Shown here: positions 1 to 41,340 of the stretch, piece by piece
Layout: the number at the start of each line of letters is the position of its first letter
Numbering within the stretch: the stretch's first letter is position 1
Source: Fusobacterium sp. JB019
Lineage (GTDB): Bacteria; Fusobacteriota; Fusobacteriia; Fusobacteriales; Fusobacteriaceae
Length of the DNA: 41,340 nt
Assembly: GCA_030673965.1 (NCBI GenBank)
Contig: JAUTCN010000001.1
Span: forward strand, 1 to 41,340
Reading direction: 5' to 3'
Made by a program: the position numbers and the translations under genes
The notes under the pieces: model-generated
What the model was told of the DNA's origin: nothing
The model's database searches: none
The model's input: the letters and a program-made list of their open reading frames with translations, nothing else

Positions 1-1
1 A

Positions 2-100
2 TTAATCCATGCAATCGCAATGGAACAAGGATTAAGATTCGCTATCAGAGAAGGTGGAAGAACAGTTGCTTCAGGAGTTGTTTCTGAAATAATCAAATAA
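2..100 (+). CDS. tuf: Elongation factor Tu, C-terminal end (partial)
   Basis: The reading frame entering the window encodes 32 residues and a TAA stop. The sequence [20 protein letters not shown] followed by [12 protein letters not shown] is the conserved C-terminal beta-barrel end of EF-Tu, the GTPase that delivers aminoacyl-tRNA to the ribosome. The start lies outside the window. It is followed directly by a rho-independent terminator, so it closes its operon. The identification is firm even though only the tail is visible. Confidence 0.93.
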
Positions 101-135
101 ATTTAATATACATAGATATGTATATTGATAATAAT

Positions 136-170
136 AAAAAGGCTAGAGATTATATTCTCTAGTCTTTTTT
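136..170 (+). terminator. Rho-independent terminator of tuf
   Basis: GGCTAGAGA pairs with TCTCTAGTC (one G-T pair) around a short loop. The stem is preceded by an A-run and followed by six T. It lies 36 bases after the tuf stop. Confidence 0.85.
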
Positions 171-228
171 AATTCTTTTTTATGTTATAATGAATTTATC
201 TTAAATAATAATTTTATCAGGAGATTTT

Positions 229-1065
229 ATGGAAAAGAAAATAAGAGTAACGCTTCCAATTGATATATTTGACATTATAAAAAATGATGCTGAAGATTTT
301 AAAGTTAGTCAAAACTTTTTATACAACTATCTTTTCGAAAATTATAAAAGTTTAAAATTTAATTCTAATTATAGCAGTGCTAATAATAAAAAAATTATTC
401 AATTTAGTTTAAATAAAAATAATTTAGAAAATTATTATAGTTTTTTATTAGATAATAATATACAAATAGAAGCAAAATTTTTTAGAAATATAATTATAGC
501 TTACGCTGTAAAATCTAAGAAAAATAGAGAATTATTTATTTTTAAAGAATTAATAAATAGAATAAAATACGCTATCAAAAATAATAAACAAATAATTTTA
601 ACTTTTCAAGATAAATCTAAAAAAAGAATATCTCCATTTTTAGTTGCCTCTTCAGAACTAGAATTAAAAAATTATTTATTCTCTTATGATGAGTCTGAGA
701 AAAATTTTAAAAATTTTTTAATTAGAAATATTAAAAATGTCTATATTTCTACTAAAGAAAGAACAATTAAAAATACAGATTTTATTGGCCAAGTTGTTAA
801 AAACTTTAATCCTTTTCTTTCTATAAATAATTATATAGTTGTTCGATTTTCACAAGAAGGTCTAAAAACATTTGAAAAATTAAAAACTAATAGACCAAAA
901 ATCTTGGAAAGTAACAACTTAATTTATAAATTTGAATGTTCCTTAGAACAAGGAAAAAGATATTTTTCTTATTTTTTTAGTGATGTAGAAATTTTAGAAC
1001 CTTTAGAGTTAAGAAACTGGTTTAAAAATCAATATGAAAAAGGAAAAAAACTTTATAACATTTAG
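229..1065 (+). CDS. WYL-domain transcriptional regulator with ribbon-helix-helix-like N-terminus
   Basis: A 278-residue protein. Residues 1-40 (KIRVTLPIDIFDIIKNDA, then a second short helix) look like a ribbon-helix-helix DNA-binding unit rather than the usual DeoR-type winged helix. About residues 105-180 resemble a WYL domain: a QIILTFQD strand, RISPF, then KNYLFSYDE and a late KNVYIST strand. The C-terminal 70 residues (IVVRFSQEG to EPLELRNWF) match the WCX extension that follows WYL domains. WYL domains bind nucleic acid or small ligands and are common in transcription factors. A TATAAT sits at 186-191, and AGGAG precedes the ATG. It stands alone between the tuf terminator and the LPS-core genes, so its targets are unknown; autoregulation or control of the adjacent operon is only inference. 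Confidence 0.7.
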   Translation: MEKKIRVTLPIDIFDIIKNDAEDFKVSQNFLYNYLFENYKSLKFNSNYSSANNKKIIQFSLNKNNLENYYSFLLDNNIQIEAKFFRNIIIAYAVKSKKNRELFIFKELINRIKYAIKNNKQIILTFQDKSKKRISPFLVASSELELKNYLFSYDESEKNFKNFLIRNIKNVYISTKERTIKNTDFIGQVVKNFNPFLSINNYIVVRFSQEGLKTFEKLKTNRPKILESNNLIYKFECSLEQGKRYFSYFFSDVEILEPLELRNWFKNQYEKGKKLYNI

Positions 1066-1089
1066 ATTTATTTATATTTTAGATATTTC

Positions 1090-1150
1090 TTTATAAAAAA
1101 TGATTTATTTGATATAATTGGTATTGTAGATAATTTATTCTTATCTACAA
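1090..1150 (+). promoter_or_regulatory. Promoter with inverted repeat at the start site, upstream of the LPS-core run
   Basis: A -35-like TTTATA (1090-1095), a 17-base spacer and TATAAT (1113-1118) precede a perfect 10-bp inverted repeat. Its arms are TTGTAGATAA (1124-1133) and TTATCTACAA (1141-1150), with a 7-base loop. The repeat begins at the predicted transcription start, so it could be an operator or a 5' mRNA hairpin. No T-run follows, which argues against a terminator. Confidence 0.5.
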
Positions 1151-1173
1151 GTATATTTAATTAGGAGAATTTT

Positions 1174-2256
1174 ATGTTAATTTTAATAATATCAGTAATA
1201 TTTTTAATTCTTTTTTTTCATAAAAAAGGAGTTCCTATTTTTCTTTATCACCAAGTTAACAACTTATCTAATGTTACCCCTGAATTGTTTGAAAAGCATC
1301 TTAAAATTTTAAAAGAAAATAAAATGAATCCTATTACTATTTCAGAATACTATAACAATAAAAATATTAAAAACTCTATGCTTATTACTCTAGATGATGG
1401 CTACATTGATAACTACTTATATGTTTTTCCTCTTTTAAAAAAATATAACATGAAAGCTACTATATTTCTTAATACTTTCTATATAAAAGAAAAACATAAT
1501 TGTAAAAATATTGAAATAAAATTAAATAATATTGCAAATAACGAGGCTATTAAAAACTTTTTATCTCTGGGGAATGCTCAAAGTGATCAATATTTAAGTT
1601 GGGAACAAATAAAGGAAATGTCTAAAAGTGGTTTAGTTGATTTTCAAGCTCATTCTCACAAACATATGGCTATTTTTAAAAAAGATCAGTTAGAAGATAT
1701 TTTTTTAGAAAATGAAAACGATTGTACTGATACTTTTTTATATCATAATATTAAAAAAGGTTTTCCTAAATTTCCTAAAAGAGGAGAATACTCTGGAAAA
1801 GGTATTCTTATTGAACCTGAATTTTTTAACTTGTTTGAAAATTTTTATAATAATAAATTAATTGATAAAGATAAAAAAGAATTAAAAAAACTTGGGAATG
1901 ATTTTATAAATAAATATAAAAAAGATTATTTTATTTATGAAACCTCTTTAGAAGCAGAAAATCGTATTAAAGAAGATTTTTTAATTAATAAGACATTAAT
2001 TGAAGAACATCTAAATAAACCGGTTCTCTTTTTCTGCTGGCCTTGGGGACATCGAGATAAAGAATCTATAACTTTATTAAAATCTCTTGGTATAAAAGGT
2101 TTTATATCAACAAAGAAAGGAACTAACTCATATTCCCCTAACTGGAATATGATAAGAAGAATCGAACTTAGAAAATTTACACCTAGTAAATTTAAGCTTA
2201 ATCTTTTTATAAATAGAAACTTACTATTAGGAAAGTTATATGGATGGCTTTCTTAA
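1174..2256 (+). CDS. Polysaccharide deacetylase family protein (NodB-type), membrane-anchored
   Basis: A 360-residue protein with an N-terminal hydrophobic segment (residues 1-15), probably an uncleaved anchor. The NodB-fold metal motifs are visible: LDDGY with Asp74-Asp75, and HSHKH at 160-164, which supplies the two metal histidines. CWPWGHRD near residue 290 corresponds to the later substrate-groove motif. The family hydrolyses N- or O-acetyl groups from sugars using a divalent metal. An AGGAG ribosome site lies just upstream. As first gene of an LPS-core cluster it may deacetylate a core or surface-glycan sugar; peptidoglycan or exopolysaccharide are alternatives. About 100 residues are inserted between the His motif and the CWPWG motif, which is longer than in compact family members. 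Confidence 0.82.
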   Translation: MLILIISVIFLILFFHKKGVPIFLYHQVNNLSNVTPELFEKHLKILKENKMNPITISEYYNNKNIKNSMLITLDDGYIDNYLYVFPLLKKYNMKATIFLNTFYIKEKHNCKNIEIKLNNIANNEAIKNFLSLGNAQSDQYLSWEQIKEMSKSGLVDFQAHSHKHMAIFKKDQLEDIFLENENDCTDTFLYHNIKKGFPKFPKRGEYSGKGILIEPEFFNLFENFYNNKLIDKDKKELKKLGNDFINKYKKDYFIYETSLEAENRIKEDFLINKTLIEEHLNKPVLFFCWPWGHRDKESITLLKSLGIKGFISTKKGTNSYSPNWNMIRRIELRKFTPSKFKLNLFINRNLLLGKLYGWLS

Positions 2257-2271
2257 ACTTAGGAGGAAAAT

Positions 2272-3036
2272 ATGAGCTTATCTGTAGCTATAATTACATT
2301 TAATGAAGAAAAAATATTAACCAAAACTCTCTCCGCTATTTCATCTATTGCAGATGAAATTATTATAGTTGATAGCGGATCTACTGACAATACTAAAAAT
2401 ATTGCTCTTGAGTTTAATGCCAAGTTTTTTTCTGAAACTTGGAAAGGATATGGACCACAAAGAAACTCAGCAATAAAAAAATGTTCTTGCGACTGGATTT
2501 TAAATATTGATGCAGATGAAGAACTTTCAAATAATCTAATCAATAAAATTAGAAAAATTAAAAAAAATTCTTTAAAAGAAGAAGTTTTTAAAATAAATTT
2601 TACCTCTGTGTGTTTTGGCAAAAAATTAAAACACGGAGGTTGGAGTAATTCTTATAGAATAAGACTTTTTAGAAATGGAGCTGGTTTATTTAATAACAAT
2701 ACTGTTCACGAAGAATTCATAACTAATAAGAAAGTTTTTTCTTTAAAAGAAGATATCTATCACCACAGTTATATTTCTTTAGAAGATTATTTTAATAAAT
2801 TTAATCGCTATACTACTGAAGGAGCTTTAGAGTATTATTCTCGAGGAAAAAAAGCTTCTTGTCTTCAAATTATTTTTAATCCTATATATAAATTTATAAA
2901 AATGTATGTTTTAAGATTAGGTTTTCTTGATGGCATAGAAGGATTAATGATTGCAACTTCTAGCGCAATGTACTCTATGGTTAAATATTTTAAACTAAGA
3001 GAAATTTATAAAAATAATACCTACATTAAAAAATAA
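2272..3036 (+). CDS. Glycosyltransferase family 2, LPS-core (WaaE/beta-1,4-glucosyltransferase type)
   Basis: A 254-residue GT-A enzyme. The N-terminus LSVAIITFNEEKILTKTL, then DEIIIVDSGSTDNT and the DAD metal motif (Asp80-Asp82 in NIDADEEL) are classic GT2 signatures. The spacing, together with GYGPQRNSAI and the later HGGWSNSYRIRLFRNG and VHEEF segments, matches the WaaE/KdtX subgroup that transfers a hexose to the LPS inner core. It starts 15 bases after the deacetylase stop with AGGAGG before the ATG, so the two are co-transcribed. The donor and acceptor sugars cannot be read from sequence. Confidence 0.85.
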   Translation: MSLSVAIITFNEEKILTKTLSAISSIADEIIIVDSGSTDNTKNIALEFNAKFFSETWKGYGPQRNSAIKKCSCDWILNIDADEELSNNLINKIRKIKKNSLKEEVFKINFTSVCFGKKLKHGGWSNSYRIRLFRNGAGLFNNNTVHEEFITNKKVFSLKEDIYHHSYISLEDYFNKFNRYTTEGALEYYSRGKKASCLQIIFNPIYKFIKMYVLRLGFLDGIEGLMIATSSAMYSMVKYFKLREIYKNNTYIKK

Positions 3037-3068
3037 ATATTATTTTTAATTGAACCAAGGAGAAAATA

Positions 3069-4112
3069 ATGAATAGTAAAAATATAAAAAAAATAATAAT
3101 TTCTAGAACTGATAAAATTGGAGATTTAATTTTATCTATACCCAGTTTTTTTATGACAAAAAAAATGTTTCCTGATGCAGAATTGATTGTTTTGGTAAGA
3201 AATTATAATTATGAAATTTTAAAAAATCTACCTTATATTGATAGAATCTTAAAAATTGATGATTATCGCCAAGAAACATTATTAGAAAAAATAAAATACT
3301 TTGAAGCTGATGTATTTATAGCTTTGTATAATAATAATTTTATATCTAAATTGGCTAAAGCTAGTAAAGCTAAATATAAAATTGGCCCTATTTCTAAAAT
3401 TTCTTCTTTCTTTACTTTTAATAAAGGAGTCTTCCAAAAAAGATCTAAATCTATTAAAAATGAAGCTGAATATAATCTAGATTTAATTTATAAATTAAGT
3501 CCTGAAAGATATAATGACAATTTTGAAATTAACAATGCTCTAATACTTACAGAGGAAAATTTAAGTGTTGCAAACATGTTTTATAAAAATAATAATATTG
3601 GTAACAAATCTCTTGTTGTTAATCCTTTTATGGGAGGATCTGCAAAAAATATAAGTGATTACCAATATGTTAACTTATTACAAAAAATTTATGATCTTAT
3701 TCCGGATATTGATATTATTTTGACATGCCATATTTCTGAAGAAGAACGAGGTGAAAAAATTATTTCTCTTATTAATAGAAAAAATATTTTTCTATTTGCT
3801 AATGGAGGATCTATCTTAAATTTAGCAGCTGTTATTGAAAAATCTAAAGTTTTTCTTGGGGGATCTACTGGACCTACTCATATTGCAGGGGCACTGAAAA
3901 AAGATATTGTTGCTCTTTATCCTAATAAAAAAACACAACATCCTATTAGGTGGGGAACTTTTAATAATCCAAATGTAACCTATATTATTCCTGATGAAAT
4001 CAATAAATCTACAAAAGAAAAATATTCTAAAAAAAATAAATTATTTTCTTCTTATAATGAAAAAATTGAATCTATTATTTTATCTTCATTAGAAGAAAAA
4101 TTAAACAACTAA
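3069..4112 (+). CDS. Glycosyltransferase family 9 (heptosyltransferase-like)
   Basis: A 347-residue protein with the GT9 pattern. IIISRTDKIGDLILSIPSF is the N-terminal nucleotide-fold opening, and VFLGGSTGPTHIAGAL near residue 275 corresponds to the (N/G)D/GSGPxHxA motif that binds ADP-heptose. VNPFMGGSAKNISDYQY stands where the NPGSKW-type loop is found in WaaF. It lacks the C-terminal cysteine cluster of the other two GT9 enzymes here, so it is the most divergent of the three and its sugar specificity may differ. CAAGGAG precedes the ATG. Confidence 0.82.
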   Translation: MNSKNIKKIIISRTDKIGDLILSIPSFFMTKKMFPDAELIVLVRNYNYEILKNLPYIDRILKIDDYRQETLLEKIKYFEADVFIALYNNNFISKLAKASKAKYKIGPISKISSFFTFNKGVFQKRSKSIKNEAEYNLDLIYKLSPERYNDNFEINNALILTEENLSVANMFYKNNNIGNKSLVVNPFMGGSAKNISDYQYVNLLQKIYDLIPDIDIILTCHISEEERGEKIISLINRKNIFLFANGGSILNLAAVIEKSKVFLGGSTGPTHIAGALKKDIVALYPNKKTQHPIRWGTFNNPNVTYIIPDEINKSTKEKYSKKNKLFSSYNEKIESIILSSLEEKLNN

Positions 4113-4127
4113 AAGTAGGTGAATCTG

Positions 4128-5147
4128 ATGAGAATATTAATAATACATACAGCTTTTATAGGAGATATTGTCTTATCAACACCTCTTATAAAAAAAATTA
4201 AACAAAGTTATGAAAATTGTTCAATTACTTATGTTACAACTCCTATTGGAGCTGAAATTTTAAAAAACAATCCTAACCTAAACAATATAATTATTTATGA
4301 TAAAAAAGGAAAACACAAAGGTTTAAATGGAATTTGGGATCTTGGAAAACGTTTAAGATATGAAAATTTTAATATGGTAATTACTCCTCATAGATACTTA
4401 AGAAGTTCTATTTTAGCTTGGTTATCTCGTTCTCCTATAAGAAAAGGATATGATATTGCTGCAGGAGCTTTCCTTTTTAGTGAAAAAATACACTATGACA
4501 AAAAAAAACATGAAGTTGAAAAATTACTTTCTTTTATCAACTGTGAAAAAACTAATAAAAAAAGATATGATATTGAGTTATTCCCAGGTAAAAAAGATAT
4601 AGAGTTTGCTGACTCTATATGGCAAAAATATAATCTTAATGATTTTAAAGTTGTTTCTATAAATCCTGGAAGTAAATGGTTTACAAAACAATGGCCCATT
4701 GAATATTTCAATATTTTAATCAATAATTTTAAAAAATATAAGAATATTAAAGTACTTGTTTTAGGAGGCCCTGAAGAAACTAATTTATCTATTTCCTCTA
4801 AACATATTATTGATTTGAGAGGAAAGACCTCTTTACTTGAATTAGCTGAAATTCTTAAGAGATCTGATATTGTAGTAACTAATGATTCTTCTCCTATTCA
4901 TATTGCATCTGCTTTTAAAAAACCTCGTATTTTTGCTATTTTTGGTCCAACAATTAAAGAATTTGGATTTTTCCCTTGGAGTCTAAATAGTGAAATTTTT
5001 GAAACAAAAAATTTAGAGTGTCGCCCTTGTGGAATTCATGGAGGAAACTCTTGCCCTGAAAAACATTTTAAATGTATGAAATCTATAACACCAGATAAAG
5101 TCTTTAATAAAATTATTAATTATTTAGGGTTTGATTTATATGATTAA
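4128..5147 (+). CDS. waaF: ADP-heptose:LPS heptosyltransferase (GT9, WaaF-like)
   Basis: GT9 enzyme that adds heptose to the LPS inner core at the cytoplasmic face of the inner membrane. MRILIIHTAFIGDIVLSTPL starts the N-terminal domain; NPGSKWFTKQWP and VVTNDSSPIHIASAFKKP are donor-binding motifs. The tail has a cysteine cluster (CRPCGIHGG, then CPEKHFKCM), typical of the WaaF/lipopolysaccharide heptosyltransferase II group. I chose the ATG at 4128 over an upstream GTG at 4119 because AGGTGA at 4117-4122 is correctly spaced only for the ATG. It overlaps the next gene by 8 bases, showing translational coupling. The exact linkage is inferred. Confidence 0.83.
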   Translation: MRILIIHTAFIGDIVLSTPLIKKIKQSYENCSITYVTTPIGAEILKNNPNLNNIIIYDKKGKHKGLNGIWDLGKRLRYENFNMVITPHRYLRSSILAWLSRSPIRKGYDIAAGAFLFSEKIHYDKKKHEVEKLLSFINCEKTNKKRYDIELFPGKKDIEFADSIWQKYNLNDFKVVSINPGSKWFTKQWPIEYFNILINNFKKYKNIKVLVLGGPEETNLSISSKHIIDLRGKTSLLELAEILKRSDIVVTNDSSPIHIASAFKKPRIFAIFGPTIKEFGFFPWSLNSEIFETKNLECRPCGIHGGNSCPEKHFKCMKSITPDKVFNKIINYLGFDLYD

Positions 5148-5820
5148 AAATACAAATTATATTTATTCTGACAAAAAATCAAAAGATCTTTATCTAGAAT
5201 TTAAAAATAAAAATTTTAAAATTCTTAAAACTTTAAAAAATGATAAAAGAAGTTTAGTTCAACTAATTTCAATAAATAATAAAAATTATATTTTAAAAAT
5301 TCCAAAAGAAAAAAACACAAGAAAGTGGCAAAGATTTTTATCCTTATTTAGAGGAGGAGAAAGTCAACGAGAGTTTAAAAATTTAGAAAATATCAGAAAA
5401 CTAGGTTTTAATTCTCCTCAGCCTTTTTTTGCTGTAGAAAATAAAAAGTTTGGAATAACTTTTCATTCTTTTTTAGTTTTAGAATATATTCATGGAAAAG
5501 AATCTTCTTTAAATGATTTAAAGTCAGTTGTTGATACTTTACATAAAATTCATTCCTCTGGTTTTTTACATGGAGACTCCCAGTTAACTAATTTTATGAT
5601 TTCTAAAAATAAAGTTTTTTTAATTGATAGTAAATTTTCTAAAAATATATATGGTAAATTTGGAGCTGCTTATGAATTTATTTATCTTGAAGAAAGTTGT
5701 AATAAAAATTTAAAAAATTACTTTAATAAAAATACTATTTTTTATAAAGGAGCTAAATTTTTAAATAGTTATTTGCATTGGTGGGGAAGCTTTAGAAAAA
5801 AAATAAGAAATAAAAATTAG
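5140..5820 (+). CDS. waaY: LPS core heptose kinase (WaaY/RfaY family)
   Basis: About 226 residues. The protein-kinase-like fold shows the catalytic loop HGDSQLTNFM (with the Asp of HGD) and a reduced metal motif LIDSKFSK in place of DFG. YILKIPKEK holds the likely ATP-binding lysine, and FLVLEYIHG is the hinge. This is the pattern of the LPS core heptose(II) kinase family, which phosphorylates inner-core heptose and so strengthens the outer membrane. It is embedded between two heptosyltransferase genes, as expected. An upstream in-frame TTG at 5131 exists, but AGGG at 5125-5128 is only two bases from it, so the ATG at 5140 is preferred. Confidence 0.78.
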   Translation: MIKNTNYIYSDKKSKDLYLEFKNKNFKILKTLKNDKRSLVQLISINNKNYILKIPKEKNTRKWQRFLSLFRGGESQREFKNLENIRKLGFNSPQPFFAVENKKFGITFHSFLVLEYIHGKESSLNDLKSVVDTLHKIHSSGFLHGDSQLTNFMISKNKVFLIDSKFSKNIYGKFGAAYEFIYLEESCNKNLKNYFNKNTIFYKGAKFLNSYLHWWGSFRKKIRNKN

Positions 5821-5834
5821 AAAGGAAATAAATT

Positions 5835-6821
5835 GTGAAAATATTGATAATAAGACTTAGTTCTATAGGTGATATTATATTAACTACGCCTATTTTAAAA
5901 CAATTAAAAATTAAATACCCTAATATTACTATTGATTTTTTAGTTATGAAAAACTTTAAAGAATCTATATCGGAACTACCATATATAGATAATTTAATTG
6001 TTTTCGATAAAAATAAACATGATTCTTTGAAAAATCTAATTCATTTTGGCAAAGAACTTTCTAAAAATAATTATGATTATGTTTTTGATTTACATAATAA
6101 ATTAAGATCGTTTATTATTTCTAAAAATATTAATTCTAAAGTTTTAATTTATCCAAAAAGAAAACTTTGGAAATCTATTTTAGTTAAATTAAGAATTATT
6201 AAATATCATGCTGATGATACTATTATTAAAAATTATTTTAAACCTTTTCATTTTTTGGATTTAAAGTATGACTACGAAGACTTGACATTTTCATTTTCTA
6301 AAAACGATTTAAAAAATGTTTCTAAATACAGTTCTTGTTTTGTTATGGCTCCAGGAGCTTCTAAGGAAACTAAAAAATGGACTATTGAAGGTTTTGGGAT
6401 GTTAGCTAAAATGCTTTATGAAAAATATCAAATTAAAACTATTCTGATTGGTGGAAACGTTGATTCTTCTCGTTGCAAAAAAATTAATGAAATAAGTGAA
6501 AATAATTGTATTAATCTTGCTGGAAAACTTTCTTTAAAAGAAAGTGGTGCTTTACTTTCTGTTTCTAAATTACTTATAACAAACGATTCTGGTCCTTTTC
6601 ATATTTCTAGAGGAGTTAAGTGTCCAACTTATGCTATTTTTGGACCTACTGATCCTGGTATGTTTGAATTTGATAAACAAAATAGATTAATCTATAGTAA
6701 TATTGAGTGCTCTCCTTGTAGTTTACATGGAGATGCCAAATGTCCAAAAAAACATTTTAAATGTATGAAAAACATTACTGCAAATTTAATTTTCAAAAAA
6801 ATAGAAAAAGATTTTATTTAA
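5835..6821 (+). CDS. Heptosyltransferase family GT9 (third copy)
   Basis: A 328-residue GT9 protein beginning at GTG (AAAGGA eight bases upstream). ILIIRLSSIGDIILTTPIL opens the first domain; MAPGASKETKKWT and LLITNDSGPFHISRGV are the donor-binding motifs. The C-terminus repeats the cysteine cluster seen in the WaaF-like gene (CSPCSLHGD, then CPKKHFKCMKNIT), so the two are paralogues. It closes the LPS-core run, with recA 16 bases downstream. It could be the WaaC-type or an additional core heptosyltransferase. Confidence 0.82.
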   Translation: MKILIIRLSSIGDIILTTPILKQLKIKYPNITIDFLVMKNFKESISELPYIDNLIVFDKNKHDSLKNLIHFGKELSKNNYDYVFDLHNKLRSFIISKNINSKVLIYPKRKLWKSILVKLRIIKYHADDTIIKNYFKPFHFLDLKYDYEDLTFSFSKNDLKNVSKYSSCFVMAPGASKETKKWTIEGFGMLAKMLYEKYQIKTILIGGNVDSSRCKKINEISENNCINLAGKLSLKESGALLSVSKLLITNDSGPFHISRGVKCPTYAIFGPTDPGMFEFDKQNRLIYSNIECSPCSLHGDAKCPKKHFKCMKNITANLIFKKIEKDFI

Positions 6822-6837
6822 TTAAGGAGGTTTAATG

Positions 6838-7908
6838 ATGGCTACAAAAAAAAATAGTTCTTTAGATAAAAATAAAGCTCTTGAATCTGCAATGAAACAA
6901 ATTACAAAAGATTTTGGTGAAGGTTCTATTATGAAATTAGGACAAAATGTTGCTATGAACATTGATGTTATTCCTACGGGAAGTATGAATTTAGATAATG
7001 CTCTTGGCCTTGGAGGAGTTCCTAGAGGAAGAATAGTTGAAATATATGGTGCTGAAAGTTCTGGTAAAACAACCCTTGCTTTACATATTATCGCTGAAGC
7101 TCAAAAGCTAGACGGAGTTGTTGCTTTTATAGATGCTGAACATGCTCTTGATCCTAAGTATGCTAAGGCTCTTGGAGTTGATATTGATGAATTGTTAATT
7201 TCACAACCAGACTATGGAGAACAGGCTTTAGAAATAGCTGATATGTTAGTCCGTTCTGCAGCTATTGATGTTATTGTTGTCGATTCTGTTGCTGCTCTTG
7301 TTCCTAAAGCTGAAATAGATGGTGAAATGAGTGATCAACAAATGGGATTACAAGCTAGACTAATGTCTAAGGCTCTTAGAAAATTAACAGGAACTTTAAA
7401 CAAATCTAAAACTACTCTTATATTTATAAACCAAATCAGAGAAAAAATAGGCGGATTTGGATTTGGTCCTCAAACTACAACTACAGGAGGAAGAGCTTTA
7501 AAATTCTATTCTTCTGTTCGTTTAGAAATTAAAAGAATTGGATCTGTTAAACAAAGTGATGAAATTATCGGTAATGAAGTTATTGTTAAAGTAACTAAAA
7601 ATAAAATAGCTCCACCTTTCAAAGAAGCTGCTTTCCAAATTATGTATGGAAAAGGAATTTCAAAAGTGGGCGAAATTTTAGATGCTGCCATCAAAGCTGA
7701 TGTTGTAGCTAAATCTGGAGCATGGTTTAGTTATGGAGATATTCGTTTAGGTCAAGGAAAAGAAAATGTTAAAAATAGGCTTGAAAATGAACCTGATTTA
7801 TTAAATAAAATTTATGACGATTTAAAAAAAGCTTTAAATCCTGTTGAAGAAGTTATTGATTCTGAAACTGGGGAAATTTTAGATGAAGATAATAAAAATA
7901 CAAAATAG
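6838..7908 (+). CDS. recA: Recombinase RecA
   Basis: A full-length RecA, the ATP-dependent strand-exchange protein that also triggers LexA-type autocleavage. The Walker A box GAESSGKTT (about residues 71-79), [13 protein letters not shown], Walker [11 protein letters not shown] and the DNA-binding loop with [14 protein letters not shown] are all intact. The tail ([12 protein letters not shown]) is acidic. Two ATGs occur in tandem at 6835 and 6838; AGGAGG at 6825-6830 gives better spacing (7 bases) to the second. It starts right after the LPS genes with no terminator between, and recX overlaps its end. No LexA-type box was recognised upstream. Confidence 0.97.
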
Positions 7909-8428
7909 TAAACTTTATTTTGAAAACAACATTTCTTTTTCAATTCCTAAAAAAAAAATTTATCAACTTAATTTAAAAGAAGATATTTTTATAGAAAATG
8001 ATTTATATTTAAAACTTTTAAAAGAATCTGCTCTTTCTTTTTCTTACTGGCTACTTGAAAAAAGAGATTACGGAACCAAGGAAATAGAAATAAAACTTTT
8101 GACAAAATACAAAGAACCTACTATAATAACAGACATAATCTCTTTATTAAATGACAGGTGTTATTTAGATGATTCACGATTTGCTAAAGGTTTTATTAAC
8201 ACCCATATACATTGGGGAAGAAAAAAATTAGAATACCATTTAATTATAAAAGGTATTGATAGAACTATAGTTAATAATTTACTAAATGAAAATACCTCTC
8301 ATGAATTTGAAGAAATCAAAAAAAGATGGCTACAAATGAAAAATAAAGATAATTATAAAAAAATTCAAACTCTTATGAGAAAAGGCTTTGAATATCAAAA
8401 TATTAAAAAAGTTATTGATGAATTATAG
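7883..8428 (+). CDS. recX: Regulatory protein RecX
   Basis: A 181-residue RecX, which binds RecA filaments and modulates their activity. Typical helical repeats are visible: [16 protein letters not shown], then [38 protein letters not shown]. It overlaps recA by 26 bases, and GGGGA at 7870-7874 is a ribosome site inside recA, so the pair is translationally coupled. The first 60 residues are poorly conserved, as in the family. Confidence 0.88.
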
Positions 8429-8436
8429 GAGGATTT

Positions 8437-9162
8437 ATGTTAGGTATTATTTTTTCGTTTTTGTTTATTTTGTTTATTTTTATTTATAAAGAAATTTGTT
8501 TTTTTCCTTTTTTATTTTTAAAAAATAAGGATACTAAAATTAGAAAAGCTCGTATTTACTTAAGAGAAATGAGTGTTTCTCTTCTTAAAATTTTAAATAT
8601 CAAGGTTAATATTAAATATAAAAACAACTTTAATCTTAATACTTTAGATAAGAAACAGAATATTGTTATTATTGCAAATCACCAAAGTAACTTTGATATT
8701 CCTGTTTTATTGTCTGTTTTTAAAGAGTTTGATATTGGATTTGTTGCAAAAAAAGAAATGGAAACATGGCCATTTTTTTCTAGATGGATGAAAAGAGGAA
8801 ATTATATTTTCTTAAATCGTAAAAATGCTAGAGAAGGAATTAAAAGTATTAAACAAGCTGTTTCCATAGTTAATTCTGGTTATCCTACTGTTATTTTTCC
8901 TGAAGGAGAAAGAAGTACTACAGGCAAAATAACTAAATTTAAAAAAGGGAGTTTCAAACTTCCTTTAGATAGTAAAAGCATTATTATTCCTGTTACTATT
9001 AATGGAACTTTTGATATTCAAAGAAAAAATAGTCCTTTTATCAGTTTAAATAAAAAAGTATCTGTAACTATTGATGCCCCTATTAATTTAAAAAATAAAG
9101 ATCTTAATTTTAAGAAAAATATACATTTAACTGTTGAAAAAATAATTAAGGAGAATTTCTAA
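8437..9162 (+). CDS. plsC: 1-acyl-sn-glycerol-3-phosphate acyltransferase (PlsC family)
   Basis: A 241-residue membrane acyltransferase that makes phosphatidic acid from lysophosphatidic acid and an acyl donor. An N-terminal hydrophobic segment (residues 2-17) is followed by the catalytic H-x4-D block NHQSNFD, the acceptor-binding FLNRKNAREGI region and the FPEGERSTTG block III; IIPVTINGTF fits block IV. AGGAGG precedes the ATG. Its stop codon shares one base with the truA start. Lyso-ornithine or lipid A type acyltransferase roles are less likely alternatives. Confidence 0.87.
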   Translation: MLGIIFSFLFILFIFIYKEICFFPFLFLKNKDTKIRKARIYLREMSVSLLKILNIKVNIKYKNNFNLNTLDKKQNIVIIANHQSNFDIPVLLSVFKEFDIGFVAKKEMETWPFFSRWMKRGNYIFLNRKNAREGIKSIKQAVSIVNSGYPTVIFPEGERSTTGKITKFKKGSFKLPLDSKSIIIPVTINGTFDIQRKNSPFISLNKKVSVTIDAPINLKNKDLNFKKNIHLTVEKIIKENF

Positions 9163-9899
9163 TGAGAAACATTAAAATTTCATATTCTTATGATGGTAGT
9201 TGTTTTTTTGGATTTCAAAGACAACCAAAAAAAAGAACTGTACAAGGTGAGATAGAAAAAGCATTAAATTTAATTTTAAAAGATAAGATTAATTTAATAA
9301 CTTCTGGAAGAACTGATCGAGGAGTTCATGCCAGAAAACAAGTTTCTAATTTTTTAGTTAAACCTGGAATTAATATTCCTATAAAAAATTTAAAACGTGC
9401 ATTAAATAATATTATCCCAAATGATATTGATATATTTGATATTGAAGAAGTTGCTCTAAATTTTCATTCTCGTTATTTAGCTAAAAAAAGAGCTTACGAA
9501 TATCTAATAACTTGGGAAAAAGATGTTTTTTTAAGAAGATATAAAACTTATATCCCCAAAAAGATTGATCCTAATAAATTTTATAATATTTTAAAACCTC
9601 TTATTGGGACTCATGATTTTAATAATTTTAGACTCAAAGATGAAAATAATAAAACTAGTATAAGAGAAATTTTTAAAATTAATACATCTTTAAATGATTC
9701 CAATACTTTATCTATCTTTATAGAAGGTAATGCTTTTTTAAAAACACAGATTAGAATTATTATAGGAGTTGCTTTAGACGTCTATTTTAATAGAAAACCA
9801 TCGAACTATATAGAACTTTTATTAAAGGAACCTCATATAAATAGAAAAATTGAAGTTGCTGATCCTTTCGGATTATATTTAGTTAAAATAGATTATTAA
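9162..9899 (+). CDS. truA: tRNA pseudouridine synthase A
   Basis: A 245-residue TruA, which isomerises uridines 38-40 in the tRNA anticodon stem. Signatures are KISYSYDGSCFFGFQRQP at the N-terminus and SGRTDRGVHA with catalytic Asp52, followed by FHSRYLAKKRAYEYLI and later GNAFLKTQIR. Length is normal for the family. It is coupled to the acyltransferase gene through a TAATG junction, with AAGGAG inside the preceding gene. Confidence 0.95.
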   Translation: MRNIKISYSYDGSCFFGFQRQPKKRTVQGEIEKALNLILKDKINLITSGRTDRGVHARKQVSNFLVKPGINIPIKNLKRALNNIIPNDIDIFDIEEVALNFHSRYLAKKRAYEYLITWEKDVFLRRYKTYIPKKIDPNKFYNILKPLIGTHDFNNFRLKDENNKTSIREIFKINTSLNDSNTLSIFIEGNAFLKTQIRIIIGVALDVYFNRKPSNYIELLLKEPHINRKIEVADPFGLYLVKIDY

Positions 9900-9913
9900 G
9901 AGGAGAAGATTTT

Positions 9914-10363
9914 ATGATTATTAAAGAAATTTCTATTAATGAAATTAAATATATTAATGAAATTGTTGAGATGGAAAAATCAACTTTTGGTAAATTAGGG
10001 GGAGTTGATTTATGGATATTAAAACCTCTTGTAAAATTTGGAAAAGTTTTTGTTGCTCTTGAAAATGAAAAAGTTATTGGAGCCGCTGAATTTTTAATTT
10101 CTTTCGACTGTCCTCATGCTTTTTTATATGGAATTTCAATACATAATCTCTATCAAAATAAAGGAATTGCTAAATCTCTATTAGATTTTTGTGAAAACTA
10201 TTTCTTTAAAAAACAAATCAAGAAAATTTCTTTAACTGTTGATCCTAAAAATACAAAAGCTATTTCACTTTATAAAAAAAAGAATTTTCATATAACTTGT
10301 TTAAAGAAAGACGAATATGATAATGGTATTCATAGGTTTATTATGGAAAAGAATTTAGTTTAA
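9914..10363 (+). CDS. GNAT family N-acetyltransferase
   Basis: A 149-residue single-domain GNAT protein. YGISIHNLYQNKGIAKSLLDF contains the acetyl-CoA pyrophosphate loop (Q-N-K-G-I-A), and LTVDPKNTKAISLYKKKNF is the typical motif B region. The substrate cannot be deduced; it lacks the features that would mark it clearly as RimI. GAGGAG lies just upstream and the gene follows truA by 14 bases, so it is the last gene of the recA-truA run. Confidence 0.85.
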   Translation: MIIKEISINEIKYINEIVEMEKSTFGKLGGVDLWILKPLVKFGKVFVALENEKVIGAAEFLISFDCPHAFLYGISIHNLYQNKGIAKSLLDFCENYFFKKQIKKISLTVDPKNTKAISLYKKKNFHITCLKKDEYDNGIHRFIMEKNLV

Positions 10364-10372
10364 ATATTTTTC

Positions 10373-10415
10373 TTTACTTTAATATGAATTTAATTTATAA
10401 TTATAATGATTACAA
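10373..10415 (+). promoter_or_regulatory. perR promoter with overlapping Per box
   Basis: A -35-like TTTACT (10373-10378), 17-base spacer and TATAAT (10396-10401) form a good promoter. TTATAATGATTACAA at 10401-10415 matches the Bacillus Per-box consensus TTATAATnATTATAA with one mismatch and covers the predicted start site. This is what an autoregulated PerR gene would show. Confidence 0.75.
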
Positions 10416-10433
10416 ATTAAAAGGGGGTCAAAT

Positions 10434-10868
10434 ATGAATTCAATAACAAACAATTCTTATGATGTTGGTTTATTTCTTAAAAATCACGGAATAAAGCCTT
10501 CTTACCAAAGATTAAAAATTTATTCTTTTTTATTTGAAAATAGAATTCATCCTACAGTTGATACTATTTATAAAAACTTGTGTCCTGAAATCCCTACATT
10601 ATCAAAAACTACTGTTTATAATACTTTAAATTTATTTATACAAAAAAATATTATTCAAAAATTGGTAATAGAAGAAACTGAAACAAGATATGATGTAAAT
10701 ACTTCTACACATGGTCATTTTAAATGTGAAAACTGTGGTAAGGTTTGTGATGTATTTTTAGAAAATAATCTTCTACATTCTTCAAATCTTGAAAATTTTA
10801 AAGTGAACGAAACTCATCTTTACTTTAAAGGACTTTGTGAAAAGTGTATAAAATCAATAAAAAAATAA
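10434..10868 (+). CDS. perR: Fur-family peroxide-responsive repressor PerR
   Basis: A 144-residue Fur-family metalloregulator. All PerR positions are present: regulatory-metal ligands His39, Asp87, His93, His95 and Asp106, and the structural zinc cysteines in CENC (98, 101) and CEKC (135, 138). The winged-helix segment with TLSKTTVYNTLNLF is the recognition helix. In PerR, peroxide oxidises the iron-ligating histidines and the repressor leaves DNA. The Asp in RYDV (Asp87) favours PerR over Fur or Zur. AGGGGG precedes the ATG, and the promoter carries a Per box, supporting autoregulation. Confidence 0.9.
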   Translation: MNSITNNSYDVGLFLKNHGIKPSYQRLKIYSFLFENRIHPTVDTIYKNLCPEIPTLSKTTVYNTLNLFIQKNIIQKLVIEETETRYDVNTSTHGHFKCENCGKVCDVFLENNLLHSSNLENFKVNETHLYFKGLCEKCIKSIKK

Positions 10869-10894
10869 AAGATAAAATTATCTTTTATTTTTTT
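10861..10894 (+). terminator. Terminator of perR
   Basis: AAATAAAAGATAA (10863-10875) pairs with TTATCTTTTATTT (10878-10890) and runs into T-rich sequence. The stem starts inside the perR stop region and is all A-T except for two pairs, so it is a modest terminator. Confidence 0.6.
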
Positions 10895-10973
10895 ATTTAT
10901 ACATATATACATATTAGTCTAATATTCTTTTACTTAAATTTATTATATTAACTTGTCTTATTGGAGGGACTTT

Positions 10974-11447
10974 ATGAAAGATTACATTATTGTTTTTTCT
11001 TTTTTTGGAATATTTATCTTATTAACTATATTTTTTTCTAACCTAAATACCAAAGTTAGACATCTTAAAAAAAGAAATAAAAAAATAGACGAATTAAAAC
11101 AAAATGGTTATACAATTTCAAAAAGGTGGGATTGTAATTATATTACTGTAGGTATTGATGATTTAAAAAAAATTCTTTTTATTATTGTTTTAGATAAAAA
11201 ATTAAGTTTTTTTAAAATAAATATTAATGATATTATTAAAAAAGAAATACATTCTTTTGGTTTTATTAAAGGTTTTATAACTTCCATTTATATTGATATT
11301 TTTACAAATAAAAATTTAACTTATACTGTTAGAACTTTATGTATTACTCGTGGTTTTGGAGTTAGAAATAAAAATAAAGCTGTTCTTTTTTCAAAAAAAT
11401 ATGCTAAAGAAATATGTAACCATATTGAAAAATTACAAATTAAATAA
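10974..11447 (+). CDS. Small membrane-anchored protein of unknown function
   Basis: About 157 residues from the ATG at 10974, chosen because GGAGGG lies five bases upstream; an in-frame TTG at 10953 lacks a ribosome site. Residues 3-23 (YIIVFSFFGIFILLTIFFS) form one transmembrane helix. It is followed by a basic linker and a soluble domain with alternating strands (ITVGIDDLKKILFIIVLDKK; YIDIFTNKNLTYTVRTL). I do not recognise a family. It pairs with the next gene, 14 bases downstream, in a short two-gene unit after perR. Confidence 0.6.
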   Translation: MKDYIIVFSFFGIFILLTIFFSNLNTKVRHLKKRNKKIDELKQNGYTISKRWDCNYITVGIDDLKKILFIIVLDKKLSFFKININDIIKKEIHSFGFIKGFITSIYIDIFTNKNLTYTVRTLCITRGFGVRNKNKAVLFSKKYAKEICNHIEKLQIK

Positions 11448-11461
11448 AAAGGAGGATTTTT

Positions 11462-11914
11462 ATGAATTATTTAGTTAATCCTCCTGATTTTATAAATAAA
11501 AATTTAATTCTTCAGGTTAATTTACTGGGCATTAAAATTATATATAACAATGAAATCTTAAAATTAAAATGGGGCAAAGTAAAGATTTCAGACAATAATA
11601 ATAATCGAAGTTTAAAATTAAAAGATTTTATCTTAACTTCTCCAAAATTATTCATAGATAATGAAATTTAAAAAAATATTATTCCTGAGTTTTCTCCTCT
11701 CACATTTCTTTTCTTATTTCCATCTCTTGTCCTTTTCCTATACGGATCTATTGGAATTGCTTTTGGTACCTTAAATATGTTTTATATTAGAAATTTATTT
11801 CTTATTACAAATAATAAATTCAAGAATTTTTTAATATCTTCTCTAATTTGTATTTCTAATTTTTTTCTAACTTTTTTATTTTTAATTATCTTAAATAAAA
11901 TAATTAATTTCTAA
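11462..11914 (+). pseudogene. Small membrane-protein gene interrupted by an in-frame TAA
   Basis: The gene has a strong AGGAGG site and opens for 69 codons (ending in KLFIDNEI), then meets TAA at 11669-11671. The same frame continues open for 80 more codons to a TAA at 11912-11914. The continuation starts KNIIPEFSPLTFLF and encodes two strongly hydrophobic helices (LFLFPSLVLFLYGSIGIAFG; FLISSLICISNFFLTFLFLI). No ATG with a ribosome site starts the second half, so this reads as one gene of about 150 codons broken by a nonsense change (for example AAA to TAA), or less likely a sequencing error. The family is not recognised; a soluble domain followed by two helices mirrors, in reverse order, the neighbour upstream. 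Confidence 0.6.
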
Positions 11915-11945
11915 TTTTATATCTCTTAAAACCAGATTAATAGTC

Positions 11946-11988
11946 TAATAAAAAATAGAGTAGAAATATAAATTCCTACTCTAAAAAT
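11946..11988 (-). terminator. Terminator of ridA
   Basis: Reading the minus strand, TAGAGTAGGAAT pairs with ATTTCTACTCTA (one mismatch) around a 4-base loop and is followed by a T-run. It lies about 40 bases beyond the ridA stop. Confidence 0.75.
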
Positions 11989-12028
11989 CTTTAACTTTTA
12001 AAATCTACATTAATAATCTGTAGTTTTT

Positions 12029-12409
12029 TTATTTAACTGCTATTAATTCTATTTCAACTTTAACATCTTTTGGTAATCTAGCAACTTCTACACATGCTCT
12101 TGCTGGTTTTACTTCTCCTAAATATTCTGCGTAAACTTCGTTTATAGCTCCAAAATCATTCATATCTTTAATAAAACAAGAAGCTTTTACAACATCTTTA
12201 AAAGAATAACCTGCTTCGTCTAATATTGCTTTTAAATTTTCTAAAGATTGTCTTGTTTGATCTTTAACATCCTCAGATACTAATGTCATAGTTTCTGGAA
12301 CAAATGGTATTTGCCCTGAAATATAAAGAGTTCCATTTACCTCTACTGCTTGTGAATAAGGTCCTAATGCTGCTGGAGCTTTTGGTGTGTTAATAATTCT
12401 TTTTGCCAT
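12029..12409 (-). CDS. ridA: RidA family reactive intermediate/imine deaminase
   Basis: A 126-residue YjgF/YER057c/UK114 protein that hydrolyses reactive enamine/imine intermediates released by PLP enzymes such as threonine dehydratase. The key features are [28 protein letters not shown] and the C-terminal [20 protein letters not shown], which contains the carboxylate-binding arginine (PARAC) and the conserved glutamate. AGGAGG precedes the ATG. It is monocistronic, convergent with the broken gene and divergent from the pseudouridine synthase. Confidence 0.93.
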
Positions 12410-12608
12410 AATTTCCTCCTTAAAATATACTCTATTTTATTTTATTACTTATACCTATATTAAATAGGTTAACATATCTATATAAAAAAATAAAGATTAA
12501 TTTTTAATCAAACAGTTTCCTTAAATCCTTTATGTTCTTTTTGTAAAAAACAAGATTTTTTCTGAACAAAGTTATAATTTTTTTCCTAAACATTTTTTTT
12601 TAATTACA

Positions 12609-12617
12609 TGGTATAAT
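12609..12617 (+). promoter_or_regulatory. Extended -10 promoter element of the pseudouridine synthase gene
   Basis: TGGTATAAT is a TGn-TATAAT extended -10 element 28 bases before the start codon. No convincing -35 hexamer is visible at the expected distance, which is normal for extended -10 promoters. Confidence 0.55.
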
Positions 12618-12644
12618 ATTATAAAAAATAAAAAGGAAATTATA

Positions 12645-13520
12645 ATGAAAAAATTTATTATTGATAAAAAATATAACGATTCAACTGTTGGTTATTTCTT
12701 AAAAGAAGTTATAGGATATTCTACTCGAAACTTAAGAAACTCTGATATTTATTTAAATGGAAAAAAAGTAAAACTTAAAAAAAAGATTAAAACTAAGGAT
12801 AAATTAATTGTTGCTGAATTAAAGAAAGGAACCAATATTCAACCTATTAAAATGGAATTAGATATTATTCATGAAGATAATGATTTATTAATTTTGAATA
12901 AACCTCCTCATTTAATTGTTCATCCTACTCAAAAAAAAGTTGATAAAACATTAGCTAATGGAATTGTAAATTATTTTATTGAATCTAGTGGGCTATCTTT
13001 TGTTCCTAGATTTTTCAATAGATTAGATATGGATACAACCGGTATTATAGTTGTAACTAAAAATGCTTTCTCTCAAGCTTTTTTACAAAATAAAAATAAA
13101 ATCAAAGTTGAAAAATATTATCTTGCAATTGTAAGTGGGATTATTGAAAAAGATGAATTTATTATTGAAAGACCCATTGGTAGAATTGAAGACAATATCA
13201 AAAGACAAGAACTTTCTGTTAAAAATGGAGGACAAACTGCTAAAACTAAAGTTACTGTAATAAAAAGATTTAAAGAAAAAAATGTTTCCTTACTTAAAAT
13301 ACAACTTTTTACTGGAAGGACTCACCAAATAAGAGTTCATTTATCTCTTGAAGGCTTCCCTATCATTGGAGATTCCTTATATGGTCCTGAAGAACAGCCT
13401 GTAAATCGTCAATTTCTTCATGCTTTTCAATTAGTTATTAATAATTTAGATTCTAATAAAAAACAAACATTTTTTGCCAAGTTACCTAAAGATATGAAAG
13501 ATTTTCTAAATATCAATTAA
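12645..13520 (+). CDS. RluA-family pseudouridine synthase
   Basis: A 291-residue protein. Residues 10-60 resemble an S4-type RNA-binding domain (RNLRNSDIYLNGKKVKLKKK). The catalytic domain follows: LLILNKPPHLIVHPT, then FNRLDMDTTGIIVVTKN with the catalytic aspartate in RLD (Asp128), and TGRTHQIRVHLSLEGFPIIGDSLYG near the end. The family isomerises uridines in 23S rRNA or tRNA. RluD or RluA-like specificity cannot be settled here. Arg-Leu-Asp-Met replaces the more usual HRLD-R/K. Confidence 0.9.
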   Translation: MKKFIIDKKYNDSTVGYFLKEVIGYSTRNLRNSDIYLNGKKVKLKKKIKTKDKLIVAELKKGTNIQPIKMELDIIHEDNDLLILNKPPHLIVHPTQKKVDKTLANGIVNYFIESSGLSFVPRFFNRLDMDTTGIIVVTKNAFSQAFLQNKNKIKVEKYYLAIVSGIIEKDEFIIERPIGRIEDNIKRQELSVKNGGQTAKTKVTVIKRFKEKNVSLLKIQLFTGRTHQIRVHLSLEGFPIIGDSLYGPEEQPVNRQFLHAFQLVINNLDSNKKQTFFAKLPKDMKDFLNIN

Positions 13521-13534
13521 TAACCAAAAAAATG

Positions 13535-13585
13535 GTCAATTTTAATCTGTATGAAAATTGACAAAAAAACTAGAGATGCTATAAT
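13535..13585 (+). promoter_or_regulatory. Strong gap promoter with an inverted repeat over the -35
   Basis: TTGACA (13558-13563), a 16-base spacer and TGC-TATAAT (13577-13585) give a near-ideal housekeeping promoter with an extended -10. A 9-bp inverted repeat, GTCAATTTT (13535-13543) and AAAATTGAC (13554-13562), overlaps the -35 and is not followed by a T-run, so it is a candidate operator. Confidence 0.8.
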
Positions 13586-13651
13586 ATCAATATAATTAAG
13601 TTTAAATTTTAACATAATATAAATTTATATAATTTTTAAGGAGGATTTTAA

Positions 13652-14659
13652 ATGGCAGTTAAAGTAGCAATTAACGGATTTGGAAGAATAGGTAGATTAG
13701 CATTAAGATTAATGACTAAAAACCCTGAATTTGAGGTTGTAGCAATTAATGACTTAACAGATGCTAAAATGTTAGCACACTTATTTAAATATGATTCATC
13801 TCAAGGAAGATTTGATGGAACTATAGAGGTTAAAGAAGATGCATTTGTTGTTAATGGAAACGAAATTAAAGTTTTCGCTCAAGCAAATCCTGCAGATTTA
13901 CCATGGGGAGACTTAGGAGTAGACGTTGTTTTAGAATGTACTGGATTCTTTGCTAGTAAAGATAAATCTGAAGCTCATATCAAAGCAGGAGCTAAAAAAG
14001 TTGTTATCTCTGCACCAGCTGGAAATGATTTACCAACAGTTGTTTACAATGTAAATGATGATATCTTAACTGGTGATGAAAATGTTATTTCTGGAGCTTC
14101 TTGTACTACAAACTGTTTAGCACCTATGGCTAAAGTTTTAAATGATAACTTTGGAATTGTTGAAGGATTAATGACAACTATTCATGCTTATACAAATGAC
14201 CAAAATACATTAGATGGACCACATAGAAAAGGAGATTTAAGAAGAGCAAGAGCTGCTGCTGCAAGTATTATTCCTGCATCAACTGGAGCTGCTAAAGCTA
14301 TATCTTTAGTTATTCCTGATTTAGCTGGTAAATTAGACGGAGCTGCTCAAAGAGTTCCTGTAGTTACTGGATCTTTAACTGAACTTACTACAGTTCTTGA
14401 AAAAGAAGTTACTGCTGAAGAAATTAACGCTGCAATGAAAGCTGCTGCTAATGAATCTTTTGGATATAACGAAGAGCCTATCGTATCAGTTGATATAATT
14501 GGAATGAACTTTGGTTCTCTATTCGATGCAACTCAAACAAAAGTTATAACTGTTGGTGGAAAGCAGTTAGTTAAAACTGTTGCTTGGTATGACAATGAAA
14601 TGTCTTATACTTCTCAATTAGTTAGAACTCTTAAAAAAGTTGTAGAATTATCTAAATAA
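13652..14659 (+). CDS. gap: Glyceraldehyde-3-phosphate dehydrogenase, type I
   Basis: A 335-residue NAD-dependent [21 protein letters not shown] is the Rossmann dinucleotide site, [13 protein letters not shown] contains catalytic Cys151, and [16 protein letters not shown] is the conserved C-terminal end. It makes 1,3-bisphosphoglycerate, the substrate of pgk next door. AAGGAGG precedes the ATG, and the codon choice is more uniform than in the surrounding genes, as expected of a highly expressed gene. Confidence 0.97.
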
Positions 14660-14679
14660 TAATAATTTATTTATAAACG

Positions 14680-14709
14680 AATAGCGGGACCTTAATCGGT
14701 TCCGCTATT
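14680..14709 (+). other. Intergenic 12-bp hairpin between gap and pgk
   Basis: AATAGCGGGACC (14680-14691) pairs with GGTTCCGCTATT (14698-14709) across a 6-base loop, with one G-T pair. The stem is unusually GC-rich for this genome and is not followed by a T-run, so it is more likely an mRNA processing or stability element than a terminator. It could tune gap against pgk expression. Confidence 0.65.
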
Positions 14710-14736
14710 TGAACTTAAAAATATATGGAGGTTTAA

Positions 14737-15936
14737 ATGGCAAAGCAAATAGTTACTGATTTAAATTTAAAAGATAAAAAAGTACTTATTAGAGTCGATT
14801 TCAATGTTCCTATGAAAGATGGAAAAATAACAAATGACAATAGAATTGTTGCGGCTCTTCCTACTATAAAATATATTCTTGAAAACGGAGGAAAAGTTAT
14901 TGCTTTTTCCCACTTAGGAAAAGTTAAAACTGAAGAAGATTTAGTTAGCAAATCTATTAAACCTGCTTCTGAAAGACTTTCTGAACTTTTAGAAAAGGAA
15001 GTTAAATTTGTTCCTACTACTAGAGGTCTTGAATTAGAAAAAGCTATTGAGGAATTAAAATCTGGTGAGATTTTAATGTTTGAAAACACTAGATTTGAAG
15101 ATTTAGATGGTAAAAAAGAATCTAAAAATAATCCTGAACTTGGGAAATACTGGGCTTCTTTAGGAGACTTATTTGTTAATGATGCTTTTGGTACAGCTCA
15201 CAGAGCACATGCGTCTAATATTGGAATCGCTGCTAATATTGGAGAAGGAAAGTCAGCTGCTGGTTTTCTTATGGAAAAAGAAATTAAATTTATTGGAGGA
15301 GCTGTAGATAATCCCGCTACACCTTTAGTTGCTATTTTAGGAGGAGCTAAGGTTTCTGACAAAATTGGAGTTATTGAAAATCTTTTAACTAAAGCAGATA
15401 AAATTTTAGTTGGTGGAGCTATGATGTTCACTTTCTTGAGAGCTTTAGGAAAAAACACTGGAAAATCTATGGTTGAAGAAGATAAAATAGAGTTAGCTAA
15501 ATCTTTATTAGAAAAAGCTAATGGTAAATTAATTCTTCCAATAGATACTGTAGTTTCTAAAGAATTTAGTAATGACGCTGCTCATTCAACTGTATCTATT
15601 GATAATATTCCTGAAGATGAAATGGGGTTAGATATTGGAGCTGCCACTATAGAATTATTCTCTAAAGAAATTTCTGATGCAAAAACTGTCGTATGGAATG
15701 GTCCTATGGGTGTTTTTGAAATGCCTAATTATGCAAAAGGAACTATCGGAGTTTGTGAAGCTATTGCTAATTTAGAAAATTCTACTACTATAATTGGTGG
15801 GGGAGATTCTGCTGCTGCTGCTATGCAACTTGGTTATGCTAGCCAATTCACGCATATTTCAACTGGTGGGGGAGCTTCTTTAGAATATTTAGAAGGTAAA
15901 CAGCTTCCTGGTATTACTTCTATTTCTGAAAAGTAA
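14737..15936 (+). CDS. pgk: Phosphoglycerate kinase
   Basis: A 399-residue glycolytic kinase transferring phosphate from 1,3-bisphosphoglycerate to [62 protein letters not shown] and the C-terminal [13 protein letters not shown] nucleotide loop are all present. Length is normal. ATGGAGG lies upstream, and the gene follows gap after the intergenic hairpin, the common gap-pgk order. Confidence 0.97.
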
Positions 15937-15943
15937 ATTATTT

Positions 15944-15976
15944 AAAACTCTTTAATTAATTAAAGAGTTTTTTTTA
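15944..15976 (+). terminator. Terminator of gap-pgk
   Basis: The palindromic stem AACTCTTTAA/TTAAAGAGTT (15946-15969, AATT-centred loop) is followed by a run of T. It lies 10 bases after the pgk stop. Confidence 0.88.
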
Positions 15977-15991
15977 TTTCCCAATTTTGTA

Positions 15992-16023
15992 TTGTATTTT
16001 ATACTTTTTTAGTGTAAAATACA
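15992..16023 (+). promoter_or_regulatory. pur cluster promoter framed by an inverted repeat
   Basis: TTGTAT (15992-15997), a 17-base spacer and TAAAAT (16015-16020) form a plausible promoter. The inverted repeat TGTATTTTA (15993-16001) / TAAAATACA (16015-16023) covers both hexamers, an arrangement typical of a repressor operator. No purine riboswitch fold was found in the leader. Confidence 0.45.
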
Positions 16024-16100
16024 TCGTAAAAACTTTTTTTTTAGATTTGTTGGTGTAACATTTTTATAGTTTGTATTCAAATAATTTAGGAGGATATAAA

Positions 16101-16805
16101 ATGCAAAAACTTGACATGGTGTATGAAGGAAAAGCAAAAAAAGTATTTAAAACTGATATTGAAAATCAATTTATAGTTGATTACAAAGATGATGCTACTG
16201 CATTTAATGGTTTAAAAAAAGGTAGTATTCTTAACAAAGGTATTGTTAATAATAAAATGACAAATATTATCTTTAAGTATCTTGCTGATAAAGGTATAGA
16301 AAACCATCTTGTAAAAGAACTTAGTGACAGAGAAACTCTTGTAAAAAAAGTTGAAATAATTCCACTTGAAGTAATTATTAGAAACGTTGCTGCTGGAAGT
16401 TTTTCGAAAAAATTTGGAATTAAAGAAGGAACTCCTTTACTTAATCCAATTGTTGAATTCTCATATAAAAATGATGAACTTGGAGATCCTATGATTAACA
16501 ATATGCAAATACTTGCTATTGGAATTGCTAAAAAAGAAGAGCTTGATTTTATATCTGAACAAGCTTTAAAAATAAACGAATTAATGAAAGATTTTTATAG
16601 TAAAAGAAATATTAACCTTATCGACTTCAAAATTGAATTTGGCCGTTTTGAAAATAGAGTTATTCTAGCTGATGAAATGTCTCCAGATACTTGTAGACTT
16701 TGGGATTCTGAAACTAATGAAAAATTAGATAAAGATCGTTTCCGTAGAGATTTAGGAAATGTTGTTGAAGCTTACGAAGAAATTTTTAAAAGAATTTCTA
16801 AATAG
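16101..16805 (+). CDS. purC: Phosphoribosylaminoimidazole-succinocarboxamide synthase
   Basis: A 234-residue SAICAR synthetase, the ATP-dependent ligase joining aspartate to CAIR in purine synthesis. KLDMVYEGKAKKVFKTD is the N-terminal ATP site. LEVIIRNVAAGSFSKKFGI, LIDFKIEFGRF and LADEMSPDTCRLWD are the substrate and metal motifs. The ATG at 16101, nine bases after TTAGGAGGA, is preferred over an in-frame ATG at 16071 that would add ten unconserved residues. First gene of the purC-F-B-A run. Confidence 0.95.
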   Translation: MQKLDMVYEGKAKKVFKTDIENQFIVDYKDDATAFNGLKKGSILNKGIVNNKMTNIIFKYLADKGIENHLVKELSDRETLVKKVEIIPLEVIIRNVAAGSFSKKFGIKEGTPLLNPIVEFSYKNDELGDPMINNMQILAIGIAKKEELDFISEQALKINELMKDFYSKRNINLIDFKIEFGRFENRVILADEMSPDTCRLWDSETNEKLDKDRFRRDLGNVVEAYEEIFKRISK

Positions 16806-16829
16806 TATAATTTTAGGAGGCTAATACAT

Positions 16830-18275
16830 ATGCATGAAGATAGATTAAAAGAAGAATGTGGCGTTTTTGGAATTTTTAATAACGATTCTACTGATTCAGG
16901 AAGAATTGCTTACTATGGTCTTTTTTCTCTTCAACATAGAGGACAAGAAAGCTGTGGTATTGCCGTAATGGATAATCAATTAGTTAAACAATATAAAGAT
17001 ATGGGATTAGTTCCTGATGTCTTTAATGATGAAATTTTAGATAAGTTAACTGGAAAGATTGCTATTGGACACGTTAGATATTCTACTGCTGGGGGAAGTA
17101 TTCGTCAAAATGCTCAACCTCTTGTTTCTAAATATTTAAAAGGTGCCTTAGGAATAAGTCATAACGGAAATCTAACTAATGCATATAAATTGAGAGCTAA
17201 ATTTGAAAGTGAAGGTTTCATCTTTCAAACCTCTATCGATTCAGAAGTTATCGCAAATATAATTGCTAGACAAAGAGTTATTAATCCTTCCATCGAAAAT
17301 GCTGTTAGTAAAATGATGGAAGTTGTTGAAGGATCTTATTCTTTAGTTGTAATGAGTCCTAAAAAATTAATTGGTTGTAGAGATCCTCATGGATTTAGAC
17401 CTTTAGTTCTTGGAAAATTAAATAATTCTTATGTTTTATCATCAGAGACTTGTTCTCTTGATGCTGTTGGAGCTAAATTTATAAGAGATATTGAACCAGG
17501 AGAGATTGTGGTTATTGATGAGAATGGAATTACTTCTATTAAAACTCATTGTAATAAATTTAAATCTTCTATATGTATTTTTGAATATATATATTTTGCT
17601 AGACCTGATACATATATTAATGGAATCAGTGTCTATGAAGCTAGAAAAAATATAGGTAGAGAATTAGCTAAAGAACATCCTATTGAGGGAGATATTGTTA
17701 TTGGAGTTCCTGATAGCGGAATAGCTGCTGCAATTGGATACGCTGAAGAAAGTAATATTCCTTATGGAATTGGACTTGTTAAAAATAAATATGTAGGTAG
17801 AACTTTTATTAGTCCTACACAAACAAAAAGAGAAAATGGTGTTAAAGTTAAATTAAATGTTTTAAAAGAAAGTGTTAAAGATAAGAAGGTAATTATTGTT
17901 GATGATTCTATTGTTAGAGGAACAACTATCAAGAGATTAGTTAAATTACTTAGAGAAGCAGGAGCAAAAGAAATTCATATGAGAATTAGTTCTCCTCCTT
18001 TCTTATGGCCATGTTATTATGGAACTGATATTCCTTCAAAGAAAGATTTAATTGCTTGTAAACACTCTGTAGATGAAATTGCAAAAATATCTAACTTAGA
18101 CAGTCTTGGATATTTATCATTAAATAAATTAAATATTATTACAAATTCTAACTGTAATTTCTGTGATGCTTGTTTCTCTGGAAACTACCCTGCAGAAATT
18201 CCAGATTATTTACCTGAGGAGGCCGAAAATAATGAAGTCGAAATACATAAATCCTTTAAATTCACGTTATGCTAG
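16830..18275 (+). CDS. purF: Amidophosphoribosyltransferase
   Basis: A 481-residue enzyme for the first committed step of purine synthesis (PRPP plus glutamine to phosphoribosylamine). Cys10 in EECGVFGIF is the glutaminase nucleophile after a short propeptide. GHVRYSTAGGS and LSHNGNLTN belong to the Ntn-type domain, and VIIVDDSIVRGTTIKRLV is the PRPP loop. Three spaced cysteines near the end (CNFCDAC) and another upstream are compatible with the 4Fe-4S type of PurF found in Bacillus. The C-terminus extends past the purB start, so the last 44 bases are read in two frames. Confidence 0.95.
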   Translation: MHEDRLKEECGVFGIFNNDSTDSGRIAYYGLFSLQHRGQESCGIAVMDNQLVKQYKDMGLVPDVFNDEILDKLTGKIAIGHVRYSTAGGSIRQNAQPLVSKYLKGALGISHNGNLTNAYKLRAKFESEGFIFQTSIDSEVIANIIARQRVINPSIENAVSKMMEVVEGSYSLVVMSPKKLIGCRDPHGFRPLVLGKLNNSYVLSSETCSLDAVGAKFIRDIEPGEIVVIDENGITSIKTHCNKFKSSICIFEYIYFARPDTYINGISVYEARKNIGRELAKEHPIEGDIVIGVPDSGIAAAIGYAEESNIPYGIGLVKNKYVGRTFISPTQTKRENGVKVKLNVLKESVKDKKVIIVDDSIVRGTTIKRLVKLLREAGAKEIHMRISSPPFLWPCYYGTDIPSKKDLIACKHSVDEIAKISNLDSLGYLSLNKLNIITNSNCNFCDACFSGNYPAEIPDYLPEEAENNEVEIHKSFKFTLC

Positions 18276-19665
18276 TAAAGAAATGAGTTATATTTTTTCT
18301 CAAGATAATAAATTTAAAACTTGGCGTAAATTGTGGATTGCTTTAGCCGAAACTGAAAAAGAACTAGGACTAAATATAACTGAAGAACAAATAAATGAAA
18401 TGAAAAAATATCAAGATGATATAAACTATGAAATTGCTGAAGCAAGAGAAAAAATAGTTAGACATGATGTTATGAGTCATGTTTTTGCTTTTGGATCTCA
18501 AGCGAAATCAGCTATGCCTATTATTCATCTTGGAGCAACAAGTTGCTATGTTGGGGATAATACTGATATAATTATTATGACTCAAGGATTAAGACTTATC
18601 AAAAAACAACTTATTAATGTTATTAATGAACTTTCTAAGTTTTGTTTAGAATATAAAGATCTTCCAACTTTAGGATTTACTCATTTTCAACCAGCTCAAA
18701 CAACAACTGTTGGTAAAAGGGCAACTCTTTGGTTACAAGATCTTTTAATGGATTTAGAAGATTTAGATTATCAACTATCTAAAGCAAAATTACTTGGATC
18801 AAAAGGAACTACTGGAACTCAAGCTAGTTTTTTAGAATTATTTGATGGTAATCATGAAAAAGTAAAAAAAATAGATCCTATTATTGCTAAAAAAATGGGA
18901 TTTGATTCTTATTTTGCTGTCTCTGGACAAACTTATCCTAGAAAATTAGATAGTCAAATTCTTAATATTCTAAGTAGTATTGCTCAATCATCTTTTAAAT
19001 TTAGTAATGATATTAGACTACTTCAACATTTAAAAGAAATTGAAGAACCTTTTGAAAAATCTCAAATCGGTTCTTCTGCTATGGCTTACAAAAGAAACCC
19101 TATGAGAAGTGAACGTATTGGTTCTCTTGCTCGTTATGTCATTGCAGATGCTATCAATCCAGCTATTACTGCTTCAACTCAATGGTTTGAAAGAACTCTA
19201 GATGATTCTGCAAATAAAAGAATTAGTGTTCCTGAAGCTTTTTTATGTGTTGATGCTATTTTAACTTTATATAGAAATATAGTTGATGGTCTTGTAGTTT
19301 ATCCTAAAGTTATTGAAAAACACTTAAATGCTGAGCTTCCATTCATGGCTACTGAAAATATAATGATGGATGCTGTTAAAGCTGGAGGAAATAGACAAGA
19401 ATTACATGAAAAAATAAGAATTCATTCAATGGCAGCTGGACGTGTTGTTAAGTCTGAAGGAAAACCTAATGATTTATTAGAAAGAATTGCTAATGATAAA
19501 TCTTTTGGTCTAACTTTTGAAGAATTATCTTCTATTATGGATGCTAAAAATTTTGTTGGAAGATCTCCTGAACAAACAGAAGAATTTATCAATGAAATTA
19601 TAAAACCTATTCTTGAAAAAAATATTGATTTAATAGATAATAATGCTAACGAAGTTAGAGTTTAA
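18232..19665 (+). CDS. purB: Adenylosuccinate lyase
   Basis: A 477-residue fumarase/aspartase-superfamily enzyme that releases fumarate from SAICAR and from adenylosuccinate. RHDVMSHVFAFG, HLGATSCYVGDNTD and THFQPAQTTTVGKR, then the flexible signature loop GSSAMAYKRNPMRSERI, are diagnostic. The frame is open from 18163, but GAGGAGG at 18216-18222 places the true start at the ATG 18232, inside the end of purF. Overlap by 44 bases implies translational coupling. Confidence 0.95.
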   Translation: MKSKYINPLNSRYASKEMSYIFSQDNKFKTWRKLWIALAETEKELGLNITEEQINEMKKYQDDINYEIAEAREKIVRHDVMSHVFAFGSQAKSAMPIIHLGATSCYVGDNTDIIIMTQGLRLIKKQLINVINELSKFCLEYKDLPTLGFTHFQPAQTTTVGKRATLWLQDLLMDLEDLDYQLSKAKLLGSKGTTGTQASFLELFDGNHEKVKKIDPIIAKKMGFDSYFAVSGQTYPRKLDSQILNILSSIAQSSFKFSNDIRLLQHLKEIEEPFEKSQIGSSAMAYKRNPMRSERIGSLARYVIADAINPAITASTQWFERTLDDSANKRISVPEAFLCVDAILTLYRNIVDGLVVYPKVIEKHLNAELPFMATENIMMDAVKAGGNRQELHEKIRIHSMAAGRVVKSEGKPNDLLERIANDKSFGLTFEELSSIMDAKNFVGRSPEQTEEFINEIIKPILEKNIDLIDNNANEVRV

Positions 19666-19737
19666 TTTAATAATTATATATAAATTTAATATTTATATAT
19701 TATCATAAAAAACAAATATTTTAGGAGGATTTTAATT

Positions 19738-21012
19738 ATGGTAAAAGCTATTGTAGGTGCATGTTGGGGAGACGAAGGAAAAGGGAAAATAACTGATATT
19801 CTTGCTACTAGTGCAGATATTGTTATTCGTTTTCAAGGAGGAAGTAACGCTGGTCATACAATTATAAATGATTATGGTAAGTTCGCTCTTCATCAAATGC
19901 CTAGTGGTGTTTTTAACAAAAATACAGTAAATATTATTGGGACTGGAGTTGCCTTTAATGTTCCTTATTTTGTAAAAGAAATGAATTATTTAAAAGAAAA
20001 TGGTGTTCCAACTCCAAAAATTTTAATTTCTGATAGGGTTCAACTTCTTATGCCTTATCATATTTTATTAGATTCTTATGAAGAAGCTCGTCTTGCAGAC
20101 AAACAATTCGGATCAACTAAATCTGGAATTGCTCCTTTCTATTCTGATAAATATGCTAAAATAGGAATTCAAATTTCTCATTTATTTGATGAAGAAGTTT
20201 TAAGAGATAGAATCAATAATGCTTGTGAAATTAAAAATGTTTTAATCAAACATTTATATAACAAACCTCTTCTTAATGCTGAAGAAATATTCAATGAAGT
20301 AATCCAATATAGAGATTTAGTTGCTCCTTATGTTGTAAATACTACTGAATATCTTCACAAAGCTGTTAAAGAAGGAAAAGAAATTTTACTTGAGGGTCAA
20401 TTAGGAGCTTTAAAAGATCCTGATCATGGAATTTTCCCTATGACTACTTCATCTTCTACTTTAGCAGGATTTGGAGCAATCGGTGCTTGTTTACCACCTC
20501 ACTCAATTAAAAAAGTTTATACAGTAGCAAAAGCTTACTCTTCAGCTGTAGGAGAAGGGGCATTTGTTAGTGAAATATTTGGAGATGAAGCTCAAGAGCT
20601 TCGTGTTCGTGGAGGAGACGCTGGAGAATTTGGAGCGACTACGGGAAGACCTAGAAGAATGGGATGGTTTGATTGTGTTGCTACTCGTTACGGATGTATA
20701 TTACAAGGTACAACTGATGTAGCTTTTACTGCTATTGATGTACTTAGCTATCTTGATGAAATCCCTGTATGTATTGGTTATGAAATTAATGGAGAAGTTA
20801 CTAGAGAATTCCCTGTAACATCTCTTTTAGAAAAAGCTAAACCTGTATATAAAGTTTTACCAGGATGGAAAACTGATATAAGAGGAATTAATAATTATGA
20901 TGAATTACCTGATAATGCTAAAAATTATGTTGAATTCATAGAAAAAGAATTAGGATTCCCTGTAACAATTGTTTCTAATGGTCCTAAGAGACATGAAATT
21001 ATGTATAGATAA
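19738..21012 (+). CDS. purA: Adenylosuccinate synthetase
   Basis: A 424-residue GTP-dependent enzyme joining aspartate to IMP, the first step of the AMP branch. ACWGDEGKGKITD is the GTP loop with the catalytic Asp, FQGGSNAGHTI follows, and the GEFGATTGRPRRMGWFD segment binds IMP. Its product is the substrate of the purB enzyme just upstream. It has its own AGGAGG after a 72-base AT-rich gap containing only a weak hairpin. Confidence 0.96.
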   Translation: MVKAIVGACWGDEGKGKITDILATSADIVIRFQGGSNAGHTIINDYGKFALHQMPSGVFNKNTVNIIGTGVAFNVPYFVKEMNYLKENGVPTPKILISDRVQLLMPYHILLDSYEEARLADKQFGSTKSGIAPFYSDKYAKIGIQISHLFDEEVLRDRINNACEIKNVLIKHLYNKPLLNAEEIFNEVIQYRDLVAPYVVNTTEYLHKAVKEGKEILLEGQLGALKDPDHGIFPMTTSSSTLAGFGAIGACLPPHSIKKVYTVAKAYSSAVGEGAFVSEIFGDEAQELRVRGGDAGEFGATTGRPRRMGWFDCVATRYGCILQGTTDVAFTAIDVLSYLDEIPVCIGYEINGEVTREFPVTSLLEKAKPVYKVLPGWKTDIRGINNYDELPDNAKNYVEFIEKELGFPVTIVSNGPKRHEIMYR

Positions 21013-21029
21013 TAAAATATTTATAATTG

Positions 21030-21061
21030 AAAACTTACACTAATTAGTGTAAGTTTTTTTT
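21030..21061 (+). terminator. Terminator of the pur cluster
   Basis: The palindrome AAACTTACAC/GTGTAAGTTT (21031-21056, with TAATTA in the centre) is followed by eight T. It ends the purC-purA unit. Confidence 0.9.
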
Positions 21062-21068
21062 ATCTATA

Positions 21069-21077
21069 TGGTATAAT
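21069..21077 (+). promoter_or_regulatory. Extended -10 element upstream of the MocR-type regulator
   Basis: TGGTATAAT is an extended -10 directly after the pur terminator and 35 bases before the start codon. The -35 would fall inside the terminator stem. No clear direct repeats, which MocR/PdxR regulators often bind, were found nearby. Confidence 0.5.
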
Positions 21078-21111
21078 TATAAGTGTGTTTGCTATTATTT
21101 AGGGAGGACTT

Positions 21112-22563
21112 ATGACAAAATTAGAGTTTCAATTTGATAAACAGTCTCATGAAAAATATTATATTCAACTATACAAAATATTTACTAATAAAATTTCATC
21201 TGGAGTTTTGAAAGCTGGCTCTAAAATGCCTTCTATCAGAAAAACAGCTTTAAATTTAAAAATTAATATCAATACTGTTCTCCAAGCCTATAACCTACTT
21301 GAACAAAATGGTTATATTGAAAAAATCCATGGAAAAGGATCTTATGTTAAAAAAATTTCTGATTTTTCTTTGGATCAAAAAGTAAAACCTCTACTTGATA
21401 GTTTTAAGCACGGCCAAATTATTAAAAATAAAATAATTAATTTTTCTAATGGAACTCCTCCTTCAGAATATTTTCCTGCTGCTATTTATCAAGATCTTTC
21501 AAATAGAATAATTAATACTTATCATGGAGATATATTTTCATACCAAGACGTACAAGGAGTTTTAAGTTTAAGAAAAGTTTTAGCTGATGATTTAGAAAAA
21601 GATGATATTTTTGTAAATCCAGAAGAAATTATTATCACTTCTGGAACTCAACAATCATTAGATATAATTCTAAAACTATTTAAAAATTCATCTAACCTAA
21701 CTGTTGGTCTTTCTGCTCCTACATATCCAAATGCATTAAATATTTTTTCAAACTCTTGTAATATTAAATCAATTGATTTAAAAAATGATGGATGGAACAT
21801 GGAAGAATTTGAAGAAATATTAAAACGAGAAAAAATAAAATTAGTTTATGAAGTTATTAATTTTCAAAATCCAACTGGTATTAAATGGAGCGACTCTAAA
21901 AAACAAAAACTATTAAAATTAGCTAAAAAATATGATTTCTATATAATTGAAGATGATAGTTTTTCAGAATTTTATTATACTGATAATCGTCCTTTTCCTC
22001 TAAAAAGTTTTGATCAAGTTGATCACGAAAGAGTTATATATATAAAAACATATTCTAAAAGTATTATGCCTGGTCTTGGATTAGCTTTGGTTATTCCTCC
22101 AAAAAAATTGATTGAAAAATCTATTTTCATAAAATATGGATTAGACACTAATACTTCTGGTTTAAATCAAAAAATACTAGAACTTTTTATTAAAGAACAA
22201 TATTTAGAAGAACATTTAACTTTTCTTAGACAAGAATTTAAAGAAAAATATTTATATATGATTAAACTCTTATCTGAAGTTCCTTATATCACTGTTTTAA
22301 ATATTCCTGAAGGAGGTTTTTTTATCTGGATATTACTTTCTCAACATATTAAAGGGGAACTTTTTTATGAAAAATGTAAAGAATCTAATCTTTCAATTCT
22401 TCCGGGAAATGTTTTTTATAATGATAAACTAAGCACTTATAAAATTCGTTTAACTTTTGTATCTGCTAATTTAAAAGAAATAAAAGAAGGAATTGAAACA
22501 ATTAAAAATATTCTTTTAACTTGTGCTCCACCTAAAAACAACAAATCTAAAATTATACTATAA
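21112..22563 (+). CDS. MocR/PdxR-type regulator: GntR HTH fused to aminotransferase class I domain
   Basis: A 483-residue protein. Residues 10-75 are a GntR winged helix (ISSGVLKAGSKMPSIRKTALNLKININTVLQAYNLLEQNGYIEKIHGKGSYV). The rest is a fold-type I aminotransferase domain: TSGTQQSLDIILK, YEVINFQNPTGIKWS, the PLP contact IIEDDSFSEFYY, and the PLP lysine in IKTYSKSIMPGLGLALV. MocR proteins sense PLP or amino-acid adducts and regulate vitamin B6, GABA or similar genes. A pyridoxal-type kinase two genes downstream makes a PdxR-like role in B6 salvage likely but unproven. Confidence 0.87.
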   Translation: MTKLEFQFDKQSHEKYYIQLYKIFTNKISSGVLKAGSKMPSIRKTALNLKININTVLQAYNLLEQNGYIEKIHGKGSYVKKISDFSLDQKVKPLLDSFKHGQIIKNKIINFSNGTPPSEYFPAAIYQDLSNRIINTYHGDIFSYQDVQGVLSLRKVLADDLEKDDIFVNPEEIIITSGTQQSLDIILKLFKNSSNLTVGLSAPTYPNALNIFSNSCNIKSIDLKNDGWNMEEFEEILKREKIKLVYEVINFQNPTGIKWSDSKKQKLLKLAKKYDFYIIEDDSFSEFYYTDNRPFPLKSFDQVDHERVIYIKTYSKSIMPGLGLALVIPPKKLIEKSIFIKYGLDTNTSGLNQKILELFIKEQYLEEHLTFLRQEFKEKYLYMIKLLSEVPYITVLNIPEGGFFIWILLSQHIKGELFYEKCKESNLSILPGNVFYNDKLSTYKIRLTFVSANLKEIKEGIETIKNILLTCAPPKNNKSKIIL

Positions 22564-22575
22564 AAGGAGAATAAT

Positions 22576-23502
22576 ATGGAAAAAATGAAATTTCTTTTCG
22601 GGCCTGTACCTTCAAGAAGACTTGGACGTTCTCTAGGAATTAGTCCTATACCTAAAAAAACTTGTAATTATTCTTGCATTTACTGTCAGTTGGGTAGAAC
22701 CAACAAAATGACTAATATAAGACAAGAATTTTTCAAAATTGAAAATATTTTAAATGAATTTAAAATATATTTAAAAGATTCTGATAAATTTGATATTATT
22801 ACTATTGTTGGAGAGGGTGAACCTACCCTATACTCTCAATTAGGAAATTTAATTTTAGAATTAAAAAAATTAACAGATAAACCAATTGCTGTTATTACAA
22901 ATGGAGCTCTGTTTTCAGACGAAAATGTATTCAAAGAATTACTTAATGCTGACTTTGTACTACCTTCATTAGATGCATATAATGAAGAACTTTCTAAAAA
23001 AATAGATAGACCCCATGGAAGTATCTCTTTTGAAAAAGAAATTAATGGTCTAATCAATTTTTCAAATACTTATAAAGGAAATTTATGGATAGAAATTATG
23101 TTAATTGATGGTTTTAATAGTGATAAAAATTCTATTTCAAATTTTAAAAAACTTTTAAGAAAAATAAAATATGATAGATTATATTTAAATACTCCTGTAA
23201 GACCACCTGCTGAAAATTTTGTTAAAACAGTCAGCAAATCCGTTATGGAGTATGCTTCTAAAGAACTTGGAGGAATTTCTATTGATATGCTTAGTTCTGG
23301 ATTTTTCTTTAGTGAAATTAAAGATTCAATTGAAGCTATTTTAAGTATTATAAGAAGACACCCTATGAATCAATTCGAATTAGAAAGTTTTCTTCAATCA
23401 AGAAAAATTAAAGATATTAGTAAATTTATAGAAAAAATAGAAGAAAATAATAAAGTTAACGTTATTAACTATAAAGGTATTAAAACCTATAGATTAAAAT
23501 AA
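22576..23502 (+). CDS. Radical SAM protein (COG0731-like)
   Basis: A 308-residue protein. The N-terminal FGPVPSRRLGRSLGISPIPKK is followed by CNYSCIYCQLG, the CxxxCxxC motif that binds the catalytic 4Fe-4S cluster. VGEGEPTLYSQLG is the SAM-contacting GGE-like motif. This signature belongs to a widespread radical SAM group of uncharacterised function, distantly related to the wybutosine enzyme family. The C-terminal part (MNQFELESFLQSRKIKDISKFIEK) looks helical and may be a small winged-helix-like domain. It lies 12 bases after the regulator and 16 before the kinase, so it shares their transcript; its substrate is unknown. Confidence 0.85.
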   Translation: MEKMKFLFGPVPSRRLGRSLGISPIPKKTCNYSCIYCQLGRTNKMTNIRQEFFKIENILNEFKIYLKDSDKFDIITIVGEGEPTLYSQLGNLILELKKLTDKPIAVITNGALFSDENVFKELLNADFVLPSLDAYNEELSKKIDRPHGSISFEKEINGLINFSNTYKGNLWIEIMLIDGFNSDKNSISNFKKLLRKIKYDRLYLNTPVRPPAENFVKTVSKSVMEYASKELGGISIDMLSSGFFFSEIKDSIEAILSIIRRHPMNQFELESFLQSRKIKDISKFIEKIEENNKVNVINYKGIKTYRLK

Positions 23503-23518
23503 AGATAAGGAGTTTTTG

Positions 23519-24412
23519 ATGGAAAAAATTATTAAAAAAGTTGCTGCAATACATGATTTATCTGGATTTGGAAGAGCTTCTTTAACGAGTATTATACCTA
23601 TTCTTTCTAATATGGGAATACAAGTTTGCCCTTTACCTACTGCAATACTCTCAACTCATACAGGAGGATTTAAAAATTTTAGTTTTATAGATTTAACTAA
23701 TAGTATGCCTAACTTTATTAATCATTGGAAAACTTTAGGTCTAGAATTTGATTGTATTTATTCTGGATTTTTAGGATCTTCTAAACAAATAGATATAGTT
23801 TCTGACTTTATTGATTTTTTTGGAAATAATGATAACTTAATTGTTGTTGACCCTGTTATGGGAGATGAAGGTAGTTTATATAATACAATGGAGAAAAATA
23901 TTGTATATAAAATGAGAAATTTAATACACAAAGCTGATATTATAACACCTAATTTTACAGAACTTTGCCTTTTACTAAATAAAGAATATAATTCTCTCAT
24001 TTCTGAAAAAGAAATAAAATCTTGGATTTTTGAATTAGCTAAGACCGGACCAAACATTATTATTGTAACTAGTGTACCTGAAGAAAAAAATTCTTTAGAA
24101 AAATTCTCTAATGTAATTGCGTATGATAAAAAGAATAATGTATTTTGGAAAACTACATGTAAATTTATACCTACCTCTTATCCTGGAACTGGAGATAGCT
24201 TTACAAGTGTTCTTATTGGAAGTTTATTACAAAAAGATAGCTTACCTATGGCTATTGATAAAGCAACTAATTTTATTAATCAATGTATTAGAGCTAGCTA
24301 TGGTTTTAAATATCCAAATAGGGAAGGTATTTTATTAGAAAAAATGTTACCTATATTAAATATGCCTCTTGTTAACAGTAACTATGAGCTTTTAGAAAAT
24401 GATTTAAAATAA
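23519..24412 (+). CDS. Pyridoxal/pyridoxamine kinase (PdxK/PdxY-like ribokinase fold)
   Basis: About 297 residues. KKVAAIHDLSGFGRASLTSIIPILSNMGIQVCPLPTAILSTHTGGF, then DCIYSGFLGS, VVDPVMGDEGSLYNT and DIITPNFTELCLLL are characteristic of pyridoxal/pyridoxamine kinases; PGTGDSFTSVLIGSLL carries the catalytic GTGD Asp. The enzyme phosphorylates B6 vitamers to the PLP pool. AAGGAG is properly spaced for the ATG at 23519; an in-frame TTG at 23516 is too close. Together with the MocR gene it suggests a B6-salvage operon. Confidence 0.87.
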   Translation: MEKIIKKVAAIHDLSGFGRASLTSIIPILSNMGIQVCPLPTAILSTHTGGFKNFSFIDLTNSMPNFINHWKTLGLEFDCIYSGFLGSSKQIDIVSDFIDFFGNNDNLIVVDPVMGDEGSLYNTMEKNIVYKMRNLIHKADIITPNFTELCLLLNKEYNSLISEKEIKSWIFELAKTGPNIIIVTSVPEEKNSLEKFSNVIAYDKKNNVFWKTTCKFIPTSYPGTGDSFTSVLIGSLLQKDSLPMAIDKATNFINQCIRASYGFKYPNREGILLEKMLPILNMPLVNSNYELLENDLK

Positions 24413-24444
24413 AAAAGGAGCTTCTTAAAGATGCCCCTTTTTTT
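24411..24444. terminator. Bidirectional terminator between the kinase gene and mgl
   Basis: AAAAAGGAGC pairs with GCCCCTTTTT (one mismatch) around an 11-base loop, with A-run on one side and T-run on the other. It can serve both the plus-strand kinase gene and the converging minus-strand mgl. Confidence 0.75.
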
Positions 24445-24469
24445 ATAAATTCATTTTTTGTAGGTCTTT

Positions 24470-25663
24470 TTATTTTACTTTTCCTAAAGCTTGCTCTAAA
24501 TCAGCAATTATATCTTCAACATTTTCTAATCCTAAAGATAATCTTACTAACCCTTCTGGAATTCCTGCTGCTGCTAGTTCTTCTTTAGTATAAGTCGAAT
24601 GAGTCATTGATGCTGGATGTTGAATTAAAGTTTCTGTATCTCCTAATGAAACAGCTAATCCAAACATTTCAACATTATTTAATAATGTTTTTCCTGCTTC
24701 AAATCCACCTGTTAATTCAAATGATAACATACCACCAAAATTTTTCATTTGTTTTTTTGCAATTTCATGTCCTTCATGAGATTCTAGTCCTGGATAATAT
24801 ACTTTTGAAATTTTAGGATGCGCTTCTAACCATTTTGCTACTGTCATTGCATTTTCACAATGTCTTTGCATTCTTACTTCAAATGTTTTTAATCCTCTTA
24901 CTATTAAATTTGCTTCTGCTGGTCCCAATACAGAACCTGTCATATCTTTAATTCCTACTAATTTTATTTGATTAATTACATCTTTTGGTCCCACTGCAAA
25001 ACCTGCAACTACGTCTCCATGTCCATTTATATATTTTGTTGCTGAATGAACGACTATATCTGCCCCTAAAGTTAGTGGATTTTGATTATATGGAGAAGCA
25101 AATGTATTATCTACTATTACACTTGTATATGGGTTTTCATGAGCTATTTTAGATAATGCTTCTATATCTGCTATTTTTAAATTGGGATTTGCTGGTGTTT
25201 CCAAATAAACTACTCTAGTATTTTCTTTCATAGCTGCCTTTACTGCATCTAAATCTCCTGTATTTAAAAATGTTACTTCGATTCCAAATCTAGTTAATCC
25301 ATGATTTAGTAATGCAAATGTACACCCATATAATGTTGTATCTGCTATTACATGATCTCCTGCTTTTAATAATGTCCATAAAGTTGAAGAGATTGCACCC
25401 ATTCCTGCTGCCATTCCTGCTGCTGCTTCTCCATGTTCTAAAGCTGCTACTTTTCTTTCTGCTAAGGCTACTGTAGGATTTCCTAATCTACTATAAATAT
25501 ACCCTTCTTCTTTTCCTGAAAATCTAGCTGCTCCTTGCTCTGTAGAATCAAATACAAAAGTAGATGTTTGAAATACAGGTGCCGATAAAGATCCAAATGG
25601 ATTTTTTTCATTTCCTGCATGAATTGCTATTGTTCCTATTCCTTTTCCTTTTAAATCGTGCAT
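24470..25663 (-). CDS. mgl: Methionine gamma-lyase
   Basis: A 397-residue PLP enzyme of the Cys/Met metabolism family that splits methionine into methanethiol, 2-oxobutyrate and ammonia. The PLP lysine is Lys210 in SATKYINGHGDVV; TSTFVFDS, YSRLGNPT and the tail HPASMTHSTYTKEE fit the family. Cys114 in LYGCTFALL occupies the position of Pseudomonas Cys116, the hallmark that separates methionine gamma-lyase from cystathionine enzymes. Volatile-sulfur production from methionine is a Fusobacterium trait. Codon use is even, suggesting high expression. It has its own promoter and two palindromic upstream sites. Confidence 0.93.
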   Translation of the reverse strand: MHDLKGKGIGTIAIHAGNEKNPFGSLSAPVFQTSTFVFDSTEQGAARFSGKEEGYIYSRLGNPTVALAERKVAALEHGEAAAGMAAGMGAISSTLWTLLKAGDHVIADTTLYGCTFALLNHGLTRFGIEVTFLNTGDLDAVKAAMKENTRVVYLETPANPNLKIADIEALSKIAHENPYTSVIVDNTFASPYNQNPLTLGADIVVHSATKYINGHGDVVAGFAVGPKDVINQIKLVGIKDMTGSVLGPAEANLIVRGLKTFEVRMQRHCENAMTVAKWLEAHPKISKVYYPGLESHEGHEIAKKQMKNFGGMLSFELTGGFEAGKTLLNNVEMFGLAVSLGDTETLIQHPASMTHSTYTKEELAAAGIPEGLVRLSLGLENVEDIIADLEQALGKVK

Positions 25664-25755
25664 TACAATTCCCCCTTATATTTTATTTATATTTAAATCT
25701 TTTTGATTGCATTTAAGACATTTTTGTCGTTTTTAGTTTTGCTTATCATAATTAA

Positions 25756-25784
25756 TTTATAATACTTTTTTGTTTTTTTGTCAA
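25756..25784 (-). promoter_or_regulatory. mgl promoter
   Basis: On the minus strand TTGACA (25784-25779), a 17-base spacer and TATAAA (25761-25756) form a near-consensus promoter. It predicts a leader of about 86 bases before the mgl start, with AAGGGGG as ribosome site. Confidence 0.75.
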
Positions 25785-25788
25785 ATCC

Positions 25789-25806
25789 AACTGTTATATA
25801 ACAGTT
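25789..25806. promoter_or_regulatory. Palindromic operator candidate 1 upstream of mgl
   Basis: AACTGTTATATAACAGTT is a perfect 18-bp palindrome, four bases upstream of the mgl -35. Its 12-bp core TGTTATATAACA recurs in the second site. The position near -48 would suit an activator, though a repressor is possible. Confidence 0.65.
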
Positions 25807-25852
25807 ATTATTTTAAGTTGTCTTTCCTTTATTTATAATCAATTATCCCACG

Positions 25853-25882
25853 TTAAATAAGTGTTATATAACACTTATTTAA
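25853..25882. promoter_or_regulatory. Palindromic operator candidate 2 upstream of mgl
   Basis: A perfect 30-bp palindrome (half-site TTAAATAAGTGTTAT) with the same TGTTATATAACA core as site 1. The two centres are 70 bp apart. No T-run follows on either strand, so it is not a terminator. Confidence 0.65.
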
Positions 25883-25885
25883 TAC

Positions 25886-25921
25886 AAAAAGAGTCAATCT
25901 TAATATTCTAAGATTGACTCT
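25886..25921 (-). terminator. Terminator of the small transcription unit
   Basis: A perfect 13-bp stem (AGAGTCAATCTTA / TAAGATTGACTCT) with a 6-base loop, followed on the minus strand by TTTTTG. It ends a transcript starting near 26,144, not the ATP synthase operon, which has its own terminator. Confidence 0.85.
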
Positions 25922-25961
25922 AAAATAATTTGTTTACTTATGTTTTTCTACATAAATGAAA

Positions 25962-26114
25962 TTATACACATTTATCAAATAGATTTATACATAAAAGATT
26001 AAATATATTTTTTAAACTACCTAGAATTTTATTTGTAATATTTATTGATATTATTATGTTTATTATTAATATGCTTATTATAATTATTATAAATAATCTA
26101 TTTAGTAGTAACAT
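25962..26114 (-). CDS. Putative 50-residue hydrophobic small protein
   Basis: ATG at 26114-26112, TAA at 25964-25962. Residues 4-26 (LNRLFIIIIISILIINIIIS and onward) would form one transmembrane helix; the C-terminal half (NKILGSLKNIFNLLCINLFD) is amphipathic. AAGGAG lies 11 bases upstream, slightly far. It sits in a unit with a perfect promoter and a strong terminator, so transcription is well supported; translation is not. Thirteen of 16 isoleucine codons are ATA, unlike the nearby expressed genes, which may mean slow translation or a non-coding RNA. Its size resembles type I toxins or small membrane proteins, but I recognise no family. Confidence 0.45.
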   Translation of the reverse strand: MLLLNRLFIIIIISILIINIIISINITNKILGSLKNIFNLLCINLFDKCV

Positions 26115-26150
26115 TATATATTCTTCTCCTTCTCTTTTTTATTTTAAGAG

Positions 26151-26179
26151 ATTATATCTGATTCTAATAAAATTGTCAA
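26151..26179 (-). promoter_or_regulatory. Perfect consensus promoter of the small transcription unit
   Basis: On the minus strand TTGACA (26179-26174), exactly 17 bases, then TATAAT (26156-26151). It follows immediately after the atpC terminator and predicts a start near 26,144, hence a transcript of about 260 bases. Confidence 0.88.
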
Positions 26180-26182
26180 GAA

Positions 26183-26215
26183 AAAATAAAAAAAGATGCA
26201 TATACATCTTTTTTT
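26183..26215 (-). terminator. Terminator of the ATP synthase operon
   Basis: AAAAAAAGATG pairs with CATCTTTTTTT around CATATA, followed by T-rich sequence on the minus strand. The stem begins at the atpC stop codon. Confidence 0.8.
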
Positions 26216-26621
26216 ACAATAATCTTTCTGCAACTCTTACTTTTACTAAAGCATCTTGCAAAGATTTTTGAGCCATCACTATTTGTTTATCCTCATTTAA
26301 TTTTTCTAATTTTTTCTGCGCAAACTCTAGTTCTTTCTTAGCTTGCAATAAATCTATTTCATCTGGTAACATAGCTTCATCTACTATAATTAAAACTTTT
26401 TCTTTATTAATTTCTAAAAAACCTCCAGAAATATAATAACTTATTTCATCAGATTTATTAAGTCTTATTTTTATTTCATCAGAATATAATCCTGCTACAA
26501 AAGGAGCATGATTAGGTAAAATACCCATATTTCCTTCTGTAGTCTTAAGTAAAATATATTCTACTTCTTTTTCAAATTTTATTCCTAAAGGAGTTATAAT
26601 TTCTAATTTAAAGCTGTTCAT
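26214..26621 (-). CDS. atpC: ATP synthase F1 epsilon subunit
   Basis: A 135-residue epsilon subunit, part of the central stalk that couples rotor to catalytic head and can inhibit ATP hydrolysis. FKLEIITPLGIKFEKEVEYILLKTTEGNMGILPNHAPFVAGL is the beta-sandwich; YYISGGFLEINKEKVLIIVDEA follows, then a helical C-terminal hairpin. Last gene of the operon, two bases after atpD, with AAAGGAGC upstream. Confidence 0.94.
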   Translation of the reverse strand: MNSFKLEIITPLGIKFEKEVEYILLKTTEGNMGILPNHAPFVAGLYSDEIKIRLNKSDEISYYISGGFLEINKEKVLIIVDEAMLPDEIDLLQAKKELEFAQKKLEKLNEDKQIVMAQKSLQDALVKVRVAERLL

Positions 26622-26622
26622 T

Positions 26623-28897
<2,275 letters not shown>

Positions 28898-28909
28898 TTA
28901 CTCACCTCT

Positions 28910-30406
28910 TTATATTTTTTTAAATTTATTAATTTCTTCTGAAATATTCTTTTCTATCTTTTCATCTAAAGAACCCTTTTCTTTTATATTTTTTAATATC
29001 TCTGTTTCTTCTTTTAAGTGACTTATTAATTCTTTTTCAAATTCAGCTACATTTTTCACATCAATATCATCATAAAATCCGTTTGTAACTGCATAAAAAG
29101 AAATAACTTGTTCTTCAACTGAATAAGGTTTATTCTGAGACTGTTTCAACATAGCCATTATTCTATGTCCTCTTTCTAATTGAGCCTTTGTTGCTCTATC
29201 TAAGTCTGATCCAAACTGTGCAAAAGTAAGTAACTCTGTATACTGAGCCAACTCCAATTTAACTTTTGAAGCCACTTGCTTCATAGCTTTTAATTGTGCA
29301 GCTCCCCCGACTCTTGAAACAGAAATTCCTGCATCTATCGCTGGTCTAAATCCAGAATTAAATAATTGGGTATCCAAGAAAATTTGGCCATCAGTTATTG
29401 AAATTACATTTGTTGGAATATAGGCTGCTACATCCCCAGCTTGAGTTTCTATAATTGGTAGTGCTGTTATTGAACCTCCACCTAATTCATCAGAAAGTTT
29501 TGCTGCTCTTTCTAATAATCTAGAATGTAAATAAAATACATCTCCTGGATATGCTTCTCTTCCAGGTGGTCTTTTTAATAATAACGACATCTCTCTATAT
29601 GCAACTGCATGTTTTGTTAAATCATCATAAATTATTAAAACATCTTCTCCTTTATCCATAAAATACTCTGCCATAGAAACTCCTGCATAAGGAGCTATAT
29701 ATTGTAGTGGAGCCGCTTCAGAAGCCGTTGCAGAAACAATTGTAGTATATTCCATCGCTCCTAAATCTTCTAATTTTTTATATATTTGTGCTACTGTAGA
29801 CCTTTTTTGTCCTATTGCTACATAAATACATTTTACTCCTGTATTCTTTTGATTTATTATTGCATCAATAGCTATAGCTGTTTTTCCTGTTTGTCTATCT
29901 CCTATAATAAGTTCTCTTTGACCTTTACCTATAGGAACCATACCATCTATTGATTTTATTCCAGTTTGAAGTGGTTCGTATACTGGTTGTCTTGAAATTA
30001 TACCTGATGCTTTTCTTTCTAACTCCATATACTTTTCTATTTTGACACTTCCCTTACCATCAATAGGTTCTCCAAGAGCATTTACAACTCTTCCTAAAAA
30101 TTCTTCTCCTGCAGGAATAGATACAATTCTACCTGTTGATTTTACTTCATCTCCTTCTTTAATTTTAGTAAAATCCCCTAAAATAATAACTCCTACATTG
30201 TTTTCTTCTAAATTTAAAATCATTCCCATAACTTTATCTGGAAATTCCAATATCTCTCCAGCTTTAGCATCACTTAGTCCGTAAACTCTTGCAATACCAT
30301 CTCCTACCTCTAATACAGAGCCTGAAGTTTTTATATTTAAAATCTTTTTATAGTTTTCTATCTCATTTTTTATAATGTTGCTGACTTCTTCCGGTCTGAT
30401 ATTCAA
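28910..30406 (-). CDS. atpA: ATP synthase F1 alpha subunit
   Basis: A 498-residue non-catalytic nucleotide-binding subunit. The P-loop [10 protein letters not shown] lies at about 169-178, followed by [34 protein letters not shown]-like sequence (here [20 protein letters not shown]) and the arginine-finger region [11 protein letters not shown]. It starts at TTG, with GGAGGTG six bases upstream; no ATG is near. Length is typical. Confidence 0.95.
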
Positions 30407-30433
30407 CTATTACACCTCCGATTATGTGTATTT

Positions 30434-30961
30434 TTAGTTTTTATGAACTAATAAATCTAACTGAGTTCTGATAGTTCCATCTATTATTTTATCTCCTATC
30501 TTTAGTATTCCCCCACCAATTATAGATTTATCTATAATAACTTTTAAATTTATTTTTTTTCTAGTTCTTTTTTCTAAATTTTTTACAAGTTTTGATTTTT
30601 GATTTTCTGAAATTTCTTGGGCAAAAATAGCTTCTACATCTATTATTTTATTTTTCAAATAATAAATCTTTAAATATTCTGCCACTATTTCTTTTATATT
30701 TTCTATTCTTCCTTTAAATAAAATATATAATAATATATTTTTTATTTCTTCATTTTCATCTATAAAAATTTTTTCTATTACTTTTTCTTTTTCTTCCACT
30801 AGTATTAATGGATTATCTAAAATATTTTTTAAATCAGTATTGGTTAAATATAATTCCATTGTTTTATTAAGTGCGTCATAGATTTCCTTTACTTTGTTCT
30901 TAGATTCTGCCACTGAAAAAATTGCTTCTGCATATCTTCTTCCAATTATTTTTTCTGACAT
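30434..30961 (-). CDS. atpH: ATP synthase F1 delta subunit
   Basis: A 175-residue peripheral-stalk subunit linking the b dimer to the top of the alpha-beta head. IIGRRYAEAIFSVAESKNKVKEIYDAL is the N-terminal helical bundle; DKSIIGGGILKIGDKIIDGTIRTQLDLL is the conserved C-terminal motif. Its ATG shares one base with the atpF stop (TAATG), so the two are coupled. Confidence 0.92.
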   Translation of the reverse strand: MSEKIIGRRYAEAIFSVAESKNKVKEIYDALNKTMELYLTNTDLKNILDNPLILVEEKEKVIEKIFIDENEEIKNILLYILFKGRIENIKEIVAEYLKIYYLKNKIIDVEAIFAQEISENQKSKLVKNLEKRTRKKINLKVIIDKSIIGGGILKIGDKIIDGTIRTQLDLLVHKN

Positions 30962-31470
30962 TATTCTTCACCTAGCTCATTTATAAAGTTATTAATTAAT
31001 TTGTTGCTATGTTTAGAATCTAATTTTTCTTTTATTATTTTTTCAGCTAATTTAACAGCTAAAGCTTGCATTTCTTCTCTTATTTCTCCTTTAGCTCTAG
31101 CTTTCATTTTTCCTACTTCTATTTCAGCACTTTTTAATATTTTATCTCTTTGAGAAGTTGCCCCTCTTAAAATTTCTTCTTTTCTTTGATCTGCTTTTTT
31201 TTCTGCAGTTAATATCATTTCATTAGCTTGCTTTTTCGCCTCTTTTAATTGTTTTTCAGCTTCTTCTTTTTCTAGTTTTGCTTCCTCTTTATTTTTTCTT
31301 GCTTCTTCTAAATCATTTGATATTATATCTTTTCTTGTTTTTAATATCTTATTTAATGGCTTTTTTAAATATTTATTAAATATCGCAATTAATACTAAAA
31401 AGTTTATTATTTGCCAAAACATATTTATATCAATAGAAATAGCGGGCATTGTTTGTGCTGCCAAATTCAT
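30961..31470 (-). CDS. atpF: ATP synthase F0 b subunit
   Basis: A 169-residue stator subunit. Residues 17-35 (MFWQIINFLVLIAIFNKYL) form the membrane anchor. They are followed by KKPLNKILKTRKDII and a long charged coiled coil to near residue 140 that dimerises and reaches delta. AAAGGAGG precedes the ATG. Confidence 0.93.
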   Translation of the reverse strand: MNLAAQTMPAISIDINMFWQIINFLVLIAIFNKYLKKPLNKILKTRKDIISNDLEEARKNKEEAKLEKEEAEKQLKEAKKQANEMILTAEKKADQRKEEILRGATSQRDKILKSAEIEVGKMKARAKGEIREEMQALAVKLAEKIIKEKLDSKHSNKLINNFINELGEE

Positions 31471-31496
31471 TACCTCCTTTCAACATTAAATTATAT

Positions 31497-31775
<279 letters not shown>

Positions 31776-31799
31776 CTACCTCCTAATTTATTTTTATTA

Positions 31800-32600
31800 C
31801 TAATCTTTTATCGAATCACCTAAAGAACTTTGTATGTGAACTATTGACAACATTACAAAAACAAAGCTTTGAACTACCCCACTAAACAAATCAAAATATA
31901 AGTGAAGTGGTGCCGGAATAACCGCTGGAGCTGCTTTATATAATAACCCCATAATAACCATACCTGCAAACATATTTCCAAATAATCTGAAAGACATGTT
32001 AATTGGTTTTGCTATTTCCCCAACTATATTTAATGGCAATAAAATAGGAACAGGACTTGCAAATCCTTTTATATAACCAATCAATCCTGAATTCTTTATA
32101 TTTGTTCCTATAAAAACAACTGCTGTTAATAATGCTAAGCCGACAGTAGTATTTAAATCTGCTGTAGGTGTTCTAAAAGCAGGATAAAATTTTATGCTCT
32201 CATTCCCAAATTTAGAAAACCAAGGTATTGGAAAAAATGTAAGAATATTTCCCGATAATATAAATAAAAATAGACAAGAAATAAAACTTATAAACTTATC
32301 TTTATATTTTCCCAATGACTGAAAAATTAAATCATCTAAAAAACCTAATAAAGATTCTAATAAAATTTGTAATTTAGTTTTAGGAATTATTTCTAATTTT
32401 CTTGTTCCTATTTTAAAGATTAAAAATAAAACTATCATACAAAACCAACTACCTACTACCGTCATAGTAACCGGTAACCCAAACTCTCCATTTCCTACAT
32501 CCATTGCTAAAGGAACTTGATGTAAAAATTTAGGCAATGGTACAAAAAATGCTATTTTAGGTCCTTCCACTAGAGGTGGGGTAAAAAAACTTATATTCAT
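31800..32600 (-). CDS. atpB: ATP synthase F0 a subunit
   Basis: A 266-residue multi-helix stator channel subunit. PINMSFRLFGNMFAGMVIMGLL contains the essential Arg205 that faces the c-ring ion site; PTADLNTTVGLALLTAVVFI and the final LFSGVVQSFVFVMLSIVHIQ are also conserved. Its ATG overlaps the atpI stop (ATGA). AGGAGGAAAG is the ribosome site. Confidence 0.95.
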   Translation of the reverse strand: MNISFFTPPLVEGPKIAFFVPLPKFLHQVPLAMDVGNGEFGLPVTMTVVGSWFCMIVLFLIFKIGTRKLEIIPKTKLQILLESLLGFLDDLIFQSLGKYKDKFISFISCLFLFILSGNILTFFPIPWFSKFGNESIKFYPAFRTPTADLNTTVGLALLTAVVFIGTNIKNSGLIGYIKGFASPVPILLPLNIVGEIAKPINMSFRLFGNMFAGMVIMGLLYKAAPAVIPAPLHLYFDLFSGVVQSFVFVMLSIVHIQSSLGDSIKD

Positions 32601-32986
32601 ATCTTTCCTCCTCTGTTATTTTTTTTATATTTTAATTTAGATATTTTAGTTTGAATCATAATAATAAATATATTAAATCTTATATTAAAAAGTCCTATTG
32701 CTGCTGCTGCAATATATTGTAGACCTCCAAAATATCCCATAACTAAAAACGTTAATAAATATAATAAATATCTTTTCCCATAACTTATAAATGTATTTCT
32801 TTTTATATTATTTGAAAATAAAATACTTTCAGTTTCTAGACACAACATATAAAAGGTTAAAACAGAAACTAATGAACTCACAAACATCCCTATATAAACT
32901 ACAGGATTTCTTATTAAAATTCCATATATTAAAATTATAATCGATGCTCTTAAACTTCTTTTTATAATTTTTTTTAATTGTTCCAT
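32597..32986 (-). CDS. atpI: ATP synthase accessory protein AtpI
   Basis: About 129 residues with four hydrophobic segments (SIIILIYGILI; VYIGMFVSSLVSVLTFYML; YLLYLLTFLVMGYFGG; IAAAAIGLFNIRFNIFIIM). AtpI proteins help assemble the c ring, and in sodium-type synthases atpI precedes atpB as here. The sequence itself is poorly conserved, so position is the main evidence. GGGGAGG lies just before the ATG at 32986; an in-frame ATG at 32998 has no ribosome site. Confidence 0.78.
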   Translation of the reverse strand: MEQLKKIIKRSLRASIIILIYGILIRNPVVYIGMFVSSLVSVLTFYMLCLETESILFSNNIKRNTFISYGKRYLLYLLTFLVMGYFGGLQYIAAAAIGLFNIRFNIFIIMIQTKISKLKYKKNNRGGKI

Positions 32987-33058
32987 TTTCCTCCCCATAT
33001 TTTACAATATATTTATGTATACCATAATTTTTTAAATTAATAAAGTTTATTTTTATTA

Positions 33059-33268
33059 TTATTTCTTAAATATCATTTTATACGCACTATACAGACCATT
33101 TATTACTCCAAATACTATTAAAACTATCAATATCAAGGTGCTTTTAAAAAAATATTTTTCTATAATTTTATAAATAATTACAGAAAAAATTATAGAAAAA
33201 ATTATTGTTAATCCAATTGTTCCTATTAAATTAAAATATTTTAAAATTTCATTATTGAGTTTAAGCAT
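33059..33268 (-). CDS. atpZ: AtpZ-like small membrane protein
   Basis: A 69-residue protein with two transmembrane helices (IGTIGLTIIFSIIFSVIIY and STLILIVLIVFGVINGLYSAY), the size and layout of AtpZ, an accessory protein of F-type synthases. The last helix followed by YKMIFKK fits the family. TAGGAG is upstream. It starts nine bases after the methyltransferase gene, suggesting that the ATP synthase genes are transcribed from further upstream. Confidence 0.65.
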   Translation of the reverse strand: MLKLNNEILKYFNLIGTIGLTIIFSIIFSVIIYKIIEKYFFKSTLILIVLIVFGVINGLYSAYKMIFKK

Positions 33269-33277
33269 TTTTATCTC

Positions 33278-33988
33278 CTAAATTTTTTTTAAAACAAAAA
33301 ATTTTCTTTCTCCTGCTAATCTGTTATTTTTAAATACATCTTGCTTTTTTAAACCACTAATTTTAATAACTCTTTCAATCTCTTCATCTGTAAAGATTTT
33401 TTTTTCATAATACTCTTCATATTTTTCATATAAATTATCTTCATTCTTTAAAAAATATGTTGCTTCAATTACATCCAAAGAAGTTTCTTCATATTTTTCA
33501 TGTTCCCATATTACTGAAAAATCTTCTCTTACATCTGCAAAGATACCATTTGAAAACATTTTATCCATAAAGTTTCTATCAACAACATCAAATACATAAA
33601 TACCTCCTGGTTCAAGTGAATTTTTAACACTATTTAATGTATCTAACAACTCTTCTAAACTTGTTAAATGATTTATTGTATCAAAGAAAGAAAAAATAAC
33701 ATCATATTTTTCATAAGTATCAAATTCTCTCATATCCCCCAAATATAATCTTACATTTTCACATTTTTCATTCGCTCTATTTAACATATGTTCTGATAAA
33801 TCTAAACCTGAACAAGTATATTTATTGGATAATCTTTTTAAAATTTCTCCTGTTCCACATCCTAAATCTAATATTTTTCTTGCTTCATTTAAATTTTTTT
33901 TTATATTCTCTTCTAATAATTCTGTCCATTCATCATAATTACAAAATTCCATAAATTTATCATAAACCTTTGAAAAATTTTTATACAT
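33278..33988 (-). CDS. Class I SAM-dependent methyltransferase
   Basis: A 236-residue protein with a Rossmann-type methyltransferase domain. KILDLGCGTGEILKRL is motif I (SAM binding), CSGLDLSEHML motif II, VRLYLGDMREFD and YDVIFSFFDTINHLTS motifs III-IV. The substrate is unknown; small-molecule or protein methylation are both possible. AGGAG precedes the ATG. It sits directly between glmM and the ATP synthase genes. Confidence 0.87.
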   Translation of the reverse strand: MYKNFSKVYDKFMEFCNYDEWTELLEENIKKNLNEARKILDLGCGTGEILKRLSNKYTCSGLDLSEHMLNRANEKCENVRLYLGDMREFDTYEKYDVIFSFFDTINHLTSLEELLDTLNSVKNSLEPGGIYVFDVVDRNFMDKMFSNGIFADVREDFSVIWEHEKYEETSLDVIEATYFLKNEDNLYEKYEEYYEKKIFTDEEIERVIKISGLKKQDVFKNNRLAGERKFFVLKKI

Positions 33989-34000
33989 ATCTTCTCCTAT

Positions 34001-34039
34001 TTTTTAAAAAAAGTGATAATTTTCACTATCACTTTTTTC
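34001..34039 (-). terminator. Terminator of the glmM operon
   Basis: AAAAAAGTGATA pairs with TATCACTTTTTT across an 8-base loop and continues as a T-run on the minus strand. It ends just upstream of the methyltransferase ribosome site. Confidence 0.85.
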
Positions 34040-34043
34040 TTAA

Positions 34044-35405
34044 TTATCTTAATTGTTCTTTTACTGTTTCTGCTAAAAACTCTGCTATATCTAATACTTT
34101 TTTAGAATCATTTCCCTCAACCATGACTCTTATTATTGGTTCTGTTCCTGAAGTTCTAACTAGTATTCTTCCATCGTTTCCTAATTCTTTTTCTTTTAAT
34201 TCTATTTGCTTTAATATCTCTTGATTTTTATTCCATGTATTTTTTTTACTATTATCTCCAACATTTACATTTATTAATTTTTGAGGCCATTCAGGTATTT
34301 TTGAAACAATTTCACCTAGTTTAATTTTACTATCTCTTAACACTTCAACAAGCTTTAATGAAGTCTGTATCCCATCTCCTGTAGTTCCATAATCTAGTAA
34401 AATTATATGACCTGATTGCTCTCCTCCTAAATTTAAAGCTTGATTTCTCATTTTTTCTAAAACATATCTATCTCCAACATTTGCTCTAACTAATACTATG
34501 CCATTTTCATTTAAATAAGATTCAAATCCCATATTGCTCATTACTGTAGTAACCACTTTATTTCCATTTAGATTATTATTGTTTTTCATATTTACTGCTA
34601 ATGCTGCTATTATTTTATCTCCATCAACTATTTTCCCTTTTTCATCAACAGCTATTAATCTATCTGCATCTCCATCGTATGCAAGTCCTAAATCAGCATC
34701 ATATCCTATAACAACTTTGGATAAAATTTCTGGATGAGTTGACCCGCATCTAACATTTATATTCTTACCATTAGGAGCATCATTTATTACTACTATTTCA
34801 GCACCTAAAGATAAAAAAACTTCTTTTGCTACTCTATAGGCAGAGCCATTAGCTGCATCTAATATTATTTTCATTCCATTGAAATCACCTTTGACAATTG
34901 ATTTTAAATGATCTCTATATAAAAAATAGTCATCTTCTGCATACTTAAATTTTCCAACTTCATCTCCATTTAAAGGATTTTTTATAATCTCCTGTAGACT
35001 ATCCATATATCCTTCTAATTCTTCTTCTATTTTATCTAATAATTTACATCCATCGCTACCAAAAATTTTAATCCCATTATCTTTAGCTGGATTATGAGAA
35101 GCTGAAATCATTATTCCTGCTGCTGCACCTTTGGTTTGAGTAATATAAGCTACTCCTGGAGTTGGTAACACTCCTACAAAATCTATATTTATACCCATCG
35201 ATGTTAACCCTGCAGTCAAAGCTGACCTCAACATATATCCTGATATTCTTGTATCTGATCCCATTATCACTTTTATTTTCTTCTTGTTTTTATTTTCTTT
35301 TTTCAAATAATAACCTAAAGCATAGCCCAATTTCATAGCTAAATTAGCTGTTAATTCTTTATTTGCTTCTCCTCTTATTCCATCTGTTCCAAAATATTTT
35401 CTCAT
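34044..35405 (-). CDS. glmM: Phosphoglucosamine mutase
   Basis: A 453-residue phosphohexomutase converting glucosamine-6-phosphate to glucosamine-1-phosphate for UDP-GlcNAc, hence for peptidoglycan and LPS. MRKYFGTDGIRGEANKEL opens it; MISASHNPAKDNGIK contains catalytic Ser103; YDGDADR is the metal loop and GEQSGHI the sugar loop; RTSGTEPIIRVM binds phosphate. ATG overlaps the preceding gene's stop by four bases. Confidence 0.96.
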   Translation of the reverse strand: MRKYFGTDGIRGEANKELTANLAMKLGYALGYYLKKENKNKKKIKVIMGSDTRISGYMLRSALTAGLTSMGINIDFVGVLPTPGVAYITQTKGAAAGIMISASHNPAKDNGIKIFGSDGCKLLDKIEEELEGYMDSLQEIIKNPLNGDEVGKFKYAEDDYFLYRDHLKSIVKGDFNGMKIILDAANGSAYRVAKEVFLSLGAEIVVINDAPNGKNINVRCGSTHPEILSKVVIGYDADLGLAYDGDADRLIAVDEKGKIVDGDKIIAALAVNMKNNNNLNGNKVVTTVMSNMGFESYLNENGIVLVRANVGDRYVLEKMRNQALNLGGEQSGHIILLDYGTTGDGIQTSLKLVEVLRDSKIKLGEIVSKIPEWPQKLINVNVGDNSKKNTWNKNQEILKQIELKEKELGNDGRILVRTSGTEPIIRVMVEGNDSKKVLDIAEFLAETVKEQLR

Positions 35406-35941
35406 CTTTTTCTCCTTCTAATTAACAATTTTTCTCCAATAATTCCTGTTATTAATCCTGATATACATCCTAACATAAGAAAACCTAATATAAAAAAAAT
35501 AATATATCTACTTCTAATTTCAATATTTCTGAATAATAATATATATACAACTACTAACTGAGTTAAATTATGAATTAAAGCAGAAAACATGCTTATTGAA
35601 ATTAAGGTTAATTTTTCTCTATATATATATAAACCTACCATTATGCAAAAACTTATTAGCCCGGAAGTTAAGCTTATTATAAAACCTGGACTAAATAATG
35701 TCCCTAGCATTATTCCCTGTATTACTATCCTAAAAACAACCACCTCAACTGCCATTCTTTTATCAAATTTTTCTAAAGCTATTATAGTCCCTAAATTAGC
35801 CAATCCTATCTTCATCCAAGGAAATGGCTTTGGAATAATTGCTTCTAATAAAGATAAGTATAAGGAAATTAATATTAATAAAATCAGATATCTTTCTCTG
35901 TATAAATTATTTTTCACTCTATCCCTCTCAAACTTTACCAT
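35402..35941 (-). CDS. Gx transporter family membrane protein (HepST component I-like)
   Basis: A 179-residue protein with about five hydrophobic segments (LILLILISLYLSLLEAIIP; the PWMKIGLANLGTIIALEKFD motif; IVIQGIMLGTLFSPGFIISL; IHNLTQLVVVYILLF; IIFFILGFLMLGCISGLITGII). The E-x2-IP-x3-PWMKIGLAN signature is that of the Gx/heptaprenyl diphosphate synthase component I family, likely an S-component-like transporter. Its ligand is unknown. It overlaps glmM by 4 bases (ATGA) and the upstream acetyltransferase by 14. Confidence 0.8.
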   Translation of the reverse strand: MVKFERDRVKNNLYRERYLILLILISLYLSLLEAIIPKPFPWMKIGLANLGTIIALEKFDKRMAVEVVVFRIVIQGIMLGTLFSPGFIISLTSGLISFCIMVGLYIYREKLTLISISMFSALIHNLTQLVVVYILLFRNIEIRSRYIIFFILGFLMLGCISGLITGIIGEKLLIRRRKR

Positions 35942-36359
35942 TAGAAAATAACATTAATATTGCTGCTTCTTTATTCTTGTAATAACCTTTTCTTTTACCA
36001 ATTATTTTAAAGTCATTTTCTTTATAAAAAGAAATTGCTGAGAAATTGGTCTCTCTAACTTCTAAAAATATATTCTTTCCTATCTTTTTTATATTTGTTA
36101 TTATTTTTTTTCCTAATCCTTTATTTCTTTGTGATTCTAAAACTCCTATTTTCATTACTTCAATATCTTCACTATTATCAAAAATAATTATATATCCTTT
36201 TATCCCTGAATGATCTATTAAAAAAAAGCAACTATAATTTTCCAAAAAAAATAATTCTTCTATTTGTTTAAAAGAATAAGATTCTTCCTTAAAAATTTTT
36301 TTTTCTATTTCATATAATTTTTCTGTATCTTCTTTATTTACTATTTTTCTTAATTTCAT
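35928..36359 (-). CDS. GNAT acetyltransferase, RimI-like
   Basis: About 143 residues from the ATG at 36359, whose first base lies in the lepB stop (TAATG). MKIGVLESQRNKGLGKKIITNI carries the acetyl-CoA loop (Q-R-N-K-G-L-G), and FLEVRETNFSAISFYKENDFKIIGKRKGYY with the late tyrosines matches RimI, which acetylates the N-terminal alanine of ribosomal protein S18. The open frame extends upstream to 36392, but those residues lie inside lepB and lack a ribosome site. Confidence 0.8.
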   Translation of the reverse strand: MKLRKIVNKEDTEKLYEIEKKIFKEESYSFKQIEELFFLENYSCFFLIDHSGIKGYIIIFDNSEDIEVMKIGVLESQRNKGLGKKIITNIKKIGKNIFLEVRETNFSAISFYKENDFKIIGKRKGYYKNKEAAILMLFSNGKV

Positions 36360-37282
36360 TATTTTAATATTCCTACTTTTTTTATTGGCCAAAATCTTAT
36401 AAAAGCTTTTCCTCTTATTCTACTTTCTTTTACGAATCCCCACATTCTAGAATCATAACTTCCATTAGTATTATCACCTAAAGCTAAAAAATAATCATCT
36501 TTTAATTTCACTTCTATAATCTGTCCTTTTATTAATTCTTTTAAAAGTTGGTCTTTATGTATAAAATCTAAAATCATACCAGTTCTTTTTCCATTTAAGT
36601 AAAATTCTACTTCTGGTAAAATTTGTTTTATTTGAGAAGAATCTTTTAATAAAACTTCTTGAATTTCACTAATATCTACATTAATTTTTTTATATGCCTC
36701 ATTATAATTTATTTTAGGAACTATTTTTAATATATCTCCTTTTTTAGGAACTCTCCATTCTTTATTTCCCAAATCTCCTAAAGGCGTATATTCTCTTGAA
36801 TTTATTTTTTTATCATTTATATACAAATGATTATCTTTTATTTGAACCTTTTCTCCTGGTAAACCCATGATTCTCTTTGTATATAAAACTTTATTTTCTA
36901 ATGGTTCTTTAAATACTACTATTTCTTCTCTTTTAGGAGCTCTAAATTTATAAGAAATCATATTTCCAAAAAGTCTATCTCCTGGCATTATAGTTTTTTC
37001 CATAGACCCTGTAGGCACCATAAAATTACCCAAGTAAAATCTCTGAATAATTAAAACTAATATAATTGCAGTTCCAAAAGATTCTATTATTTTTAATATT
37101 TTTAATAGCATAGTCTTTAATATTTTATTTTCTATTTTAAATTTCTTGCAAATAAATTCAGTAAAATTCTCTATTTTTGAAATTAAAATTTTATTAATTT
37201 GTTTTTCTTTAATAAAAATATAAATAAAAAATAAAGTTAAAATCAAATAAAACCCACCATATAGTATACTTTTTATGTTCAT
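36359..37282 (-). CDS. lepB: Signal peptidase I
   Basis: A 307-residue membrane protease that removes signal peptides after export. Two N-terminal hydrophobic segments (residues 7-25 and about 68-82) place the catalytic domain outside. MVPTGSMEKTIMPGD contains nucleophile Ser93, KVLYTKRIMGLPGEKVQI contains the lysine base Lys136, and LGDNTNGSYDSRMWG is box E. An insertion of about 80 residues separates boxes D and E. A TGA-TAAAAT extended -10 lies at 37325-37317. Confidence 0.94.
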   Translation of the reverse strand: MNIKSILYGGFYLILTLFFIYIFIKEKQINKILISKIENFTEFICKKFKIENKILKTMLLKILKIIESFGTAIILVLIIQRFYLGNFMVPTGSMEKTIMPGDRLFGNMISYKFRAPKREEIVVFKEPLENKVLYTKRIMGLPGEKVQIKDNHLYINDKKINSREYTPLGDLGNKEWRVPKKGDILKIVPKINYNEAYKKINVDISEIQEVLLKDSSQIKQILPEVEFYLNGKRTGMILDFIHKDQLLKELIKGQIIEVKLKDDYFLALGDNTNGSYDSRMWGFVKESRIRGKAFIRFWPIKKVGILK

Positions 37283-37334
37283 ATTAGTCCTTTCTTAATT
37301 TTTTTCCATTCAAATTATTTTATCACAAAAAAAG

Positions 37335-37370
37335 AAAAAAAGCTAAAGTAATTAACTTTAGCTTTTTTTG
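37335..37370 (-). terminator. Terminator of rplS
   Basis: AGCTAAAGT pairs with ACTTTAGCT across five bases, flanked by A-run and T-run, immediately downstream of the rplS stop. lepB therefore needs its own promoter or readthrough. Confidence 0.88.
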
Positions 37371-37372
37371 AA

Positions 37373-37723
37373 TTATTTTCTTAATTCTTTTATTCTTGCT
37401 TTTTTACCAGATAATCCTCTTAAGTAATAAAGTTTAGATCTTCTTACTTTTCCTATTTTTAGTACGTCGATTTTATCAATCATAGGAGAGTTTAAAGGTA
37501 TTATTCTTTCAACACCAATTCCGTCTACAACTTTTCTAACTGTAAAAGTTCTTGCAATTCCAGCTCCTGAAACTCTAATTACAGTTCCTTGAAATAATTG
37601 TATTCTTTCTTTAGCTCCCTCTTTTACTTTGTAATAAACCCCTACAGTATCTCCTGCTTTAAATTTAGGAACATCTGTTCTTAAATAGTTCTTTTCTACT
37701 AACTCAATTAACTTTTCTTTCAT
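37373..37723 (-). CDS. rplS: 50S ribosomal protein L19
   Basis: A 116-residue L19, which lies at the interface of the two ribosomal subunits. [52 protein letters not shown] and [22 protein letters not shown] are the conserved blocks. GGGAGG precedes the ATG. The usual neighbours rpsP-rimM-trmD are absent; here it is alone behind a strong promoter and a structured leader. Confidence 0.97.
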
Positions 37724-37739
37724 TTGTAATCCTCCCTTT

Positions 37740-37774
37740 GATATTCATTCAATTCTAAATTGAAGAGGAATATC
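37740..37774 (-). promoter_or_regulatory. Structured rplS leader (nested hairpin)
   Basis: On the minus strand the outer stem GATATTC/GAATATC encloses an inner stem TTCAATT/AATTGAA with a 3-base loop. It stands directly before the AAAGGGAGG ribosome site and within the predicted 5' leader, a plausible L19 autoregulatory site. Confidence 0.5.
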
Positions 37775-37791
37775 TGTTTATTAACTTAGGT

Positions 37792-37820
37792 ATTCTATCA
37801 TGAAACCCTTTTATTGTCAA
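37792..37820 (-). promoter_or_regulatory. rplS promoter
   Basis: Minus-strand TTGACA (37820-37815), 17-base spacer ending in TGA, then TAGAAT (37797-37792): a strong promoter with an extended -10. It starts right after the rRNA operon terminator. Confidence 0.8.
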
Positions 37821-37842
37821 TAGATTTAATCTATAAATCTAT

Positions 37843-37870
37843 TAAAAAAAGCAATCTAATAGATTGCTTT
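37843..37870 (-). terminator. Terminator of the rRNA operon
   Basis: AAAGCAATCT pairs with AGATTGCTTT across a 3-base loop and is followed by seven T on the minus strand. It lies 10 bases after the tRNA-Asn gene. Confidence 0.88.
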
Positions 37871-37879
37871 AAATTCATA

Positions 37880-37955
37880 TGGCGCTTCTTGTTGGACTTG
37901 AACCAACGACAACACGATTAACAGTCGTGCGCTCTACCAACTGAGCTAAAGAAGC
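37880..37955 (-). tRNA. tRNA-Asn (anticodon GTT)
   Basis: A 76-base tRNA with encoded CCA. The acceptor stem is GCTTCTT/AAGAAGC; the D arm is GCTCAGTTGGTAGAGC; the anticodon arm is CACGA-CTGTTAA-TCGTG, giving GTT; the T arm contains GGTTCAAGTCC. It is the last gene of the rRNA operon, 14 bases after 5S. Confidence 0.96.
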
Positions 37956-37969
37956 ATTTATATTAAAGA

Positions 37970-38085
37970 TTGGCAAGTTCTTATCCTTCCAGAGGGCTGC
38001 CCCCCAAGTACTTTCAGCGTTTATGAGCTTAACTTCTAGGTTCGGTATGTTACTAGGTGTACCCTCATAGCTATTCTTGCCAATC
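37970..38085 (-). rRNA. rrf: 5S ribosomal RNA
   Basis: About 116 bases. The terminal helix TTGGCAAG/CTTGCCAA closes the molecule. Inside, CCGAACCTAGAAGTTAAGC and the GGGGGGCAGCCCTCTGG-type loop region are classic 5S elements. The ends are estimated from the terminal helix. Confidence 0.93.
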
Positions 38086-38143
38086 ATTATTAATTTTTTT
38101 TCATTCAACACTTGATACTACACAGTAAAATATAATATATCTT

Positions 38144-41056
<2,913 letters not shown>

Positions 41057-41069
41057 TTTAATTTAAGGT

Positions 41070-41089
41070 AAGTTGAATTTCTTCAACTT
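41070..41089 (-). other. 16S-23S spacer (41057-41234) with processing-type hairpin
   Basis: The 178-base spacer holds no tRNA. AAGTTGAA/TTCAACTT forms an 8-bp hairpin just before the 23S 5' end. A GAAACTACATAGT stretch further upstream (near 41150) resembles the conserved pre-23S leader of many bacteria. Most of the rest is AT-rich with no further feature seen. Confidence 0.5.
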
Positions 41090-41234
41090 GCTAACTCTAC
41101 TAAAAAATAGAATTTCTAGTAAAATTATTTTAATTTGGTTTCTCATTATATTTACTATGTAGTTTCCAATGTTCAATGTAGTAATGTTTAGAACACTACC
41201 AATAGAATAGAGAATTTAACTATTAGCTCCTTAG

Positions 41235-41340
41235 AAAGGAGGTGATCCATCCGCACGTTCCCGTACGGATACCTTGTTACGACTTCACCCCAATCGCTAA
41301 CCACACCCTCGGAGCATCCTTCCTTACGGTTAGGCCTGCT
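41235..41340 (-). rRNA. rrs: 16S ribosomal RNA, 3' end (partial)
   Basis: The minus strand ends with GGATCACCTCCTTTC, the universal 16S tail with the anti-Shine-Dalgarno CCTCC. The preceding helix 45 region and GTAACAAGGTATCCGTACGG are also present. The gene continues beyond the window. The anti-SD agrees with the AGGAGG sites seen upstream of most genes here. Confidence 0.96.

Follow-up and report, generated by a model that had tools for sequence, protein, structure and literature searches.

A probable ribosome-mediated attenuator for branched-chain amino acids between atpC and mgl in Fusobacterium sp. JB019, with relatives upstream of ilvE

A minus-strand unit lies between atpC and mgl in the 41,340-nucleotide stretch of Fusobacterium sp. 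JB019 DNA that we analyzed (the window). We conclude that this unit is very probably a ribosome-mediated transcription attenuator for branched-chain amino acids (BCAA). Its parts, its family, the position of its relatives before ilvE, the covariation of its paired bases, the codon bias of its leader ORF and a folding switch were all established by computation.

RESULTS

The minus-strand unit and its neighbors

The original prediction had placed a TTGACA-17-TATAAT promoter, an AAGGAG sequence, a 50-codon ORF and a 13-bp terminator on the minus strand of this interval, and a letter-by-letter check found all four of them there. The leader promoter (26151..26179, minus strand) has its −35 element TTGACA at 26179-26174 and its −10 element TATAAT at 26156-26151, separated by a 17-base spacer. 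It is the sole 12/12 match within 2 kb and is also present in the paralog on contig 21 of the same genome (G000:C21) and in G002:C34. Perfect TTGACA-16..18-TATAAT sites number 45 in the 2.27-Mb genome, compared with 8 for a reversed control pattern, and both copies of the unit in this genome belong to those 45. The Shine-Dalgarno (SD) sequence AAGGAG (26126..26131, minus strand) forms the 5′ edge of what we call region 1, with the predicted partner AATCTTTT at 26000-25993. It precedes the leader ORF (25962..26114, minus strand), whose 50-residue peptide contains 27 Ile, Leu or Val residues and one hydrophobic stretch. Between the leader ORF and the structural gene sits a Rho-independent terminator (25886..25921, minus strand), in which the arms AGAGTCAATCTTA and TAAGATTGACTCT at 25921-25890 form 13 perfect pairs around the loop GAATAT, with a T run at 25890-25886.

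The gene downstream of the leader is mgl (24470..25663, minus strand), identified as methionine gamma-lyase by NCBIfam NF004876 and TIGR01328, both above cut-off, and it is separated from the leader terminator by a gap of about 222 bases. It has its own promoter, TTGACA-17-TATAAA (25756..25784, minus strand; TTGACA at 25784-25779 and TATAAA at 25761-25756), and a similar sequence precedes mgl in G002 and G005, two other Fusobacterium species. On the other side, atpC is followed by a terminator at about 26183-26216, a near-perfect A-run/T-run hairpin. With this terminator and the mgl promoter both present in the sequence, the proposal of a separate transcription unit holds.

The atpC hairpin should also terminate transcription on the opposite strand. 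Two palindromes with the common core TGTTATATAACA lie upstream of mgl, at 25791-25804 and 25860-25875, the first of them just upstream of the mgl −35 element, and mgl of G002 and G005 is preceded at the corresponding position by a similar site, CTGTTATNNAACA. These palindromes are likely the operator of some regulator.

Copies of the unit and their genomic positions

A DNA search found a second copy of the unit in the window's own genome, on contig 21, with 75% identity. Across seven species of the genus, the window's included, DNA matches over most of the unit came from only one other species, the sister species G002, which has three copies; a covariance model (R1) likewise found exactly two copies in the window's genome and three in G002. 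A protein profile gave no further copies in 61 genomes of the family, bar one weak match with two internal stop codons. The homologous block spans the −35 box to the terminator. One G002 copy lies upstream of mgl, a second shares with the contig-21 copy its position at the 173-aa/cstA operon, and the third (G002_C5) follows an ABC transporter gene and lacks a promoter of its own. Conservation in related genomes had been proposed as a check on the unit, and the unit is kept whole at other places and in the sister species, which goes beyond chance. Gaps in the ORF among the copies are multiples of three, except for a 1-base shift in the G002 mgl copy; this +1 shift, in the last third of the ORF, alters the peptide but keeps the pairing bases. 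The closest pairs have a pN/pS of about 0.6.

The window's genome has a site that matches the ABC transporter copy of G002 but is without the ORF. This site (L109 about 1240-1290, against L019) keeps a terminator, GCAATCTTATGAAAATAAGGTTGC, that resembles the leader terminators, and the ORF may have been deleted here with the terminator left in place.

In both 173-aa/cstA copies, the leader T run is followed immediately by the SD and ATG start codon of the 173-aa gene. Since this leaves no room for a promoter after the T run, the 173-aa gene needs read-through of the leader. In G001, G003, G004 and G006, four further species of the genus, this 173-aa gene comes after ilvE, which encodes the branched-chain aminotransferase. 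Directly upstream of ilvE in all four, we found a promoter, an SD and a Leu/Ile/Val-rich ORF, of which MFKLLSIIFVISIINLIFMNIRSFDVQKINAKSCLV is an example, with a terminator a short distance ahead of the ilvE SD. Homology to the contig-21 copy is plain at the start of the ilvE leader, where ACTACTTAGCATAATATTTGTCATAAG corresponds to ACTACTAAGTATAATATTTATAATAAG. Because a homologous unit fronts ilvE in four species, we identify the unit as the ilvE leader; in these species, the downstream gene belongs to the metabolism of the same amino acids. The window's species and one sister species appear to have lost ilvE from this position, a direction of change judged from four species against two, and to have kept the original leader there before the 173-aa gene and cstA. 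The mgl-side copy is most likely a duplicate of that original leader, in this species pair.

Upstream of the leader in both species without ilvE at this place is a gene of 330 and 241 aa, respectively (L005:8060-9052 and L118:5479-6204), whose stop codon overlaps the −35 box of the leader; the 330-aa gene had no match in Pfam or NCBIfam. A second mgl-like gene of G002 (L050/L051, G002:C8:72908-74085) is split into two frames and is probably a frameshifted pseudogene or an assembly error.

These positions also bear on the suggestion that the ORF encodes a small membrane protein tied to ATP synthase. The window copy does adjoin atpC, but the other copies lie at ilvE, at the 173-aa/cstA operon and at the ABC transporter gene, with none near atp genes, and we give this idea a negligible probability.

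A mobile element or phage origin was considered and rejected, as there was no phage or viral-contig match and the plasmid matches were merely short, AT rich and unrelated. Matches to the core pattern of the unit in genomes and viral contigs were likewise unrelated, falling in Bacteroidota coding sequence and in a hairpin repeat of a Bacilli metagenome-assembled genome (MAG). This MAG, Lapin-028 bin55 (L061, L062, L065-L067, L070 and L072), carries many AT-rich hairpin repeats of the form ATATATATAATTCTAAGTAGTATGAAAAATATATATGG...CCATATATATAT, mostly at contig ends.

Codon bias of the leader ORFs

The original prediction had remarked on the high share of ATA among the isoleucine codons of the ORF as odd for an expressed protein. 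The bias itself stands, with ATA at 13 of 16 Ile codons compared with 337 of 968 in the 29 long ORFs of the window (Fisher p=0.0002); as an objection to a protein it loses its force, being what is expected of the regulatory codons of a leader peptide. CTA makes up 4 of the 10 Leu codons, compared with 8% (and 35% for ATA) in the 29 long ORFs. We then pooled nine leaders, namely the five copies of the species pair and the four ilvE leaders, which are related sequences, so that counts over them are not independent and covariation counts are inflated. ATA accounted for 93/115 Ile codons in this pool (337/968 in the 29 long ORFs), CTA plus CTG for 27/56 Leu codons (81/914) and GTC plus GTG for 12/24 Val codons (38/522). 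All nine leaders keep the SD and the open frame, and 39-54% of their residues are Ile, Leu or Val. The leaders thus cluster regulatory codons for the amino acids of the pathway that would be controlled, among them CUA, which has the regulatory role in the Salmonella leu attenuator (PMC1183508).

Exclusive RNA pairings and their covariation

In addition to the terminator, all nine leaders have two mutually exclusive pairings, 1:2 and 2:3, in which region 1 is the SD plus the first codons, region 2 is about codons 26-34, and region 3 is the left arm and loop of the terminator. In the window copy, the region 1 core is TACTAC (26105..26110, minus strand), within the Leu codons TTA CTA CTA (codons 2-4); all five copies in the species pair share it unchanged, and it is covered by the stalled ribosome in our folding model. 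Region 2, TTCTAGGTAGT (26016..26026, minus strand; codons 30-33), can partner either region 1 or region 3, and its antiterminator partner is the region 3 core CTTAGAA (25906..25912, minus strand).

Given the five copies and no prior knowledge, RNAalifold recovered the terminator and a helix in which the most conserved block of the ORF pairs with the SD, AUAUAU and codons 2-4. The SD helix and the terminator together contain 9 pairs with two-sided changes, and none of 500 shuffles matched their covariation score. Compensatory changes occur in the terminator among copies; covariation within the 1:2 (SD) hairpin alone is suggestive only, with 33 of 500 shuffles scoring as high. The 2:3 pairing occurs as UUCUAAG:CUUAGAA, UGUUAAG:CUUAACA and GCUAAG:CUUGGC. 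Across the nine leaders, 95% of its cells are paired and 6 cells have two-sided changes (UA to GC and CG to UA), and its covariation score was reached by 0 of 500 shuffles. The covarying region 3 bases sit in the loop, where they are dispensable to the terminator, so terminator function does not explain the 2:3 covariation. Region 2 lies at codons 26-32 in all nine leaders, and in eight of them no other part of the ORF pairs better with the terminator arm. At about −8 kcal/mol, the duplicates form a short antiterminator helix; the corresponding values for the ilvE leaders are −12 to −16. Unlike trp, the longer leaders have their region 2 far ahead of the stop codon, so that a ribosome halted there would not itself cover region 2.

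Coding signals, with a translated-looking ORF, and RNA structure are both present, and the original prediction is supported in part. A non-coding small RNA acting in trans, one of its suggestions, would fit an independently promoted and terminated transcript of about 260 bases that is structured (z −2.6), but the open frame with its SD is kept in all nine leaders, the ORF gaps are multiples of three except one, the units sit upstream of operons, and Rfam covariance models, including T-box and other cis-regulators, gave no match. We regard this as improbable, a leader-peptide attenuator for the same-strand downstream gene being the better explanation.

We judge equally slim the prospect that the unit is a type I toxin-antitoxin system, with a membrane-active peptide, an mRNA fold that hides the SD and a silencing antisense RNA. 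A short hydrophobic ORF in several copies, with its own promoter and terminator and an SD predicted to be hidden in a long hairpin, is what such a system would look like. An antisense scan of all copies, however, gave 9-10/12 promoter-like sites at no one place common to all, and no strong conserved antisense promoter was found. The homologous unit is the leader of ilvE, with relatives fronting ilvE or the 173-aa/cstA operon, and covariation between the terminator loop and the ORF would not be expected of a toxin. The C-terminal third of the peptide is frameshifted in one copy and varies freely between leaders. Searches of Pfam, PHROGs, NCBIfam and PADLOC assigned the peptide to no known family, toxin families included. 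SD sequestration as the sole function was also rejected, because the energy needed to open the SD is only modestly above that of synonymous permutations; the SD is kept just as part of region 1.

Folding with a stalled ribosome

We folded the leaders with a masked ribosome, using 120 synonymous-codon permutations of the ORFs as the control. Without a ribosome, the 2:3 probability in the nine leaders was about 0; placing the A site at codons 3-4 raised it to 0.44-0.97, and a ribosome at the stop codon gave 0-0.17, the pattern of a classic attenuator. The summed switch was 6.39, compared with 0.74 ± 0.55 (maximum, 3.30) in the permutations. The antiterminator is thus predicted to exclude both the terminator and the protector hairpin, most weakly in the window copy, where the 2:3 probability was 0.51 at codon 3 and 0.26 at codon 6 and where 21 of 120 shuffles did as well by a broader measure.

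This weak switch, together with mgl's own promoter and the gap between leader and gene, leaves room for a reading in which the duplicated attenuators beside mgl have ceased to act on it and survive as relics or as a free transcript about 260 bases long. The perfect promoter has nevertheless been kept, as has the unit before mgl in both species; the sister copy, before mgl in G002, has a strong switch (0.95), and the terminator is kept through compensatory changes. We consider loss of action on mgl possible but rather doubtful.

DISCUSSION

How the attenuator would work

For the attenuator that we favor, we infer ribosome stalling, read-through, sensing of leucine and/or isoleucine and control of mgl. 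RNA polymerase would start at about 26144, and a ribosome would translate the leader ORF, which is rich in the rare Leu and Ile codons CTA and ATA and has Leu codons in region 1 itself. Under free translation, or with no ribosome, region 2 would pair with region 1, the terminator would form, and an RNA of about 260 bases would result. If charged Leu- or Ile-tRNA were scarce, the ribosome would stall on the first Leu/Ile codons and cover region 1, leaving region 2 to pair with the terminator's left arm and loop, and transcription would continue. In the sister species that retain it, ilvE would be the gene switched on, with the 173-aa gene and cstA after it; in the species pair without ilvE at that place, the original leader precedes the latter two genes and the duplicate precedes mgl.

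2-Oxobutyrate is a precursor of isoleucine. Methionine gamma-lyase makes 2-oxobutyrate (PMC10878106), and mgl is tied to BCAA metabolism only through this product, which offers a plausible purpose for the duplicate and not evidence for it.

Comparison with known attenuators

Enteric leu and ilvGMEDA attenuators follow the same four-region logic (1:2, 2:3 and 3:4) as the leaders described here, but the present peptides are longer, with regulatory codons from their very beginning and on through the loop, the SD is part of region 1, and region 2 falls within the ORF, well ahead of its stop. Rare CUA codons are regulatory in the enteric leu attenuator, as here (PMC1183508). Rli60, the ribosome-mediated attenuator at ilv-leu in Listeria monocytogenes, shares a small-RNA-like transcript with a leader peptide and regulatory BCAA codons, mutually exclusive antiterminator and terminator, and a position before BCAA genes (PMC5864092). 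Rli60 is akin to the present leaders in function and has a peptide of 13 aa, compared with 36-54 aa here; it acts on the ilvD operon, whereas here the target would be ilvE-173aa-cstA, with a copy before mgl. The Leu/Ile-rich peptide of the Staphylococcus aureus ilv-leu attenuator shares a BCAA-rich ORF and proposed read-through on starvation (PMC5794164). Its terminator follows the ORF stop by about 50 bases, compared with 33-59 here, and its antiterminator is proposed to pair with the poly-U tail rather than with the left arm and loop (PMC5794164). From its sequence features, the unit most likely works like the Rli60, S. aureus and enteric attenuators. A literature search, with incomplete coverage of subscription papers, found no BCAA leader-peptide attenuator for Fusobacteria.

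Reading the unit as an attenuator accounts for both the apparently empty interval and the odd codon bias, and it makes a testable prediction about the control of ilvE and mgl. It would also be an unusual case in which one attenuator can be traced at its original place, once its cognate gene has been lost, and as duplicates beside new genes. We see an even balance for and against the idea that the BCAA attenuator is a portable cassette, whose copies, derived from the leader of the ilvE operon, reached mgl and, in the sister species, a third site, making the breakdown of methionine responsive to isoleucine/leucine starvation. If that were true, the production of methanethiol and 2-oxobutyrate would be tied to starvation for isoleucine or leucine.
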